Below, one piece after another: positions 1-64,000 of a DNA stretch of 64,000 nucleotides (position 1 is the stretch's first letter; each line of letters opens with the position of its first letter). The stretch is from Pseudoalteromonas ruthenica (GTDB lineage: Bacteria; Pseudomonadota; Gammaproteobacteria; Enterobacterales; Alteromonadaceae). The notes beneath the pieces were generated by a model, which was given only the letters and a program-made list of their open reading frames with translations, was not told the origin of the DNA and ran no database searches. Location: the NCBI RefSeq assembly GCF_008808095.1, contig NZ_CP023396.1, positions 2,559,501 to 2,623,500 of the forward strand. The letters run 5' to 3'. Both the position numbers and the translations under genes were made by a program.

Positions 1-43
1 ACATTTTGAAACTGATAAGCATAGAAAAGGAATTAATTTAACC

Positions 44-1123
44 ATGACTACGCCCATAGCGCCCTTGCCGCTCTCTAATATCGAACAATGGGAAACGCGC
101 GCGGTGCTAAAAAAGACAGCGACTGCGCACCGGTACCTTGCTGAACTTAAAGGCGTTGCCGCGAGCATTCCCAATGAAGCCATTTTAATTAACACCTTGT
201 CCCTGCAAGAAGCAAAAGACAGTTCAGAAGTAGAGAACATCGTCACAACTCACGATGAGCTTTATAAGGCAAGCCTCTTTGAAGAAGCGGTAACCAACCC
301 TGCCACAAAAGAAGTACAAGACTATGCCGTTGCTTTAAAACAAGGGTTCGAAACAGCGCGTAAAAGCAAACTTATTCGCCTTGATGACATCCTGGCTATT
401 CAACGAAATCTGGAACATAACAACGCCGGGCTGCGTAAACTGCCCGGTACCGATCTAAAAAATGCACGCACAGGTGAAGTGGTTTACACCCCACCACAAC
501 ACGCAGATGAAATCACAAAACTTATGGACAACCTTGTGCAGTTTATCAATAACGATGAACTATGCGATGCCGACCCACTCGTTAAAATGGCTATAATTCA
601 CCACCAATTTGAGAGCATTCATCCGTTTTACGATGGTAATGGCCGTACCGGGCGTATTTTGAATATTCTGTATTTAGTCACCAAAGATTTACTTAACTTA
701 CCAGTGCTATATCTCAGCCGGTTTGTGATTAAAAACAAAGCTGATTACTACGCCAACCTACAAGCAGTGCGCGATAGCGGCAATTGGGAGCCTTGGCTAG
801 AGTTTATGCTTGATGGTGTCATTGATACCGCACAAAACACCATTTCACTGATCACCGCTATGAAACACCTTATGGCAGAAGTAAAACATGGTATTAGAGA
901 GCAGCTTCCTAAAATTTACAGCCAAGACTTACTCAACAACCTATTTAACCACCCCTACACCAAGATAGACTTTATTGTCGAGGAACTCGGTGTCACTCGC
1001 ATTACCGCCACCAAATATCTGGAGCAGCTGGTGGAACACGGCTTTTTAACCAAACAAAAAGTAGGCCGTGCTAATTACTATATTAACGAGCCTTTGTGCG
1101 CCCTACTGGTTGCCCACGGCTAA
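44..1123 (+). CDS. Fic family protein (probable AMP transferase), class II autoinhibited
   Basis: A 359-aa Fic/DOC enzyme, a family that usually transfers AMP from ATP to a hydroxyl side chain of a target protein. The catalytic loop HPFYDGNGRTGR begins at His193 and is intact. The segment SSEVEN (Ser60-Asn65) fits the inhibitory [S/T]xxxE[G/N] motif, placed N-terminal to the core as in class II Fic proteins, so the enzyme is probably kept off until released. The last ~80 residues look like a winged helix (VEELGVTRITATKYLEQL), which suggests DNA binding or autoregulation. It lies 27 bp upstream of hsdM on the same strand and is probably the same operon; Fic genes often accompany type I restriction loci. 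Its target is unknown. A loose AAGGA-type site precedes the ATG. Confidence 0.9.
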   Translation: MTTPIAPLPLSNIEQWETRAVLKKTATAHRYLAELKGVAASIPNEAILINTLSLQEAKDSSEVENIVTTHDELYKASLFEEAVTNPATKEVQDYAVALKQGFETARKSKLIRLDDILAIQRNLEHNNAGLRKLPGTDLKNARTGEVVYTPPQHADEITKLMDNLVQFINNDELCDADPLVKMAIIHHQFESIHPFYDGNGRTGRILNILYLVTKDLLNLPVLYLSRFVIKNKADYYANLQAVRDSGNWEPWLEFMLDGVIDTAQNTISLITAMKHLMAEVKHGIREQLPKIYSQDLLNNLFNHPYTKIDFIVEELGVTRITATKYLEQLVEHGFLTKQKVGRANYYINEPLCALLVAHG

Positions 1124-1150
1124 CGCCTAATTACTAATTCTGAGAACATC

Positions 1151-2818
1151 ATGACTAATAACGACATCGTACAAAAACTCTGGAACCTGTGTGACGTATT
1201 ACGTGACGACGGCATTAACTACAGCGACTATGTCACTGAACTCGTACTGCTTCTTTTTATTAAAATGGTGCACGAAAACACCGAAGCAGGCGTGTTAAAA
1301 AAACACCCGCTGCCAGAGGGCTGCCGCTGGCAAGACATTAGCGAAAAGTCAGGTATCAACTTACTTAATGATTACAAAGCTATTTTGTTTGCGCTTTCAA
1401 CGGGTAAACGCCTTGAAGCAGACCCAGAAAACCCAGGCCAAACCAAAGAAGTTCAGGTACACGAAGACCCATTGATCAGTGCTATTTATGCTGATGCACA
1501 AACCCGCCTGCGTGAGCCGCGTCATTTAGAACAAATGATTAAAACGTTGGACCAAATAGACTGGTTTAGTGCGCAAAAAGACGGCCTAGGTGACTTATAT
1601 GAAGGCTTATTAGAAAAAAACGCCAGCGAGACTAAATCTGGTGCGGGACAATATTTCACACCCCGCGCTCTTATTAACTCAATGGTGCGTTGCATCAAGC
1701 CTCAAACAGGCGAAGTAATCCAAGACCCAGCAGCAGGCACCGCAGGCTTTTTGGTCGCAGCAGATCAATACATGCGCGAGCAAACCGACGACTATTTTGA
1801 TTTAAGCCCTAAAGACGCCGAATACCAAAAGAATAAAGCCTTTGTAGGCATTGAGCTCGTACCCAACACCCGCCGCTTATCGTTGATGAATTGTTTGTTG
1901 CACGGTATGGAAGGCGATGAAGAAGGCGTGGTGCACTTAGGCAATGCACTCGGTGATGCAGGTAAAGCCCTAGAAAGCGCAGATATCATTTTAGCTAACC
2001 CGCCATTTGGCACCAGTAAAGGCGGCGAAGCCAGCAATACCCGTGACGACCTCACCTACAAAACAGGAAACAAACAACTGGCATTTTTACAGCACATTTA
2101 CCGCAACCTAAAGCCAGGCGGCCGTGCCGCTGTGGTATTGCCTGATAACGTGTTGTTTGAAGCGGGCGTCGGCACAGAGGTGCGCCGCGACCTTATGAAC
2201 AAGTGTAACTTACATACCATACTGCGCTTGCCTACTGGCATCTTCTACGCCCAAGGCGTAAAAACCAATGTGCTGTTTTTCACGAAAGGCTCAGTAACCG
2301 ACAAGTACCAAGAAGAAAACTGCACCGAAAACGTTTGGGTGTATGACTTACGCACCAATATGCCGAGCTTTGGTAAACGTACACCTTTTGGTAACTCCGA
2401 TATTGGCTTTGCATCAGAAGATTTTGGTAAAGACCCGCACTTAGGGGCATTTGAAAAAGCATTTGATCCTGTAGGTCGTGATTTATCGCGACAATCAGAT
2501 ATAGCCACTATACTTGCAGCCCGAACCCAAGGCGAATACAGTTTTGGCGCAGAAGAAATCGCCGTAGATAAAGAAGCGGCCGCCGAAAACCAAGGCGTCG
2601 ACGACAAACTCGCCCACAGCCGCTGGCGCTGTTTTACTCGCCAGTGGATCAGCGACACCAAAAACGACTCACTCGATATCAGTTGGTTAAAAGACAAAGA
2701 CAGTGTCGATGCCGCCGACCTACCAGCGGCAGAAGTGTTAGCACAAGAAGCCAAAGAGGGGTTGACCAGTGCGCTGGTGGAGTTAGATGAGTTGCTTGCG
2801 GAGCTGGCAGATGACTAA
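1151..2818 (+). CDS. hsdM: Type I restriction-modification system DNA methyltransferase subunit HsdM
   Basis: A 555-aa N6-adenine methyltransferase, the modification subunit of a type I system; with HsdS it methylates adenine in a bipartite target. The N-terminal ~150 residues form the HsdM helical domain. AdoMet motif I reads DPAAGTAGFL starting at Asp192, and catalytic motif IV reads NPPFG starting at Asn283; both are intact. The length is normal for the family. It follows fic by 27 bp, and its stop overlaps the hsdS start by 8 bp (ATGACTAA), indicating translational coupling. Catalytic activity is inferred from motif conservation. No HsdR translocase/nuclease is visible in the window; it could lie to the left of base 1. 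Confidence 0.96.
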   Translation: MTNNDIVQKLWNLCDVLRDDGINYSDYVTELVLLLFIKMVHENTEAGVLKKHPLPEGCRWQDISEKSGINLLNDYKAILFALSTGKRLEADPENPGQTKEVQVHEDPLISAIYADAQTRLREPRHLEQMIKTLDQIDWFSAQKDGLGDLYEGLLEKNASETKSGAGQYFTPRALINSMVRCIKPQTGEVIQDPAAGTAGFLVAADQYMREQTDDYFDLSPKDAEYQKNKAFVGIELVPNTRRLSLMNCLLHGMEGDEEGVVHLGNALGDAGKALESADIILANPPFGTSKGGEASNTRDDLTYKTGNKQLAFLQHIYRNLKPGGRAAVVLPDNVLFEAGVGTEVRRDLMNKCNLHTILRLPTGIFYAQGVKTNVLFFTKGSVTDKYQEENCTENVWVYDLRTNMPSFGKRTPFGNSDIGFASEDFGKDPHLGAFEKAFDPVGRDLSRQSDIATILAARTQGEYSFGAEEIAVDKEAAAENQGVDDKLAHSRWRCFTRQWISDTKNDSLDISWLKDKDSVDAADLPAAEVLAQEAKEGLTSALVELDELLAELADD

Positions 2819-4337
2819 TTCTATTTTAGGCGAATGGTGCACTGTTACTCTTGGCGATATTGTTGACTATGGTAAAGCCGAAAAATGCCGCCTAGAAGAT
2901 GTAAGTTCTTCAACTTGGGTGTTAGAGCTTGAAGATATACAAAAGGAATCTTCAAAGCTGATAAAAAGGGTTGATGCGGCAGAAAGACAATTTAAAAGTA
3001 CGAAGAATAAATTCAAATCAGGAGATGTGCTTTACGGTAAGCTACGCCCATATTTAGATAAAGTGATTATTGCTGATCAAGAGGGTGTTGCAACTACAGA
3101 AATCATCCCTATGGATGCGAGTCCATATGTCGATAATAGATACCTCTTTTATTGGTTAAAAGGAGATAAGTTTTTATCTTATGTAAATGAAGTGAGCTAC
3201 GGTGTGAATATGCCACGGCTTGGAACAAGAGATGGTAACGCAGCTCCGTTTGTTCTCCCACCACTCGCTGAACAGAAAGTCATTGCAGAAAAGCTGGATA
3301 AGCTACTAGCGAAAGTCGATAGCATCAAAGCACACCTCGGCGCCGTCCCCGACACCCTAAAACGCTTCCGCCAATCCGTCCTCGCCGCCGCCGTCAGCGG
3401 CAAATTGACAGAAGAGTGGCGTTCAACAAGAGCTTTGGAGGAACTGACAGTTTCAATCAACGAAGTCCATGAGAAACGCAAACAGACTTGGATTGATGAA
3501 CAAGTAAAAGCTGCTGTACGGAAGGGCGTATCATATAAGATTGAGCAAATTGCAAAAAAATATAAAGAGCCTACAGAGCAAACTTTGGACGAGTTTGACC
3601 TCACCCTGATTAAACATATTCCTGAAGAATGGGTTAGTACAAATTTAGATAGTGTTTCCGTTGCTGTTACAGGTAAAACGCCCAAGACTACAGAAGAGTC
3701 TTACTGGAATGGTGATATTCCCTTCATAAGTCCTTCTCAAATCACTAATGAAGGACGTTTAACTTCGCCGGAGAGACACGTAACACAAGAAGGAACAAGT
3801 AAGACGACTATTTTACCTTATGGTTCAATAATGATTGTCTGTATTGGAACAATTGGTAAAGTTGGTTTAGTTGATAAGGAAGTAGCTTTCAATCAACAGA
3901 TTAATGCGTTAATACCGACTCAAGTAGTATTACCTGAGTTTTTGTTTTTTTGGTCAAAAACTCTTCATTCATGGTTGAATAAAACTTCAAGTGCAGTTGT
4001 GAATGCAGCCATTATTAATAAATCGAGGCTTTGTTCCGCTCCTTGTCCTCTACCTAGTATTGCAGAACAAACCGAAATCGTCAGGCGCGCAGAAAAACTC
4101 TTTGCCTATGCTGACAAAATCGAAGCCGAAGTGAACGCCGCCCAAGAGCGTGTAAATAAGCTGACTCAATCGATCCTCGCCAAAGCATTCCGTGGTGAGC
4201 TCACCGCCAAATGGCGCGAACAAAATCCGGACCTCATCAGCGGTGACAACTCCGCCGAAGCCTTGCTAGCAAAGATCAAAGCTGAGCGAGAAAAGCTAAA
4301 GCCAAAGAAGAAAATACACACAAGGAAAAAAGTGTAA
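2811..4337 (+). CDS. hsdS: Type I restriction-modification system specificity subunit HsdS
   Basis: A 508-aa specificity subunit with the standard two-half plan: a target recognition domain (TRD; about residues 1-165), a conserved spacer helix (VLAAAVSGKLTEEW, near residue 200), a second TRD (about 265-420) and a C-terminal conserved helix (SILAKAFRGELTAKWRE) repeating the first. ATG 2811 is chosen over the ATG at 2787 because it gives the coupled 8-bp overlap with hsdM and a natural N-terminus (MTNSILGEW). TRDs are AT-rich and conserved spacers GC-rich, the usual mark of TRD exchange. It sets the sequence methylated by HsdM; the target cannot be read from the sequence. The stop overlaps the next start by one base (TAATG). 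Confidence 0.95.
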   Translation: MTNSILGEWCTVTLGDIVDYGKAEKCRLEDVSSSTWVLELEDIQKESSKLIKRVDAAERQFKSTKNKFKSGDVLYGKLRPYLDKVIIADQEGVATTEIIPMDASPYVDNRYLFYWLKGDKFLSYVNEVSYGVNMPRLGTRDGNAAPFVLPPLAEQKVIAEKLDKLLAKVDSIKAHLGAVPDTLKRFRQSVLAAAVSGKLTEEWRSTRALEELTVSINEVHEKRKQTWIDEQVKAAVRKGVSYKIEQIAKKYKEPTEQTLDEFDLTLIKHIPEEWVSTNLDSVSVAVTGKTPKTTEESYWNGDIPFISPSQITNEGRLTSPERHVTQEGTSKTTILPYGSIMIVCIGTIGKVGLVDKEVAFNQQINALIPTQVVLPEFLFFWSKTLHSWLNKTSSAVVNAAIINKSRLCSAPCPLPSIAEQTEIVRRAEKLFAYADKIEAEVNAAQERVNKLTQSILAKAFRGELTAKWREQNPDLISGDNSAEALLAKIKAEREKLKPKKKIHTRKKV

Positions 4338-6100
4338 TGCGCTTACTGTCACTGAGATTAGATGGAGAATATAAAGGCCTAAGAAATCGCCTCTTTAACT
4401 TTGAAAGCACCACAGATAATGTAATTGCTTTTATTGGGTTAAACGGTTCAGGGAAATCTCAGTTGCTGGAGCTGATCGCTGAATGTTTTGCATACTTAGA
4501 AAGGCTACAACGAGATGATTTCAAAAATAAGGGCCATCTTGCTTTTGATTTCACCCTAATTTACAGCATGAAAGGTTATGTCAATCAATCACCATTTGAC
4601 AAAACAACTGTATTTGGTCAAAAGCTTCGAGTTGAGGAAGGCTTTACGGACCCTATATTTACCGTCGCAGTCAATGCTAACGGCAAACCAAAAATTAAGG
4701 TTGAGCAGCAGGGACAAATAAACAACATAGATATAGAACAATTAACACTGCCCTATGTTGTTGGTTACTCCTCAGGCTTAAATGAAAATCTACAAAGGCC
4801 GTTTTTAAAAAATGCTAACCAATTATTCAAAGCATTAAGAGCGCGTGCTCGATATCACAAGGAAAAGCGAAAGTTGGATATTGGTTACGAGCAAAATCTT
4901 AATGATACAGAGCTTTCATTTAACACTTATCAAAAAAATAAAAAAGAACTACTGAAAAAATACAAACGAAACCATCCTTACTTGTTTACCTACAATACCG
5001 CAGAATATCTAGAAGATGAGCAAGAGTTACCCGAAACGACAACGCATCTATCTAATTTTATTTACCTAGACTACGACAGTGCTCAATTTGCCGTTGCCTT
5101 AAGTGATTTTCGGTTTAATGCCCTTTTTAAGAAGAGTAGATCTAAAAAAGAAAATTTAACGAGCCTTACTTACACGACTCCTACGTTGCTACAGCTAGAG
5201 TTTGATTTTACTCTGTCTCACGTTACCGATGAAATCGTTGATGATGTAAGGTCATTTATCAGAATAGCTGAATCAACAGGCGGAGCCATCAAATACACCG
5301 GCGTCAATACGACCACTGAAGAGTATGATTATTACGAGTTAGACTCTTTAAAAGGCATTATTAGTCTTGACCTAAAACGTTTAGCTTTTGAAAGTAAACT
5401 ATCAACGTTTGGTACCTATGACCCATTCAGATTATTTGAGCGCTTATACAAAGCACAGCAACTTGGCATGAAAAACGTTAATTCACATGGCCGAAAATAC
5501 CTAGAGAAAAATGGCTTCATTGGTACGGTTAAGAAACCCCTCAAAGTAAGACTTCCCCTTATGTCTAAACGTTTGATGTTGACTGGTGATGATCTCAATG
5601 AAGTTGCCTATGAAGAATTATCTGATGGCGAGTCTCAACTATTGCAAGTATTGGCCATTATAAAGCTATACACCAATGAAAATACGTTATTCCTTTTTGA
5701 TGAGCCTGAAACACATTTAAACCCAGCTTGGCGAACAATGTTTCATACTTATTTAACAAAGGCATTAATGGGCGAAGGTAAAGAAACAAATTCGCAGGTG
5801 TTCGTATCAACTCACTCCCCATTCATGGTGTCCTCACTTAAGCGCAGCAATGTGTTCTTGTTTAGCCGCAAAGGCAAAGAAGAGATAAACTTTCAGCCAG
5901 TTCAAAAAGAGACCTATGGCGCCTCATTTGATGTATTAATTAAAGACTTTTTCGAGTTACGCTCATTAATATCGCAAAGCGTTATAGATGAAATCAGAGA
6001 GCAGTTAGAAAAAGGGGACACCCACGCAAAAGAGTGGATTGAAGACAACCTAGGCTTGTCTGCTGAAAAAGCCTACTTGATAAGGAAATTGAGTCAATAA
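4337..6100 (+). CDS. AAA/ABC-type ATPase of restriction-associated, PtuA-like (Septu) type
   Basis: A 587-aa ATPase of the RecF/SMC/OLD-like branch. Walker A is GLNGSGKS at 34-41 (Lys40), the ABC signature is LSDGES at 428-433, Walker B is LFLFDEPETHLNP with Asp455-Glu456, and the His switch is STHSP with His493. All ATP-site elements are intact. The middle insert (about 130-400) is lysine-rich and helical and should carry the partner-specific function. It is coupled by a 1-bp overlap to hsdS and to the HNH gene downstream. An ATPase of this class followed directly by an HNH protein is the gene order of Septu (PtuA-PtuB); related ATPases are also known beside type I restriction loci. A TOPRIM domain of the OLD type is not evident. 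Role in anti-phage sensing is inference. Confidence 0.85.
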   Translation: MRLLSLRLDGEYKGLRNRLFNFESTTDNVIAFIGLNGSGKSQLLELIAECFAYLERLQRDDFKNKGHLAFDFTLIYSMKGYVNQSPFDKTTVFGQKLRVEEGFTDPIFTVAVNANGKPKIKVEQQGQINNIDIEQLTLPYVVGYSSGLNENLQRPFLKNANQLFKALRARARYHKEKRKLDIGYEQNLNDTELSFNTYQKNKKELLKKYKRNHPYLFTYNTAEYLEDEQELPETTTHLSNFIYLDYDSAQFAVALSDFRFNALFKKSRSKKENLTSLTYTTPTLLQLEFDFTLSHVTDEIVDDVRSFIRIAESTGGAIKYTGVNTTTEEYDYYELDSLKGIISLDLKRLAFESKLSTFGTYDPFRLFERLYKAQQLGMKNVNSHGRKYLEKNGFIGTVKKPLKVRLPLMSKRLMLTGDDLNEVAYEELSDGESQLLQVLAIIKLYTNENTLFLFDEPETHLNPAWRTMFHTYLTKALMGEGKETNSQVFVSTHSPFMVSSLKRSNVFLFSRKGKEEINFQPVQKETYGASFDVLIKDFFELRSLISQSVIDEIREQLEKGDTHAKEWIEDNLGLSAEKAYLIRKLSQ

Positions 6101-7224
6101 TGCTGTTTCGTTTAGACCCCAATACACCAAGCTTTGAAGTATTTAGATTGCTTAATGAAGAGCTTCTATACTTCCTGGAACAAGCTGTTACTACAAATAC
6201 ATTTAGCCGAGCTCTATTTAATCAGGGGGCTGTTGGACAAGCTTGCTGGGATAATGCTCAAGAGAACGATGCTAGAGCCAAAAGCGGCCTGACAAGAGAC
6301 AAATTTCAAGAGTTATTTGTAGCTTTAAATGAAGCTGATGAAGATATAAGACAACAGCTATTTGAGTTGATGCGAGACACTCAAGATCTTCAAGCATTCT
6401 TTGATGCTCCCCAAAGAAGTTTACTTGATTTTATGGACGAACCAAGCCGAAAAGCCTTCAAGAAATTATCCACTCACCTATATTGCTCAACAAAAGATTT
6501 AGACCCTGTTATTGCAGCCTCCGGTGGTACAAACATCACCGCACACTTTAATGACTTTCGTGATCAGTTGATTAACGGCAATGTTTGCAAAGCTTGCGGC
6601 ATGGAAAAACTGGCCCCATTCAGAGCCGGAGTGCCCGATGGTGATCAGTGGCGTGCAGATTACGACCACCAGTTATGCAAATCAAAATACCCTTTATTTG
6701 CTGTACATCCAGACAATCTGATCCCCCTCTGTGATGTGTGCAATCAAGATGCAAAAAAGGCAAAAGACTTATTTAGACACAAAGATGGCACTGACCGTTT
6801 GGCATTTTATCCCGCTACCGAAGAAGCAAAAACCTTTATCAATATTGCATTGGAGCAACTTCATGATCCTGAGCCTACTATAAAAGTAAACTGGAACGCT
6901 CCTGACGATACTATATTAAATAAACTCACTACTTGGGATGAAGTCTATGAAATACGCAATCGAGTTGAAGGACAATTTCGCTCTTTAGAAGCAATAATAG
7001 AAGATGAGCTTAATCCAAATAGCCTAGCAGATGTAAGAGAAAGAATAATCGATAAAGCCCAGCCCCTATCTCCCAATACGCTAAAAAGGAAGGAATGGGC
7101 ATTCTGGTATCAGAAGTTATTTGCTGAGCTGGACCAGATCGACGTAGCTCCTTTTGCCGCTAAGTGGGAGTTCATTCAACAACAAGCTACTGATGGTGGT
7201 GATTACATTCTGAACCCACCATAG
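6100..7224 (+). CDS. HNH endonuclease, PtuB-like with extended N- and C-termini
   Basis: A 374-aa predicted nuclease. The central part has a zinc-ribbon HNH fold: Cys163-x2-Cys166 (VCKACG), DYDH with Asp189-His190, HPDNLIPLC with Asn206, and Cys211-x2-Cys214 (CDVCN). The pattern DH...KSKYPLFAVHPDNLIPLCxxCN closely resembles PtuB-type HNH proteins of Septu and of retron Ec78-like systems. About 150 helical residues precede and about 120 follow the HNH core, longer than a minimal PtuB; these may bind the ATPase. The ATG overlaps the ATPase stop by one base, so the two are almost certainly made together. Last gene of the operon, followed by a terminator at 7391. The nuclease call is solid; whether it acts on DNA or RNA is not visible. 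Confidence 0.82.
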   Translation: MLFRLDPNTPSFEVFRLLNEELLYFLEQAVTTNTFSRALFNQGAVGQACWDNAQENDARAKSGLTRDKFQELFVALNEADEDIRQQLFELMRDTQDLQAFFDAPQRSLLDFMDEPSRKAFKKLSTHLYCSTKDLDPVIAASGGTNITAHFNDFRDQLINGNVCKACGMEKLAPFRAGVPDGDQWRADYDHQLCKSKYPLFAVHPDNLIPLCDVCNQDAKKAKDLFRHKDGTDRLAFYPATEEAKTFINIALEQLHDPEPTIKVNWNAPDDTILNKLTTWDEVYEIRNRVEGQFRSLEAIIEDELNPNSLADVRERIIDKAQPLSPNTLKRKEWAFWYQKLFAELDQIDVAPFAAKWEFIQQQATDGGDYILNPP

Positions 7225-7390
7225 CCACAAATGAACCTTTATAAGAAAAAACGGTTACCATAGCGGTTACCAAACCTTTAAAAACAACCATTAATACAAC
7301 ATAAAACACTGTATTTAATGAGATTTAAAACAAAATTCAACATTCAGATCCAGAATATTGAATAATCACCTCGCATTCATTTAACACATA

Positions 7391-7415
7391 AAAGCCCCTT
7401 TCCAGGGGCTTTTTT
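7391..7415 (+). terminator. Rho-independent terminator between the defence operon and the CDF gene
   Basis: A 9-bp stem (AAAGCCCCT / AGGGGCTTT) with a 4-nt loop followed by TTT. It ends the defence operon on the plus strand and, with a shorter T-run, can also serve the convergent CDF gene whose stop codon is at 7418. Confidence 0.8.
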
Positions 7416-7417
7416 GG

Positions 7418-8299
7418 TTAACCATCTCGGCATTGCTCTTGCGGATACTCAAATTCTAAGGTGGTGTGTGCTAAACCATACTCTGCCAGGTTGTCGGCCA
7501 AACGTTGCTTTAGCGCTATCACTTGCTCAGCATTAAGCTCATGAGCAAGACACAAATGCGCTGTCAGCACATGATGTTCGCCATCTAACGACCAGTAATG
7601 CACATGGTGAGCGGTGCTGATTTCTTGCGGCTCTATCAGTACCTCAGTGAGTTTTGTTTGCGTCTTTTTATCCGGTACCCCTTGCAGAAATAGTCGTACG
7701 GTCTGCACTAGGTTGCGCACCACATTGATCAAAATAAACAGGGTAAAACAAATGGATAAAATAGGGTCTAAAATCGGCCAATCAACAAACATCAACACGA
7801 TTGCGACCACCAGCACTGCCACCCAACCCAGCACGTCTTCAAGAAGGTGCCAATTAAGCACTTTCTCATTGAGTGATTTACCACTGCTCAATTTAATCGC
7901 CGCATAACCGTTCACCGCAATACCTAGTATCGCCAGGGCTAACATGCCTTCCGTTACCGGCATGACTGGGTCGAACAACCTCGGCACCGACAACACCAGT
8001 ACCCACACCGAGCCAATCACTAATACCACCGAATTAATAAACGCACCGAATAAGCTTAAGCGCCGATAACCATAGGTAAAATGCTGATTAGCACCTTTAT
8101 TACTGAATTTGTTAAGCAGCCAGGCGCTGCCGATTGACAGGCTATCCCCTAAGTCATGCACGGCATCGGCCATTATCGCAGTACTGTTTGTAAGCCAGCC
8201 GCCAATAAACTCGATAATAGTAAACCCGAGGTTTAAAAAGAATGCCCAACCAATGCGCTCTGAAGCGATGTCATGGGAATGATCGTGGTGATGCGCCAT
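7418..8299 (-). CDS. Cation diffusion facilitator (Zn/Co/Cd efflux), ZitB/CzcD-like
   Basis: A 293-aa inner-membrane CDF transporter that exchanges cytoplasmic divalent metal, most likely Zn2+, for protons. The N-terminus is histidine-rich (MAHHHDHSHD). TM2 has His48-x3-Asp52 (HDLGD) and TM5 repeats HxxxD (WHLLED), the two-histidine, two-aspartate site typical of zinc-type CDFs. Six hydrophobic segments are followed by a short C-terminal domain. It is a single gene, convergent with the defence operon and divergent from the chemoreceptor. It lies 2.3 kb from the Czc-type RND operon, so the region is a small metal-resistance cluster. No regulator gene is adjacent. Confidence 0.9.
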   Translation of the reverse strand: MAHHHDHSHDIASERIGWAFFLNLGFTIIEFIGGWLTNSTAIMADAVHDLGDSLSIGSAWLLNKFSNKGANQHFTYGYRRLSLFGAFINSVVLVIGSVWVLVLSVPRLFDPVMPVTEGMLALAILGIAVNGYAAIKLSSGKSLNEKVLNWHLLEDVLGWVAVLVVAIVLMFVDWPILDPILSICFTLFILINVVRNLVQTVRLFLQGVPDKKTQTKLTEVLIEPQEISTAHHVHYWSLDGEHHVLTAHLCLAHELNAEQVIALKQRLADNLAEYGLAHTTLEFEYPQEQCRDG

Positions 8300-8512
8300 T
8301 TTTTTATCCTTTTGCTGCGTGTACCTACACTCTGGGTTAAAATCTCTTTACCGTCTTTCCCGCTTTTTATCGCGCTCCCTTTAACTTAAGCGCGATTAAG
8401 CACATTTTTTCTCGTGCGTTATATCTGTGTAAAAACACTATGCCAAACTTTTGTGAGCATTACTAAGCCTGTCAGCTATCCTAATTAACAGGCTCTTATC
8501 AGTGAGTACATT

Positions 8513-10528
8513 ATGAAACTAAAAACAAAGTTGTCTTTGTCGTTTGCCGCCGTTATTGCTTTAATGGTTATCTCGAGCCTTATCGTTTGGCTTAAAGTCT
8601 CCACCGAAACCCTGCAAGCTGAGGAAGTTAAAAACGACGACCTTCCCGGTTTACTAGCCTATTTATCGATCTCCGATACTATTTATCAAATGCAAAATGA
8701 AGCCCTTGAATACATAGGCGGTGAGCAACAAAAGCGAGACAGCTTTGCGGCTTTGTATAGACAATTTCAAACGCAACACCAAGAGCTTTATAAGTATGAG
8801 TCTAACAAGCCATCAGACATAGAGAAGATGGCAAACATAGAAAACTTAGTGAAGGAATACAATCGCGGCATCACTGAGGGCGTATTTAATCGATACGACC
8901 CTGAATTGTTTCGTAGCGTACAATCACAAGTGGCACAGTTAGAACAAGACACCGGTGAGAAGTTAGGTGACTTACTCGACGAGCTAAAAGACCAAGAGTA
9001 TGCACAGGCCATGCAAGCAAGCGATTTACAAACCAGCTTGCAGGATAATTTACCGGGTGTCAGATATTACCTCGAACTGATAGATGAGGCCGGTGACCTG
9101 GTCGCGGGTGTGAACGCACACATTCGCGGTGATACCGCAGCTAAAGGACGCTTTAAAGATGATTTAACCAGTTTCAATGAATACCTTGAGGCGCTTCGGC
9201 CACTTGAGCAACAACCTGATGAAGTTGCAGCGCTACGTCAAGTTGAGTCTTATCGCGATGACATTGTGCGCACGGCCAACAGCATTTTTACACGCTATAG
9301 TCCACAAGACTATATTGATGCTCGAAGTACTATCAATGACCTAGAAGCCCAGGTTGTTGATAAACTAAACACTATTTTGCAAACCTCAGCGCGAGAAGAG
9401 CAAGTAGACGCTATTAGCGCCTTAAACCACCTTGTCGAGGGCTTAAACCTGACCTTGATCATTATTGTGATCATTACCTTAATCGCCTTCGTTGTCGCAG
9501 GCATTATTGCCTACCTCATTAGCCACTCAATCATTACTCGCTTAAACAATGTGCTAGAGACAGCAGAAAGTGTCAGCATCGGCGATTTATCGCGCCCGGC
9601 TATTGCTCATGCTAACAAGGATGAAATCGACAGCCTTGCTGCGGCGACCAATAAAATGTCGTCATCTCTGCATGATTTAATGGCTCTGATCACGTCACTG
9701 GCCACTCAGGTTAGGGAATCCAGCTTGGAAATTAGCTCAACAAACGAGCAAATCGCTAATCGCAGCCAAAACTCAGCAGACCAATCAACACAGATAGCCA
9801 CTGCCATTGAAGAAATGAGCTCAACGGTTTCAGAGGTCGCCAGACAATCACAACAAGCATCTGGCAATAGTGAGCAAGCAAGAGAGTATGCCGCTCATGG
9901 TGCCGAAGCAGTAAGCCAAACGGTAGCAGAAATAAGAAGCGCTTCGAGCAGAGTGCAGAACACCTCCAGCTCAGTCACCGAACTGGGTGAGCTTAGTAAT
10001 CAAATTGGCAATATCATCAGTGTGATCAGTGCCATTGCCGAGCAGACAAACTTGTTGGCACTTAATGCTGCCATTGAGGCCGCACGAGCCGGTGAGCAGG
10101 GCCGAGGCTTTGCCGTAGTTGCCGACGAAGTACGGACCTTGGCTGAGCGCACGACCAAAGCCACCGATGAAGTCGCGCAGACAATTACCGCCATCCAAAA
10201 GCAAACTCACCAAGCGGTAGAGTCTATGCATAGTAGCGTAGAGCAAGTAAACAGCAGTGTATCTATGGCGGAGCAGGCCGGGGAACAACTTAGCAATATA
10301 ATGCAAAGTGCCAGCGATATTGCTAGTATGATTCAATCAATCGCGACGGCCACCGAAGAGCAATCTGTGGTCGCTGCGGAAATGGCCAAGGACGTGTCTG
10401 ATATTGAGCGCGCGAGCCAAGCATCACTGAACGACACGCAAGGGGCTTTAGAGATTGCGAAACAGCTTAATTCTCAAGCCGGTGAACTTAGTGAGTCTGT
10501 GCAGCGCTTTAAATTGCGTGCCAGTTAA
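8513..10528 (+). CDS. Methyl-accepting chemotaxis protein with helical periplasmic sensor (HBM-like)
   Basis: A 671-aa inner-membrane chemoreceptor. TM1 is about residues 5-27; an all-helical periplasmic domain of ~280 residues follows, of a size that fits a helical bimodular (HBM) sensor; TM2 is near 312-336, then a HAMP domain and the long cytoplasmic coiled coil. The hairpin tip [20 protein letters not shown], followed by [18 protein letters not shown], is the conserved CheA/CheW contact and is intact. There is no C-terminal CheR-docking pentapeptide (the protein ends FKLRAS). The ligand is unknown; HBM receptors elsewhere bind organic acids. A 7-bp inverted repeat (AGCCTGT/ACAGGCT, 8466-8494) lies just before the start in the leader. 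Confidence 0.93.
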
Positions 10529-10540
10529 GCACAATACCCA

Positions 10541-10569
10541 TTGATTTTATGTATCGCTGTCGGTATTTT
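10541..10569 (+). promoter_or_regulatory. Probable sigma70 promoter of the czc-like operon
   Basis: TTGATT (10541-10546) and TATTTT (10564-10569) are separated by 17 bp, 27 bp before the first gene of the metal efflux operon. Sequence match only. Confidence 0.45.
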
Positions 10570-10595
10570 AGACCCTAATTTGATAACTAACAGGT

Positions 10596-10946
10596 GTGCT
10601 CCCGGTGCTTAAGTGTGTATTTAGCATTCTTTTACCCCTAGTGATTGTGCTGCAATCACTGGCAGCGAGTGCTGATCCCACCCCTGTACATCAAATCGAC
10701 AGCGAGCATTTACAGAGCGTACATTCGCACCAACAACATGATGACTTGCAACCACAGGCAAGCGATAACTTGCACGATACTGCTGATTGTCATCACTGCG
10801 GCCACTGCTCAGGCTCACATCTCACTTGGGGGAGCATGCCGGCCCCCTGTTTTGCCAATGACCATGTTGATTTCGCATTGCCGGACTGGCGCCACCGCGC
10901 TGTGGGCGAAGTCATTTACCCAACTTTCCGCCCTCCCATCGTCTAA
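10596..10946 (+). CDS. Small exported His/Cys-rich protein at head of the RND operon
   Basis: A 116-aa protein starting at GTG (a second GTG lies 9 bp on). It has an N-terminal signal peptide/TM segment (about residues 5-23, ending near ASA) and a metal-binding-looking middle with many His (HSHQQHDD) and a CHHCGHC cluster around residues 65-71. Similar short DUF2946-like proteins are found in front of copper and zinc efflux operons. The position directly before the adaptor gene and the metal-ligand pattern suggest a periplasmic metal chaperone or sensor; the precise family is uncertain. A second ORF in another frame across the same bases lacks such features. Confidence 0.65.
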   Translation: MLPVLKCVFSILLPLVIVLQSLAASADPTPVHQIDSEHLQSVHSHQQHDDLQPQASDNLHDTADCHHCGHCSGSHLTWGSMPAPCFANDHVDFALPDWRHRAVGEVIYPTFRPPIV

Positions 10947-11021
10947 CTGCACTTATCCGCCATGCCCAACGCGCACACTGCGCTTGCGGCTAACTTAACA
11001 TTTGCAGTTAGAGAACAGTTT

Positions 11022-12236
11022 ATGAAGCTTTCTATTTTTTGCTTTGCGCGCAGCGCGAAGGCACTTAGTGGCGCGTGTATTTATCGCGCCTTGAACACCT
11101 TTTTCACGGTGTTTATCAAAACCGTTACATTGTTAGTATTGAGCGTGTCGTCGCTCACCTTCGCGGGCGAAGGTCACGACCATAATGATACCAACAATAC
11201 AGCAAAATCATCACCCAGTGACCATGGTCAAGGTATTGCTCTCAGTGAGCGCAGCATGGCCCTAGCGCAAATAAAAGTAGCGCCCTTACAAGCACGTACA
11301 CATAACAAAACGCTGTATGCACCTGGAGAGCTCAAAGCCAATGGGTACTCAAGTTACATCGTTTCTGCACGTACTGAGTCGGTTGTCATTGAGCGCCACG
11401 CAATGCTTGGCGAGCACGTCAATCAAGGGCAACCACTGGTCACCTTATTCAGTGAAACAATGGCCAATGCTCAGGCCGACTACCTAGTAGCGGCGAGTGA
11501 GTGGCAACGAGTAAAGCAACTTGATAACCGAGCGGTGAGTGAAAGTGCTCGCTTAAAAGCACAGTCACAATACAACGCCAGCTACGGGCAGTTAATTGCC
11601 CTTGGCTTAACCACTGAAGCCATTGATACAATTAGTAAGGACAACATTGCGTCATTTGGCCAATATTCTTTGGTGGCCCAAACCTCAGGAGTGGTGCTTA
11701 ACGACGACTTCACCCAAGGCCAACGAGTGGAAGCTGGCCAGAGCATTATGACCATCGCCGATGAATCTAGCCTATGGGTTGAGGCCAAAGTTGCGCCTTA
11801 TAGCGACGGCGCCATCAATAAAGCCACAGCGGTGAATATCGTCGTCAACGGCCGCACTTACCCAGCGAAAGTCATTCAAGAAGCCCATGTGATTGACCCA
11901 ACTACACGGACGCGGGTGATCCGGCTAAAAGTAGATAACCCGCAAGATAAACTCCATGCCGGCATGTTCGTCGATGTGCATTTCACATTTGCCAGCACCA
12001 CGCCAATATTAGCTCTCCCGCAGAGCGCGCTCATGCGCGGCAGTGACGGCGATTGGCAGGTGTTTGTGCAACAAAGCCCCGGCGAGTTCTTACCCGTAGA
12101 GGTTGAATTGGGTGAACGCTTTGGTCGCTACCAACAAATCTCCGGCGTGCCTGCGGGAGTCAATGTCGCGATGACCGGGGCTTTCTTTATTTCTTCTCAA
12201 CTGGCCAAAAGTGGCTTTGACCCCCATAACCACTAA
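11022..12236 (+). CDS. RND efflux periplasmic adaptor subunit, CzcB/CusB-like
   Basis: A 404-aa membrane fusion protein that links an RND pump to an outer-membrane channel for heavy-metal efflux. The start at 11022 (MKLSIFCF) is chosen because it gives a signal/anchor segment (about residues 22-47, TFFTVFIKTVTLLVLSVSS) and a mature start rich in His and Asp (GEGHDHND); an upstream in-frame ATG at 10962 would put 20 polar residues before it. Barrel-sandwich halves (residues about 110-245) flank an alpha hairpin, followed by beta-barrel and membrane-proximal parts. It lies 14 bp before the pump gene and is probably cotranscribed with it. No outer-membrane CzcC/TolC-type gene accompanies it. Confidence 0.88.
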   Translation: MKLSIFCFARSAKALSGACIYRALNTFFTVFIKTVTLLVLSVSSLTFAGEGHDHNDTNNTAKSSPSDHGQGIALSERSMALAQIKVAPLQARTHNKTLYAPGELKANGYSSYIVSARTESVVIERHAMLGEHVNQGQPLVTLFSETMANAQADYLVAASEWQRVKQLDNRAVSESARLKAQSQYNASYGQLIALGLTTEAIDTISKDNIASFGQYSLVAQTSGVVLNDDFTQGQRVEAGQSIMTIADESSLWVEAKVAPYSDGAINKATAVNIVVNGRTYPAKVIQEAHVIDPTTRTRVIRLKVDNPQDKLHAGMFVDVHFTFASTTPILALPQSALMRGSDGDWQVFVQQSPGEFLPVEVELGERFGRYQQISGVPAGVNVAMTGAFFISSQLAKSGFDPHNH

Positions 12237-12250
12237 GCTGGAGCGGCACA

Positions 12251-15200
12251 ATGTTTAATTATATTATTGCTTGGGCGGTGCGTAACCGCCTCCTTGTCGT
12301 GCTGGCGTTGGTGAGCCTGATCGCTGCCAGCATCACAGTGATCCCTAAACTTAACTTAGACGCCTTTCCCGACGTCACCAATGTACAAGTAACGGTAAAC
12401 ACCGAAGCCCCCGGTCTGGCCGCCGAAGAGGTAGAGCAACTGATCACCTACCCTATCGAAGCGGTTATGTATGCACTTCCCAATGTCGAGCAAGTGCGCT
12501 CAATATCTAAAACAGGCCTTTCTGGAGTGACCATCGTGTTTAACGAGGACACCGATATTTACTTTGCTAGACAGCTGGTTTTTGAGCGTTTACAAGCCGC
12601 CAAAGAGCTTATCCCCGACGGTCTTGGCAGCCCTGAGATGGGCCCCAATACCTCAGGCTTGGGGCAAGTGTATCAGTACTTACTCATAGCCGATGCAGAA
12701 GCCGAGCTCGATACGATGGCCCTGCGCTCACTCAATGATTGGGTGGTAAAGCTGCTGATTATGCCGATTGACGGCGTCACTGATGTGCTGTCATTTGGTG
12801 GTCATGTGCGCCAATACCAAGTCGCTATCAACCCGAATAAATTACTCGCCTACCAATTAACGCAGCAAGACCTTGTTGCCGCACTCGATGCCAGCAATGA
12901 CAATGTGGGCGGTTGGTATATGGACCGTGGTCAAGAACAGCTGGTAGTGCGCGGTACCGGCTGGTTTGCTCACTCACGCCAAGGCATTGAGCAAATAAAA
13001 CAAGTGGCGGTAAAAACCGTCGCCGGCACGGTCATTACCGTCGGTGATATTGCTGAGGTACGCTTAGGCAGCGAGATTCGCCAAGGTGCGGTGACCATGA
13101 GCCGTAAAAACGCCCAGGGCGAGGTCGAGCAGTTAGGTGAAGTGGTCTCTGGCATTGTCCTCAAACGCATGGGTGCCAATACCAAAGCCACCATCGATGG
13201 GATCGAGCAAAGGGTGCAAATGATCAATCAAGCGCTGCCACAGGGAGTGCGATTTCAACCTTTTTATGACCAAGCAGACCTTATCACCAAAGCCGTGAAT
13301 ACAGTGGTGAATGCACTCACTCTCGCCTTTATTTTTATCGTTGTTGTGCTCGCCCTGTTTCTAATGAACCTACGCGCCACGTTACTAGTGCTCATATCCA
13401 TCCCTATTGCCATTGCTATGGCCTTAATGATGATGGTGTGGCTTAACGTTTCCGCTAATTTAATGTCACTTGGCGGTCTTGCTGTGGCGATTGGCATGCT
13501 GGTCGACGGCTCAGTGGTAATGGTTGAGAACATGTTTAAGCATTTAAGCCGCCAAGACAGCACGTTAACGGCACGCGAGCGTATTTTACTCGCGGGTAAA
13601 GAGGTCGCTCGACCCGTATTTTTCGCCGCAACCATTATTTTAGTCGTGTTTATGCCGCTCTTTAGCTTCGAAGGCGTTGAAGCCAAACTGTTCCAACCGA
13701 TGGCGATAAGCATTATTTTAGCGGTGATCAGTGCCATTTTCGTGGCGTTGATTATCGTCCCTGCACTAGCAAGCTATCTGTTTACCGGTCAAATCACGTC
13801 GCGCCCCAGCTTGATACTCAAACCCTTGGATGTGCTTTATCGAAAAACATTACACCTGGCCCTAGCGCATACCAAAGCGGTGGTAGTCACGGCGCTTATA
13901 CTCGTTGCTGGCGCTGTTGCCACCCTAGGGCAGTTGGGAACCGAATTTGTTCCCGAGCTCGAAGAAGGTACCATTAACCTGCGCGTTACCTTGGCGCCTT
14001 CTTCAAGCCTCGAAACCGCGCTTGCGGTGGCTCCCAAACTAGAAGCTAAACTGTTAAGCTTTCCCGAGGTCACGTACGCCCTAAGCCGTATCGGTCGGGC
14101 CGAAATTGGGGGCGACCCCGAGCCGGTCAATAACATCGAAATCTATATTGGCTTAAAGCCCCCCAGTCAGTGGCAAAGTGCAGAAAACCGCTACCAACTA
14201 CAAGCCTTGATGGAGCAAAAGCTCAGTGCCCACCCTGGGTTGTTGTTTAACTTTTCTCAGCCTATCGCCACACGAGTTGATGAGTTACTGTCTGGAGTAA
14301 AAGCGCAGCTGGCCATCAAACTATTTGGCCCCGAACTTGAAGTGCTAGCGACTCAGGGCGAGGCCATTGCCAATGCGGTAAAAGCGGTGCCAGGCACCCG
14401 CGATGTCGCGCTTGAACAAATTGCCGGCGAAGCACAACTGATCGTTAAACCAAAACGCCAAGCCTTGGCTCGTTATGGCTTGCAAGTCGCCGATGTGATG
14501 GGCTTGGTGCGCGACGGCATTGGCGGTGTACAAGCCGGACAAATTATCAATGGCAATGAACGCTATGATATTAACGTACGCATTGATAAACCCTACCGAC
14601 AAACCCCACAAGCCATTGGCAATTTATATTTGCAAGCTAGCAACGGGGCGTGGGTGCGCTTAGCCGATGTGGCCGATATTAGTATTGAATCGGGGCCTCC
14701 TCAGGTGCGCCGCGACGATGTACAGCGCCGAGTTGTAGTCCAAGCAAATGTCCAAGGCCGGGATATGGGCTCGGTGGTGGCGCAAATTCGTGAGCAAATC
14801 GCAAATGATGTGGCGCTGCCCAGCGGGTACTCTGTGGCCATCGGCGGGCAATTCGAAAATCAACAGCGGGCACAGCAGCGCCTCAGCGTTGTTATTCCAT
14901 TGTCACTGGCTGCCATCGCGCTGTTACTGTATTTTGCGTTTGGCAGCGTCGGCCAAGCCTTGCTGATATTAATCAACGTCCCATTGGCAGTCATTGGTGG
15001 GGTGTTTTCCTTATATTTAAGTGGGCAGTATTTGTCGGTGCCAAGCTCGGTAGGCTTTATTACTTTATTTGGCGTTGCCGTACTCAATGGAGTGGTGATG
15101 GTCGAGAGCATCAATCAGCGTATCAATAGCAACCAGGCTCTAGCCAGCGCAGTATTTGAGGGGGCCACGCAGCGCCTGCGCCCGGTGCTGATGACCGCTA

Positions 15201-15373
15201 TCACGTCGGCATTAGGCTTGATTCCAATGCTGCTTTCTCAAGGTGTGGGCGCCGAAATTCAGCACCCCTTGGCAAGCGTGATTGTCGGCGGGCTACTGAC
15301 ATCCACCTTATTAACTTTGTTTGTGTTGCCAGCTTTGTATCCACGTTTTTCTCAGGCTAAGCTTAAACACTAA
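12251..15373 (+). CDS. Heavy-metal RND efflux pump, CzcA/CusA family
   Basis: A 1040-aa inner-membrane proton/metal antiporter, full length for the HME-RND family, with two large periplasmic loops and 12 TM helices. The TM4 signature reads AIGMLVDGSVVMVEN, the A-x-G-x3-D-G-S form rather than the DFG-x3-DGA of classical CzcA or the AxG-x4-DA form of CusA, so the substrate is a divalent heavy metal but Cu/Ag is less likely; this is a family-level inference. The second half repeats the pattern (FGVAVLNGVVMVESIN). It is the last gene of the three-gene metal operon. A stem-loop follows at 15382. Confidence 0.92.
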   Translation: MFNYIIAWAVRNRLLVVLALVSLIAASITVIPKLNLDAFPDVTNVQVTVNTEAPGLAAEEVEQLITYPIEAVMYALPNVEQVRSISKTGLSGVTIVFNEDTDIYFARQLVFERLQAAKELIPDGLGSPEMGPNTSGLGQVYQYLLIADAEAELDTMALRSLNDWVVKLLIMPIDGVTDVLSFGGHVRQYQVAINPNKLLAYQLTQQDLVAALDASNDNVGGWYMDRGQEQLVVRGTGWFAHSRQGIEQIKQVAVKTVAGTVITVGDIAEVRLGSEIRQGAVTMSRKNAQGEVEQLGEVVSGIVLKRMGANTKATIDGIEQRVQMINQALPQGVRFQPFYDQADLITKAVNTVVNALTLAFIFIVVVLALFLMNLRATLLVLISIPIAIAMALMMMVWLNVSANLMSLGGLAVAIGMLVDGSVVMVENMFKHLSRQDSTLTARERILLAGKEVARPVFFAATIILVVFMPLFSFEGVEAKLFQPMAISIILAVISAIFVALIIVPALASYLFTGQITSRPSLILKPLDVLYRKTLHLALAHTKAVVVTALILVAGAVATLGQLGTEFVPELEEGTINLRVTLAPSSSLETALAVAPKLEAKLLSFPEVTYALSRIGRAEIGGDPEPVNNIEIYIGLKPPSQWQSAENRYQLQALMEQKLSAHPGLLFNFSQPIATRVDELLSGVKAQLAIKLFGPELEVLATQGEAIANAVKAVPGTRDVALEQIAGEAQLIVKPKRQALARYGLQVADVMGLVRDGIGGVQAGQIINGNERYDINVRIDKPYRQTPQAIGNLYLQASNGAWVRLADVADISIESGPPQVRRDDVQRRVVVQANVQGRDMGSVVAQIREQIANDVALPSGYSVAIGGQFENQQRAQQRLSVVIPLSLAAIALLLYFAFGSVGQALLILINVPLAVIGGVFSLYLSGQYLSVPSSVGFITLFGVAVLNGVVMVESINQRINSNQALASAVFEGATQRLRPVLMTAITSALGLIPMLLSQGVGAEIQHPLASVIVGGLLTSTLLTLFVLPALYPRFSQAKLKH

Positions 15374-15381
15374 AGCTATTG

Positions 15382-15414
15382 TGGCGCATGAATCGACAAC
15401 AGGTTTATGCGCCA
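15382..15414 (+). terminator. Stem-loop after the RND operon (weak terminator)
   Basis: TGGCGCAT (15382-15389) and ATGCGCCA (15407-15414) form an 8-bp perfect stem with a 17-nt loop. No T-run follows, so it may be an RNA-stability or Rho-associated element rather than an intrinsic terminator. It overlaps nothing coding and lies just before the gmk promoter. Confidence 0.35.
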
Positions 15415-15415
15415 G

Positions 15416-15444
15416 TTAACCTAGGCTGAGAAATCCGCTATACT
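15416..15444 (+). promoter_or_regulatory. Probable sigma70 promoter of gmk
   Basis: TTAACC (15416-15421), 17-bp spacer, TATACT (15439-15444), followed by a G/C-rich discriminator; about 40 bp before the gmk ATG. Sequence match only. Confidence 0.55.
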
Positions 15445-15484
15445 ACGCGGCTCTTTTTTAAACCCCAGTATTTAGAGAGACATC

Positions 15485-16105
15485 ATGAGCCAAGTTCGTG
15501 GTAATTTGTTTATTTTATCCGCCCCATCTGGTGCGGGTAAGTCCAGCTTGATCAATGCATTACTCCAACAACATAGTGATATGCAAGTATCGGTGTCACA
15601 CACCACTCGTGCTCCTCGCCCTGGCGAGCAAGACGCTAAGCATTATCATTTTGTAAGCGAAGCTGAGTTCAAAACACTGATCGACAATGATGATTTCTTT
15701 GAATGGGCGCAAGTGTTCGACAATTATTACGGCACTTCAAAGGCGGCGATAGAACAGCAACTTGCCAACGGCATTGATGTGTTTCTCGATATCGACTGGC
15801 AAGGCGCGCGACAAGTGCGTGAATTAGCCCCGGACGTCACCACTATTTTTATTTTGCCGCCATCCAAGGCAGAGCTTGAAAATCGCCTGACTAATCGCGG
15901 CCAAGATTCCGCAGACGTGATTGCCGGGCGCATGGCCAAGGCGCAATCGGAAACCTCACACTTTGATGAGTATGATTACTTGGTCGTTAATGATGACTTT
16001 GACACCGCTTTAGCTGAGATTGAAACCATCGTTAAAGCCAAGCGCTTAAGCATCAGCGCTCAGCGTGTAAAACATAACGAACTAATCCACGACTTGTTAA
16101 AATAA
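15485..16105 (+). CDS. gmk: Guanylate kinase
   Basis: A 206-aa cytoplasmic kinase converting GMP and ATP to GDP and ADP, in purine nucleotide salvage and GTP supply. The P-loop APSGAGKS is at residues 13-20 with Lys19. GMP-binding residues of the family are seen in [11 protein letters not shown] and in the [14 protein letters not shown] segment. Length and ends match the family. It begins the gmk-rpoZ-spoT series, an arrangement shared with E. coli, linking GTP supply to the stringent response. The start follows a GAGAGACATC leader with a purine-rich site. Confidence 0.98.
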
Positions 16106-16170
16106 CTATTGGCCTAAACTTAACCTTGCAGTAAACTATGCGTTTACAGAATTAAATTTTGGAGTGAAGC

Positions 16171-16446
16171 ATGGCTCGCGTAACTGTTGAAGATGCAGTA
16201 GATAAAATTGGCAACCGTTTTGACTTAATCCTTGTCGCCGCCCGTCGTGCGCGCCAGATCGCCGTAGGTGGTAAAGATCCTATGGTTGATGCTGAAAACG
16301 ATAAACCAACGGTTCTCGCTTTGCGTGAAATCGAGGAAGGCCACATTACTGTGGATACCCTAGAGGCCATTGAACGCCAAGAGCAGCAAAACCAAGAAGC
16401 GGCTGAAATGGCAGCTGTTGCGGCTATCGTTGGCGGTAACCAATAA
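16171..16446 (+). CDS. rpoZ: RNA polymerase omega subunit
   Basis: A 91-aa omega subunit that helps assemble the beta' subunit and forms part of a ppGpp site on RNA polymerase. The N-terminus [30 protein letters not shown] is the family hallmark (residues 1-30, here quoted in two parts: [10 protein letters not shown] and [16 protein letters not shown]). The short C-terminal tail is Gln/Glu/Ala-rich, as usual. It lies between gmk and spoT, the normal gammaproteobacterial context. The ribosome binding site GGAG is 8 nt before ATG. Confidence 0.97.
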
Positions 16447-16467
16447 GCGGCCTCTAACGCTCTCAAA

Positions 16468-16492
16468 ACGGCTGCAATACTCGCGCAGCCGT
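16468..16492 (+). terminator. Stem-loop between rpoZ and spoT
   Basis: ACGGCTGC (16468-16475) and GCAGCCGT (16485-16492) form an 8-bp perfect stem, followed by a pyrimidine-rich but not T-only stretch. It may attenuate read-through into spoT or stabilise the gmk-rpoZ message. Confidence 0.4.
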
Positions 16493-16563
16493 TGGCTTTC
16501 CCCTCTTTTCATCGTATATTCACCTTAACTGTTCAATTTCGCCTCGCTGTGTTTGGAGTGTGA

Positions 16564-18669
16564 ATGTATCTCTTTGAAGGTCTAAAGAAAAAAATATCCG
16601 AGTACCTGCCTCCGGCTGATGTGGCATTGGTACAAAAAGCCTATGTGGTGGCCCGTGAAGCCCATGAAGGACAATTTCGCTCAAGTGGTGAGCCGTACAT
16701 CACACACCCCGTTGAAGTAACGCAGATTTTAGCCAGCATGAAGCTCGACCATGAGACCCTTATGGCGGCGCTTATGCACGATGTCATCGAAGACACTGAC
16801 TTCTCGCAACAAGACCTGGCGGAAATATTTGGCGAGACGGTCGCCGAACTCGTCGAGGGCGTCAGTAAGCTCGATAAACTCAGCTTCAAAGACAAAAAAG
16901 AATTCCAAGCTGAAAACTATCGCAAAATGATCATAGCGATAACTCAGGACATCCGCGTTATTTTAATTAAATTGGCGGACCGCACCCATAATATGCGCAC
17001 CCTGGGAGCACTACGTCCTGACAAGCGTCGTCGCATCGCCCGCGAGACCTTAGAAATCTTTGCCCCCATAGCTAACCGCTTAGGTATCCACGACATTAAA
17101 AACGAGCTCGAAGACTTAGGTTTTCAAGCGCTTTACCCGATGCGCTATCGCGCACTGAAATCAGAGGTTGCGAAAGCACGAGGCAATCGTAAGGAAGTGA
17201 TCAGCAATATTCAGGGTGAGATTGAATCACGCTTGGAAGACGCTGGCATTCAAGCGCAAGTATCAGGGCGAGAAAAGCACCTCTACAGCATTTACAAAAA
17301 AATGCTCAACAAAGAGCTGATGTTTAACGAGGTGATGGACATTTATGCGTTTCGCATTGTTGTCGATAGCATGGATACCTGTTACCGCGTGCTTGGGGTG
17401 GCGCATAATCTCTATAAACCTATCGAAACACGTTTTAAAGATTATATTGCTGTACCAAAGACCAATGGCTATCAGTCGCTACACACCTCGCTGGTGGGGC
17501 CACACGGCATTCCCGTAGAGATTCAAATTCGCACCTTAGATATGGATCACATGGCCGATAAAGGGGTCGCGGCACATTGGATGTACAAAAAGGCGGGAGA
17601 AAATACCGGGCATACTGCTCAGCAACGCGCCCGCCAATGGATGCAAAGCCTGCTCGAGCTGCAACAAAGTGCAGGCTCTTCATTTGAGTTCGTGGAAAAC
17701 GTTAAAACCGAACTGTTCCCTGAAGAGATTTACGTATTTACTCCTGATGGCCGTATTATCGAGTTGCCAATGGGGGCCACCGCTGTCGACTTTGCCTATG
17801 CGGTGCACACCGATGTTGGTAACACCTGTGTAGGTGCCCGCGTCAATCGCAAACCGCACCCCTTGAGTCGACCGCTTGATACCGGGCAAACCGTAGAGGT
17901 GATCACCAGCTCAGGGGCACACCCCAACGCCACGTGGCTCAACTTTATTGTTACCGCAAAAGCACGTTTATGTGTACGTAATTACCTTAAGAGCCAACGC
18001 CAAGAAGAGGCCATGCAATTAGGGCGTCGTCTGCTTGATTCGGCTTTGGGCGAGCACGCATTAGACGAGATAGGTGAAGAGCGGATAACGCGTGTACTTG
18101 AAGAGCACCAACTCAACACCTTGCTGGAGCTATTGGTCGAAATAGGCTGTGGCAATATTATGAGTATGCTGGTTGCCAAACGCCTACTGCAAGTAGACGA
18201 GGAACAAATCGATGACTTAGAAAAATCGGCAAAGGCGGCCATTATTGGTACCGAAGGCATGCTGGTCAATTACTCTAAGTGCTGTCGTCCGGTCCCAGGT
18301 GATGCCATTGTCGCTCATGTTAGCCAAGGCAAAGGCCTGACCGTGCACCGCCAAGAATGTAAAAATATTCGCGGCTGGCAAAGCGAGTCATCAAAATACT
18401 TTGTTGTGAAGTGGGAAGATAACCCAGAAAAAGAATACATTGCCGCTTTGCGTGTGGAAATCATCAACCACCAAGGTGTGCTCGCTAAGCTCACCAACTT
18501 AGTGGCGTCAACAGGCGCTAATATTGTTGAACTAACAACTGATGAAAAAGAAAGCAATTTATATGTTATTGACCTTGGCGTGACCGTGAAAGACCGTATT
18601 CACGTAGCAAATATCATGCGCCGCATCCGGGTGATGCCAGATGTACAAAAGGTCTACCGTAAAAAGTAA
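16564..18669 (+). CDS. spoT: Bifunctional (p)ppGpp synthetase/hydrolase SpoT
   Basis: A 701-aa stringent-response enzyme. The HD hydrolase domain is intact: His48 (ITHP), His72-Asp73 and Glu76-Asp77 (MHDVIED). The synthetase domain has the RFKD form of the charged motif (ETRFKDYIAVPKTNGYQSLH), the signature of bifunctional Rel/SpoT enzymes rather than mono-functional RelA (ExDD). A TGS domain follows (EIYVFTPDGRIIELP, near residue 385) and a C-terminal ACT domain (about 625-700). So it can degrade and probably make ppGpp. It follows rpoZ and is followed by ridA after 9 bp. Unlike in E. coli, trmH and recG are not next but 3.9 kb downstream. Confidence 0.97.
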   Translation: MYLFEGLKKKISEYLPPADVALVQKAYVVAREAHEGQFRSSGEPYITHPVEVTQILASMKLDHETLMAALMHDVIEDTDFSQQDLAEIFGETVAELVEGVSKLDKLSFKDKKEFQAENYRKMIIAITQDIRVILIKLADRTHNMRTLGALRPDKRRRIARETLEIFAPIANRLGIHDIKNELEDLGFQALYPMRYRALKSEVAKARGNRKEVISNIQGEIESRLEDAGIQAQVSGREKHLYSIYKKMLNKELMFNEVMDIYAFRIVVDSMDTCYRVLGVAHNLYKPIETRFKDYIAVPKTNGYQSLHTSLVGPHGIPVEIQIRTLDMDHMADKGVAAHWMYKKAGENTGHTAQQRARQWMQSLLELQQSAGSSFEFVENVKTELFPEEIYVFTPDGRIIELPMGATAVDFAYAVHTDVGNTCVGARVNRKPHPLSRPLDTGQTVEVITSSGAHPNATWLNFIVTAKARLCVRNYLKSQRQEEAMQLGRRLLDSALGEHALDEIGEERITRVLEEHQLNTLLELLVEIGCGNIMSMLVAKRLLQVDEEQIDDLEKSAKAAIIGTEGMLVNYSKCCRPVPGDAIVAHVSQGKGLTVHRQECKNIRGWQSESSKYFVVKWEDNPEKEYIAALRVEIINHQGVLAKLTNLVASTGANIVELTTDEKESNLYVIDLGVTVKDRIHVANIMRRIRVMPDVQKVYRKK

Positions 18670-18678
18670 AGGGCAATC

Positions 18679-19071
18679 ATGAATAAAATTATTATATCAA
18701 CCGACCAAGCTCCCTCAGCTATTGGCACCTATAACCAAGCTGTTAAGGTAGGCACCGCTGTATACCTTTCGGGGCAAATTCCACTTGTGGCAGAGACCAT
18801 GGAAATGATCTCTGATGACTTCGCGGAACAAACACAGCAAGTATTTAAAAACCTGGCTGCCGTTTGTGAAGCCGCTGGGGGTGAGTTACAAGACATGGTC
18901 AAGGTCAATATTTTCCTTACCGACTTGAGCAACTTTGCCACGGTGAATGAAATTATGAGCCAACATTTCAAAATGCCTTACCCCGCTCGCGCCGCTATTG
19001 GCGTGAAAGAGCTGCCTAAAGGCGCGCAAGTTGAAATCGACGGAATTATGGAGCTGCCATCCACTAATTAG
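18679..19071 (+). CDS. ridA: RidA family reactive-intermediate deaminase
   Basis: A 130-aa RidA/YjgF protein that hydrolyses reactive 2-aminoacrylate and related enamine/imine products of PLP enzymes, protecting the cell from damage. Family landmarks are all present: [10 protein letters not shown] near the N-terminus, SGQIPL, and the C-terminal [22 protein letters not shown] with the substrate-binding Arg. The length is normal; it is a trimer in characterised members. It is 9 bp downstream of spoT and probably cotranscribed, a frequent pairing in gammaproteobacteria. A GC-rich hairpin (GGGCAGA/TCTGCCC, 19099-19116) follows without a T-run. Confidence 0.93.
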
Positions 19072-19197
19072 ACAGCCCACCTCACTGGTATACTTTTTGG
19101 GCAGAGTTTTCTGCCCTCTCCTCTCTTCCATTCTCCTTGTAAATCTCATAAAGTAGGATAAAACTTAATAAAGTCGTGTGCTTGCAAGGAATTATTT

Positions 19198-20817
19198 GTG
19201 TTTAAATTGGCCCACAATGGCAATGTGCTGTTTAATGTGACGCAGGAGACACCGGCGCCACCATCAAAAGCAGCCATGCTAGAAGCATTACGGCAATCCG
19301 AATTTGCTGGCTGTAAAGTGGACGACGAGCACCTCGATAAGTTTTACAGCGGTGAAGAATCAGGTCCGAGTATCGTAGTCGGTAAGCGCGTAGATGCCAC
19401 GTTAGAGGTCACCATCAGCGACGATAAAATGTCAGCGATGGGACGGCTAACCACAGCGCAAGGGGGCAAAGCCCTCGATTTGGAAGCCGGCAAAAAGGCC
19501 ATTGTGGTGGCGGGTGTACGCCGAGGCTACCAGCAGGCGCTTTTAGAAAAACTTTTACAACAGCAATTCGAATTGGCTCCTGGTAGCTCAGTGAAAGGCA
19601 CATTAGCACGTGGACGCTTACCCGTTGATGGGCAGCCCAGCGAACTAGTCAAGCAAACACAAACCCTAAAAGATCGCATTAATAAACCTAAACGCCGCGA
19701 AGACGGCACGGTTGATATGCGCGACTTTGGCAAACTTGCCAGTGTTCAGCCTGGCACCATTTTAATGATCCAAAAGCCTGCAACTCCAGGGAAAGAGGGA
19801 TTCACCGTCACCGGCGATGTGCTTGAAGCCAAACCTGGTGAGCAACTGTCTTTAACCCCCGGAGAGGGGACCGAACTCAATCCGGATAACCCACTGGAGC
19901 TGCGCGCGACTGTTTCTGGTGTGCCCGTGGAATCTCCCAATGGCATGCGCGTTGACGATATTTTCACGATTAAAGAAGTGAACGTCAAAAGCGGCCATAT
20001 CGATTTTGATGGCTCTGTGGTGATCACCCATAACGTTGAGCCGGGTATGCGCGTCACCGCTAAGGGTGAAATTAGCGTACTGGGCACGGTGGAATCAGGC
20101 ATTCTCAATGCCACCGGTGATATCACCATCAAACAAGGCACCATTGGGCACCCTAATCACCAGCAAAATGACGCCGAGCTTACTTGCCAGATTAATGCAG
20201 GCGGTAATTTACATATCAGCCACGCCCAATATTGCTACCTAGAAGCCACCAATATCTATATCGAACGCCAAGCTAGCCATTGCCAATTAAAAGCCCTAGA
20301 AAGCCTCATAGTGGGGCCAGAAGAGAGCCCAAATGGTAAGCTCTTTGGTGGCGAAGTACTCGATGCCTGCCGCCTTGAAGCCGGTGAAATTGGTAGTGAG
20401 TCGGGGGCCAAGATGCGCATTAATCTAGTTGCCCGAGGCGCGGATATTACCGCTGACAATGACGCTTGTGTGCAGCAACTTTCGCAGACTGACGATAAAC
20501 TCGCGTCGTTGCAAGATGCATTAGAGAAAGCCGAAGCGATTAAAGACGCGGAAAAGAAAAAGCAACTCATTGAAAAAATTGGCGCCACACAACTGGCTCT
20601 AGTACAACAAGCAGATGAGCTTGAAACTAAGCTGTCTAGCTTAGATAACACCTTACACTCACTGCTTGATGGCGCCAATCTTGTCGCCCATCAACGCTTA
20701 AATTCCGGCGTTGAGATTCATATCTTTGACAAGGTACTGAAAACAGCCAGACAGTACCCACCCTGCGTTGTAAAACTAGAGAAAAGCAAAATAGAGGTTG
20801 AGTTTAAAACCTCCTAA
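19198..20817 (+). CDS. FapA/DUF342 family protein
   Basis: A 539-aa protein of the DUF342/FapA family, whose members are poorly characterised and linked in some bacteria to flagellar assembly or to membrane-related polymerisation. It starts at GTG with an AAGGA site 8 nt upstream. An N-terminal globular part (1-150) is followed by a beta-helix-like region (about 180-400) made of repeated Gly/Ile/Val turns (GEISVLGTVESG, TGDITIKQGTIG), then a coiled coil (about 420-480, rich in Leu, Lys, Asp and Glu) and a short C-terminal domain. No signal peptide is seen, so it is probably cytoplasmic. It stands alone between ridA and asnA; no flagellar genes are nearby, so a flagellar role here is unsupported. 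Confidence 0.85.
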   Translation: MFKLAHNGNVLFNVTQETPAPPSKAAMLEALRQSEFAGCKVDDEHLDKFYSGEESGPSIVVGKRVDATLEVTISDDKMSAMGRLTTAQGGKALDLEAGKKAIVVAGVRRGYQQALLEKLLQQQFELAPGSSVKGTLARGRLPVDGQPSELVKQTQTLKDRINKPKRREDGTVDMRDFGKLASVQPGTILMIQKPATPGKEGFTVTGDVLEAKPGEQLSLTPGEGTELNPDNPLELRATVSGVPVESPNGMRVDDIFTIKEVNVKSGHIDFDGSVVITHNVEPGMRVTAKGEISVLGTVESGILNATGDITIKQGTIGHPNHQQNDAELTCQINAGGNLHISHAQYCYLEATNIYIERQASHCQLKALESLIVGPEESPNGKLFGGEVLDACRLEAGEIGSESGAKMRINLVARGADITADNDACVQQLSQTDDKLASLQDALEKAEAIKDAEKKKQLIEKIGATQLALVQQADELETKLSSLDNTLHSLLDGANLVAHQRLNSGVEIHIFDKVLKTARQYPPCVVKLEKSKIEVEFKTS

Positions 20818-20821
20818 ACAG

Positions 20822-20868
20822 CAAAAAAGCGTGCCTAGCCCATTACTCATAACGAGGCTCAGCACGCT
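20822..20868 (-). terminator. Rho-independent terminator of asnA
   Basis: Read on the minus strand, AGCGTGC and GCACGCT arms (20862-20868 / 20828-20834) with extra pairing inside (AGCC/GGCT) are followed by TTTTTT (complement of 20823-20828). It sits 12 bp after the asnA stop. Confidence 0.75.
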
Positions 20869-20879
20869 AACCACAAGAT

Positions 20880-21872
20880 TTACAATAAGGCTTGCTGTTG
20901 TTTTAGCTGCTCAGGCCATACTCCTACCTGTACTTGACCAATATGACTCTTTTGCAAAAGCAACATTGCTAAACGAGACTGGCCGATACCGCCACCAATG
21001 GTTTGTGGTAGCTTTTTATGAAGCAAGGCTTGATGCCAAGGCAGTTGCGTTTTGTGGCTTTGCTCGCTCAACTCCAACTGAGTGAGTAATGACTCGGGGC
21101 AAACCCGAATCCCCATGGAAGAAATCTCAAATGCATCTTCAAGTACCTTGTTCCACACTAAGATATCGCCGTTAAGTCCAGGCAACCCCTCATCTCCTTG
21201 AGTAGACCAATCATCATAATCCGGGGCGCGCACGTCATGACGTTGACCGTCTGCGAGCTTACCACCGATGCCGATGAGAAAGACTGCACCATACTGCTTA
21301 CAAACCGCACGCTCCCGCTCTTTCGCGCTTAGATCTGGGTATGCCTGACGCAACTTCTCGGCATGAATAAAATGAATTTTTTCAGGTAGGTAAGGAGCAA
21401 TATCAAACTGCTCACCGACATAGGTTTCTGTCGCTTTAATGGCAGCATAAATTTGCTCAACAGTGGCCTTTAGCGTCGCTAAACTGCGCTCGCTACGCTC
21501 ACAAATCACCTTTTCCCAATCCCACTGGTCAACATACACTGAATGGATAGGGCTTAGATGCTCTTCGTCTGGGCGCAAGGCCCGCATATGTGTGTACAAT
21601 CCCGAGCCCACCGCAAAGCCGTAATCAGCGAGGGTCTTACGTTTCCACTTCGCTAATGAATGCACCACCTCATAACGTTGCTCAGGCAGGGTTTTCACCT
21701 GCACGGCGACGGCCTTTTCATGACCACTGAGCTCATCTTGAATGCCATCTCCTACCTGGGCAAGAATCGGCGCCTGCACCTCAACAAGATTCAAAGCCGC
21801 TGCTAAGTGCTGTGAAAATACCTGTTTAACCGTACTAATTTGCTGCTGTTGTTGAATATACTCTGTGCTCAT
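20880..21872 (-). CDS. asnA: Aspartate--ammonia ligase (asparagine synthetase A)
   Basis: A 330-aa enzyme that makes asparagine from aspartate, ammonia and ATP. Close to E. coli AsnA throughout: [92 protein letters not shown] and MPQTIGGG-like [17 protein letters not shown], the last being the class II aminoacyl-tRNA-synthetase-like motif 3. The start at 21872 ([13 protein letters not shown]) is chosen over a 15-residue upstream extension because it fits the family and has AGGA 6 nt upstream. It is divergent from asnC, its known activator in E. coli, across a 158-bp AT-rich intergenic region. Confidence 0.97.
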
Positions 21873-22030
21873 GGTCCTCATTCCCATTGCTGCTGCTTTG
21901 TTCGATATAAAAACCATACCTCAGCGAGAGTTTTATTCAATACCATTTAACAAAAAGAGCTTTACTTAAAAATAGAAATCAATTTAACTGAAATATATTA
22001 GATTTCATTTATTTTTTATGTGTTTTAGCT
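21873..22030. promoter_or_regulatory. Divergent asnA/asnC control region
   Basis: A 158-bp AT-rich stretch between the divergent starts, with several A/T tracts. In E. coli AsnC binds here, activates asnA and represses itself; the preserved gene order suggests the same. No single AsnC box can be defined by eye. Confidence 0.5.
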
Positions 22031-22489
22031 ATGGAAAATTATCGATTCGACAATTTAGACAAATCCATCCTTAAGAGCTTGATGAGTAATGCCCGCACCC
22101 CTTACGCCGAATTGGCGAAACAATGCGGAGTCAGTGCTGGGACCATTCATGTGCGCATAGAAAAAATGCGCCAAGCCGGAGTGATCACCGGCACCCAGGT
22201 ACGTGTTGACGCTAAACGCCTGGGGTATGATGTGTGTTGCTTTATTGGCATTAACCTCAACAATGCCCGCGACTACCCCCATACTTTAGAGCTATTGCGT
22301 GGGCTCGAAGAAGTAGTCGAGGCCTACTACACCACAGGTAATTACAGTATTTTTATTAAGGTGATGGCGCGCTCCATCGAGCACTTACAAGACGTGCTGA
22401 TCAATAAAGTGCAAGCGATTGAAGCAATTCAGTCAACCGAAACGCTGATTTCTTTGCAAAACCCTATTAATCGTAGTGTGACCCCATAG
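22031..22489 (+). CDS. asnC: Lrp/AsnC family transcriptional regulator AsnC
   Basis: A 152-aa regulator with an N-terminal winged HTH (about residues 5-60: LDKSILKSLMSNARTPYAELAKQCGVSAGTIHVRIEKM, quoted here only by its ends) and a C-terminal RAM/ACT-like ligand domain. The match to E. coli AsnC is close to the end (EAYYTTGNYSIFIKVM, INKVQAIEAIQSTETLI). In E. coli it senses asparagine and controls asnA. Divergent position from asnA supports orthology rather than another Lrp-family member. trmH follows 50 bp downstream with its own probable -10 box. Confidence 0.96.
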   Translation: MENYRFDNLDKSILKSLMSNARTPYAELAKQCGVSAGTIHVRIEKMRQAGVITGTQVRVDAKRLGYDVCCFIGINLNNARDYPHTLELLRGLEEVVEAYYTTGNYSIFIKVMARSIEHLQDVLINKVQAIEAIQSTETLISLQNPINRSVTP

Positions 22490-22506
22490 CCACATTGGCG
22501 TATAAT
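22478..22506 (+). promoter_or_regulatory. Possible trmH promoter
   Basis: A perfect TATAAT at 22501-22506 is preceded at 17 bp by a poor -35 (GTGACC, 22478-22483, inside the asnC end). It is 33 bp before the trmH ATG. Confidence 0.45.
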
Positions 22507-22539
22507 CGGCGCACTTTTTTGTAACAGCAAAGATGGGCT

Positions 22540-23235
22540 ATGGGCGAAAAGCGTTACCACCGAGTAAAACAAGTTTTAGATAGACGACAAACCGATCTCA
22601 GCGTGTGCTTAGATGAAGTGCATAAACACCATAATCTTTCGGCCATCGTGCGCACCGCCGACGCTGTCGGTTGTCACCATATTCATGCGGTCTGGCCTAA
22701 AGAGCAGCGTCGTCTCACCAATAACACCTCCGGCGGTAGCAAAAACTGGGTGCACACCCATATGCATGACGATATTGACCAGGCTGTTGGCAGTATTCGT
22801 GAGCAGATCCCTGGAGTGCAGTTGCTGGCCACCAACCTCAGTAGTGACGCCGTCGACTATCGTGATATTGACTACACCCAACCCACCGCCGTGATTGTTG
22901 GCCAAGAGCGCGAGGGTATTTCCGATGCAGCGCTTGCCCATGCTGATAAACATATCGTTATTCCAATGCGCGGTATGGTGCAGTCTCTAAATGTCTCTGT
23001 GGCTGCAGCGTTAATCCTATACGAGGCACAGCGCCAACGCGAAGCCGCTGGCTTGTATGAACGCGATATGCTCAATCCACAAATCAAGCACACTTTACTG
23101 TTCGAAGGATGTCACCCTATTATTGCCCAGCAATGCAAAGAAAAGGGACTCCCCTACCCAACTCTTGACGAGAACGGTGAAATTATTGCCAATGAACAGT
23201 TCTGGGATACCTTACGCTACAAACGTCAGCGCTAA
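22540..23235 (+). CDS. trmH: tRNA (guanosine(18)-2'-O)-methyltransferase TrmH
   Basis: A 231-aa SPOUT methyltransferase that makes Gm18 in the D-loop of tRNAs with AdoMet. SPOUT motif 1 is HHNLSAIVRTADAVGC (residues ~28-43) with the catalytic Arg, motif 2 contains IVGQEREGIS, and motif 3 is IPMRGMVQSLNVSVAAALILYE (given here as IPMRGMVQSLNVSVA, near 145-160), together forming the knotted cofactor site. The C-terminal tail (CHPIIAQQCKEKGLPYP) is of the TrmH long form. It lies 65 bp before recG; the trmH-recG pair is conserved with E. coli, where both follow spoT directly. Confidence 0.95.
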   Translation: MGEKRYHRVKQVLDRRQTDLSVCLDEVHKHHNLSAIVRTADAVGCHHIHAVWPKEQRRLTNNTSGGSKNWVHTHMHDDIDQAVGSIREQIPGVQLLATNLSSDAVDYRDIDYTQPTAVIVGQEREGISDAALAHADKHIVIPMRGMVQSLNVSVAAALILYEAQRQREAAGLYERDMLNPQIKHTLLFEGCHPIIAQQCKEKGLPYPTLDENGEIIANEQFWDTLRYKRQR

Positions 23236-23300
23236 GTGACTTGAAAGCAAGGCCCTGCAGTCAGTACACTTAGGTTATAACTGTTTGAAGGACATGCCAT

Positions 23301-25376
23301 TTGCCAAGCCTGAACACCTACCCCATTAACGAGCTCAAAGGCGTTGGCCCAAAAATGGCCGAGCGCCTTGCCAAGCTTGGCATTCGTAGCGTGCAAGACA
23401 TGCTATTTCATTTGCCGCTGCGCTATGAAGACCGCACCCGCATTGTTCCCATCTGCGAGCTTCTGCCCCATACCCATGTGTGTGTGCAGGCCACCATTGA
23501 ATCCGCCAACATTACCTTTGGTCGCCGGCGGATGTTGGTGTGCCATATTAATGATGGCAGCGGACGCATGACACTCAGGTTCTTTAACTTCTCTGCGGCG
23601 CAAAAAAACGCCATGCAAGAGGGCAAAGTGATCCGCTGTTTTGGTGAAGTGCGCCGCGCTAAAGTCGGGCTGGAAATGGCGCACCCTGAGTACAATATTA
23701 GTGACAGCCCCGAAGCCCTCCCCACACAAACACATTTAAGCGCCATTTACCCCACCACCGACGGACTAAAACAACTGTCATTGCGCAACCTAATGCTTCA
23801 AGCGCTGCAGGCCTTGAATCGCGCGCCGATAGAAGAGCTACTGCCACAACAGTATCGTCCCGCAGGTTGGTCACTCGCCGATGCCATTCGCTTTATTCAC
23901 CAACCACCGGTTGATAGCGATACCCAAGCTTTAGAGCTCGGTGAACATCCAGCGCAGCAACGTCTGGCATTTGAAGAGTTACTGGCCCATAACCTCAGCT
24001 TGTTGGCCCTAAGGCAACAGGGGCAAGCACATAAGGCCGTGGCCTTGGCGCCAAATAATGCCTTAGAGCAGCCGTTTTTAGCGTCTTTAGGGTTTACGCC
24101 GACGTCAGCACAGCAACGCGTAGTGGCAGAGATTAAAACGGATATGCAGCAGCCGTATCCAATGATGCGCTTGGTACAAGGCGATGTTGGCTCAGGGAAA
24201 ACCTTAGTGGCAGCACTGGCAAGCTTATGTGCCATCGCTCAAGGTTACCAAGTGGCGCTCATGGCGCCGACAGAAATTCTCGCCGAGCAACATGCTTTAA
24301 ACTTCAGCCGTTGGTTTACCCCGCGCGGTATTCAAGTTACCCTGCTGGGTGGTAAAACCAAAGGCAAAGCACGTGAGCACGCCCTGAGCGATATTCAAAG
24401 TGGCCAGGCGCAAATGATTATTGGCACCCACGCATTATTCCAAGATCAGGTGCAATTCAATAACCTGGCGTTGATCATAATTGATGAGCAACACCGTTTT
24501 GGCGTCCACCAGCGCTTGTCACTGCGTGAGAAAGGCCGCTTTGGCGATTGCTACCCACACCAATTGGTGATGACCGCCACCCCCATCCCTCGCACCTTAG
24601 CGATGACCGCTTATGCTGATTTGGAAACATCGATTATCGACGAGCTGCCCCCCGGGCGCACGCCAGTTACCACCGTTGCTATTCCCGACAGCCGACGTGA
24701 CGATGTCATAACGCGTGTGCACAAAGCGGTACAAGAGCAAGGTAGACAAGTTTACTGGGTGTGTACCCTGATTGATGAGTCTGATGCGCTGCAGTGTCAA
24801 GCCGCGCAATTAAGCGCCGAAGAGCTTCGTGAGCGCCTCCCTGAGCTGCGTATTGGCCTAGTTCATGGTCGTCTAAAGGCGGATGAAAAGCAACGCGTTA
24901 TGAGTGAGTTTAAAGACGGCGAACTTGATGTGCTAGTGGCAACGACAGTGATTGAAGTGGGTGTTGATGTCCCCAATGCCAGCCTAATTATCATAGAAAA
25001 CCCCGAGCGCTTAGGGTTGGCGCAATTACATCAGCTCCGTGGTCGTGTTGGCCGGGGCGCGGCAGCCTCCCATTGTGTGCTGCTCTATCATGCCCCTTTG
25101 TCACATACTGCGCAGCAGCGCCTAGGAGTGTTACGTGATAGCAACGATGGTTTTGTTATTGCCGAGCGCGATTTGCAAATTCGTGGACCAGGGGAAGTGT
25201 TGGGCACAAAACAAACCGGCATGACCGATTTTAAAGTGGCGGATTTAGAGCGCGACAAATCCTTAATCAACAACCTTCGTCCGCTCGCCAAACAGCTTCT
25301 AATACAGCATCCAGAGGTAGCCAAGGCATTGTGTTGGCGCTGGTTAGGCGATCGCTCTGCCTACGCCCAGGCGTGA
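23301..25376 (+). CDS. recG: ATP-dependent DNA helicase RecG
   Basis: A 691-aa branch-migration helicase that reverses stalled forks and processes D- and R-loops. The N-terminal wedge domain (LPLRYEDRT, GRRRMLVCHINDGSG) is followed by helicase motifs: Walker A GDVGSGKT, Walker B DEQHRFG, motif III MTATPIPRT, motif V VATTVIEVGVDVPNA and motif VI QLRGRVGRG. The chosen start is TTG 23301 (MPSLNTYPINELKGVGPKMAE), with GAAGGA 9 nt upstream; it gives the normal family N-terminus, and no in-frame ATG serves earlier. Near full identity of motifs to E. coli RecG. It ends before a strong bidirectional terminator. Confidence 0.96.
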   Translation: MPSLNTYPINELKGVGPKMAERLAKLGIRSVQDMLFHLPLRYEDRTRIVPICELLPHTHVCVQATIESANITFGRRRMLVCHINDGSGRMTLRFFNFSAAQKNAMQEGKVIRCFGEVRRAKVGLEMAHPEYNISDSPEALPTQTHLSAIYPTTDGLKQLSLRNLMLQALQALNRAPIEELLPQQYRPAGWSLADAIRFIHQPPVDSDTQALELGEHPAQQRLAFEELLAHNLSLLALRQQGQAHKAVALAPNNALEQPFLASLGFTPTSAQQRVVAEIKTDMQQPYPMMRLVQGDVGSGKTLVAALASLCAIAQGYQVALMAPTEILAEQHALNFSRWFTPRGIQVTLLGGKTKGKAREHALSDIQSGQAQMIIGTHALFQDQVQFNNLALIIIDEQHRFGVHQRLSLREKGRFGDCYPHQLVMTATPIPRTLAMTAYADLETSIIDELPPGRTPVTTVAIPDSRRDDVITRVHKAVQEQGRQVYWVCTLIDESDALQCQAAQLSAEELRERLPELRIGLVHGRLKADEKQRVMSEFKDGELDVLVATTVIEVGVDVPNASLIIIENPERLGLAQLHQLRGRVGRGAAASHCVLLYHAPLSHTAQQRLGVLRDSNDGFVIAERDLQIRGPGEVLGTKQTGMTDFKVADLERDKSLINNLRPLAKQLLIQHPEVAKALCWRWLGDRSAYAQA

Positions 25377-25433
25377 TGGAGCTATACCTGTATCAAAGCA
25401 TTATAAGTGTGCTACTCACTGTATTTAGACAAC

Positions 25434-25461
25434 AAAAAACCCGCCAAATGGGCGGGTTTTT
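25434..25461. terminator. Bidirectional terminator between recG and the porin gene
   Basis: AAAAAACCCGCC and GGCGGGTTTTT arms with a short AAATG loop; T-runs on both strands serve the convergent recG and porin genes. Confidence 0.85.
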
Positions 25462-25473
25462 CATCTGCAAAGC

Positions 25474-26400
25474 TTAGAATTTGTATTCCATGCCTACAGC
25501 TAAATAGTCTTCATCAGCGCTCGCATCGTCATCAAATTTGGTATAAAAGCCAAATAACTTGGTACTTTTATTAAACTTGTAATCAACGCCAGCGGTCATC
25601 GCATTACGGTCGTTGCCAGCAAAATCCATGGTTTGGTATTGCGCTTTTAATACCGTTTTATCAATCGCATATGCTGCACTTACTAAGAAGCCGTCGCTGT
25701 CTTCACCACCTGCTGCGGGCTCTTGTGTTTGGTACATGGCACCGAGCTTTATTCCTGCGACTTTAGTGCCCACAGTAGCACGTAAAATGTCGTAGCCTTT
25801 TACTTCACTATCAGCGGCAATTGCGGCGTACACGTTGGATTTTTTCAGGCCTTGATCACCATAAGTCAAGGCAACCGAATAGCCGTTGTCGGCATCGGTA
25901 TCGTCTTCAGCAATATAACTGGCAATAACTTTAAAACCATTGAGGCTATTAGAGGTGTATGTAACCGAGTCACCTAAGCGATTTTCACCTTTGAATACGT
26001 TTTTAATATCGCCTTCAAGATCACTGAACAAGTCAACTTTACCTTGCGATTGCTTTAGCGCGGTATCGTTACGACCAATCACGATTTGGCCAAAGTTACC
26101 TTTAAGACCGACGTATTGGTTACGTGCAGTGATGTTGTCTTTATCGCCTTTTGAATCAGCGTCAGACAAATCAACCTGAAACTCAAGTTTATAAACTACG
26201 TCCAAGCCATCAGCAATCCCCTCTGAGCCTTTAAAGCCAAGGCGAGACGCATTACTTTTGATTTCAGTGAATGATCCCTCACCCTCATCAGATGATTGCA
26301 CTGTTACATTCGCTTTACCGTAAATATTGACATCAGCCGATGCGTAAAAAGGCAACCCAGCCGCCACAGCGAGCACTAGTGCAGAAGGAGCAAATCTCAT
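25474..26400 (-). CDS. Gram-negative porin (trimeric outer-membrane type)
   Basis: A 308-aa outer-membrane porin. The start at 26400 gives a clean signal peptide (MRFAPSALVLAVAAGLPFYASA) and has GAGGAA upstream; a longer in-frame reading from 26538 would precede it with 46 non-family residues and is rejected. The mature protein starts DVNIYGKANVTVQ, the usual first strand of OmpC-like general porins, has RLGFKGSEG after the second strand and ends with an aromatic Phe (VGMEYKF), the barrel-assembly signal. Acidic loops (DADSKGDKDN) suggest cation preference. The promoter region holds a TGACA repeat cluster (26476-26525). The upstream hdfR-like gene is on the same strand. Confidence 0.92.
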   Translation of the reverse strand: MRFAPSALVLAVAAGLPFYASADVNIYGKANVTVQSSDEGEGSFTEIKSNASRLGFKGSEGIADGLDVVYKLEFQVDLSDADSKGDKDNITARNQYVGLKGNFGQIVIGRNDTALKQSQGKVDLFSDLEGDIKNVFKGENRLGDSVTYTSNSLNGFKVIASYIAEDDTDADNGYSVALTYGDQGLKKSNVYAAIAADSEVKGYDILRATVGTKVAGIKLGAMYQTQEPAAGGEDSDGFLVSAAYAIDKTVLKAQYQTMDFAGNDRNAMTAGVDYKFNKSTKLFGFYTKFDDDASADEDYLAVGMEYKF

Positions 26401-26475
26401 AGTCGTTTCCTCAGTTAAAAATCGCAACACATAATTAAAACGCCTGCAGTCTGCCAGTGTTAAATTACAGAAATA

Positions 26476-26525
26476 TGACAAATGACATTTAAAGTTCAAC
26501 AAAGTGTCACCGAGGTGACATTTAA
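26476..26525. repeat. TGACA repeat cluster with perfect palindrome upstream of the porin
   Basis: TGACA occurs at 26476, 26483 and 26516, and its complement TGTCA at 26505. TGTCACC-GA-GGTGACA (26505-26520) is a perfect 16-bp palindrome, and TGACATTTAA is repeated at 26483-26492 and 26516-26525, 33 bp apart, about three helical turns. It lies 76-125 bp before the porin ATG and 20-80 bp after the hdfR-like stop. It looks like an operator for a dimeric regulator; the palindrome alone could also act as a hairpin. Confidence 0.6.
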
Positions 26526-26555
26526 GCTTCACATTCAACGCTTAAATAATGATGT

Positions 26556-27413
26556 TTATGTGAGTTCTTCACCGATTAATTGTAGCTGCTGTTGGAGCTT
26601 TTCAATTAAGTCTTTTTGTTCATTGTCTTTATGAAAGGCGACGAACACTTCTCGCGAGGTCTGCGGCACTCCTTCAACTAAGAAGAGCTCTCCCGATTCC
26701 AGATATTGCTGCGCTTGCACTCTTGGCACAAAGGCACTACCGCCACAACGTAAAATCAACTCTAAGGCGATACGTCCTGTACTGGTACGAAAATAAGGCG
26801 GTGCCGAATTGGCAAAATTGCGGGCATGCCACAGCGAAAATGCCGTCCCCCAGTCCACGAATACATATTGGTTATCAAAAAAAGACTCAGCAGTCGCATC
26901 GGCATAACTCGACAGCGGAATAATATCCAGTGTGCAAATTGGTTCAACGCATAACTCATCGACCTTAGGTAAATCGAACAGCACCGCTATATCTAAGGTG
27001 CGTTCGAGTAATAGCCGGGTGCTCTCCTGCTGATTTTTAACTTCTGCGACCAAGGAGATGCCCGGCATAGCCGAGACAATATGGGCAATACCAAATTGTA
27101 AAAAAGCATCCCAAATATTCGCTGTGCCACTGAGTGCCAATTGACGGCGCATGTTATCTGCCAGCGCCACATCCAGCTTGGCACGCTGTACTCCGGTGAC
27201 AATCAGCTTAGCGTGAGGTAACAGACGCTCCCCCGGAGCAGTCAGCTGGATGTTATTGCGTTGGCGCAGAAATAGATTGACGCCCAAGCTTTGCTCTAAC
27301 TGACGAATACGAAAGCTCACCGCTGACTGCGTGATATATAAGTTTTCTGCAGCGCGGCCAAAGTGGCGAGTACGCGCGACCTCAATGAACGTCTTCAGTA
27401 AATCGATATCCAC
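26556..27413 (-). CDS. hdfR: LysR-family regulator, HdfR-like
   Basis: A 285-aa LysR-type regulator. The N-terminal HTH (FGRAAENLYITQSAVSFRIR, residues ~18-37, continuing into QLEQSLGVNLFLRQRNNIQLTAPG) matches E. coli HdfR closely, and the ligand domain is typical LTTR but diverged. In E. coli HdfR represses flhDC and regulates other genes; that target set cannot be assumed here. The strongest argument for orthology is context: it is divergent from maoP (27507), as hdfR/yifA and maoP/yifE are in E. coli. The porin gene follows on the same strand after the TGACA cluster. Confidence 0.75.
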   Translation of the reverse strand: MDIDLLKTFIEVARTRHFGRAAENLYITQSAVSFRIRQLEQSLGVNLFLRQRNNIQLTAPGERLLPHAKLIVTGVQRAKLDVALADNMRRQLALSGTANIWDAFLQFGIAHIVSAMPGISLVAEVKNQQESTRLLLERTLDIAVLFDLPKVDELCVEPICTLDIIPLSSYADATAESFFDNQYVFVDWGTAFSLWHARNFANSAPPYFRTSTGRIALELILRCGGSAFVPRVQAQQYLESGELFLVEGVPQTSREVFVAFHKDNEQKDLIEKLQQQLQLIGEELT

Positions 27414-27506
27414 TCGTGTTTATCCTCACGATAAAAATTTTTTGTTTAAAAAAACAACGCTTGTGTACCATACTCCAGCCGATTTCCCTTGTATTAGGAG
27501 CTAGCT
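27414..27506. promoter_or_regulatory. Divergent hdfR/maoP control region
   Basis: A 93-bp AT-rich intergenic stretch with an inverted repeat TTGTTT-AAAA-AAACAA at about 27442-27457 and a good AGGAG before maoP. In E. coli the cis site maoS lies in this intergenic region; an equivalent here is only an inference from position. Confidence 0.45.
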
Positions 27507-27881
27507 ATGACGGCGCACCAATTGTTCGAATTACGCAAAGCCTTTGCTTGCGATCACAAATTCTATAACGATGAAAAGTTCCCACGCGGTTTCAGCCGCA
27601 GTGGCCACTTTACGCTACTAGAATCGGAGATTTTAGAAGAACATGGACGCTTATTAAAAGCTTTGCAAGAAAAAACGGTTGAACCCATTAACGACACGCA
27701 AGCGCACTTCGTTGCAGCCACGACTGGCGTATCCACGCCCATCAATCCAGTCGAGAAAGCGTGGATAAAGTACTTAAAACTGACGACCAGTAAGGCTCGT
27801 TTTTTCACCTTGTTTGGTCGTAAACGCAGCTTTGACGCTCCTGAAGTGGAAGTAGAAATCGATAGCGACGATCTCGATTAA
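27507..27881 (+). CDS. maoP: DUF413 / MaoP-like macrodomain Ori organisation protein
   Basis: A 124-aa cytoplasmic protein of the DUF413 family. Matches E. coli MaoP at FYNDEKFPRGFSRSGHFT, at the LLExHG segment, at the repeated VEPINDTQAHFVA / STPINPVEKAWIKYLK halves, at the ARFFTLFG motif and at the acidic tail (IDSDDLD). MaoP in E. coli acts with the nearby maoS site to limit long-range contacts of the Ori region. The head-to-head hdfR neighbour supports orthology. ATG with AGGAG 8 nt upstream. Whether this genome has an equivalent macrodomain organisation is unknown. Confidence 0.85.
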   Translation: MTAHQLFELRKAFACDHKFYNDEKFPRGFSRSGHFTLLESEILEEHGRLLKALQEKTVEPINDTQAHFVAATTGVSTPINPVEKAWIKYLKLTTSKARFFTLFGRKRSFDAPEVEVEIDSDDLD

Positions 27882-27934
27882 ACCACACTTTACGCCCATG
27901 CCAACCATTAGCAGGCGTGGGCGAGTTTAAAAAA

Positions 27935-28864
27935 TTAACGCAAGCTGGCGCGATTGACGGTGCCTTGCTGCTGCGCGCGAGCGTTGCGGCTAAAGCGCCA
28001 TGAATCCCAACTAAACACCAGCAATGCAGCCCAAATACAGGCGAAGGTAACGATGCGCTCAGCATCAAATACCTCGCCATAAAAGACCACGGCTAATAAA
28101 AACATCAGGCTTGGGCCAATATATTGGAAAAAGCCGATAGTGGTGTATTGCAACCGCTTAGCAGCAGCGGTGAAGCACAGTAGCGGTAAGGTGGTCACAA
28201 TACCGGCGCTAACCAGCAAGGTATTTAATTGCCAACTATTGACCATTAAATCGGAGCTTGCTGTGGGCGTTGAGAAGTACCAATAAGCCAGGGCCACCGG
28301 GAATAAGATAACCGCTTCAAGTAATAACCCAGGTAATGATTCAACGGGCATCTTTTTACGAATTAAACCATAGGTGGCAAAGGAGCCAGCCAACGCAAAG
28401 GCCACCACCGGAAACGAACCGAAACTGATCAGCTGAATGGCCACCCCAGTGAGCGCCAAAGCCACCGCAAATAGCTGCCACTTGCGCAAGCGCTCAGATA
28501 AAAAAGTCACACCGAGCAATACGTTCAGTAACGGGTTGATGTAATAGCCAAGACTGGCATCGAGCATGTGGTCATTGTTCACCGCCCAAATAAACAAGCC
28601 CCAGTTGAACCCTAATAAGGTGGCACTCACTACCAGCATGAGTAAGTATTTTGGCTGTTTAATAATCACTTGGACGTTACGCCACTGACGCAACACTGCC
28701 ACCACTAACAACAAAAATAGCACCGACCAAATCACACGATGGGCAAGGATTTCCAGAGCGGGTACAGCGAGCAACTGTTTGAAATAAACCGGGGCAACGC
28801 CCCACATAGTGAACGCCAAGGCTGCGAATAGCATGCCTTTTTTGGCTTGAGCATCGGATGACAT
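27935..28864 (-). CDS. rarD: EamA-family permease RarD
   Basis: A 309-aa inner-membrane protein with ten hydrophobic segments in two EamA halves, of the RarD subfamily (KKGMLFAALAFTMWGVAPVYFK at the N-terminus, here given only by its ends; LGYYINPLLNVLLGVTFL near residue 100). RarD is a drug/metabolite transporter-like protein whose substrate is not established; the name comes from chloramphenicol sensitivity. It follows the yigI-like gene on the same strand with a 58-bp gap, and recQ is divergent beyond, an order (recQ|yigI-rarD) shared with E. coli. Confidence 0.92.
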   Translation of the reverse strand: MSSDAQAKKGMLFAALAFTMWGVAPVYFKQLLAVPALEILAHRVIWSVLFLLLVVAVLRQWRNVQVIIKQPKYLLMLVVSATLLGFNWGLFIWAVNNDHMLDASLGYYINPLLNVLLGVTFLSERLRKWQLFAVALALTGVAIQLISFGSFPVVAFALAGSFATYGLIRKKMPVESLPGLLLEAVILFPVALAYWYFSTPTASSDLMVNSWQLNTLLVSAGIVTTLPLLCFTAAAKRLQYTTIGFFQYIGPSLMFLLAVVFYGEVFDAERIVTFACIWAALLVFSWDSWRFSRNARAQQQGTVNRASLR

Positions 28865-28922
28865 AACACTAACCCAAACGGTAAAAACGCTATTCTACGC
28901 CTCGCATTGTTGAAGGGCTAGT

Positions 28923-29375
28923 TTATCCGACTAAATAAGTGCCTGTACCATAAGCGATTTGCACACCTTGGTCATTATGCAGCTCCATACGACAAACACA
29001 CACCTTGTTACCCGAGCGAATCAACATAGCCGTAGCAATAAAACGCTCACCCTTGCCCGGGCGTAAATAGTCTGTGCGCAAATCGATGGTGCCTAAGGTT
29101 GCCAGCCGGGATTGTGCGCTGAGCATTTCTGCCGGGCCAAATTTATCAATCACCGATGCCGCAGCAAGCAATCCACCTACGGTGTCTAACAACGACGAAA
29201 TCACTCCGCCATGGAGTATTTGCTGTTGCGGGTTACCGATTAACTGCGCGCTCCATGGCAATTCGATGCTCGCCGACTCGCCGTCCAGCTCCTTGATCTC
29301 CATTGCCAATAACTGGTTAAACGGCATTTGCGCAAATAACTGGCTTAGCTTATTCAGGGCTTGAGCTTTATCCAT
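28923..29375 (-). CDS. PaaI/YigI-type hotdog-fold acyl-CoA thioesterase
   Basis: A 150-aa single hotdog domain. The segment LHGGVISSLLDTVGGLLAAAS (residues ~53-73, catalytic Asp within LLDT) and the Gly-rich LRPGKGERFIATA strand fit the PaaI thioesterase family. Context between rarD and recQ points to the E. coli YigI orthologue, recently described as a medium/long-chain acyl-CoA thioesterase; substrate here is inference. Start at 29375 with a downstream gene rarD probably cotranscribed; recQ is divergent 111 bp away, so the two share a promoter region. Confidence 0.85.
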   Translation of the reverse strand: MDKAQALNKLSQLFAQMPFNQLLAMEIKELDGESASIELPWSAQLIGNPQQQILHGGVISSLLDTVGGLLAAASVIDKFGPAEMLSAQSRLATLGTIDLRTDYLRPGKGERFIATAMLIRSGNKVCVCRMELHNDQGVQIAYGTGTYLVG

Positions 29376-29486
29376 AGTCTGTTCTCAACTGGTAAGATGA
29401 GTTATAGCCTATCTGAAGATGCATTTTTAAGCAAAGAGCAAGGCAGTTGCAGACAGGAATAATAAAAGACTCTAGAATAGGCGGCC

Positions 29487-31304
29487 ATGAGCAGTGTATC
29501 CGCATTATTTTCCGAACAAACGCCTGAGCAGATCCTGCGCGACGTGTTCGGCTACAGCCAATTTCGCGAGGGCCAACAGCAGGTGATCAACGCCGTGCTT
29601 GGCGCTCAGGATGCCTTAGTGCTCATGCCGACAGGCGGTGGCAAGTCGTTATGCTACCAAGTGCCGGCAATGTTATTACCCGGGCTAACCTTGGTCATTT
29701 CACCATTAATATCCTTGATGCAAGACCAGGTGACTCAGCTCAACGCCCAAGGGGTCAAAGCGGCTTATATTAATAATTCTCTGACTCGTGAACAGCAGCA
29801 GCTCATCTATCAGCAACTCCATGACGGCGAAATAAAACTACTCTATGTTGCTCCGGAGAAAGTGCTGCAATATGAGTTTATGCAGCGTCTTGGCTATTTA
29901 AATATCAGCCTGATTGCGGTTGATGAGGCACATTGTGTGTCTCACTGGGGGCATGATTTTCGTCCCCATTACTTCCGCCTTAGTGAACTCAAACAGCGCT
30001 TTGCCCATGTACCGATGATGGCACTTACTGCCACCGCCGACAGCGCCACTCGTGTCGATATTGTCAATCAACTGGGGCTACGCTCGCCCTATATCCATAT
30101 TGGCAGCTTCGATAGGCCAAACATTCGCTACACCTTGGAAGAAAAGTTTAAACCTTTCACTCAGTTGCTGCGCTATTTGCGCACCCAAAGTGGGCAAAGC
30201 GGCATCATCTACTGCACTAGCCGCAAGCGCGTTGATGATTTGGCCCAAAAACTCAGTGAAGCAGGTTTTAATGTCGCCGGTTACCACGCTGGCATGAGTA
30301 ACGAATCGCGCCACTTTGTGCACAACGCTTTTGCCAAAGACGATATTCAAATTGTGGTCGCCACCGTGGCCTTCGGCATGGGCATCAACAAACTCAATGT
30401 GCGCTTTGTGGTGCACTATGATATTCCTAAAAACATCGAGTCTTATTATCAAGAAACCGGCCGAGCCGGACGGGATGGTTTGGCCGCAGAAGCCATTATG
30501 TATTTTGACCCGGCGGATGTCCCTCGAGTTAGGCGCTTTTTTGAAGACATTGACGATGAGCAGCGCCGCCGCGTCGAAGAGCAACGTTTCAATGCCATGG
30601 CCAGTTTTGCCCAAGCGCAAACCTGCCGACGACAAATACTGCTTAATTATTTTAGTGAATACCAGCGCGAGGCATGCGGTAACTGCGATATCTGCTTAAA
30701 TCCGCCACAGCGTTTTGATGGCACCGTGGTGGCGCAACAGGCGCTATCCTGTGTGTATCGCGCCGGACAAAAATTCGGGCTGGGCTATATCGTCGAGTTA
30801 CTGCGTGGCGCCAACACTCAGCGTATCCGGGATCTTAACCATCACACCTTAAGTACCTACGGCATAGGCAAGGAGCACAGCAGCGAATATTGGCTCAGTA
30901 TTTTGCGCCAGCTCATTCATCAGGGCTTACTGCATCAAGATATTACCCAAGGTTCGGTACTACACCTTACCGAAGCAGCCAGACCGGTGCTCAAGGGCGA
31001 ATATCAGTTACAACTTGCTGAGCCACGTTTACAAGCCAAGCACGTTTATCAAGATAAGCTGGCCCAGTTCAATTACGATAAAAAGCTGTTTGCTAAATTG
31101 CGCGCCTTGCGCAAGCAACTAGCGGACGATGATGATGTGCCGCCATATGTGGTATTCAATGACCGAACCCTAGCGGAAATGGCGCAACTTATGCCTACCA
31201 ATGACACCGAGTTTTTAAAAGTATCGGGTGTGGGTTTCACTAAACTCAGTAAGTACGGCAGTGCCTTTATGACTTTAATTCGTAATCATCTGTCACCCGA
31301 ATAA
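29487..31304 (+). CDS. recQ: ATP-dependent DNA helicase RecQ
   Basis: A 605-aa 3'-5' helicase in recombination and fork repair. Motif 0 is GYSQFREGQQQVI, Walker A is PTGGGKSLCYQVP, Walker B DEAHCVSHWGHDFRP, motif III ALTATAD and motif VI QETGRAGRDG. The zinc site is present as four Cys (CRR...CGNCDIC, around residues 380-400), a winged-helix RQC domain follows, and an HRDC domain closes the protein (about 525-600). All catalytic elements are intact and the length equals the E. coli enzyme. Divergent from the yigI-like gene; DUF3630 gene follows after 27 bp. Confidence 0.97.
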   Translation: MSSVSALFSEQTPEQILRDVFGYSQFREGQQQVINAVLGAQDALVLMPTGGGKSLCYQVPAMLLPGLTLVISPLISLMQDQVTQLNAQGVKAAYINNSLTREQQQLIYQQLHDGEIKLLYVAPEKVLQYEFMQRLGYLNISLIAVDEAHCVSHWGHDFRPHYFRLSELKQRFAHVPMMALTATADSATRVDIVNQLGLRSPYIHIGSFDRPNIRYTLEEKFKPFTQLLRYLRTQSGQSGIIYCTSRKRVDDLAQKLSEAGFNVAGYHAGMSNESRHFVHNAFAKDDIQIVVATVAFGMGINKLNVRFVVHYDIPKNIESYYQETGRAGRDGLAAEAIMYFDPADVPRVRRFFEDIDDEQRRRVEEQRFNAMASFAQAQTCRRQILLNYFSEYQREACGNCDICLNPPQRFDGTVVAQQALSCVYRAGQKFGLGYIVELLRGANTQRIRDLNHHTLSTYGIGKEHSSEYWLSILRQLIHQGLLHQDITQGSVLHLTEAARPVLKGEYQLQLAEPRLQAKHVYQDKLAQFNYDKKLFAKLRALRKQLADDDDVPPYVVFNDRTLAEMAQLMPTNDTEFLKVSGVGFTKLSKYGSAFMTLIRNHLSPE

Positions 31305-31331
31305 TCGCCAATACCATATAAGAGCTTAACT

Positions 31332-31622
31332 GTGACCCAACTCGCTATAGATAGCCAACACCACGTTATTATCATTACTCCTGATGTGATGCCCAGCGCT
31401 GATGAATTCGATTTTTGGGGCCGTATTTTCTTGCATCATGACGCCATTGCCATCGGTGAGTTTGAACAAGGTGTAGACAGGCACATGCTGCGCTTTAGCT
31501 TTGAACAGCTTCCTTTTGAGCTGCATTTTGAACATTATGGCGACAATATTTGGATCAGCGCCACAGGGGTTGAGGCGCAAGGTAAGTTAACCGAGTTAGG
31601 AAATTATTTAAGCGCAAGTTAA
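31332..31622 (+). CDS. DUF3630 family protein
   Basis: A 96-aa acidic, probably cytoplasmic protein starting at GTG, 27 bp after recQ and probably cotranscribed. It fits the small uncharacterised DUF3630 family of marine gammaproteobacteria (ADEFDFWGRIFL, LPFELHFEHYGDNIWISA). No catalytic motif is visible. It has mixed strands and helices and no signal peptide. Its position after recQ may hint at a role in DNA metabolism, but this is only context. Confidence 0.6.
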   Translation: MTQLAIDSQHHVIIITPDVMPSADEFDFWGRIFLHHDAIAIGEFEQGVDRHMLRFSFEQLPFELHFEHYGDNIWISATGVEAQGKLTELGNYLSAS

Positions 31623-31670
31623 TAAATGTGCGATACACTTTAATTCACGATATGGAAAAAAGTGAGTTAA

Positions 31671-33347
31671 ATGAATCGACTATTCGTTCTACTGAGTACC
31701 CTAGCCGCCTTCTCCAGTGCTGTTCCCGCGCAGCAGGAAAAGTGCAAGAATGAACAGTCCCAAGTGCAAAGTAACCACTTACTATCGCGTCAACTCGAGG
31801 ACAAAGCTCCCCTTCCTGATGCCAATCCTAGCCGACGGATTGGAGACATTAGCTTTAGCCAGCAAAATATCTTTAACACCGAATTAGACGACGAAAATAA
31901 CTGGCTGTTCCGCCTTGCCAACGACATGCATGTGATGACTGAACAGCAAGTGTTAGAGAATATTTTGTTGTTCCAACCAGGCGATCGCTACAGCCCACAA
32001 CAATTACGCGAGTCAGAACGTTTGCTGCGTCAACAAGGCTATTTATATGACGCTCGGATCAGTGCGCAAACGCGGTGCGACGAGTTTGTGGATGTGAAAG
32101 TCGAAACCCGTGAGCTCTGGACTTTGTTGCCAGAGATTAGCTTTAGCCGCAGCGGAGGTGAGAACCGATCCACGTTTGGTTTTCGTGACAGTAACTTCCT
32201 TGGTTGGGGTAAGCGCGTATCCTTAGTACGCACCAATGATGAAGAGCGCAGTGGTTACGAATTTACCTATGACGATCCGAATATTCTCGGCAGTCGTTAT
32301 CGCGGTCGTCTTGAGTATGCAGATAACAGTGACGGTAAGCGCCATTGGCTGTCGGTCACTTATCCTTTTTATGCGCTGTCTACAAAACACAGTTATGGGG
32401 TTGCCAATGGCAGTAACCGCCGTCAGGAGAAGCTCTATGATCGCGGTGAAGAGATCAGTGAGTTCTCGCAACATACCTCTTCTAGCCATCTGTTTTATGG
32501 GGTTTCAAGCTCCCCAGCCCCGAATTGGACACAGCGCACCATCGTCGGTTATCGCTACCAAAAAGACCGGTTTGATGCGATAGATGAAACCGTGTTACCT
32601 CTTGCCGAAGAGCGTACGCTTTCCTATCCCTATCTAAGAGTCAGCTGGTTACAAGACGATTATGTAAAAGTACACAATATCGACTCTATCACGCGCACCG
32701 AAGATTTGAACTTAGGCTGGCAAATCGATACTACTTTAGGTTATTCAGGCGAATCTCTGGGTGGCGATACTAACCGTTTGGTACTCGACTTTCGTGTGCA
32801 GCGCAGCCACTACGTTAATCAGCAGAGTCTGTGGCGTTGGTCAGTGGATGTACAAGGTCAGCTACGCGAAGATGGGTTTACTGCTGAGAATCTATTTTTT
32901 GGCACCCAAGCTGAGTATTTCTTTAATAGTGATGATGCTCAGTCGTGGTATGTAAAGGCGCGTATAGATGGCGCTGAAGGGTTAACTTTGGACCGCCAGC
33001 TTACACTAGGTGGTGATTCCGGGCTGCGCGGATACCCGCAGCATTATCAGCAAGGGAATCGGCGAGCACTGCTTAGCATTGAGAAGCGCTATTATTGGGA
33101 ATATAACCTATGGCAGTTATTTCGCGTCGGTGGGGCTGCTTTTTATGACGCAGGACAAGCCTGGTTTACCAACAGCAATCCCGCCAATGACACCCACTTT
33201 CGCCACAACTATGGGGTTGGTTTACGCTTAGCACCAAGTCGCGCCAACGCCGGAACGGTTATTCATATCGATGTCGCCAGAGCTATCAACCGCCCAAATG
33301 ATGTCGACCCCGTCCAGTGGTTGGTGACCGTGAAGAAATCCTTCTAA
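31671..33347 (+). CDS. Omp85-superfamily outer-membrane protein with POTRA domain
   Basis: A 558-aa outer-membrane protein: signal peptide (about residues 1-20, ending VPA), a linker, one recognisable POTRA-like domain (FQPGDRYSPQQLRESERLLR, about 95-115, and the following strand DVKVETRELW) and a C-terminal 16-strand-type barrel (about 160-558) ending in Phe. The barrel contains the Omp85 strand pattern and the lid-lock-like segment GDSGLRGYPQHY (near residue 445). It is shorter than BamA (~800) and close to TamA/TpsB-like sizes with fewer POTRAs. Function, protein or lipid insertion, is unknown. No cognate TpsA or TamB gene is adjacent. Confidence 0.75.
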   Translation: MNRLFVLLSTLAAFSSAVPAQQEKCKNEQSQVQSNHLLSRQLEDKAPLPDANPSRRIGDISFSQQNIFNTELDDENNWLFRLANDMHVMTEQQVLENILLFQPGDRYSPQQLRESERLLRQQGYLYDARISAQTRCDEFVDVKVETRELWTLLPEISFSRSGGENRSTFGFRDSNFLGWGKRVSLVRTNDEERSGYEFTYDDPNILGSRYRGRLEYADNSDGKRHWLSVTYPFYALSTKHSYGVANGSNRRQEKLYDRGEEISEFSQHTSSSHLFYGVSSSPAPNWTQRTIVGYRYQKDRFDAIDETVLPLAEERTLSYPYLRVSWLQDDYVKVHNIDSITRTEDLNLGWQIDTTLGYSGESLGGDTNRLVLDFRVQRSHYVNQQSLWRWSVDVQGQLREDGFTAENLFFGTQAEYFFNSDDAQSWYVKARIDGAEGLTLDRQLTLGGDSGLRGYPQHYQQGNRRALLSIEKRYYWEYNLWQLFRVGGAAFYDAGQAWFTNSNPANDTHFRHNYGVGLRLAPSRANAGTVIHIDVARAINRPNDVDPVQWLVTVKKSF

Positions 33348-33419
33348 ATACACTTTGCTGATGGCTGTTTCCATGCTATACAGCGGCTTTAACAACTTGT
33401 TTTTATAAGGAACATATCT

Positions 33420-33980
33420 GTGGCGCTGGTTGATCTTCTTACTCAACATTATAAGTGGCTGGTTACCCTTGTGGTGCTGCTGCTTTTCCCTTTATTGGTG
33501 CGCTTGCAGCTAAAAATTTTTAACAAAACGATCCGGGGTCGAGTCGACCCTCATCGCAAACAACGCGCGCAATTGTTACTCAAGGTGCTGCTTGCTTTTG
33601 TCCTGCTGTGCATCCTATTGGTATTCTGGGGCATCGAGTTACGCGGGCTATTAGTGGTCGGCTCAAGCCTGTTTGCAATGCTTGGCGTCGCGATGTTTGC
33701 GGGTTGGTCTTTGCTTTCAAATCTGACATCATTTTTGCTGATGTTTGTACAAAATGATTGCCGGGTCGGCAACTGGGTCAAGGTGATTGATGGCGCCAAC
33801 TTCATAGAAGGACGGATTATTGAAATGGGGTTGATGAACGTGGTGTTAGAGCACCTAGAGGGTCATCGTGTTCTCTACCCCAATAATTTATTTGTAACCC
33901 GGCCAGTGATGGTACTGAACAAACCGCCACAAAAAACCAAGCCTACACGGCGCATACTGGCACCTAAAAATAAACCTTAA
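33420..33980 (+). CDS. Short MscS-family mechanosensitive channel-like protein
   Basis: A 186-aa inner-membrane protein starting at GTG with AAGGA upstream. About three TM segments (residues ~10-30, 55-72, 78-103) lead into the MscS pore/beta region (FAGWSLLSNLTSFLLMFVQN, then VGNWVKVIDGANFIEGRIIEMG, here quoted in part, and RVLYPNNLFVTRPV). The protein ends soon after the beta domain and lacks the alpha/beta vestibule of the 286-aa MscS, leaving a basic tail (TKPTRRILAPKNKP). It may be a minimal channel. Not cotranscribed with the convergent gene downstream; a perfect palindrome separates them. Confidence 0.75.
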   Translation: MALVDLLTQHYKWLVTLVVLLLFPLLVRLQLKIFNKTIRGRVDPHRKQRAQLLLKVLLAFVLLCILLVFWGIELRGLLVVGSSLFAMLGVAMFAGWSLLSNLTSFLLMFVQNDCRVGNWVKVIDGANFIEGRIIEMGLMNVVLEHLEGHRVLYPNNLFVTRPVMVLNKPPQKTKPTRRILAPKNKP

Positions 33981-33990
33981 AACAAATGCC

Positions 33991-34012
33991 AACAGGCGCA
34001 ATTGCGCCTGTT
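33991..34012. terminator. Perfect 22-bp palindrome between convergent genes
   Basis: Arms AACAGGCGCAA and TTGCGCCTGTT form an 11-bp perfect inverted repeat with no loop spacing. It covers the last bases of the aspartoacylase-like gene's stop region and sits 11 bp after the MscS-like stop. Symmetric position suggests bidirectional termination, though T-runs are absent; a protein-binding palindrome is the alternative. Confidence 0.5.
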
Positions 34013-35099
34013 ATTCATTGTTAAGTTCAGGTGTTTTTAACTCATCATCCATGTCACTGATTTCATCAATAAATGTCTCTAGCTGTTGCTCAACCAACGA
34101 GTTGGCATGCGCAAAATAAGCAAGATGAAAAATAGCATCGCCCTCGTTCACCAAAGGCATGGTTTGTTGTCCAATCACAATGCCACTGCGCGGCGCTAAA
34201 ATCGCACATTCACTATCCCCTAGCGGGCTGTTGATATAAGCCAACACTTGGCCTTTACTCACGCGTTCGCCAAGGGATACTTGAGCGCGGATAATGCCAT
34301 CTGTTTCGGCCCGGATCCAACTGGTAGAACTGGCGATAACCGGCTCCGCCTGCTTGCGAACCCGCTTACCTCGTAGCATCCTCAGTTTACGCATGACGTT
34401 TTCCACCCCTTGCACACCCGCAGCAATAGCGATGGGATCGAAACGTAGCGCCTCTCCAGCTTCGTACGTGATCACCGGGATCCCAAGCTCTGCCGCTTCA
34501 CTGCGCAGTGAGCCGTTTCGTAGCGAGGCATTAATCACCGCTGGCGTACCAAAGGCATTGGCTATTTTTGCCGTTTCCTCATTGCTTAAATCGGCTCGGA
34601 TCTGCGGTAAATTGGTGCGGTGAATAGCACCTGTATGCAAATCAATGATATGGCTGCAATGCATCGCCACTTCGTTAAAAAACGTATTCGCCATACGCCC
34701 CGCCACAGATCCTCGCTGCGAGCCTGGGAAGCAGCGATTGAGATCGCGCCTATCGGGAAGGTAGCGAGATTTATGGATAAAACCAAACACATTGACAACA
34801 GGCACAGCAATTAAGGTGCCACGCAGTTGCGTGGCATCAACCTTTGCTAAGGTTTGTCGCACGATTTCAACACCGTTGAGCTCATCACCGTGAATTGCTG
34901 CACACACCAGCAATACCGGACCGCTTTCTACCCCGTTAACCACCTCAAGATTAATGGTCAGTGGTGAGTGGGTATATAGCTTGGCCGCTTCAAGCTCAAA
35001 GGTGCGCCGCTGCCCAGGTGCGACTTGCTCACCTAACAGCGTAAATGCCTGATTCTTTTTAGCCCTTGCCACGGGTTCTTGTCCTCTTTTCTTTAGCAT
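34011..35099 (-). CDS. Succinylglutamate desuccinylase/aspartoacylase-family zinc hydrolase (rimK-linked)
   Basis: A 362-aa M14-like zinc hydrolase of the AstE/AspA superfamily. The zinc motif is IHGDELNG (His..Glu) near residue 70, followed by [17 protein letters not shown] and DLHTG, all family marks; the C-terminal ~100 residues form a beta barrel-like domain with a lipoyl/biotinyl-like turn. It overlaps rimK by 41 bp from the ATG at 35099; a GTG at 35072 with AAGAGG 10 nt before it would reduce this to 14 bp and is a real alternative. The operon rimB-rimK-this gene suggests action on glutamate tails made by RimK; the substrate is inference. Confidence 0.8.
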
Positions 35100-35964
35100 T
35101 CTTTTCTATAAATTGAATAATCATGCCAGCAATATCTTTTCCTGTCGCTAACTCAATTCCTTCGAGTCCTGGTGAAGAGTTAACTTCCATCACTAAAGGG
35201 CCACGCTCAGAGCGCAGTAAGTCAACCCCAGCTACATTTAACCCCATTGCTTTAGCGGCGGCCACTGCTGTTTTACGCTCTTCTGGAGTAATCCGTACCA
35301 AACTGGCACTGCCGCCACGGTGTAAATTGGAGCGAAATTCACCTTCTTGGGCTTGGCGCTTCATCGCCGCTATAACACGATCGCCGATGACAAAGCAACG
35401 AATATCGGCCCCACCAGCTTCTTTGATATATTCCTGCACCATGATGTGTGCTTTCAGGCCCATAAAAGCCTCAATCACACTCTCGGCCGCCTTGCGTGTT
35501 TCAGCAAGCACCACCCCAATCCCTTGTGTCCCCTCTAGCAGCTTGATAACAACCGGAGCGCCACCCACCATCTCAAGCAAGTCTTTGACATCATCGGGTT
35601 TGGATGCAAAACCGGTTACCGGCATACCCACTCCCTTACGTGATAGTAGCTGTAAAGAACGCAATTTATCGCGCGAGCGGGTGATGGCAACGGATTCATT
35701 CACAGGGTACACCCCCATCATCTCGAATTGCCGTAACACTGAACAGCCATAAAACGTAACAGAAGCCCCGATGCGCGGAATAATGGCGTTGAAGTCCTCT
35801 AGTTTTTGACCTTTATAGTGTACTTCCGGCTCTTGCGAGTTGATATTCATGTAACAGCGTAAAGCATCCAATACCTGCACTTCATGGCCACGCTGCTGCG
35901 CCGCCTCAATTAAACGGCGAGTGGAATACAACGACTTGTTACGTGATAAAATGCCGATTTTCAT
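35059..35964 (-). CDS. rimK: Ribosomal protein S6--L-glutamate ligase RimK
   Basis: A 301-aa ATP-grasp ligase that adds glutamates to the C-terminus of ribosomal protein S6 (and makes poly-alpha-glutamate in vitro). Close to E. coli Rim[19 protein letters not shown] at the start, [28 protein letters not shown] (quoted partly), [20 protein letters not shown] (ATP loop) and [14 protein letters not shown] (Mg-binding Glu and Asn). Length is normal. It is the middle gene of rimB-rimK-aspartoacylase-like on the minus strand, 8 bp after rimB. In Pseudomonas RimK links ribosome modification to environmental adaptation. Confidence 0.95.
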
Positions 35965-35972
35965 AATAAACC

Positions 35973-36413
35973 TTATAATTGTGTTTGGTGTGACAATTCA
36001 GGGTCTACAACAATACGCCCTGCCATGGCTGTACGCCCCAATAGCATACGAAATTTCATGGTGTCTCTATTTGTGAGTGTTGCTTCAATGGGCCATTGTT
36101 GGCCGCCAATAAGTAACTGCGTCTGTATGACATAACGCTGCTCCTGATGCCCACCTGAGTCAGTAACGGTGCGCTGATCTATCACCTTCGCTTGGCACTG
36201 TATCTCTGTGTTGTTGTCGTCTTGAATGGGATGAACCCAAAACCGCACCCAGACCTGCTCCTCTTGTGTAAACTCCTCAACTCGAAAAGCATGAATACAT
36301 GAAGTACGGGCACCGGTATCGACCTTAGCCTTGATTTTATCAATCCCCAGCTCAGGCAGGGCTAGCCACTCACGCCAACCTACTGTTATTTTATTTGTCA
36401 TATGCGAAGTCAC
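35973..36413 (-). CDS. rimB: RimB-like retropepsin-fold protease (PF05618 'ATP-dependent zinc protease' family)
   Basis: A 146-aa protein of the family annotated as ATP-dependent zinc protease but predicted to fold like a retropepsin. The hallmark [12 protein letters not shown] (residues ~33-44) holds the aspartyl-protease-like DTGA motif, and [16 protein letters not shown] is the C-terminal signature. In Pseudomonas the homologue RimB is encoded with rimA and rimK and modulates RimK activity. Here it is the first gene of the operon, 8 bp before rimK. Proteolytic activity of this copy is not shown by the sequence. Confidence 0.85.
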
Positions 36414-36581
36414 TCGTATGCTCCAACGGCGAGGAGCGCAATAGTAAAAGCCGCTTTATACGGTAATTATCGATAAAGAACAGTGAATTAAATTACTCGC
36501 GTCGATAAAGACTATTCATTGATCTTGTAGCGATAATAGACAAGGATAGAAGAAACATTCTGTATTGAAAGTGAAGGTGTT

Positions 36582-37544
36582 ATGTCAGCTTTGATTCATG
36601 CCTTAGTGTTAGACGCTCAAGGCGGCGCTGAACAATTAACTGAAAAATCAGCGATTAAGCAGTGGAAGCCCAGTGATGGTGTGCTGTGGCTACATCTTGA
36701 TTACTGCCAAGATGATATTGAGCAATACTTGGCAGCGGTACCATTAAGTGAATTTGCACATGATGCCCTTATTGCCGATGAAACACGCCCTCGTATTGTC
36801 AGCGATGACAGTGGCCATTTATTGTTTTTGCGTGGCGTCAATCTGAACCCGGCAGATAGTCCTGATGATATGGTATCGATTCGCGTGTTCGTTAGTGAAC
36901 AACTTATCGTCTCTACGCGCCACCGTCGCCTGCTGTCGGTGAATGCCCTTGCTGAATCTTTACGTAAAGGCAAAGGGCCGAGTACCACCTCAGCACTGGT
37001 ATGCCAATTGTGCGAAAATTTAACCTCGCGAATGCAAGGTGTGATAGATGAACTCGAAGATAAACTTGACCAATTTGAAGAAGATGTTGATAGCCAACGA
37101 GCACACGATCACAATGCACTATCACAGGTGCGCCGCCAAACTATCGGCTTAAAGCGCTATATCAGACCACAAAAGGAGGCTCTGCGCGCGCTTGTGAGTC
37201 AACAGCCAAGTTGGTTGGCTGACAGTGATACACCGCGCATCAATGAAACCATTAACCATCTGCTGCGCTACTTAGAAGAACTTGATTTAAATATTGAGCG
37301 CGCCCAGATAATCCAACAAGAGGTCGCCAGCCAAGTATCCGACCAACTTAATAAGCGTATGTATGTGATGTCAGTGGTAGCAGCGCTGTTTTTACCCCTG
37401 GGCTTTCTTACCGGTTTACTGGGCGTCAATATTGGCGGAATTCCTGGAACGGAATCAGCAGCGGCATTCCCGTTGTTTGTTCTCGCTCTAGTGATATTAA
37501 CCGCCGCCGTCGCTTTGTATTTTCGTATGAAAAAATGGCTATAA
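36582..37544 (+). CDS. zntB: Zinc transporter ZntB (CorA family)
   Basis: A 320-aa CorA-superfamily channel/transporter. The N-terminal ~250 residues form the cytoplasmic funnel with long helices (DELEDKLDQFEEDVDSQRA). Two C-terminal TM helices (about 265-285 and 295-315) are joined by GVNIGGIPG, the GxN selectivity motif in the ZntB form (GVN-I-GGIPG) rather than CorA's GMNFxxMPE. ZntB in enterobacteria was first described as Zn2+ efflux and later as proton-coupled uptake; direction here is undecided. It is transcribed alone and divergent from rimB across a 168-bp intergenic region. Confidence 0.9.
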   Translation: MSALIHALVLDAQGGAEQLTEKSAIKQWKPSDGVLWLHLDYCQDDIEQYLAAVPLSEFAHDALIADETRPRIVSDDSGHLLFLRGVNLNPADSPDDMVSIRVFVSEQLIVSTRHRRLLSVNALAESLRKGKGPSTTSALVCQLCENLTSRMQGVIDELEDKLDQFEEDVDSQRAHDHNALSQVRRQTIGLKRYIRPQKEALRALVSQQPSWLADSDTPRINETINHLLRYLEELDLNIERAQIIQQEVASQVSDQLNKRMYVMSVVAALFLPLGFLTGLLGVNIGGIPGTESAAAFPLFVLALVILTAAVALYFRMKKWL

Positions 37545-37610
37545 AAAGCCTACCCACGTGGTCTGCTTAGCTTGCCACGTTACCCTTTCACACACGGATG
37601 TAGCCCACGT

Positions 37611-38321
37611 ATGAGCTTAAAAATACGCGATTTAGATCAGCAGACCCAGTGGCTTAGTAGCGCGCAGCGGCTAGCGCTTAAAGAAGTGATCGCCGCTAGC
37701 TTTGCCGGGGTCAGCCCTGATGAGTACATGCAATACTATTTTGATGACCCCAAGGCATGTCAGCGTAAGCTCAGGCTTTATTTTGACCATAGCACGCTGG
37801 TTGGCTATTGCCTGTTAACCTTCACACGGCACGACAAAAGCACGGTAATACGAGCCTCTGCAGCTTTTTACCCACAATATAGAAACGGTGGCAATACCTT
37901 CTCCTTTTCCCTGTATCACAGTATTCGCTACTGGCTTACACGTCCTTGGTGCGCTGTGTATTATGCCGATACAATGCTCAGTCCAGCAATGTACCGGGCC
38001 ATCGCCAAGCATGTAGCAATTATCTGGCCACACCCAGATTGCAGAAGTCCCAACGCGCTGTTTGAGCACTTTAACGCAGAGGGAAGAGTAAGCCCTGGCG
38101 GCTCTCTTCGTTGTTTAAAGCCTGTGAACCGTGCAAGTAATTACAGCATCTCGGAGCTTGCGGCCTTTCACGCCAGTGATAAAAAAGAGATTGCCTTTTA
38201 CTGCAAAATGAATCCTGACTTTCATGCTGGCATGGGACTATTTGTGATTATTCCCATCCATACTAAGCAAGTGATTTATACCTTAGGCAAGCGATTGTTA
38301 AGCGTCTTTAAAGCGCGTTAA
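37611..38321 (+). CDS. Hypothetical protein, possibly GNAT acetyltransferase-like
   Basis: A 236-aa protein; start ATG 37611 (MSLKIRDL) is preferred to TTG 37572, although neither has a strong ribosome site. The first ~110 residues read like a GNAT fold (VIAASFAGVSPDEYMQYYFDD, LVGYCLLTFTRHDKSTVIRASAAFYPQYR, both quoted in part), with a possible acetyl-CoA strand near YRNGGNTFSF. The rest holds Trp/Tyr-rich segments (YWLTRPWCAVYYAD) and a basic, hydrophobic tail. No clear active-site signature, so the family call is weak. It is not in an obvious operon. Its 3' end overlaps the small Rof-like ORF on the other strand by 14 bp. Confidence 0.55.
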   Translation: MSLKIRDLDQQTQWLSSAQRLALKEVIAASFAGVSPDEYMQYYFDDPKACQRKLRLYFDHSTLVGYCLLTFTRHDKSTVIRASAAFYPQYRNGGNTFSFSLYHSIRYWLTRPWCAVYYADTMLSPAMYRAIAKHVAIIWPHPDCRSPNALFEHFNAEGRVSPGGSLRCLKPVNRASNYSISELAAFHASDKKEIAFYCKMNPDFHAGMGLFVIIPIHTKQVIYTLGKRLLSVFKAR

Positions 38322-38457
38322 TCGCTTTGATGGTATCTAGGTGCACTGGAGCGATGAACGACTCATGCGAATATAGCTGCACATTGACTTGGCGCAGCGC
38401 CATGCAAAGTTGTTCTAGTGCATGATATTGACTGCATGGCATAGGCTGATAGCTCAT
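38308..38457 (-). CDS. Small Rof-like (Rho-binding antiterminator) protein
   Basis: A 49-aa ORF reading MSYQPMPCSQYHALEQLCMA at the N-terminus. The pattern Y-x-P-x-x-C-x-x-Y-x-x-L-E matches the start of Rof/YaeO (YQPINCDDYDNLELAC in E. coli), a small inhibitor of Rho. The end (LDTIKAINAL) resembles the last strand of the Rof Sm-like fold (LD-I-S), but about 20-30 residues of the middle are missing, so it is a shortened homologue or a remnant. The ribosome site is weak. Below the size limit of most gene callers; it overlaps the convergent hypothetical gene by 14 bp. Confidence 0.45.
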   Translation of the reverse strand: MSYQPMPCSQYHALEQLCMALRQVNVQLYSHESFIAPVHLDTIKAINAL

Positions 38458-38540
38458 GACTGTCACTCACAAAAATGACACGCTCAATATGAAAGAGGGA
38501 TAGTGATTGATTTAACGGCGGTAATATTAACAGAAAGAAA

Positions 38541-38615
38541 TGGCGCTCTCGCTAGGGATCGAACCTAGAACTTGGCCTCCGGAGGGCCACGTGATATCCA
38601 TTTCACCACGAGAGC
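38541..38615 (-). tRNA. tRNA-Arg (anticodon CCG)
   Basis: Read on the minus strand: acceptor GCTCTCG pairs with CGAGAGC, then discriminator G and encoded CCA. D-arm GTGA/TCAC with GG in the loop; anticodon stem TGGCC/GGCCA around loop CTCCGGA, giving anticodon CCG; T-arm CTAGG/CCTAG with loop TTCGATC. A 75-nt gene with U8 and all canonical stems. It decodes CGG. A short inverted repeat (TGTCTG/CAGACA) lies directly on its 5' side. Confidence 0.97.
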
Positions 38616-39029
38616 GCAGTGTCTGTGTGTTCAGACAGCGCTTATAGTAAAGGCATCACAAGGTAAATACTAGCCCTAGCTGATCATATGGCGATATTTT
38701 CAGCAGCTGTCACTCAGCACCGAGCAATACGATTAAATTTCACTCGCTCATGATGCAATTTCGCCTTGGCATTCAAGGTATTTACATTTGACTCATACTT
38801 TTGCGTTATTTTCTCTGGCAATCCTGCTATCTTGAACTTTACTTATATCTACTGTGTTGCAAATTTGCTGTTAACTTCCCTCAACAAGCTGTAAGTGGGC
38901 TGAGATATCATCATCTTTTTATTTCAGTATTGTTGGCTTGCTGCCGCTATAAAAGCGCACAGCTATTGAGAAGAACAGCGCCTGTTTCACTGTATGTACA
39001 CTACTATTTATATGCTGTTTGGAGCCCCT
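38616..39029. other. Non-coding stretch between tRNA-Arg and the small HTH gene
   Basis: About 410 bp, AT-rich. ORFs crossing it have no family features. It should contain the tRNA promoter (reading left) and the HTH-gene promoter (reading right), but no convincing -35/-10 pair is visible. No recombination site or repeat of the tRNA end was recognised by eye. Confidence 0.5.
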
Positions 39030-39212
39030 ATGAACTTGATGACTGCAGAACAAGTCGCCGAATACCTTGGTGTAAAAATTGAACGCGTAAAACGCCTTGC
39101 CCGTGAGCATTTGCTCATTGCCAAAAGCCAAGATGATAACGGTGACCCAATGTTCGATAAAAGCGACGTGGAAAGATACAAGGAGTTGGCACAGCGCCTA
39201 GGTGGCATTTAG
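39030..39212 (+). CDS. Small helix-turn-helix DNA-binding protein (excisionase/MerR-like)
   Basis: A 60-aa protein starting at ATG 39030 with GGAG 6 nt upstream (MNLMTAEQVAEYLGVKIERV). The segment MTAEQVAEYLGVKIERVKRL is a typical HTH_17/excisionase-like winged helix, followed by a short wing (AKSQDDNGDPMFDKSDVERY). It resembles proteins that bind promoters or att sites, but no integrase is near. It ends inside the 3' end of the convergent kinase gene (15-bp overlap). Longer readings from 38994 would add 12 residues without a ribosome site. Confidence 0.75.
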   Translation: MNLMTAEQVAEYLGVKIERVKRLAREHLLIAKSQDDNGDPMFDKSDVERYKELAQRLGGI

Positions 39213-39986
39213 AATCTCATCGAGTTGTAGTTTGGCTTCATCCACTCGATGCGCAGTGTTATTCGCTCGATACCAAAAATAATTCAGCGCCGCGACTAAC
39301 TTCTGCATAGCCGTAAACTTAATCCAGTCGATGCGTTGCTCACTGCCAAAGTACTCACTTAGCAACGCGTGCTGTTGTGCCTCAGTCAGAGAGAAACTAA
39401 TGCTCAGCATGGCGAGATCAAAGTATCGGTCGCCGGGCTGAGCATATTCAAAATCGATGCACTGCCAACATCCTAAGTAACTAATAATGTTTTGCCGAAT
39501 TAAGTCATTGTGACAAAAGCGCATATCTTCAGATTGCATTTTAGTATCAGTGACAACCTGATGCAGCGCCTGCGCATATGCTTGGTAAAAAGGCTGATGC
39601 TCATAGCGCTTGAGCTCGACGTGCAAATCAAGGTATGGCCCGCTGCATGGTTGGGCGTGGATGAGCTGTAAACACTTCACAGCTTGGCTGACATCAAACT
39701 GCTCTGGCACCTTACCCGGCGCATAATGAAAAATAGCCCCTTGATGCGCTTCATCGACGTACAAGGGCGCCGGACAAGCAGCCTGTTTGGCTAAGCGGCG
39801 CTGAGCCGCAATTGCCTCGTGGGGTAATGGCTTGGCATAAAATTTAACCAGCCACGATTGCTCTGCGGTATCAACACGATAGTTTTCGTTGCTCACACCT
39901 TGTGGCAAATAGGTAATTTGTTCAATGCGCGTGCTGGGTTTATAACGCCGCACTAGGCTATTAATTGAGGCAACAGATTTAGGCAT
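39198..39986 (-). CDS. APH/choline-kinase-family phosphotransferase, probable thiamine kinase
   Basis: A 262-aa cytoplasmic kinase of the aminoglycoside/choline kinase fold. The catalytic loop is CHNDLIRQNII (H-N-D...N, near residue 157) and the metal-binding motif is IDFEYAQPGDRYFDLA (Asp, near 178), both intact. The N-terminal lobe has GVSNENYRVD in place of the Gly-rich loop, as in choline/thiamine kinases. It overlaps the PnuC-like gene by 8 bp (ATGCCTAA). Next to a PnuC-family transporter and a YkoF-like protein, the best guess is thiamine phosphorylation (ThiK-like), trapping imported thiamine; choline or another small alcohol is the alternative. Confidence 0.75.
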   Translation of the reverse strand: MPKSVASINSLVRRYKPSTRIEQITYLPQGVSNENYRVDTAEQSWLVKFYAKPLPHEAIAAQRRLAKQAACPAPLYVDEAHQGAIFHYAPGKVPEQFDVSQAVKCLQLIHAQPCSGPYLDLHVELKRYEHQPFYQAYAQALHQVVTDTKMQSEDMRFCHNDLIRQNIISYLGCWQCIDFEYAQPGDRYFDLAMLSISFSLTEAQQHALLSEYFGSEQRIDWIKFTAMQKLVAALNYFWYRANNTAHRVDEAKLQLDEILNAT

Positions 39987-40602
39987 AGGCCGTTCCTGTG
40001 GTGCTTTTATGCTGGTATTGCGCCCGCCAGCGCAGATAGCCGGCCACCGCCATCACCGTGTAAAACACAAATAGCACCGTTGTCGGATAATACCCTTTAG
40101 CAACATATAAGTAGATAGATGCGGCATCAATAACCACCCAATATAGCCAGTTTTCCAACACTTTTTGTGCCACCAAATAGGTCGTTACCACCGCAAAACA
40201 GGTGGTTAAACTATCCAGGTAGGCGTAATCAGCATGGGTGTAGTTATCCATAATATACCCGGCCACGAGGGCGACCACCGTCGTGGCAGCGATTACCACT
40301 GCGTGACGCTGGACAGTGTATGAAGTAATGCCTTGGCGGGCGCAATTTTGACGACCATAGCGCCATGCCCACCAACCGTACACCGCCATACCCATATAGT
40401 AAAAATGTAGCGCCGACTCCATTAATAAAGCGCCGTTCCAGTACATCAAGGTATAGATTAAGGTGCTAATGAAAGCCGCCGGCCAGCACCACAAACTCTC
40501 TTTCATAGCCAATAGCAAGTAAGCCATGGATAATGCCACAGCAACGTATTCCCACACCGACATGGCACTGAATCCGGCAATAATAGCGCTCAGAGTTTCC
40601 AT
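39979..40602 (-). CDS. PnuC-family vitamin transporter, probable PnuT (thiamine)
   Basis: A 207-aa inner-membrane protein with seven predicted TM helices of the PnuC family, which import nicotinamide riboside (PnuC), riboflavin (PnuX) or thiamine (PnuT) by facilitated diffusion driven by intracellular phosphorylation. Landmarks are WCWPAAFISTLIYTLMYW, MESALHFYYMGMAVYGWWAW and a C-terminal YLYVAKGYYPTTVLFVFYT. Substrate follows from context: a YkoF-like thiamine-binding protein lies 11 bp upstream and a kinase overlaps downstream, the expected transport-trap pair. PnuT homologues are known from Shewanella. No NadR- or RibF-like partner is here. Confidence 0.8.
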   Translation of the reverse strand: METLSAIIAGFSAMSVWEYVAVALSMAYLLLAMKESLWCWPAAFISTLIYTLMYWNGALLMESALHFYYMGMAVYGWWAWRYGRQNCARQGITSYTVQRHAVVIAATTVVALVAGYIMDNYTHADYAYLDSLTTCFAVVTTYLVAQKVLENWLYWVVIDAASIYLYVAKGYYPTTVLFVFYTVMAVAGYLRWRAQYQHKSTTGTAYA

Positions 40603-40613
40603 CTTTACGCCTC

Positions 40614-40871
40614 TTAACTCGCTTCAGGAGAGAGATCACCGCATAGAAACTTACACACAAAAATAGCCTTGCCGTAGGTTTCATAGGAGCGCTTAATTTC
40701 TGCACTCACCACTGACATCACGGTGTCATAATCGCCAAACACCTGAGTTGATAAGGTATTGGTGATCACTTTAATATCGCCATGCGCATTAAGGCGGTCA
40801 ATGAAATCTTGAATATAGGGGATATAGTCTTGATGCAATGGGTACTTGCTTATTTCTACTGTCAGTTTCAT
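40614..40871 (-). CDS. YkoF/MTH1187-like small thiamine-binding protein
   Basis: An 85-aa cytoplasmic ferredoxin-like protein. The pattern MKLTVEISKYPLHQDYIPYI, then TNTLSTQVFGDYDTVMSVV, matches the thiamine-binding YkoF/MTH1187 family. It may bind thiamine or its pyrimidine part. It is the first gene of a three-gene operon with the PnuC-like transporter and kinase (11-bp gap, then 8-bp overlap), with AGGTAGG before ATG. No THI-box (TPP riboswitch) is evident in the ~200 bp upstream: the CUGAGA and CUGAUC elements are absent. Confidence 0.7.
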   Translation of the reverse strand: MKLTVEISKYPLHQDYIPYIQDFIDRLNAHGDIKVITNTLSTQVFGDYDTVMSVVSAEIKRSYETYGKAIFVCKFLCGDLSPEAS

Positions 40872-41082
40872 GGGCCTACCTTGGGAAATATAAAGCCGCT
40901 ATTGTAGCCTGTCGCTAACATAAGCCAAACACCCTTGGGGATATTTTTGTCCTTCGCATAAATCACTGACGGCCATAGCGAGCACAAAAATGATGAATTA
41001 TGGCAATTAGCCTGTTACTGCTCACAAAGCGCTAAATTCGCGATATAGTAGCGCTCACAACAAAAAACTCAGCACACGGATT

Positions 41083-41772
41083 ATGAAACGCATTGCCATT
41101 ATCGAAGACGAAGCTGCTATTCGCGATAACTACGTTGAAATGCTCGAAGGACAAGGCTACCAAGTACAAGGGTTTGCCGACAGGCCCAGTGCTGAAAGAG
41201 CGCTGTTTGAGCAACTACCGGATCTCGCCATCGTCGATATTGGCTTAGGCAATGAGATTGATGGTGGCTTTATGCTGTGCCAAAGTTTGCGTGCCCGCTC
41301 ACATACTTTGCCAATTATTTTTTTAACTGCCCGTGACAGCGAAATTGATACAGTCTGTGGCCTGCGTATGGGGGCCGATGATTACCTCACCAAAGATATC
41401 AGCATGGCCCATTTAGCAGCGCGTATTGGTGCGTTGTTTCGCCGCGTGGAAGCACAAGAGACGCCCCCGCAAGCGAATGAAACCATAGAGCAAGGCGATT
41501 TGGAGCTAGACCTCAAGCGGATGCGCGCTGCTTGGCAAAACCAAGCCGTGGATCTGACCGTAACCGAGTTTTGGATGGTACATTCGCTTGCTAAGCGCCC
41601 TGGTCACGTAAAAAGTCGTGATGAGTTAATGAGCGATGCGAAAATATACGTCGATGACAGCACCATCACGTCGCACGTAAAACGTATTCGCAGAAAATTC
41701 CAAGCCATTGATGCTAGCTTTGATTGTATCAACACCGTCTATGGCATGGGTTATCGCTGGGAAATGAAGTAA
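41083..41772 (+). CDS. OmpR/PhoB-type response regulator, PdsR-like (sortase-system family)
   Basis: A 229-aa regulator with a receiver domain (phospho-Asp in LAIVDIGLG, near residue 50; TARDSE and TKDIS for the conserved Thr and Lys) and a C-terminal winged helix (LTVTEFWMVHSLAKRPGHVK, ends TVYGMGYRW). It strongly resembles the response regulators described with the 'proteobacterial dedicated sortase' locus of marine gammaproteobacteria (PdsR), together with its kinase. The stop is followed immediately by the kinase ATG. No sortase or LPXTG-like target is in the window. Confidence 0.85.
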   Translation: MKRIAIIEDEAAIRDNYVEMLEGQGYQVQGFADRPSAERALFEQLPDLAIVDIGLGNEIDGGFMLCQSLRARSHTLPIIFLTARDSEIDTVCGLRMGADDYLTKDISMAHLAARIGALFRRVEAQETPPQANETIEQGDLELDLKRMRAAWQNQAVDLTVTEFWMVHSLAKRPGHVKSRDELMSDAKIYVDDSTITSHVKRIRRKFQAIDASFDCINTVYGMGYRWEMK

Positions 41773-43911
41773 ATGGCACGATTTGGCCTCGGCCTGCGCA
41801 GTAAGGTCATTGTGTTATCTTGCTTTTTATTCGTCCTGCCATGGCTTGGCTACGAATACGTCTGGGAAATGGAAAAGTACCTACGTAAAGGACAAGAAAA
41901 AACCTTAGTGGGCACCACCCGAGCTCTGGCCACAGCCTTACACGAACGCCCGGCCCTGTTTGAAAACGCCAGTCAATTTACCGACAAGGTCGAGAAAGGC
42001 CGCGACCTGTACGCCTACAGCATCGATAATGCCATTCGGCTTGATGGCGAATTGGGTGATTGGCAGCCTTATCAAGAGTTAATGTGGCAGTATCATGGCC
42101 AATACCTGAGTACCCCCAACCCAGAGCATGACAACGCTGATCTCTCTTTTCGTCATATGGTCGGCAAGTATGGTAATTACCTGTACGCGGTGTTCGCGGT
42201 GCGAGATGACATCGTGCGTTACCGCCCCAAAAATGCCCTTGGCGTGAGTCGCAACGACCACTTAAAAATCGCCATAAAAACGCCACAGGGGGAGCTTACG
42301 AATTACATTATCGCGACCCGCGAAGATGGCTGGGTCAACGCCTTTGAACTGCCTTCACTGCAACCCTACACACAAATTCAGGGCTATTTCCGGCGCACTG
42401 CACAAGGTTATAACATCGAGCTGCGTATGCCCTTAAATATGCTTGGTAACAAACTGGGCTTTGCTATCAGTGATTGGGACGATGGCCAACAGCAGCGCCA
42501 CCTCATGGCCACCTCCAATGTGCATGATGCCAACCGCCTTGGCACCGTGTTGCTGCCATCGCCTGAGATCAAGCGCATTATTAAAGGCATGGGTCACAGC
42601 GGCAGCCGCATTTGGGTTGTCGATAAACATCATCGAGTATTAGCACAGTCTGGCACCATTCAACATGCCGATGGCGTCTGGGCAAGCTCGTTACAAGAAA
42701 ACGAACAACAAGGAGCGTGGCAACGTTTCGAAGAGCGCTTTTTACACCCACTGTACTATAAAATTCTCACCCGCCCGCCCAGTGATTTTTTAGATACCTT
42801 GCACGATGTAGCCGCCCTTGAAGGCAGCCACATAGCCAACGCCCTAAAAGGCAAGCCGGCCTCCAACTGGCGCCTGACACCGGATAACAAAGCCGTTATT
42901 CTCAGTGCCGCCTACCCTATTTGGGGTGATGACCAAGTGCTCGGCGCGGTGATCGCAGAAGAGACCACCAATGGCGTACGTACGCTGCGCAACAAGGCAC
43001 TGGAAAAGCTATTTAACGTGATTTTGGCGGTGATGTTTATCGGCACCATCTCGCTGTTTTTCTTCGCTTCTCGTATTTCCTCGCGCATTCGTCGCCTGCG
43101 TGACAGCGCCGAGCAAGCCATTGATGAGCAAGGTCGTGTTCGCGGTACCTTAACACTGAGTAAAGACAGTGATGAAATTGGTGACTTATCCCGCAGCTTC
43201 GCCAACATCGTTAATCGCTTAGGCGGCTATACCCATTACCTGGAGAATATGTCCTCACGCCTGTCTCATGAATTACGCACACCGGTGGCGGTGGTGCGCA
43301 GCTCATTAGAAAACTTGCAAATGATCGCCACCGAGCCACAACAGCAAAAGTACCTCACCCGCGCTCAAGAAGGGGTCAATCGGCTGAACAAATTGATCAC
43401 CACCATGAGCGAAGCAACACGCTTAGAGCAAAGTATCTCAACAGCAAAAAAAGAGCATTACGATCTGCAGCAAGTGGTGCATGGCTGTATGCAGGGTTAT
43501 CAGTTCGCATACCCGCAAGCACACTTTGACATCAACATTAGCGACTCGGCTATTCCCGTGGAAGGTTCAGCTGATTTTTTAGCGCAGCTGTTAGATAAGC
43601 TGATTAACAACGCTCTGGAGTTTGCTTACGAGGGCAGCGCGATTGGCGTATCCCTTGAGCGCCAAGCTCAGCACGCTGTACTTCAAGTGAGTAACCAAGA
43701 CCCCGCGCTTCCTGCGGATATTGGTGAGCATATTTTTGATTCCATGGTGTCGGTGCGCGAGCAAGATAAGCAGCAGCAGCCCCATTTGGGATTAGGCTTG
43801 TACGTGGCGCGGCTTATTGCCGATTATCATCAGGCACAAATAAAGGCTGAAAACCTCGCTGATGGCAGTGGCGTGGTCTTTTCACTGACCATTAAAATAA
43901 TCCAAGATTGA
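41773..43911 (+). CDS. Sensor histidine kinase with CBM9-like periplasmic domain, PdsS-like
   Basis: A 712-aa inner-membrane kinase paired with the regulator just upstream (0-bp gap). TM1 is about 11-30. The periplasmic part (about 75-255) starts with IRLDGELGDWQ and reads like a CBM9/DOMON-type sugar-binding beta sandwich; a second region follows. TM2 is near 412-434 (NVILAVMFIGTISLFFF), then HAMP and kinase core: H-box SHELRTPVAV, N-box LLDKLINNALEF, G-box LGLGLYVARLI. The match to the family called 'proteobacterial dedicated sortase system histidine kinase' rests on architecture and length. The ligand is probably a carbohydrate or glycan, by inference. Confidence 0.87.
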   Translation: MARFGLGLRSKVIVLSCFLFVLPWLGYEYVWEMEKYLRKGQEKTLVGTTRALATALHERPALFENASQFTDKVEKGRDLYAYSIDNAIRLDGELGDWQPYQELMWQYHGQYLSTPNPEHDNADLSFRHMVGKYGNYLYAVFAVRDDIVRYRPKNALGVSRNDHLKIAIKTPQGELTNYIIATREDGWVNAFELPSLQPYTQIQGYFRRTAQGYNIELRMPLNMLGNKLGFAISDWDDGQQQRHLMATSNVHDANRLGTVLLPSPEIKRIIKGMGHSGSRIWVVDKHHRVLAQSGTIQHADGVWASSLQENEQQGAWQRFEERFLHPLYYKILTRPPSDFLDTLHDVAALEGSHIANALKGKPASNWRLTPDNKAVILSAAYPIWGDDQVLGAVIAEETTNGVRTLRNKALEKLFNVILAVMFIGTISLFFFASRISSRIRRLRDSAEQAIDEQGRVRGTLTLSKDSDEIGDLSRSFANIVNRLGGYTHYLENMSSRLSHELRTPVAVVRSSLENLQMIATEPQQQKYLTRAQEGVNRLNKLITTMSEATRLEQSISTAKKEHYDLQQVVHGCMQGYQFAYPQAHFDINISDSAIPVEGSADFLAQLLDKLINNALEFAYEGSAIGVSLERQAQHAVLQVSNQDPALPADIGEHIFDSMVSVREQDKQQQPHLGLGLYVARLIADYHQAQIKAENLADGSGVVFSLTIKIIQD

Positions 43912-43973
43912 TTCACGACCTATTCATTCCTAAAGCGTTAGAGTTAGGTCATCGTCGCAATTATGGAGCACAA

Positions 43974-44111
43974 ATGAGTATGACAGGTCAGCTTCTTCAA
44001 CCTGAGGAGATTGAGTATATTTTTGCGCTCTTTAATAATAGCGAACACGCTGAGCCAACGCCTCCTCAGCCAATACCCCTTGAACCTAACAGTGAAGGTT
44101 CATTACAATAA
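43974..44111 (+). CDS. Small hypothetical protein
   Basis: A 45-aa ORF (MSMTGQLLQPEEIEYIFALF at the start) with GGAG 6 nt before ATG, 62 bp after the PdsS-like kinase stop and ending in a strong terminator. The C-terminal half is Pro/Glu-rich. No family is recognised. A good ribosome site and immediate terminator suggest it is expressed, possibly with the kinase operon. Confidence 0.5.
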   Translation: MSMTGQLLQPEEIEYIFALFNNSEHAEPTPPQPIPLEPNSEGSLQ

Positions 44112-44139
44112 GGCACGTCTTCTCCTCGTGCCTTATTTT
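44110..44139 (+). terminator. Rho-independent terminator after the PdsRS operon
   Basis: AAGGCACG and CGTGCCTT arms with a 9-nt loop and ATTTTT after. It follows directly on the small ORF stop. Confidence 0.8.
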
Positions 44140-44140
44140 T

Positions 44141-44362
44141 GTGAAACCACACCGCGCTAAAAAAGAACTTGCCCTACTGCCTATTTTATTTATTGCTATC
44201 GCTTTATGTGTGGGTGGTCACTTTGTGTTGCAACCCAACTATCAAGATAGCCATATCGTAGAGTACGCCCTCGCGGCCCTGCCCTTTGCATTGTTTGCGT
44301 TAGTCATTATTGCGATACGCATGGCCATCAAACAAGAACAAGATGAGCAGGACGAGGAGTAA
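44141..44362 (+). CDS. Small two-TM membrane protein
   Basis: A 73-aa protein starting at GTG directly after the terminator T-run; the start codon position makes expression from its own promoter uncertain. Two hydrophobic helices (about residues 10-28 and 40-62) with a basic N-terminus (KPHRAKKE) and a very acidic C-terminus (EQDEQDEE). Family not recognised. It ends 9 bp before the convergent DUF1543 gene. Confidence 0.5.
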   Translation: MKPHRAKKELALLPILFIAIALCVGGHFVLQPNYQDSHIVEYALAALPFALFALVIIAIRMAIKQEQDEQDEE

Positions 44363-44370
44363 TCAGGTCG

Positions 44371-44871
44371 CTACAATACGTGATAACCAAACCAATCCGG
44401 CTTGATTGTTTGCGAGCGTCCGCTTGGGGTTAGGTGAATATGGTATTGGTTATCGAGCAAATCCAAGGCAAAGCAGTCATCCACCTCATGGAGATCATCT
44501 TTATGCTGATGGCTCATGTGCGTTAAATAACGTTGTTTGACTTGCTGTTTGGCTTGCTCGGCGCTGTGTGCAACGGTCAATGTGAAGGCATGTTGCTCAG
44601 CCATTTTATCCGCTTCATAGGCACCTAAGTTCACAAAATACAAACGTTCTGGACGATTTTGCGGCGTGTCGGCAATGGCAATGTGGTAGCCATCAATATC
44701 GTTAACAGCCATATACGAGTCCATATGCACCTTGTCCTTGTCACCGACCCATTGCGCCTTGAGTTTTGAGTAGGTATCGTCAATGGACTCCCCAACCACA
44801 AAGCGTACGTCGTGCATTTCAATATGACAGCCGCGAACACGCCCACCTAAATACACCATAAATAACTGCAT
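44371..44871 (-). CDS. DUF1543 domain protein
   Basis: A 166-aa cytoplasmic protein of the DUF1543 family: the N-terminal segment LFMVYLGGRVRGCHIEMHDV (residues 3-22) and VGESIDDTYSKLKAQWVGD are the family core, and the domain seems duplicated (the second part starts near YFVNLGAYEAD). Function is not known. It stands alone between a small membrane protein (convergent) and the glr-like cluster on the same strand, 75 bp away. Confidence 0.8.
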   Translation of the reverse strand: MQLFMVYLGGRVRGCHIEMHDVRFVVGESIDDTYSKLKAQWVGDKDKVHMDSYMAVNDIDGYHIAIADTPQNRPERLYFVNLGAYEADKMAEQHAFTLTVAHSAEQAKQQVKQRYLTHMSHQHKDDLHEVDDCFALDLLDNQYHIHLTPSGRSQTIKPDWFGYHVL

Positions 44872-44946
44872 TAAATTATTCCATGCGTCTTAAAAGAGTC
44901 AGTATATCTATGAGTTATTGAGATTGTAAGAGCCTTAGAATGGCCC

Positions 44947-46299
44947 TTACTTACTTGCCGATGGCGCGAACTGCTCAGCGTCAATATCGTGCTTTTTAAT
45001 CAACTTATAAAAGTCACTGCGGTTACGCTTGGCGAGTTTAGCGGCTTGGGCGACATTGCCATCCACCATTTTCAAAACGCGAATCAAATACTCACGCTCG
45101 AATTGCTTTTTCGCTTCATTAAGGGCGATGGGTGAGCTCGACTCCATCTCACATTGCAGCGCTAGCGCCACTTGCTTCGCACTGATAAGCTCGCTAGGGC
45201 TAAGCGCCACAACTTGCTCCACCACATTTTGCAACTGACGAATATTACCGGGCCAATCATGGCGCAGTAACAAGTCCATAGCATCGTCACTGAAGCGTTT
45301 CACCGCCTGCTCTTGGCGCGCCGCAATTTGCTCACAAAAGTAATGTGCCAACAGCGAGATATCTTCGCGACGCTCATTTAACGCCGGTAGGCGCAGGTTG
45401 ACGACATTTAAGCGGTAATACAAATCTTCACGGAAGGTATTTTCACTAATGGCCGTGGGTAGGTCTTTGTGGGTTGCCGACACCACCCGCACATTAACGG
45501 GGATTTCTTCGCTATGACCTACCGGGCGAATCGTTTTCTCTTGCAGCACCCGCAATAGCTTCACCTGCAGATTCAAAGGCATATCGCCAATTTCATCGAG
45601 AAATAAGGTGCCTCCCTCGGCCTGTGAGAATAACCCCACATGGTCCGTTGTGGCCCCGGTAAAAGCCCCTTTTTTATGACCAAACAGCTGTGATTCCAAC
45701 AACTCTGCGGGCACCGCACCACAGTTGATGGCGACAAAAGGTCCATCACTGACATTGCTATTTTCATGCACTGCTTTGGCCAATAACTCTTTACCCGTAC
45801 CACTGGCCCCAGAGATCAGCACATTCACATCAGCGGCGCCAACCATTCGCACCTGCTCTAACAGGTGATGCATGGTGGCACTGCGAGTAACGATACCATG
45901 ATGGTTACTTTGCTGACCTTGGCTATGACCGTGCAGGCGCACCGCTTTAGCTAGGGTATCGATTAACTCGTCTTTATCTATGGGTTTAGTCAAAAAGGCA
46001 AACACGCCCTGCTTGGTAGCCTTCACCGCATCAGGAATAGAGCCATGTGCGGTCATCATCACCACCGGCATGGTCGGGTAAAGTTGCTGCACTTGTTCGG
46101 CGAGTTGCATGCCATCGATATCATCCATGCGCAAGTCGGTAAGAAGCACATCAAAGTGCTGTTGTTGCAGCTCGCTTAAGGCATCACTGGCACAATTCGC
46201 GGTGCTAACCTCATAGTTATTGGCTAACAGGCGAATGGTGAGTAACTTCAGTAGGCTTTCATCATCATCCACTAATAAAACTTTGGACTTAGTACTCAT
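44947..46299 (-). CDS. glrR: Sigma54-dependent response regulator GlrR/QseF-like
   Basis: A 450-aa NtrC-family activator. Receiver domain with phospho-Asp in [13 protein letters not shown] (near 55), AAA+ sigma54-activation domain with Walker [15 protein letters not shown] loop ([14 protein letters not shown]) that contacts sigma54, and Walker [10 protein letters not shown], then a C-terminal Fis-type HTH ([20 protein letters not shown]). ATG 46299 with GGAG 7 nt upstream is preferred to GTG 46305. Together with the upstream lipoprotein and kinase genes it repeats the E. coli glrK-glrG(qseG)-glrR order, a cell-envelope/amino-sugar control system that activates glmY there. Targets here are unknown. 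Confidence 0.9.
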
Positions 46300-46861
46300 T
46301 GTCACTCTCCTGCTGGGTACTGCGCTGCAATAGCTGTTGCTCTATTGCGGCAAGCGAAGACAAGGTTTTTTGCATGCGCGCTTTCATTTGCGCTTGCTCT
46401 TGCTTTTGCGCTTGTAACTCCTGGCGCATCTGCGCATTGGCGATAAGTTGCTGTTTCAGCAACCAGAAGTAGCGAGCGCTAGATTCAGGCCAGTAATACT
46501 GGGCACTCACGACTTCGAGTTCAGCCAACATTTCTTGTGGCTGCGTTTGCCCTCGCAAGCATAAGCGCGCAAAAAATTGTTTCAGTTGCGGCTCGGCAAT
46601 GAAAGTTTCATCGTTATCCTGCGCCGTGGCGGCAAAACCACCACACTGCTGTGCATGCCATTGCACTAGCTGTTGTGCGCTGGGGTAAGATGGCGGCTGT
46701 TTTGGACGCGGTTTCGGGTTGGGCGTACCGACCACCACTGTTGTTGGCGCTTTGGGTTGTTCAACCACAGTTGCACTGGGTTCTGCGCTCCCTAGCAACT
46801 GACAGCCGGCACTTAGCATGCTGATCATACCAAGGCTCACCAAGGCGACAAACTTATTCAT
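46289..46861 (-). CDS. QseG/GlrG-like outer-membrane lipoprotein
   Basis: A 190-aa lipoprotein: start ATG 46861 (MNKFVALVSLGMISMLSAGC) with GGAG upstream and lipobox LSAGC giving a lipidated Cys. The body is helical and Gln-rich (QALQ-type, RQELQAQKQEQAQMKARMQK near 150), consistent with the coiled periplasmic QseG. In E. coli QseG sits between the kinase and regulator genes and activates the kinase QseE/GlrK. Position and length support the same role; sequence identity is low. Upstream in-frame ATGs at 46900 and 46873 are less likely. It overlaps the kinase's end closely and glrR's start by 11 bp. Confidence 0.8.
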   Translation of the reverse strand: MNKFVALVSLGMISMLSAGCQLLGSAEPSATVVEQPKAPTTVVVGTPNPKPRPKQPPSYPSAQQLVQWHAQQCGGFAATAQDNDETFIAEPQLKQFFARLCLRGQTQPQEMLAELEVVSAQYYWPESSARYFWLLKQQLIANAQMRQELQAQKQEQAQMKARMQKTLSSLAAIEQQLLQRSTQQESDNEY

Positions 46862-46872
46862 AATGAACTCCA

Positions 46873-48288
46873 TTACTGATTGAAATGCAGCGTAAAGCAA
46901 CTGCCCTTAGGGGAAACTGAATGAATATTAATATCACCGTTGAGTTGGTCAACACATTCTTTAACTATCGACAAACCTAACCCACTGCCCTGCAAGCGAC
47001 TAGACTTGCCCGCTTTGCCTTGGAAGAAAGCGTCAAACAGACGTTCTTGCTCAGCCTTAGAAATTCCAGGCCCTTGGTCGCATACTTTTAATTCAACCTC
47101 AGACTTACTTTGACTAATCGCGACGGTGATGGTGGCACCCGGTGGAGAAAACTTAATGGCGTTCGAGAGTAGCTGCACCAAAATCATTTGTACCAATTCG
47201 CCATCAAGGCGCAGCATAGCGAGTTTTTTATCACACTGCCAATTTACCTTCTGCTGCGCTAACGCTAAGCGATCAGCGAAATGCTCTAACACTTGGTGTT
47301 TTAAGTCAGCAAGATCACACGGGCGCGGATTGGCGGTGCGTGAGCGAATAGCGTTATAATTGAGCAAACTTTGAATCATCGCTCTTAGTCGTTCGGTGCT
47401 TTGGCTGATCAGCTCCAGCACATCCTGCTGTTGCTCGTTAATGGGCCCAACGACTTGCTCGCTAAGCAGATCACAGCCTTCCACCATTGATGCCAGGGGG
47501 GTTTTTAATTCATGGGTAACATGGCGTAAGAACGTATCCTTTTGCTGCTCTAACGCTTGTAGTTGCTGCTGCATCCAATGCAGCTTCTGCCCCAGCTCTC
47601 TTAATTCTTTGGCACCCGTGAGCTTAATATCAACATCCCAATCACCTTTGCCTAAGCGCCCAATCACCCGTGAAAGGTAGCTGAGTCGGCTGCTAATACG
47701 CCATAGATACCCGCCACCAAAAAGCAACACAATAGGCACCAAGGCCACCAGCCAATGGATAAAGCTTTGTTGTAAATCAGCCAGAGCTTGCTGCGCATGC
47801 GTCACTTGCTTTTTAGTGTGTTCGTGCAGCCACTGACCATGGGTATTAATCTGCTGGCGTAAAGGAACAAACAATTGTGCGTTTTGCGTTTGGCTATTAC
47901 GCAATTCATCGCGGGTAGCGCTAAAGGTGGCATACAGCTCTTGCCAACGGCTTTGTTCACTGAATACATCAGCGGCACTGATTTGGCTATCCAGCATCGT
48001 ATCTGCTTTTTGCCATTGCTGTGCTACCGCTTCACTTAACTGCTCACTTTGCAGTACCCAATTTTGCAGGGTTGCACGCTCCAGAGACTGAAAAAGTTGT
48101 TTAAATTCATTGAATTGCTCATTTTTTTGATAACTACTCAGAACCATTTGCTGAGTATTCACCATGTGCTTATCAAGGGCCTGCAAGAACACCACCACGA
48201 CTAAAGCCAGTGGCACCAACAGAATGGCTACGCCAATAAAAAATTGTGCAAATAGATTGGGCCGCCAACGCCATAACTGTTTTATCAA
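46873..48288 (-). CDS. glrK: Sensor histidine kinase GlrK/QseE-like
   Basis: A 471-aa inner-membrane kinase. TM1 is about 13-32, a helical periplasmic domain of ~140 residues follows, TM2 is near 180-197 (FIHWLVALVPIVLLFGGGYL), then HAMP, the H-box HVTHELKTPLASMVEG (near 260) and an ATPase domain with N-box LLSNAIKFSPPG and G-box GSGLGLSIVKE. Gene order kinase-lipoprotein-sigma54 regulator is that of E. coli glrK-glrG-glrR. The stop lies 11 bp before the lipoprotein start. Divergent from the EF-hand gene across a 252-bp intergenic region that carries a long inverted repeat. Confidence 0.88.
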   Translation of the reverse strand: MIKQLWRWRPNLFAQFFIGVAILLVPLALVVVVFLQALDKHMVNTQQMVLSSYQKNEQFNEFKQLFQSLERATLQNWVLQSEQLSEAVAQQWQKADTMLDSQISAADVFSEQSRWQELYATFSATRDELRNSQTQNAQLFVPLRQQINTHGQWLHEHTKKQVTHAQQALADLQQSFIHWLVALVPIVLLFGGGYLWRISSRLSYLSRVIGRLGKGDWDVDIKLTGAKELRELGQKLHWMQQQLQALEQQKDTFLRHVTHELKTPLASMVEGCDLLSEQVVGPINEQQQDVLELISQSTERLRAMIQSLLNYNAIRSRTANPRPCDLADLKHQVLEHFADRLALAQQKVNWQCDKKLAMLRLDGELVQMILVQLLSNAIKFSPPGATITVAISQSKSEVELKVCDQGPGISKAEQERLFDAFFQGKAGKSSRLQGSGLGLSIVKECVDQLNGDINIHSVSPKGSCFTLHFNQ

Positions 48289-48426
48289 CTTGCCTCCTGT
48301 TGCAAATTTGCGAATCCGTAAACCTTTGAAATATATATAAATTTAAAAATTAACGCGCCACCTGTTGCTATTTGGCAACAACTTTACCTAACTACCCTCA
48401 TGACCAACGTACTAACCCTATGAATT

Positions 48427-48461
48427 TTAACAAGAACAAAAACTGGCATTGTTCTTGTTAA
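48427..48461. repeat. Perfect 13-bp inverted repeat in the glrK/EF-hand intergenic region
   Basis: TTAACAAGAACAA (48427-48439) and TTGTTCTTGTTAA (48449-48461) are exact complements separated by 9 nt. No T-run follows on either side and the flanks are not coding, so it fits an operator or a regulatory hairpin rather than a terminator. It lies 80 bp before the first EF-hand gene and 139 bp before glrK. A shorter repeat TGTTGC/GCAACA lies about 55 bp to its left. Confidence 0.75.
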
Positions 48462-48540
48462 TGCTGCGCGGGTATGACTTTGCCATGATAAATCGGTTAT
48501 ACCTGCTTTTGAATTAAGCCACTATGAATTGGAGGATGCA

Positions 48541-48777
48541 GTGCGACGTTTAAGTGTTTTCGTTGCTTTTCTCACGGTGATAACAGTCACTTTTGCAAAA
48601 AGCCAGGTTTCATTTCAACATTTAGATAGTGATCATAATCACTCTATTTCGTATTTGGAAGCGCAGCAGCTTGATGGTTTAGCGCCTGTCTTTTCTGATC
48701 TCGACCGTAATCGAGATAACACACTCAGTGCCGATGAATTTGCTCGGTTCAGGCAACAACAATTAACACCCAGTTAG
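48541..48777 (+). CDS. Small exported EF-hand protein (first of two)
   Basis: A 78-aa protein with a signal peptide (about 1-20) and two Ca2+-binding EF loops: DSDHNHSISYLE and DRNRDNTLSADE, both with acidic/Asn ligands at positions 1, 3, 5 and Glu at 12. Start GTG 48541 has a perfect GGAGG 5 nt upstream; the TTG 48529 reading is rejected. Periplasmic or secreted calmodulin-like protein of unknown target. It is followed within ~100 bp by a second EF-hand gene, and precedes a lipoprotein and a two-component pair. Confidence 0.8.
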   Translation: MRRLSVFVAFLTVITVTFAKSQVSFQHLDSDHNHSISYLEAQQLDGLAPVFSDLDRNRDNTLSADEFARFRQQQLTPS

Positions 48778-48882
48778 GACTTAATCGCACTAATCGAGCC
48801 ATTAATCTTATTCTGGTTGGCGTGTGAAAATCGATTCGTTAGGCTAACAATATAAGTGCGTAGTCGCGCGCAAGGAACTCAT

Positions 48883-49116
48883 ATGAAAGTAATAGTCACT
48901 GTATTTATCTCATTAATTGCTCTAAGTTCTCTGAGCACTGCCCACGCTGGGAGTGTGGAGTCGCGCTTTAAAGAACTCGATCGCAACCGCGATGGTGCCA
49001 TTAGTAAATCAGAAGCCGCTCAAGAACCCGCGTTATGGTCACGCTTTAGCAGCTATGATCAGGACAAAGATGGCAAGCTGTCACTACGTGAATTCAGTAA
49101 TTACGCCCGCCAGTAA
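48883..49116 (+). CDS. Small exported EF-hand protein (second of two)
   Basis: A 77-aa protein with a signal peptide (MKVIVTVFISLIALSSLSTA) and two canonical EF loops (DRNRDGAISKSE and DQDKDGKLSLRE). Start ATG 48883 has AAGGAA upstream; the longer reading from 48856 adds 9 residues without reason. Together with its neighbour it looks like a tandem duplication that has diverged. Binding of Ca2+ is inferred from the complete loop ligands. Role unknown. Confidence 0.82.
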   Translation: MKVIVTVFISLIALSSLSTAHAGSVESRFKELDRNRDGAISKSEAAQEPALWSRFSSYDQDKDGKLSLREFSNYARQ

Positions 49117-49225
49117 CGACCCCTCTTTTTAAAAGTTCATTATACAGTTATGACTTTTGACACATGCGTGTCATTCCTTGATGGATAAACTTGGGCATAC
49201 ACCCATTGCCATTAAGGATAAAACG

Positions 49226-49894
49226 ATGAAGTCACACTGGTTATTGTTAACGACCGCCGCACTGTTTCTGAGCGCCTGCTCATCGGATGATTTAGAGGAA
49301 GAGCTGGAAACCATTAATTTTGGCAGTGATTATTATAAAAATGATTACTACCTGCTTAATGCCACTGACTACGAGCTGGATTACCACATCGCCAACACCC
49401 AACTTAACGGTGATGAACGCGACGTGGCAGATGATGATTATTACCTCGCTACCCTAGCAAAAGATGCGCAGCAATATGCCATTACTCACGAGAGTAATGC
49501 CAACAGAAAGCTCTCCCTTTATGTTGCAGCAAGAAACGTATTTGGCCCAGTAGCGCAAAAGAAAGTGGAAGTGGAATATGATCACGCATACCACGTTGTC
49601 GCCTGGCAAAACGCTGCTCAGATAAACATAAGCCTTATAGAGCAGCAACAAGATAACCAAGACAACGCCTACGCTCTACGTATCTTTGCTGCCGAGCCAA
49701 TTCAGGTTAGCATTAAGGGACACGCTTTTAGCCTAGATGCAGGTGAGCTAAGTGCTTTTGTGCATGGCAGTGATTGCGATTCTGACGTAAAAATAGCGCA
49801 AAAAAATGTCGACCTATGTACTATCTCGTTCAATCGCTCATACTTACTTGTGGCTAACCAACAAGGCTTAAAAGCTTTATATACCGAGCAGTAA
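49226..49894 (+). CDS. Hypothetical lipoprotein
   Basis: A 222-aa lipoprotein with signal peptide and lipobox LSAC (MKSHWLLLTTAALFLSACSS). ATG 49226 has AAGGA upstream; an earlier in-frame ATG at 49157 is disfavoured. The body has beta-rich repeats with Tyr and Asp (DYYLLNATDYELDYH) and a Cys pair near the C-terminus (SDCDSDV, VDLC). Family not recognised. The region before the downstream kinase (18 bp) suggests it shares the operon, possibly as a sensor-associated periplasmic protein. Confidence 0.6.
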   Translation: MKSHWLLLTTAALFLSACSSDDLEEELETINFGSDYYKNDYYLLNATDYELDYHIANTQLNGDERDVADDDYYLATLAKDAQQYAITHESNANRKLSLYVAARNVFGPVAQKKVEVEYDHAYHVVAWQNAAQINISLIEQQQDNQDNAYALRIFAAEPIQVSIKGHAFSLDAGELSAFVHGSDCDSDVKIAQKNVDLCTISFNRSYLLVANQQGLKALYTEQ

Positions 49895-49912
49895 ACGCAT
49901 GGACGCAACAAC

Positions 49913-51064
49913 ATGAAGGCATGGCAAAGTAACCACTTTATAGCGAATTGGACTGGCTCTGTTCTAGTACTATTCACCTGCGCCATCGTCGCTGGTTTTG
50001 TATTTTACTCGCTGCATCATCAACAAGATGTACTGCGCTTCAACTTGCCTTACCCAGATGTGTTCGTCGCTGCTGTGTTCACTGGTTTTGTCATGTTGCA
50101 CTTGTTGCGTACTACGGGCCCACAGAGAACTTTTCGATCCCAGAAAATATTGGCCACAGCACAATTTAGTCTGTTGCTGATACTACTGCTTTGGATAAAA
50201 AGTGGTCTCATTTTAATCCTCTCTGTGGTGTATGTAGCAAGCCTTGTCTATCTGGCGCCGCTAATAGTGTGCTTAGCTTTGGCACTGGTTATGCCTTTAG
50301 CCTATTTTGCCACCACGCCCACCTCCTACGACCTCGTGAATACTCTCTTATTCATCGCTTATCACTTGTTTGCTCTGCGCTTATCCTACGCCTTACTTGA
50401 TGAGCGCCGAGCCAACGAGCGCAATAAGGCCCTACTCCAAGAGCTCAGTGCCACCCAGGTTTTACTGCAAGATACCGCCAAGCGCGATGAACGCCTGCGC
50501 ATCGCTAGAGACATCCACGACTCGTTAGGACATGGCCTAACGGCGTTAAATTTACAACTGGAACTGGCCCAACAACTCAGCCACTCAGCGCAACCTCCTT
50601 TGGCGCAGTGCAAACATATAATCACTGATTTACTGGCGCATACGCGCGATACGGTGAGTACTCTAAGGGCGTTCGATAATATTGATCTCAAGCAGGCGCT
50701 AACAACACTGATTGCAGATACTGTTCACCCTGTTATCCAGCTGCATTACAGTGAGCGTGTAAAAGTGCGTGATGCGCGAATCGCCGAGTTGCTGTTTCGT
50801 GCCACCCAAGAAGCGCTTACTAACGTGCGCAAACATGCGTACGCTACGCGCTGTGATATTTCCTTGTGGCGTCAGCAACAGTGGTTACTTTGGCGCGTTG
50901 AGGACGACGGTATGGGTATTAGCCACCATCAATGGGGGAACGGGCTCAAGGGGATGCAAGAGCGTGTGATGCAACTTGACGGCGAGCTGACTGTGACTTC
51001 GCTCGCGACCGGCACGCGCCTGGATATCGCGCTTCCGTTAGGTGCGGAGGCTGATAGTGATTAA
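49913..51064 (+). CDS. NarL-type sensor histidine kinase (HisKA_3, DesK-like)
   Basis: A 383-aa membrane kinase with about five to six TM segments in the first 170 residues and no large periplasmic loop. The phosphoacceptor motif is RDERLRIARDIHDSLGHGLT (His near 202), the HisKA_3 family mark; the ATPase domain has EALTNVRKHAYAT and VEDDGMGI with GNGLKGMQERV. It overlaps its partner regulator by 8 bp (GTGATTAA). Multi-TM sensors of this type often sense membrane state; the signal here is unknown. Confidence 0.88.
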   Translation: MKAWQSNHFIANWTGSVLVLFTCAIVAGFVFYSLHHQQDVLRFNLPYPDVFVAAVFTGFVMLHLLRTTGPQRTFRSQKILATAQFSLLLILLLWIKSGLILILSVVYVASLVYLAPLIVCLALALVMPLAYFATTPTSYDLVNTLLFIAYHLFALRLSYALLDERRANERNKALLQELSATQVLLQDTAKRDERLRIARDIHDSLGHGLTALNLQLELAQQLSHSAQPPLAQCKHIITDLLAHTRDTVSTLRAFDNIDLKQALTTLIADTVHPVIQLHYSERVKVRDARIAELLFRATQEALTNVRKHAYATRCDISLWRQQQWLLWRVEDDGMGISHHQWGNGLKGMQERVMQLDGELTVTSLATGTRLDIALPLGAEADSD

Positions 51065-51701
51065 AGTGGCAGTGGTCGATGATCAAAATTTGGTGCTTGA
51101 GGGATTATGTAGCTTATTAGCACTGCATCCTGATTTGCAGGTAAGCGCACAACGCAACCACGCAGAGCATATAGTTACTTGGCTCACGGCCAACCCGATC
51201 GATGTCTTGGTGTTAGATGTTCGTATGCCAACAGTCAGTGGTATTGACGCATTGCGTGAGATCCGCAATGCCAAGCTCCCTGTTGCTGTCATGCTACTTT
51301 CGACCTTTGACGAGCATGATTTAGTACTCAAAAGCATTCGCCTTGGTGCTGATGGCTATCTACGTAAAGATATTTCCTTTGCGGTGCTCACCGATGCCAT
51401 CATCGCGCTCAGCCAAGGACAACGCTGGTTACAACCGGCGGTAACACAAACTATCGCCTGTCACGCCTCACGCCCGAATAATCCCCCGCTGTATGAATTT
51501 ACCCAATACGAAACACTCAGTCTCAGTGAGCTGGAAATCCTCCGCTTGGTGGCTGCTGGATTCTCTAACGCCGAGATTGCCGAGGCGCTGCATAAATCCG
51601 CAGGCACAGTGCGCAATCAGGTCTCTGCTATTTTAGCCAAGCTGATGGTGCGCGATCGTACCCGCGCTGTGTTGCGAGGCATCGAGCTGGGTCTGATTTA
51701 A
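51057..51701 (+). CDS. NarL/FixJ-family response regulator
   Basis: A 214-aa regulator. Start GTG 51057 has GGAGG 6 nt upstream and overlaps the kinase stop; the track-like longer reading from 51042 is disfavoured. Receiver domain: VVDDQN with Asp pair, VLVLDVRMP with phospho-Asp, LSTFDE and RKDIS. The C-terminal LuxR-type HTH reads LSELEILRLVAAGFSNAEIA and RNQVSAILAKLMVRDRT. Partner of the upstream kinase. Targets unknown; the adjacent lipoprotein and EF-hand genes are candidates by position. Confidence 0.9.
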   Translation: MIKVAVVDDQNLVLEGLCSLLALHPDLQVSAQRNHAEHIVTWLTANPIDVLVLDVRMPTVSGIDALREIRNAKLPVAVMLLSTFDEHDLVLKSIRLGADGYLRKDISFAVLTDAIIALSQGQRWLQPAVTQTIACHASRPNNPPLYEFTQYETLSLSELEILRLVAAGFSNAEIAEALHKSAGTVRNQVSAILAKLMVRDRTRAVLRGIELGLI

Positions 51702-51830
51702 ACGATGGCGCCAAGGTGTAGGCTAATTACAACTTGCACTCCCCAATTACTGCGAATAACCAGAAGAAGCGGGAAAATTTTATAACCCGCTTGCAGCTTT
51801 TACCGAGTCAGCAGCCGCGCACATGTGTCG

Positions 51831-52793
51831 CTATTCACTGTCCTGACCCGGTTTTTCATCCTGGCCTCGTTGCTTATGCGCCCCTTCTTCTGGTGACTGT
51901 GACGGCAACATCTGCACCAGCTTTTCACCGCCTTTGATACCAAAATCCAAGGTGCGAATAGGAAATGGAATAGTCACATCCACACTGTCGAGCGCCTTTT
52001 TAACGGTAATGTAGGCTTGATTGCGGATTTCCATGTAACCTGGGTCATCATTTGGGTAGGCTATCCAGAACCAAACCAGCAGATTGATAGCGCTATCACC
52101 AAAGCCATCGGCGTAAACGGCGGTATCCTCTTTACGAATAACAAAGTCGAGGTTATTGATGTGCTCGACAATGGCTTTTTCTGCTGCTTCGATATCATCG
52201 CCATAAGAAATACCGACCGGCACTTCGATACGGCGGGTACCGAGATAGTTGTAGTTAGTGAGAATATTGCGAAACAGAATCTTGTTGGGAATAATGATCA
52301 ACTGACCGTAAAAGTTCTCTACTAACGTATTGCGCAGATTAATTGATTTTACGGTGCCAAACACATCGCCACTTTCGATTACATCGCCGGGTCTAAAGGG
52401 TTTACGAATACCCATGGCGACACCGGCAATCAAGTTCTCGGTCATATCTTGAAAGGCAAAACCGATAGCCAAACCGACAATCCCCGCACCCGCGAGCAAT
52501 GAAGTGACAGTGCCTTTTAACCCTAAGAAATCTAGGGCGATAAACACCCCGAGCGTGAGAATCAAAATCTTCACGATCGAGGTCATTAAACCTGCAATCT
52601 GCTCGGAGTCCAAAGAGCGTTTTAATACTTTGCTAATGATTGAGCCTAGCACCCGCGCCAACAGCGCAAAGACGATAGTAATGACAATCGCCACCACTAA
52701 GTTAGGAATATGACTGATTGCGGTCTCTAGCCAACCACCGAGTTTTTCTTCAATGAGTTTTTGTGCTTTTTCGACATTGAAATTAGCGAACAT
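51831..52793 (-). CDS. Mechanosensitive channel of small conductance, MscS family
   Basis: A 320-aa inner-membrane channel that opens on membrane tension during osmotic down-shock. Three TM helices in the first ~130 residues, with the pore-lining TM3 reading GLAIGFAFQDMTENLIAGVA (Gly/Ala packing as in MscS), then the beta domain (GDVFGTVKSINLRNT, IIPNKILF) and the alpha/beta domain. The charged tail (SPEEGAHKQRGQDEKPGQDSE in part) is an extension. ATG 52793 with GGAG upstream is preferred to 52805. Transcribed alone. This is the second MscS-like gene in the window after the short one at 33.4 kb. Confidence 0.9.
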   Translation of the reverse strand: MFANFNVEKAQKLIEEKLGGWLETAISHIPNLVVAIVITIVFALLARVLGSIISKVLKRSLDSEQIAGLMTSIVKILILTLGVFIALDFLGLKGTVTSLLAGAGIVGLAIGFAFQDMTENLIAGVAMGIRKPFRPGDVIESGDVFGTVKSINLRNTLVENFYGQLIIIPNKILFRNILTNYNYLGTRRIEVPVGISYGDDIEAAEKAIVEHINNLDFVIRKEDTAVYADGFGDSAINLLVWFWIAYPNDDPGYMEIRNQAYITVKKALDSVDVTIPFPIRTLDFGIKGGEKLVQMLPSQSPEEGAHKQRGQDEKPGQDSE

Positions 52794-52934
52794 GCAATGC
52801 TCCATTCATGCGCATAAGTAGATAAAGCGTAAATGATGCAAGATAGCTGCCATATTAGTGGGGAAGATGACTGGGGAAGGGTTTGCGGGCTCTCATCCTC
52901 ACCTTCAAAGAGAACAGCAGAGCCCTATGTGGAA

Positions 52935-53714
52935 TTAACTTTGTTCGTCGCGCAAAAACACCGGTTCGTTGTCTTTTTTCGTCGCTTCAGCGCTGAAATA
53001 GTACCCCGCGCTATCAAAACGTTGTAAAGCCGATAACGAGTCCACTTGGTTTTCGATAATATAACGCGCCATCATCCCTCGCGCTTTTTTAGCATAAAAA
53101 CTGATGACCTTGTATTGGCCGTTCTTACAGTCTTTGAATACAGGCGTAACAATCGCCCCGTCGAGTGCTTTTTTGTCCACCGCTTTGAAATATTCATTCG
53201 AAGCCAAGTTAACCAACGTGGATGTGCCCGCCTGCGCCATGGCTTCATTTAATTTTTTGGCGATAACCTCTGCCCAAAATTGATATAAATTTGTGCCTCG
53301 GGGGTTATTTAATTTGGTGCCCATTTCTAAGCGGTAAGCCTGCATCAGATCCAGTGGTTTTAACACCCCGTAAAGGCCAGAGAGAATGCGTAGATGCTGC
53401 TGCGCATAGGCTAAGGCTTTATCCTCTAAGCTTGATGCATCAAGGCCTGTGTAAACATCGCCATTAAATGCAAACACCGCTTGTTTTGCATTCTCAGGGG
53501 TAAATGGCTGCGACCACTCACTAAAGCGTGCGGCATTGAGCCCCGCTAGCTTATCACTAATCTTCATGAGGCTGCCAAGCTGCTGCGGCGAAAGCTCGCG
53601 ACACACCTCGATCAGCTCTTCACTGTGGCTCAGCAGCTCTGACTGCGTGTAGTCCTGCGTTGGCGCAGGCGTATCGTAATCAAGATTCTTTGCTGGAGAT
53701 ATAACAGTAATCAT
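52935..53714 (-). CDS. yaaA: Peroxide stress protein YaaA (DUF328)
   Basis: A 259-aa cytoplasmic protein of the YaaA family, which limits free iron and protects DNA during H2O2 stress in E. coli. The start [20 protein letters not shown] and the segment [34 protein letters not shown] and SAGYYFS are the family landmarks. Normal length. In E. coli yaaA lies near talB and thrABC; here tal and the thr operon are also within 7 kb, so the neighbourhood is partly kept. Confidence 0.94.
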
Positions 53715-53996
53715 AATTGCAGTTGACTTGCCTAGTAATTAGTGTCAATTTCAACATTAAATAAAGCAAAAATCACGCTTTATTCAAAAATCGACCTTTC
53801 TACCTGCAAGTTCACTTGTACGGTGCGCGTCGGTTCCATGCGCGCTAGCCAATAGCGACATCAATGCACGGACAATTGACCTCCCTTTGGTTGTCACTTA
53901 GGTGCAACATAAACGAAATAACCTATGTATGTTTGTCTGGCGTTTTCAAGCAACAGGCAAGCTCAGCAGATTTTATGCTTGGAATGAGGAAAGCAC

Positions 53997-54947
53997 ATGA
54001 CTACAGCACTGCAACAGTTGAAAGCACATTCAACCATTGTAGCCGACACCGGTGATATTGAAGCGATTCGTAAACATCAACCTCAAGATGCAACGACTAA
54101 CCCCTCTTTGCTGCTTAAAGCGAGTGAGATAGACGCATACAAGCCCTATCTGGATAAAGCATGGCAGTACGCCAAAGAGCAAAGCACTGATGCGCAGCAG
54201 CAACTCGAATTAGCCTGTGACTATTTTGCCGTATTAATCGGTAAAGAAATCGCTGATATTGTGCCTGGTTACATCTCCACCGAAGTGGACGCGCGTTTAT
54301 CATTTGACACCCAAGCAACCATCGCCAAAGCCAAACAGTTACTCGCGCTGTATGATTTAGAAGGCGTGAGCCGTGACAAGATTTTAATTAAAATTGCATC
54401 GACATGGGAAGGGATCAAAGCTGCCGAGCAACTTGAGAAAGAAGGCATTCGCTGCAACCTTACGCTGTTATTCAGTGACGCCCAAGCCCGTGCATGCGCC
54501 GATGCCAATGTTTACCTTATTTCACCTTTTGTGGGCCGTATTCTCGATTGGCATGTTGCTAACGGGATGGAGAAGCCTAACGATCCATTGCAAGACCCAG
54601 GCGTGCAATCGGTGCGCAGTATTTATGACTTTTACAAAAGCCACGGCTACGACACTATCGTCATGGGTGCCAGCTTCCGTAACACCGGTGAAATTCTTGC
54701 CTTAACGGGCTGTGATCGCCTCACCATAAGCCCTGCATTGCTCGAGGAATTAGCCGAGTTGCCAGCTAATACAGATTACTTGTTAAGCGGTGCAAACGAT
54801 GTACAGCCTAAGCCTGAAGCACTCACAGAGAGTGAATTCCGCTGGTTGCATAACGAAGACGCGATGGCGACTGAAAAGCTCGCCGAGGGAATTCGTGCTT
54901 TTGCTAAAGCTCAGCAAGATTTAGAGGCTCGTTTTAAACAACTCTAA
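53997..54947 (+). CDS. tal: Transaldolase
   Basis: A 316-aa TalB-type transaldolase of the non-oxidative pentose phosphate path, moving dihydroxyacetone units between sugar phosphates. The catalytic Lys lies in [11 protein letters not shown] (near 132), the first motif is [12 protein letters not shown], and the conserved NLTLLFS and [11 protein letters not shown] segments line the (beta/alpha)8 barrel. Length is normal. AGGAAAG before ATG. A 282-bp gap separates it from the divergent yaaA; a GC-rich hairpin follows the stop. Confidence 0.96.
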
Positions 54948-54955
54948 CACCATTC

Positions 54956-54980
54956 GGCGGCCCACAAGGCCGCCATTTCT
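54956..54980 (+). terminator. Terminator-like hairpin after tal
   Basis: GGCGGCC (54956-54962) and GGCCGCC (54968-54974) with a 5-nt loop and a pyrimidine-rich ATTTCTCT tail. Close to the tal stop at 54947. Confidence 0.6.
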
Positions 54981-55099
54981 CTGCCCTTTCCGCTCGTAAT
55001 AGAATTATCACTTTTCTGTAACCTTGGTTAAACATTTTCGTTTTATTTTTATACCAACTGTGGTATAGATTGATTGCGTTAGTTATACAGGAGAGTGTC

Positions 55100-55285
55100 A
55101 TGGATAGTCTGAATGAACTAATAAAAATAATAGAAGGTCCAGAGACCAAAAAGACATCCGGTCGAAATAAAAAACGTAAATGGCGCGAAATCGAAGCACT
55201 AAAAGATAAGCAACGTCTGCGCAAAGAACTGCAAGAACTAGACTTGTTCAGCGATGACATTGGTTTAGAAGAGTTAGATTTTTGA
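55100..55285 (+). CDS. DUF3545 family small protein
   Basis: A 61-aa highly charged protein starting at ATG 55100 (GGAG upstream; the ATG at 55070 is disfavoured). The basic core GRNKKRKWREIEALKDKQRL and acidic tail (FSDDIGLEELDF) are characteristic of DUF3545, small proteins of marine gammaproteobacteria of unknown function. Probably cytoplasmic; the Lys/Arg stretch may bind nucleic acid. It ends in a strong bidirectional terminator shared with ung. Confidence 0.8.
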   Translation: MDSLNELIKIIEGPETKKTSGRNKKRKWREIEALKDKQRLRKELQELDLFSDDIGLEELDF

Positions 55286-55294
55286 TACCAACAT

Positions 55295-55324
55295 AAAAAA
55301 GAGGGCCTATATGCCCTCTTTTTT
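55295..55324. terminator. Bidirectional terminator between DUF3545 gene and ung
   Basis: AAAAAAGAGGGC and GCCCTCTTTTTT arms around a 6-nt loop; T-runs on both strands between the convergent genes. Confidence 0.88.
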
Positions 55325-55330
55325 ATTGCG

Positions 55331-56017
55331 TTATATTTGCTCGGCTAGAGTCCAATCAATGGCAGCTTGACCTTGGTTGGTAAGGATTTCATTGGCTTTG
55401 GAAAAGTGACCACAGCCAAAAAAACCGCGATGTGCTGACAGCGGCGACGGATGAGGTGCCTTAAGCACATGGTGCTTTTGCGTGTCGATGTGCTTGCCCT
55501 TTTTCTGAGCGTGTGCGCCCCAAAGCAAAAACACAATGCCCTTGCCATGTTGGTTAAGCTGTTCGATGACCACGTCAGTAAAACGCTCCCAGCCGAGGTG
55601 CTTATGCGAGTGTGCTTGCCCTTGTTCAACGGTCAATACGGTATTGAGTAGCAACACCCCTTGGTGTGCCCAAGACTGTAAATATCCATGTTGAGGGATG
55701 CTAAATCCAGCGATATCTTGCGCCAATTCCTTATACATATTCGCCAATGACGGCGGCGGTTTTACCCCAGGTAACACCGAAAAACATAAGCCATGCGCTT
55801 GATTTGGACCATGGTATGGGTCTTGACCCAGTATCACCACTTTCACATCTTCAAACGCGGTGGCGCGAAATGCCTCAAATACCTGTTCTTGAGGCGGATA
55901 CACAGCTACGCCCTGCTCTCGGCGTTGGTGCACATAATCCAAGGTTTGTTGAAAGTAAGGCTGCTGTTTCTGCTCTGCTAATAAATCAGACCAAGATGTC
56001 ATGCTGCTCGGTTCCAT
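55331..56017 (-). CDS. ung: Uracil-DNA glycosylase
   Basis: A 228-aa family 1 UDG that removes uracil from DNA. Catalytic water-activating Asp in [13 protein letters not shown] (near 67-79), Leu loop [13 protein letters not shown] with catalytic His, and [11 protein letters not shown]. All residues present. ATG 56017 (MEPSSMTSW) lies directly after the thrC terminator T-run, and a second ATG five codons on (56002) gives MTSWSDLL, closer to E. coli (LTWHDVL); which is used is undecided. It probably depends on thr read-through or an overlapping promoter. Confidence 0.95.
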
Positions 56018-56043
56018 TAAAAAAACGGCCCTAAAGGCCGTTT
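56018..56043 (-). terminator. Rho-independent terminator of the thr operon
   Basis: Minus strand: AAACGGCC, loop TTTAG, GGCCGTTT then T-run (complement of 56019-56025). It ends right at the ung start codon, so ung expression needs read-through or an internal promoter. Confidence 0.85.
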
Positions 56044-56069
56044 GTTATCGATATTGCTAGCTTACCAAA

Positions 56070-57353
56070 TTAACCTAATTTCGCCAGCAGCGCTTGCCGT
56101 AATTGTTGATAATCTGCACTCATCGGCTCAGCAAGGCAAGGTTTAGCCAAGGCATCGCTAAGCGCCTTTGGCATCGCTAATTCAACATTTAAAATCTTCT
56201 CCACGCTGGCTTGAAACTTAGCCGGGTGGGCCGTAGCTAGGAAAATCCCCTGATGCTCAGGTGCTAAATCCGCTTTTAACCCTTCATAAGCAATCGCGGT
56301 GTGTGGCTCAGCTTGATAGCCCATGCTCTGTAATTCACGCATCGCCACAGCGGTTTGCTCCTCATCCACAGCATGAGAAAAGAAATCGTCATAGCTGAAA
56401 CGACCACTGTCTAACATCGTTTGTACACGAGGCCAGTTATTGGGCCGACTGACATCCATAGCATTAGACAGAGACTCTTGAGTCTCATGCGGCTGCCATT
56501 TTTTGGAGGCGATAAAGCGCGGCACCGTGTCATTTTGATTTGTTGTTGCCGAGAGTTTTTGAATGGGTAAGCCAATCAGCGAAGCTATCATCGCTGCGCA
56601 CACATTACCGAAGTTACCGCTCGGCACCGAGATGTGCGCTTTGTCTCGCTGCGCTTTGGGCAACTGCGCCACCGCCTCAAAGTAATAACATACCTGCGCG
56701 AGTAAGCGACTAATATTAATAGAATTCGCAGAATTAAGGCGCAAACGTGTTTTGAGCTCGTCATCTAAAAACCCTTGCTTAACCATGGCCTGACAATCGT
56801 CGAACGAGCCCTTAACACTGTAACAGTGAATATTATTACCTAAGGTTGTAAACAGCTTTTGCTGCGCCTCTGATATCTTGCCTTCAGGGTACAGGATCAC
56901 CACATCGATGTTCTCTTTGCCATAAAAAGCATGAGCTACTGCAGCGCCAGTGTCACCACTGGTGGCTGTGAGAATAGTGACCTTTTCTGAGTTACTGAAC
57001 TGGGCAAGGCACTGCGCCATAAAGCGCCCACCAAAATCTTTAAATGCCAAGGTAGGGCCATGAAAAAGCTCTAAACAATGGAGGTTGTCGGCAACGTGAA
57101 CCAAAGGTGCTGGAAAAGTAAACGCTCCCTGCACCATTTCAGCGACCACATTAGGGCTCAATTCATCGCCAATCAAGTGCGTCAGTACTTGTGTGCTGCG
57201 CGAGACAAAATCCATTTCCAATAAGGCATCCATATTATCCAGTGGCGTTAGCTGTTGCGGAAAAAACACCCCTTGATTGCGCCCTAACCCCGTTTTTACC
57301 GCCTCAACAAAAGACACCACCTGGCTATCATCTTTTAAATTATACAACCGCAT
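56070..57353 (-). CDS. thrC: Threonine synthase
   Basis: A 427-aa PLP enzyme that converts O-phosphohomoserine to threonine, the last step of the pathway. The PLP-binding Lys is in LAFKDFGGRFMAQ, SGDTGAAVAHAF and VPSGNFGNVCAA give the phosphate-binding loops. Length and order match E. coli ThrC. It directly follows thrB (1-bp overlap: the thrB stop shares its last base with the thrC ATG), as expected for coordinate translation in the thrABC operon. Confidence 0.97.
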   Translation of the reverse strand: MRLYNLKDDSQVVSFVEAVKTGLGRNQGVFFPQQLTPLDNMDALLEMDFVSRSTQVLTHLIGDELSPNVVAEMVQGAFTFPAPLVHVADNLHCLELFHGPTLAFKDFGGRFMAQCLAQFSNSEKVTILTATSGDTGAAVAHAFYGKENIDVVILYPEGKISEAQQKLFTTLGNNIHCYSVKGSFDDCQAMVKQGFLDDELKTRLRLNSANSINISRLLAQVCYYFEAVAQLPKAQRDKAHISVPSGNFGNVCAAMIASLIGLPIQKLSATTNQNDTVPRFIASKKWQPHETQESLSNAMDVSRPNNWPRVQTMLDSGRFSYDDFFSHAVDEEQTAVAMRELQSMGYQAEPHTAIAYEGLKADLAPEHQGIFLATAHPAKFQASVEKILNVELAMPKALSDALAKPCLAEPMSADYQQLRQALLAKLG

Positions 57354-58294
57354 TATTCTTTTCCCTCATTCAAAACCCGCGTACCTGCCGTATCTATCTG
57401 ACAAATATGACTAAAGCCTTGTTCATTTACATAGTTCTGCTGTAACCACTGCTGGCAGTTTTTAGCATCATTGATATTGTCACATAGTGCAAAAAGCGTC
57501 GGCCCAGCACCAGAAATACTCACCGCCTTCGCGCCTAACTCTAGCACCGCCTTTTTAGCGGCACTGAAACCGCTGATCAATTCACTGCGATAGGGCTCAG
57601 CAACCGTATCAACCATCAGCTCCATCGCTAACTCATGCTGTTGCTGATGCATTAGCGTACAAAATGCACTGAGCCGCTGAGCAAATTCAATACCATGGTG
57701 TAAGCTCATTTGCTGCGGCAGCACTGCTCGAGCCTGAGCGGTATTAAGGGTGAAACCGGGAAACGCGACCACTGGATACCAGTTACTGGGAGTGGGGATC
57801 GTCAGTGAACGACCAGGTATCAGCGCCCCTGTGAGCTGCAAACCACCAAGCAAACACGGCGTGATATTGTCATAATGACGAGCGCCGCTGACCTTAGCTT
57901 CAAAATCAGCCATTAGCTCTATGAGTGCATCCTCACTGAGCTCAGTGCCGGCAAATTTATTCAGCGCAGCAAGTGCCGCAACCACTGAGCAGGCGCTGGA
58001 TCCCAGACCTGAACCAATGGGCAGATTCTTAACTAACTCCATACGCGCTGTCGGCATATCTGGTGCGACCGTGGCACGAAAGTGCGCCATGCACATAAAG
58101 GCTAAATTTTGCTCTGCCTGTTGTGGCAATTTATGGGCATAAGGCCCTGAGCACACAAATTCTGTATCAGCGCTGGCGCTAATTCGCACCACATCGCCCA
58201 ACAAAGTGCCATCAATGGGTGCAATAGCCGCTCCCAACGCATCAAATCCAACCGCAAAATTACCAATCGAGGCCGGCGCATAAACTTCAATCAT
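57353..58294 (-). CDS. thrB: Homoserine kinase
   Basis: A 313-aa GHMP-family kinase that phosphorylates homoserine. The ATP loop is LPIGSGLGSSACSVVAALAA (residues ~90-109), the N-terminal strand APASIGNFAVGFDALG and the C-terminal AVSISGAGPTLFAL complete the GHMP signature. Located between thrA (9-bp gap) and thrC (1-bp overlap). All motifs are intact and the length fits. Confidence 0.97.
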   Translation of the reverse strand: MIEVYAPASIGNFAVGFDALGAAIAPIDGTLLGDVVRISASADTEFVCSGPYAHKLPQQAEQNLAFMCMAHFRATVAPDMPTARMELVKNLPIGSGLGSSACSVVAALAALNKFAGTELSEDALIELMADFEAKVSGARHYDNITPCLLGGLQLTGALIPGRSLTIPTPSNWYPVVAFPGFTLNTAQARAVLPQQMSLHHGIEFAQRLSAFCTLMHQQQHELAMELMVDTVAEPYRSELISGFSAAKKAVLELGAKAVSISGAGPTLFALCDNINDAKNCQQWLQQNYVNEQGFSHICQIDTAGTRVLNEGKE

Positions 58295-58303
58295 GGCCCT
58301 CTC

Positions 58304-60721
58304 CTAACGTGGTAAGGTTTTCAAAATATCAGCGAAAACTCCCGCTGCGGTCACTTCGGCTCCTGCGCCATAACCGCGAATAACGTAAGGCTTGGGCTGA
58401 TAATACTGACTCAAAATAGCTAAGGCATTTTCGCCGTCACGAATGTCATACAACGCATGTCGACTATCAACGGCTTCAATACCAACACGACAATGACCAT
58501 CTTCAATTGCGCCAACATAACGCAAGACCTTTCCTTCGGCTTGGGCGCTGGCAACCTTATCGGCAAAATCTGAATCAAGTTGTGGTAATTTAGCCATAAA
58601 CTCATCAACGCTTAGTCCCTCGGCAAAGCCCGGCGGCAATACCGACTCCACTTCAATATCATCCAGCTCAAGTGCCAAACCAGACTCCCTAGCGATAATA
58701 AGTAGTTTACGGGCGACATCAGTCCCTGAAAGGTCATCACGAGGGTCCGGCTCGGTAAAGCCATTTTCTTTAGCTTTGATGGTTGCTTGTGACAGGCTTA
58801 AGCCATCACCGATAACACCGAACATATAAGATAACGATCCCGATAAAATGCCGCTAAAATGCAGAAGCTCATCACCGGCACCGAATAACAACTGCAGGTT
58901 ATCGAGCACGGGTAAGCCGGCGCCAACATTGGTTTCATACAAAAAGCGGCGATTGTTGCGCTGCGCAGCGAGTTTGAGCTGCTGATAGTAAGCCTGCGAG
59001 CTGGTATTGGCCTTTTTATTAGCCGCTACCACATGAAAACCAGCATTAAGGAAATCGGCATACTGAGCAGCGAGCGCACCAGAGGAGCTGCAATCCACTA
59101 ACACCGGGTTAATCAGATGGTTTTGCTTAACGAACTGTTCCAGCAAGGTTAGATCAAATTGCTGCGAGGTCTGCGCCAATGGCTGCTGCCAATTTTCTAG
59201 ATCAATCCCGTCACTGTTTAACAGCATCTGTCGGGAGTTGGCCACGCCTCGGACTTTGAGTTTGATATTACGTTGTTGCAACCATTGTTGTTGCCTACGC
59301 ACTTGGCTTAGCAGCTCGCTGCCAACAAGTCCACAGCCGAGCAGGAAAACATCAATAGAAGGCACATGGGTAAAGAAGTTCTCATGACAAACCTTCACTG
59401 CATCATTACATAACTCACCATCAACAACCGCAGAAATTGAACTCTCTGTTGAATCCTGGGCTATGGCAACGATATTCACTTGAGCCTGCGCCAGCGAGGC
59501 AAAGAACTTCGCTGCTAAGCCTTTGTGTGCTCGCATGTTATCGCCAACTAGGGTAACGATTGCCAAATTCCGCTGCACTTGTACAGGCTCAATAAGCCCC
59601 GCTTTTGACTCAAGTTCAAAGGCTTGTTCGAGAGCATGCAGCGCCAAGGCTAAATCTTGCTGATGCACGCAAAAGCTAATGCTGAACTCACAGCTGGACT
59701 GGGTGATGAGAACAATAGAGACGTTATCGGCTGCTAGCGCAGTAAACACTTTGGCCGCCATGCCGACTTTGCCTTTCATGCCCGGCCCTGACACCGTGAG
59801 CATAGCCAAGTCTTGTAAACTTGAGATCGCTTTTACCGGCTCACTTTCAGTGACTTCATCACTGATCAATGAGCCGGGTTCTTTACTGTTGTGGGTATTT
59901 TTTATCTCACATGGCACGCCCGCTTTTGCGCATGGCACAATGGTTTTGGGATGCAAGACTTTAGCGCCAAAGTAAGAGAGTTCCATCGCTTCTTTGTAAG
60001 ACAGAAAATCGACCTTAGTGGCCCCTTTGATATAGCGAGGGTCAGCGCTATACACACCGTCAACATCGGTCCAGATTTGACAGATATCGGCCTCTAAACA
60101 AGCGGCTGCAACAGCAGCAGAATAGTCGGAGCCATTACGCCCTAGCGTGGTCAATTGGGAATCGTCATTGGCCCCGGTGAAGCCAGGCATAATATATATT
60201 TTTGCGGGGTTAGCGTGCAAATATTCACGAAACTGTAGTTTTGATATATCTAGATCAACTTCAGCGTTTAAGTAGCCACCGCTGGAGCGGATAACTTGTT
60301 CCGCACTCATATAATGAGGGCGAAAATCATCGAGTAGCACCTGCATCAAGGCCACACTAATGCGCTCACCAAAGCTAATTACATAAGCGAACACCGAATC
60401 CGGGCACTGTCCTAATAAAGCCACGCCTTCTAGCTTTTGTTTTAACTGCGTAAAATCGGGCCAGTTTGTAGGCTGCTGATTTTGCTCACACACTTCGTCT
60501 TTCAAAGTGTGTGCACGTTCATAAAACAGTTGCCACTGTGACTGGATATCTGCACCTGCCGCCGCACTCTCAGCTAATCCCACCAATGTATCCGTCATAC
60601 CGCCGGGGGCTGACAATACCAGCAGCATTTGCTCTTTGAGCTCCTGGCGGACAATCTCACTTACTCGCTTTAAACAACTGGCATCGGCCAGTGACGAGCC
60701 TCCAAACTTTAGTACTTGCAT
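58304..60721 (-). CDS. thrA: Bifunctional aspartokinase I / homoserine dehydrogenase I
   Basis: An 805-aa fused enzyme starting and controlling threonine synthesis. The N-terminal kinase ([31 protein letters not shown]) covers ~1-250, two ACT-type regulatory domains ([28 protein letters not shown]) lie in the middle, and the dehydrogenase with its NAD-binding [10 protein letters not shown] follows (~460-805; [21 protein letters not shown], quoted in part, is the HSD signature). Threonine feedback is inferred. Preceded by the thrL leader and attenuator at 60771-60892. Confidence 0.97.
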
Positions 60722-60770
60722 GTTTTCCTCATTCCCTATAACACCTTTTTACCAGGTCGTGACGATAGGC

Positions 60771-60810
60771 CAAAAAAAAGGCCTATGCTCAGTGAGCATA
60801 GGCCTTTTTT
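60771..60810 (-). terminator. Threonine operon attenuator (intrinsic terminator)
   Basis: On the minus strand a 13-bp perfect stem (AAGGCCTATGCTC / GAGCATAGGCCTT) with a 3-nt loop is followed by T8 (complement of 60772-60779). It lies 22 bp after the thrL stop and about 50 bp before thrA. Ribosome stalling at Thr/Ile codons of thrL should prevent its formation. Confidence 0.92.
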
Positions 60811-60832
60811 CTCTGCGCACCGACCCATGCCA

Positions 60833-60892
60833 CTATCCACTAAGGATGGTGGTGGTAATAATGGTGGTCAGTGTTGCGTAATTTGTGTTCAT
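60833..60892 (-). CDS. thrL: thr operon leader peptide ThrL
   Basis: A 19-aa leader, MNTNYATLTTIITTTILSG, with seven Thr and three Ile codons, followed by TAG. The codon run lies just before the attenuator stem, as in E. coli thrL, so starvation for Thr or Ile stalls the ribosome and turns on thrABC. It is too short for gene callers. No ribosome site is visible before ATG, and the only TTGACA lies 30 nt upstream, leaving a leader of zero to a few bases. Confidence 0.93.
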   Translation of the reverse strand: MNTNYATLTTIITTTILSG

Positions 60893-60928
60893 GGTTCTAG
60901 ACTGCACGAAAATGACTATTTCTGTCAA
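60893..60928 (-). promoter_or_regulatory. Probable thr operon promoter
   Basis: TTGACA on the minus strand (60923-60928), then a poor -10 (GCAGTC or CAGTCT) 17-18 bp on, close to the thrL ATG. The -35 is consensus; the -10 is weak. Confidence 0.5.
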
Positions 60929-60972
60929 CAGCTAAAGAAAAGAAAAAATATGCTTTTTAGATATAACTAAGA

Positions 60973-61338
60973 TTAGTAAACGCCAAATTTATGCAAAACA
61001 TCAGCTAAAGCATCTGTTTTTACCGGTTTATTAATGAACCCAAGGGCGCCGAGTTGCGCTGTGCGCTGCTTCATTTGCGACTGTACGTCGGCAGAAATAA
61101 CCACTACGTAGGTTTCTATTTTGCGTGTGCGCATTTGTTGTAATACCCCGATACCGTCAATTTTCGGCATGGTGAGGTCTAAACAGAGAAGATCAAAGTG
61201 TTGTTCGCTCATTAGCGTCAGTGCATGTTCACCATCTGTAGCGTGCGTCACCGCGCAAGGCAAAATAGACATAACCGCTTTGCTCGCTTGTTTTCGAGCC
61301 ATTACGGAATCGTCACAGACTAACACCTGAAAAGCCAT
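60973..61338 (-). CDS. CheY-like single-domain response regulator
   Basis: A 121-aa receiver domain without output domain. Asp9-Asp10 (CDDS), phospho-Asp in LLCLDLTMPKIDG (near 54), Ser in VVISAD and Lys in INKPVK are all present, so it can be phosphorylated. It is divergent from a sensor kinase (61575) across a 236-bp gap; the pair may be cognate. Output is unknown: it may act by protein-protein contact, as CheY does. Not near chemotaxis genes. Confidence 0.85.
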   Translation of the reverse strand: MAFQVLVCDDSVMARKQASKAVMSILPCAVTHATDGEHALTLMSEQHFDLLCLDLTMPKIDGIGVLQQMRTRKIETYVVVISADVQSQMKQRTAQLGALGFINKPVKTDALADVLHKFGVY

Positions 61339-61574
61339 TACTACGCCATTTGAGGGTAAAACTTATATCAGTAGGTTATACCATAGCTATAAACAAATCT
61401 TAACACCGCAGGCCACAGATTTTTGTTAATCTGCAGTCTTTAAGCTATTATTTTATTTATTTTTTCAAGAATCTTGGCTAGCTTTAGGTTTTTGAAGCCA
61501 ATGGCGAATTTAGGGCTGATAATTGACGTTTTATCATCGCTTTTTCATGGTTTATACAAGGGCTCTGTACTCGT

Positions 61575-63335
61575 ATGTTGCATAATAGTTTGTCGAAGAA
61601 GCTCCTAACCAGTGTTTTGTCGGTGTATTTTTTACTCACATTTGTTGTCACTTGCGGCCAAGTTTTTGCTGAGTACTTGAATACCAAAAACTACATACGC
61701 GATGAACTACAAACACTGCAAAAGACCTTTAGTGGCAGCCTTACCCGCGCAATTTGGGAATTAAATACTGATCAAAGTATTACCATCGCCGAAGGGTTAA
61801 TTGCTATCCCTATGGTTGAAGGAATTATTGTCCGCGATGACAGCGGCGAAGTGATCTCTCAACTCGGGCGCTCTTTAGACATTCGCGAGCTTTACTCGCA
61901 ACAATTAGTGCAAGATGCTTCTATCATAGAAGATACTCCCTCCGGATTATTTGGTTACACCTTTCCGTTAATTTTTGAGTTTTCTGGGCGCGCTACTCAA
62001 GTGGGTGATGTCACACTTTTTTCCAGCCGAGATGTGGTTGTCAGCCGTATTATCGTGTCAATCTATCTTCTGGTCGGCAACGCCATGATCAAAACCGCGT
62101 TTTTGATCTTATTGTTTTTATTGGCTTTTCGTAAACACCTCACCCATCCGCTCAATCAACTTACCGAGCAGATTGAAAGCCTTGAGCTAGATGACTTAGA
62201 AGGGACAAGAATAAACCTCGATAGTAATGAAAAAAACGAGTTGAATGTCATGGCGCAGTCATTCAACAACATGATCAATAAAGTAGTCGAGTATCGCAAT
62301 AAACTGGAACACACCCAAAAAGAGTTATTGAAAAGCAATGAAAAACTGGACCAGCAAAACTTACAGCTGGAGCAAGAGGTAGCAAGAAAAACCTCAAACC
62401 TAAGCCAAGCGATGATGGATTTGCAGCAGCAGAAATATGAGCTGGAAAAACAAAAGCTCAACTTAACAGAGGAAATTGAACTGCGCCGTCATACCGAACA
62501 AGAGTTGCTAACCAAGCAAAGCGAGATGCAGCGTTATGTCGATGAGCTCAATTTGGCCCAAGAGCGCTTGCTTGGCTCGGAGAAAATGGCAGCGCTGGGT
62601 GGTTTAGTCGCGGGTATCACTCATGATATCAACACGCCTGTGGGAATAGGTGTTACCGCAACCTCCTTCTTACAAGAGCGTCTCGATGCCATTGAGCATG
62701 CTTATAAAGAAAAAACACTTTCTCCGAAAGCGCTAGAAGAGTTTATTAAAGATGCGAAGCAAAGTACTGAACTGCTCACTTCAAACCTTGCCCGCGCCTC
62801 AGAATTAGTTGCCAGCTTTAAACAAATAGCAGTCGATCAGGCCAGTGAAGCGGTACGCACCATAAACTTTAAAGAATACTTGGGCGAGGTGATTCGCTCA
62901 CTGCACCCAAAAATTAAGAAAACTCAACACCAGGTGGATGTAAACTGCCCCGATAACTTGGTGCTCAATTTACCTGCTGGTGCTATTAGCCAAATCTTCA
63001 CTAACCTAATTATGAACTCACTCATTCATGGCTTTGAAGGTGTCGAAAAGGGCACTATCACTATTGATGTGAGCGAAAATGATGGCTTAGTGGATATTAA
63101 CTATCGTGATAATGGTCGTGGTGTTGATGCCGAACAGCTAGATAAACTGTTTGACCCCTTCTTTACCACCAAACGTGACCAGGGCGGCAGTGGTCTGGGC
63201 ACTCATATCACCTTCAATTTGGTTAAACAAACCTTGGGGAGTGAGATTGAAGTGAGCAGCGAGCCAGGCCAAGGTTTGCAATACCGGATTACTATCCCAA
63301 AAGACCTACCAAAGCCAATGCAAATGTTTAATTAG
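61575..63335 (+). CDS. Sensor histidine kinase with long coiled coil
   Basis: A 586-aa inner-membrane kinase. TM1 is about 10-33, a ~125-residue periplasmic domain follows (IRDELQTLQKTFSGSLTRAI), TM2 is near 158-180, then HAMP (186-238) and a long Gln/Lys/Glu-rich coiled coil (about 235-345). The H-box is GGLVAGITHDINTPVGIGVT, the N-box NLIMNSLIHGFEG and the G-box GGSGLGTHITFNLV. Similar to kinases of the NtrB/ZraS-type HisKA branch. The divergent CheY-like gene is its likely partner. Ligand unknown. Confidence 0.85.
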   Translation: MLHNSLSKKLLTSVLSVYFLLTFVVTCGQVFAEYLNTKNYIRDELQTLQKTFSGSLTRAIWELNTDQSITIAEGLIAIPMVEGIIVRDDSGEVISQLGRSLDIRELYSQQLVQDASIIEDTPSGLFGYTFPLIFEFSGRATQVGDVTLFSSRDVVVSRIIVSIYLLVGNAMIKTAFLILLFLLAFRKHLTHPLNQLTEQIESLELDDLEGTRINLDSNEKNELNVMAQSFNNMINKVVEYRNKLEHTQKELLKSNEKLDQQNLQLEQEVARKTSNLSQAMMDLQQQKYELEKQKLNLTEEIELRRHTEQELLTKQSEMQRYVDELNLAQERLLGSEKMAALGGLVAGITHDINTPVGIGVTATSFLQERLDAIEHAYKEKTLSPKALEEFIKDAKQSTELLTSNLARASELVASFKQIAVDQASEAVRTINFKEYLGEVIRSLHPKIKKTQHQVDVNCPDNLVLNLPAGAISQIFTNLIMNSLIHGFEGVEKGTITIDVSENDGLVDINYRDNGRGVDAEQLDKLFDPFFTTKRDQGGSGLGTHITFNLVKQTLGSEIEVSSEPGQGLQYRITIPKDLPKPMQMFN

Positions 63336-63350
63336 TAAGGTGACTCCTGC

Positions 63351-63356
63351 TATGAT
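63351..63356 (+). promoter_or_regulatory. Possible -10 of rdgC
   Basis: TATGAT 45 bp before the rdgC ATG; a poor -35 (TTAATT) 17 bp upstream. Weak. Confidence 0.3.
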
Positions 63357-63401
63357 GGCGCCACATTTAATTCGAGCCCACAGCTCAACGGAAGTAAAAC
63401 T

Positions 63402-64000
63402 ATGTGGTTTAGCAACCTTATCTGTTATCGCTTTAAGCAAGACATCAGTTACCAACAAGACGATTTTGAAAAAGCCCTAGAGCAAGACGTATTCCGCCCC
63501 TGTGGCAGCCAAGACATGCATACCTTTGGCTGGACCAAGCCGTTTGGCAAACATGGTCAGATGCTCAGTCACTTCTCGCAAAGTACTGTTTTGGTATGCG
63601 CTAAGCGGGAAGAAAAAGTACTGCCCCCTGCGGTCGTCAACGAGATGGTGCAGGAGAAGGTCGATCATTTAGAAGCTGAAGAAAACCGCCGCGTTAGCAA
63701 AAAAGAAAAAGATGAGCTAAAAGAAAACATTTTGCATTCTTTGCTGCCGCAAGCATTTAAGAAGTCTAGCCTCCAATTTGCTTTTATTGATATGGAAAAT
63801 GGCTGGGTTGTGGTCAATAGTGCCAGCTTTAATAAAGCAGAAGAGTTACTTGCGTTATTGCGCAAGTCATTAGGAACATTGCCTGTTGTGCCGGCGTTTG
63901 CAAATTATGATCTTGACTTGTTTTTAACGTCGTGGTTGAAGGAATTCAACGCTCCAGAAGGCTTCGCGATTGGCTTAGACGCCGAGTTGCAAGAGCAAGA
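63402..64000 (+). CDS. rdgC: Recombination-associated protein RdgC (5' part, cut by the window end)
   Basis: The first ~199 codons of RdgC, a ring-shaped DNA-binding protein that modulates RecA and recombination and is conserved in gammaproteobacteria. The start MWFSNLICYRFKQDISYQQD, the segment FGWTKPFGKHG, and LPPAVVNEMVQEKVDHLEAE match the family. AAGTAAAACT precedes the ATG. The frame is open to the last base, so the full ~300-aa product is expected to continue beyond the window. Confidence 0.9.
   Translation, partial: MWFSNLICYRFKQDISYQQDDFEKALEQDVFRPCGSQDMHTFGWTKPFGKHGQMLSHFSQSTVLVCAKREEKVLPPAVVNEMVQEKVDHLEAEENRRVSKKEKDELKENILHSLLPQAFKKSSLQFAFIDMENGWVVVNSASFNKAEELLALLRKSLGTLPVVPAFANYDLDLFLTSWLKEFNAPEGFAIGLDAELQEQ

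What the first reader, a model, noticed from the sequence alone, without database searches (positions are those of the whole stretch)
44..7224. Hybrid defence operon: Fic + HsdM/HsdS + PtuA-like ATPase + PtuB-like HNH nuclease
Five genes run in one direction with overlapping stops and starts (8 bp, 1 bp, 1 bp). The first three are a Fic enzyme and a type I methyltransferase with its specificity subunit; the last two have the gene order and motifs of Septu (PtuA-PtuB). No hsdR is seen inside the operon. The arrangement suggests either that the ATPase-HNH pair replaces or backs up HsdR as the effector guided by the methylation state, or that two systems share one transcript, with Septu acting if restriction is inhibited. 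Motifs and overlaps are seen; Septu resemblance is known-family reasoning; the joint mechanism is inference.
Basis: partly seen in the sequence, partly recalled or inferred. Interest (0 to 1): 0.75.

Follow-up and report, generated by a model that had tools for sequence, protein, structure and literature searches.

The report
Backup nuclease pair in restriction operon
A complete DNA restriction-modification operon in a marine bacterium carries, right behind its target-recognition gene, an ATPase and a nuclease that resemble a known anti-phage pair; in related operons that same position is often filled by other defence modules, so it looks like a plug-in socket for a second line of defence.

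Summary
The five genes are real, but the window edge cuts the operon: a complete hsdR ends 73 bp left of base 1, so the locus is hsdR-fic-hsdM-hsdS-ATPase-HNH, and 'the pair replaces HsdR' is rejected. The ATPase is a long-range relative of PtuA (Septu); the nuclease is another HNH family with no profile match to two PtuB kinds. The link is not chance: 24 of 25 judgeable loci have hsdS upstream of the pair. In an order-wide survey with the window's HsdM, the gene behind hsdS belonged to a recognised or candidate defence module in 19 of 30 loci: this pair, true Septu, McrBC, GmrSD, unnamed candidates. The ATPase's last ~75 residues vary with the nuclease, its body hardly does, which suggests a docking tail (or plain linkage). 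A palindrome found only twice in 4.1 Mb sits between hsdR and fic and mostly follows the type of Fic's DNA-binding domain. Best reading: an RM guardian working like PrrC, with a Septu-like motor and another nuclease. Anatomy and association are shown; trigger, latency and target are inferred. No structure model could be made. New variant of a known kind.

The parts
1..4 (.). Right end of the second of two 29-bp palindromes ATGTATA-N15-TATACAT in the hsdR-fic spacer (genome C1:2559476-2559504; the first, C1:2559435-2559463, lies wholly left of the window); probable Fic operator (inference)
   Evidence: The only two sites with up to 1 mismatch in 4.1 Mb; palindrome type mostly follows the Fic DNA-binding type
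44..1123 (+). Fic protein, SoFic-like, motif HPFYDGNGRTGR, with C-terminal helix-turn-helix
   Evidence: Pfam Fic_N, Fic, SoFic-like_C; PADLOC SoFic 5e-120; NF046030 384 bits, below its cut-off of 550
1151..2818 (+). hsdM, type I N6-adenine methyltransferase
   Evidence: N6_Mtase 6e-72, HsdM_N above cut-off; only HsdM_N match in the genome
2811..4337 (+). hsdS, type I specificity subunit with two matched target-recognition stretches (the longest ORF starts at 2787)
   Evidence: Methylase_S 1.3e-33, two stretches
4337..6100 (+). ABC-type ATPase of the wider PtuA kind; Walker A ~4436-4459, LSDGE ~5618-5632, Walker B DEPETHLNP ~5699-5725
   Evidence: PADLOC PtuA 9e-50; TIGR04435 3.5e-56, below cut-off; PDB top hits PtuA/retron ATPases, local matches; hhalign to slot PtuA prob 99.8, 445 columns
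5879..6097 (+). C-terminal tail of the ATPase (about residues 515-587), proposed docking site for the HNH protein (inference)
   Evidence: Pairwise identity of residues 500-587 tracks the HNH protein (Spearman 0.74, 0 of 2000 permutations as high) while residues 1-415 do so weakly (0.20, 29 of 2000)
6100..7224 (+). HNH-type nuclease with zinc-ribbon cysteines; partner of the ATPase; not PtuB
   Evidence: Invariant C163, C166, D189-H190, N206, C211, N215 in 32 sequences; PADLOC PDC-M62B 1e-12, PtuB only 2.7e-7; no profile match to two PtuB kinds

Best explanation
This is a complete type I (EcoEI-like HsdR) restriction-modification operon that carries an embedded second-line effector. The ATPase-HNH pair is packed into one transcript with HsdM/HsdS and most likely acts as an RM guardian: held inactive while the restriction complex is intact, and released or triggered when a phage inhibits or escapes it. 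The PtuA-like ATPase is the sensor and motor, its C-terminal tail carries the HNH nuclease, and the nuclease then cuts tRNA or DNA and stops the infection. It works like PrrC on EcoprrI, with a Septu-like ATPase and a non-PtuB nuclease. Shown: gene content, order, strong link to hsdS, alternative defence modules in the same place, conserved catalytic motifs, co-variation of tail and nuclease. Inferred: co-transcription, latency, trigger, substrate, docking, contact with HsdM/HsdS.
For: hsdR directly upstream. Of 26 HNH-homologous loci, 25 have ATPase-HNH gaps of 5 bp or less, and 24 of 25 judgeable loci have hsdS upstream (23 by BLAST, L031 by Pfam). In other type I architectures the pair still follows hsdS (L037, L038, L039, L140). 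Of 30 nonredundant loci with related hsdM, 19 hold a recognised or candidate defence module in that place: six true Septu, five McrBC, one GmrSD pair, three window-type pairs, four others. A same-strand gene within 60 bp follows hsdS in 21 of 30 but precedes hsdR in 3 of 19. Strong HNH relatives are hsdS-linked in 7 of 7 genomes; weak, partial ones in 0 of 6, and those six are the candidate pairs PDC-M01 or PDC-M62. Precedents seen in passages: PrrC embedded in EcoprrI and woken by phage Stp (PMC2610378; PMC12707154); DarTG2 between hsdS and hsdR in an island that protects against phage (PMC12255303); Septu cutting tRNA-Tyr and needing the PtuA Walker and PtuB HNH motifs (PMC13096335).
Against: No experiment. 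Nothing shows contact with HsdM or HsdS. Defence genes cluster anyway. The ATPase body hardly co-varies with HsdM (Spearman 0.05 to 0.31); the tail and the HNH protein do so moderately (0.53, 0.47), which common descent can explain. Only 15 of the 23 loci with BLAST-found hsdS have it within 5 bp of the ATPase gene; in the rest an extra gene, a second hsdS fragment or a spacer lies between. McrBC and GmrSD in the same place fit the simpler idea of complementary, uncoupled defences. In 5 of 30 loci the next ORF is on the opposite strand and in 5 it is of unknown kind. The strong/weak contrast is biased because the search profile was built mainly from RM-linked members, and several loci are the same records or close kin. 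No structure model (predictor busy in 22 attempts).
Confidence: 0.55

Rival explanations
1. Independent Septu-like system riding on the RM transcript. The ATPase-HNH pair senses its own phage cue and needs only the promoter and translational coupling of the hsd operon; there is no functional link to restriction.
For: Distant free-standing relatives of the pair exist without hsd genes in view (6 of 6 weak hits); true Septu and McrBC use the same place; one judgeable related locus, L013, has no hsd genes in view.
Against: 24 of 25 judgeable loci and 7 of 7 strong hits keep the link, behind hsdS, also in other type I architectures (two of the seven are the same records as loci among the 26); a freely riding system should be found alone more often.
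Confidence: 0.28
2. Modification- or methylation-guided DNA nuclease. The pair acts on phage DNA that evades the type I enzyme (modified or otherwise protected), complementing HsdR as McrBC and GmrSD do, possibly using HsdM2S for target choice.
For: McrBC in 5 and a GmrSD pair in 1 of 30 sibling loci at the same place; HNH nucleases often cut DNA (recalled).
Against: The ATPase is of the ABC/PtuA kind, not the McrB kind; no modified-base-binding domain in the Pfam scan; the published Septu relative cuts tRNA (PMC13096335).
Confidence: 0.14
3. The pair replaces or backs up HsdR as the nuclease of the type I enzyme.
For: One locus, L038, has hsdS-ATPase(broken)-HNH-hsdM and no hsdR in the 18 kb fetched; the rest of that genome was not searched for the window's HsdR.
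Against: hsdR is directly upstream in the window's genome, in view in 19 of 26 loci and elsewhere in the genomes of L019 and L020; L038 looks decayed.
Confidence: 0.03

Closest known systems
Septu (PtuA-PtuB)
   Same: ABC-ATPase gene followed by an HNH-nuclease gene, overlapping; ATPase homologous to PtuA over most of its length; true Septu pairs occupy the same position in six of 30 sibling operons, one with a split ptuB.
   Different: The HNH partner is larger (374 aa) with no detectable profile relation to two PtuB kinds; the ATPase falls outside the PtuA branch of the tree, with weak support; strong link to type I RM.
TIGR04435 'restriction system-associated AAA family ATPase' (NCBIfam)
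   Same: Best NCBIfam match of the ATPase; true members in L037 and L039 lie in the same hsdS-ATPase-HNH arrangement.
   Different: Window ATPase scores 191 bits against a cut-off of 300; no NCBIfam model hit the three HNH proteins scanned (window at E 0.1; L037 and L039 at 1e-20).
PrrC / EcoprrI
   Same: Effector gene embedded in a type I RM operon; ABC-type ATPase; published latent state in the RM complex and activation by a phage anti-restriction peptide (passages).
   Different: PrrC is a single protein with an anticodon-nuclease domain; here a separate HNH protein. Latency and activation are untested.
DarTG2 in the EPEC type I RM island
   Same: Toxin-antitoxin module embedded between hsdS and hsdR of a type I system, with its own regulator (PMC12255303 passages).
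   Different: DarTG2 is a toxin-antitoxin pair unrelated to the ATPase-HNH pair (recalled: DarT ADP-ribosylates DNA); regulator RptR, not Fic.
McrBC / GmrSD of the immigration control region
   Same: Type IV enzymes clustered with hsdRMS in enterics (PMC12707154 passages); found here behind hsdS in related operons.
   Different: Unrelated proteins; act on modified DNA.
PADLOC candidates PDC-M01 and PDC-M62 (ATPase + HNH)
   Same: Best PADLOC families of the window's HNH core; the six free-standing relatives score as PDC-M01B (4) or PDC-M62B (2).
   Different: The window protein matches only around the HNH core; the six free-standing loci have no hsd genes in view.

Membership tests
Type I restriction-modification system | hsdR, hsdM and hsdS in one operon | tested here: met
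   hsdR with ResIII, helicase and EcoEI_R_C domains, HSDR_N 25 bits, 27 with its neighbours, cut-off 25.1; hsdM, hsdS
Septu | PtuA-type ATPase | tested here: met
   PADLOC PtuA 9e-50; hhalign prob 99.8 over 445 columns against 57 (prob 93.5) for a single control AAA sequence; PDB top hits PtuA and retron ATPases
Septu | ATPase lies within the PtuA branch | tested here: inconclusive
   Tree groups it with TIGR04435 members, apart from slot PtuA, at 83/72, with long branches; retron PtuA model NF041760 40 bits of 500
Septu | PtuB-type HNH partner | tested here: not met
   hhalign prob 0.2 and 0.3 against two PtuB kinds; PADLOC PtuB 2.7e-7, residues 180-245 only
Septu | Cleavage of tRNA or DNA on infection | not testable with these tools
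   needs experiment
TIGR04435 restrict_AAA_1 | Score above curated cut-off | tested here: not met
   191 of 300 bits; L037 806 and L039 482 do pass
TIGR04435 restrict_AAA_1 | Association with a restriction system | tested here: met
PrrC-type RM guardian | Gene embedded in a type I RM operon | tested here: met
PrrC-type RM guardian | Anticodon-nuclease domain fused to the ATPase | tested here: not met
   No such Pfam hit; the nuclease is a separate HNH protein
PrrC-type RM guardian | Silent in the RM complex, activated by anti-restriction | not testable with these tools
   needs experiment
PARIS (AriA-AriB) | AriA ATPase with Toprim AriB | tested here: not met
   AriA match 1.7e-21, weaker than PtuA 9e-50; partner is HNH, no Toprim hit
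MADS | MAD2/MAD3/MAD5 above cut-off | tested here: not met
   96 of 720, 32 of 420, 33 of 400 bits

The most novel reading that the evidence does not exclude
The position behind hsdS is a true effector socket: the HsdM2S complex, or its translation complex, physically docks interchangeable latent effectors (ATPase-HNH, Septu, PrrC, DarTG and others) and releases them when restriction is blocked, so type I enzymes act as a general sensor hub for abortive defence. Within it, the window's pair is a new two-protein guardian whose nuclease is carried by a swappable tail of the ATPase, with Fic as the DNA-binding regulator of the hsdMS-effector half of the operon.
Probability: 0.25. Interest if true: 0.82.

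Novelty: new variant of a known kind. Interest (0 to 1): 0.6.

Why it matters
Only a few RM guardians are known (a 2025 review names PrrC and PARIS; passages). Here many type I operons of one family carry different effectors in one place, which gives a list of candidate guardians and a natural experiment: similar HsdRMS, different effector. If Septu and its relatives are tied to restriction there, the question of what triggers them becomes testable: inhibit the restriction enzyme and look.

Tried and rejected
Pair replaces HsdR: rejected. HNH protein as PtuB: rejected by profile comparison; PDB sequence searches gave nothing useful. Filing under TIGR04435, MADS or PARIS: rejected on scores. 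An att repeat of the yicC 3' region with 14-base exact seeds: none found, so the island ends are set only by comparison with relatives. Sigma-70 promoter scan: 10 sites against 14.8 expected in shuffles, so uninformative, though one site (10 of 12) lies between hsdR and fic. Plasmid search with the HNH protein: 2 weak partial hits among 72,556 records, not followed. TIGR04435 in the literature: no paper. A single origin for all RM-linked HNH proteins: not shown, the tree needs two changes and has long branches. Structure prediction: 22 attempts, machine busy each time, so no fold search was possible. Looked for and not found in the held library: a paper describing an ATPase-HNH pair inside a type I RM operon (listings; most subscription papers are not held).
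Full report
WHAT IS THERE. The window's first 7.2 kb hold five + strand genes as described: Fic, HsdM, HsdS, an ABC-type ATPase and an HNH protein. The window is C1:2559501-2623500 of a genome of 4.1 Mb in two contigs, rated 100% complete. Named close relatives of the ATPase and HNH proteins include Pseudoalteromonas, Alteromonas and Vreelandella, so the host is probably Pseudoalteromonas or close (inference). Left of base 1 an hsdR of 1176 aa with helicase and EcoEI_R_C domains ends 73 bp before the window. The locus is hsdR - 116 bp - fic - 27 bp - hsdM - hsdS - ATPase - HNH, the last four genes overlapping by 8, 1 and 1 bp. It holds the only HsdM_N and the only HSDR_N match found in the genome.

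THE PAIR IS LINKED TO TYPE I RM. A scan of one genome per species with an HNH alignment gave 26 loci. In 25 of 26 the ATPase and HNH genes are 5 bp or less apart. One contig is too short to judge (L008). Of the other 25, 23 have hsdS and hsdM by BLAST and one more, a planctomycete (L031), has hsdS by Pfam; the exception, L013, has a broken ATPase gene and no hsd genes in view. In 15 of the 23 the hsdS and ATPase genes are within 5 bp; in the others an extra gene (L006, L018, L026, L030), a second hsdS fragment (L019, L023) or a short spacer (L022, L024) lies between. hsdR is in view in 19 of 26, fic in 9 of 26. The genomes of L019 and L020, whose stretches lack hsdR, hold a close HsdR. A class-wide search with the ATPase alignment (E 1e-30) hit 5 of 369 genomes, the window's own included. 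With the HNH profile (E 1e-6), 9 of 398 genomes of the phylum sample and 6 of 369 of the class sample match, 13 distinct genomes. The six weaker matches cover 28 to 137 of 367 profile positions and are two-gene ATPase-HNH loci with no hsd gene found by BLAST in the 5.7-17.5 kb fetched (L142 on a 5.7-kb contig); their HNH proteins score as PDC-M01B (4) or PDC-M62B (2). The profile was built mainly from RM-linked members, so this contrast is biased. The link holds in other type I architectures: hsdR-x-hsdM-hsdS-ATPase-HNH (L037), hsdR-hsdM-hsdS-ATPase-HNH (L140), hsdR-hsdS-ATPase-HNH-hsdM (L039), hsdS-ATPase(broken)-HNH-hsdM (L038). The constant element is 'behind hsdS'.

A SWAPPABLE PLACE. Searching 394 genomes of the order with the window's HsdM (E 1e-100) gave 33 genomes and 35 matches. 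I fetched 33 of the 35 regions, leaving out the window's own and one 245-aa fragment; two are extra copies from one genome, leaving 31, of which 30 extend past hsdS. Next behind hsdS: window-type ATPase-HNH in 3 (two are the records of L025 and L029); a PDC-M25 pair followed by a distant ATPase-HNH in 1 (L098); Septu PtuA-PtuB in 6; McrBC in 5; PDC-M65 in 2; a GmrSD_N pair in 1; PDC-M16 in 1; an unclassified protein followed by a defence-type helicase in 1 (L075); unknown same-strand genes in 5; an opposite-strand ORF in 5 (ORFs of 100 aa or more, called mechanically). Four of the five McrBC cases, one of the two PDC-M65 cases and part of the Septu genes rest on BLAST to the scanned ones; L101's PtuB is split into two ORFs. 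So 19 of 30 hold a recognised or candidate defence module. Same-strand genes within 60 bp: 21 of 30 behind hsdS against 3 of 19 before hsdR (in the other loci no ORF before hsdR was in the fetched stretch). The loci are not phylogenetically independent. Published cases fit: PrrC embedded in EcoprrI, DarTG2 between hsdS and hsdR, McrBC or GmrSD in the enteric immigration control region.

WHAT THE TWO PROTEINS ARE. The ATPase: PADLOC PtuA 9e-50; NCBIfam best is TIGR04435 at 191 of 300 bits; the top PDB sequence hits are PtuA and retron ATPases, mostly over the C-terminal ATPase motifs; hhalign to PtuA of sibling operons 99.8% over 445 columns, against 57 columns for a single control AAA sequence. 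In a tree it joins TIGR04435 members apart from PtuA, at weak support (83/72) and with several long branches. The HNH protein: invariant C163, C166, D189, H190, L192, H203, N206, C211 and N215 across 32 sequences down to 21% identity; PADLOC matches are to the HNH core of unnamed candidates (PDC-M62B 1e-12) and only faintly PtuB; no profile match to two PtuB kinds; none usable in PDB or NCBIfam. So: Septu-like motor, different nuclease.

TAIL AND NUCLEASE TRAVEL TOGETHER. Over 24 loci (window, L072 and 22 of the 26; L008, L013, L028 and L031 left out as cut, broken or too distant), pairwise identity of ATPase residues 500-587 tracks that of the HNH protein (Spearman 0.74; 0 of 2000 label permutations as high; 0.65 after removing HsdM), while residues 1-415 do so weakly (0.20, 29 of 2000; 0.18). 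In a sliding window the change comes at about residue 500-520. Six loci (L006, L007, L009-L012) share the window's tail (72-76%) and nuclease (67-70%) but have another ATPase body (18-24% at residues 200-415). Either the tail is the docking site of the nuclease, or neighbouring DNA simply recombines together; the data cannot separate these.

REGULATION. The hsdR-fic spacer holds two 29-bp palindromes ATGTATA-N15-TATACAT; with up to 1 mismatch these are the only two in 4.1 Mb (the reversed control pattern gave 1 hit on each strand). I grouped 16 Fic proteins by their C-terminal helix-turn-helix (L014 dropped because its upstream is cut, L082 and L040 as repeats of L025 and L028). 6 of 6 class 1 loci have this palindrome before fic and none the other; 8 of 8 class 2 loci have TGTCGA-N5-TCGACA, and 2 of these 8 also have the first; of two class 3 loci one has the second pattern and one has neither. 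In 70 loci (1.06 Mb) all 10 and all 11 sites lie before, or in one case at, the called fic start. The second pattern was defined after looking at the spacers, and several loci are close kin. Fic is thus the likely DNA-binding regulator of the fic-hsdM-hsdS-effector unit (inference). A text search for Fic with type I RM and winged helix gave no paper on this among the 10 of 19 listed.

MOBILITY. In 5 of the 14 other genus members whose yicC locus was read, gmk follows yicC within about 200 bp; in the window's genome about 24.7 kb lie between them (L002:5811 to window ~15472), starting with a tyrosine integrase.

MECHANISM. Most likely an RM guardian: PrrC-like logic, Septu-like motor, separate HNH effector (0.55). 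Septu needs the PtuA Walker and PtuB HNH motifs and cuts tRNA-Tyr (PMC13096335, abstract and passages), so tRNA is a fair first guess for the target, but an HNH protein of another family may cut DNA. The main rival is an independent effector that shares the transcript (0.28).

LITERATURE. Seen as passages: PMC2610378, PMC13096335, PMC8565338, PMC12255303, PMC12707154, PMC3874165. Listing only: PMC11555353. Not held: PMC12318543. The PADLOC paper (PMC8565338) describes retron-linked Septu; the passages seen mention no link of Septu to type I RM.

Noticed in passing
window 1-4 and genome C1:2559435-2559504: Fic-operator pairing: palindrome type in the hsdR-fic spacer follows the class of Fic's helix-turn-helix in 6 of 6 and 8 of 8 loci (two of the eight carry both; a third class is unclear), suggesting Fic proteins act as DNA-binding regulators of type I operons.
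   Followed up: partly
L002:5811 to window ~15472: Island of about 24.7 kb between yicC and gmk with a tyrosine integrase (L002:5969-7219); gmk follows yicC closely in 5 of 14 other genus members. Besides the RM operon it carries what read as a cation-diffusion facilitator, a chemoreceptor and an RND efflux system (from sequence).
   Followed up: partly
L006:7267-8067, L018:7305-8099, L030:6766-7470, L026:7411-8157: Extra genes between hsdS and the ATPase: DUF3800 proteins (Pfam for L006 and L030; L018 by likeness) and a DUF4145 protein (L026). DUF4145 is also found at the N-terminus of the window's HsdR.
   Followed up: partly
L076-L079: Family of up to 581 aa behind hsdS, with shortened copies (219 and 285 aa); the 581-aa member of L077 has no Pfam or PADLOC match. 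A candidate unknown effector.
   Followed up: partly
L098:612-5457: Two stacked effector modules behind hsdS: a PDC-M25 pair, then a distant ATPase-HNH pair.
   Followed up: no
L013:9068-13446: ATPase gene broken, HNH gene intact, no hsd genes in view, followed by an AAA_13 (RloC/PrrC-like) gene.
   Followed up: no
L019:1028-1744 and L020:4403-5137: Both stretches without hsdR carry an opposite-strand SAM-methyltransferase-like gene upstream of fic or hsdM (read from sequence).
   Followed up: no
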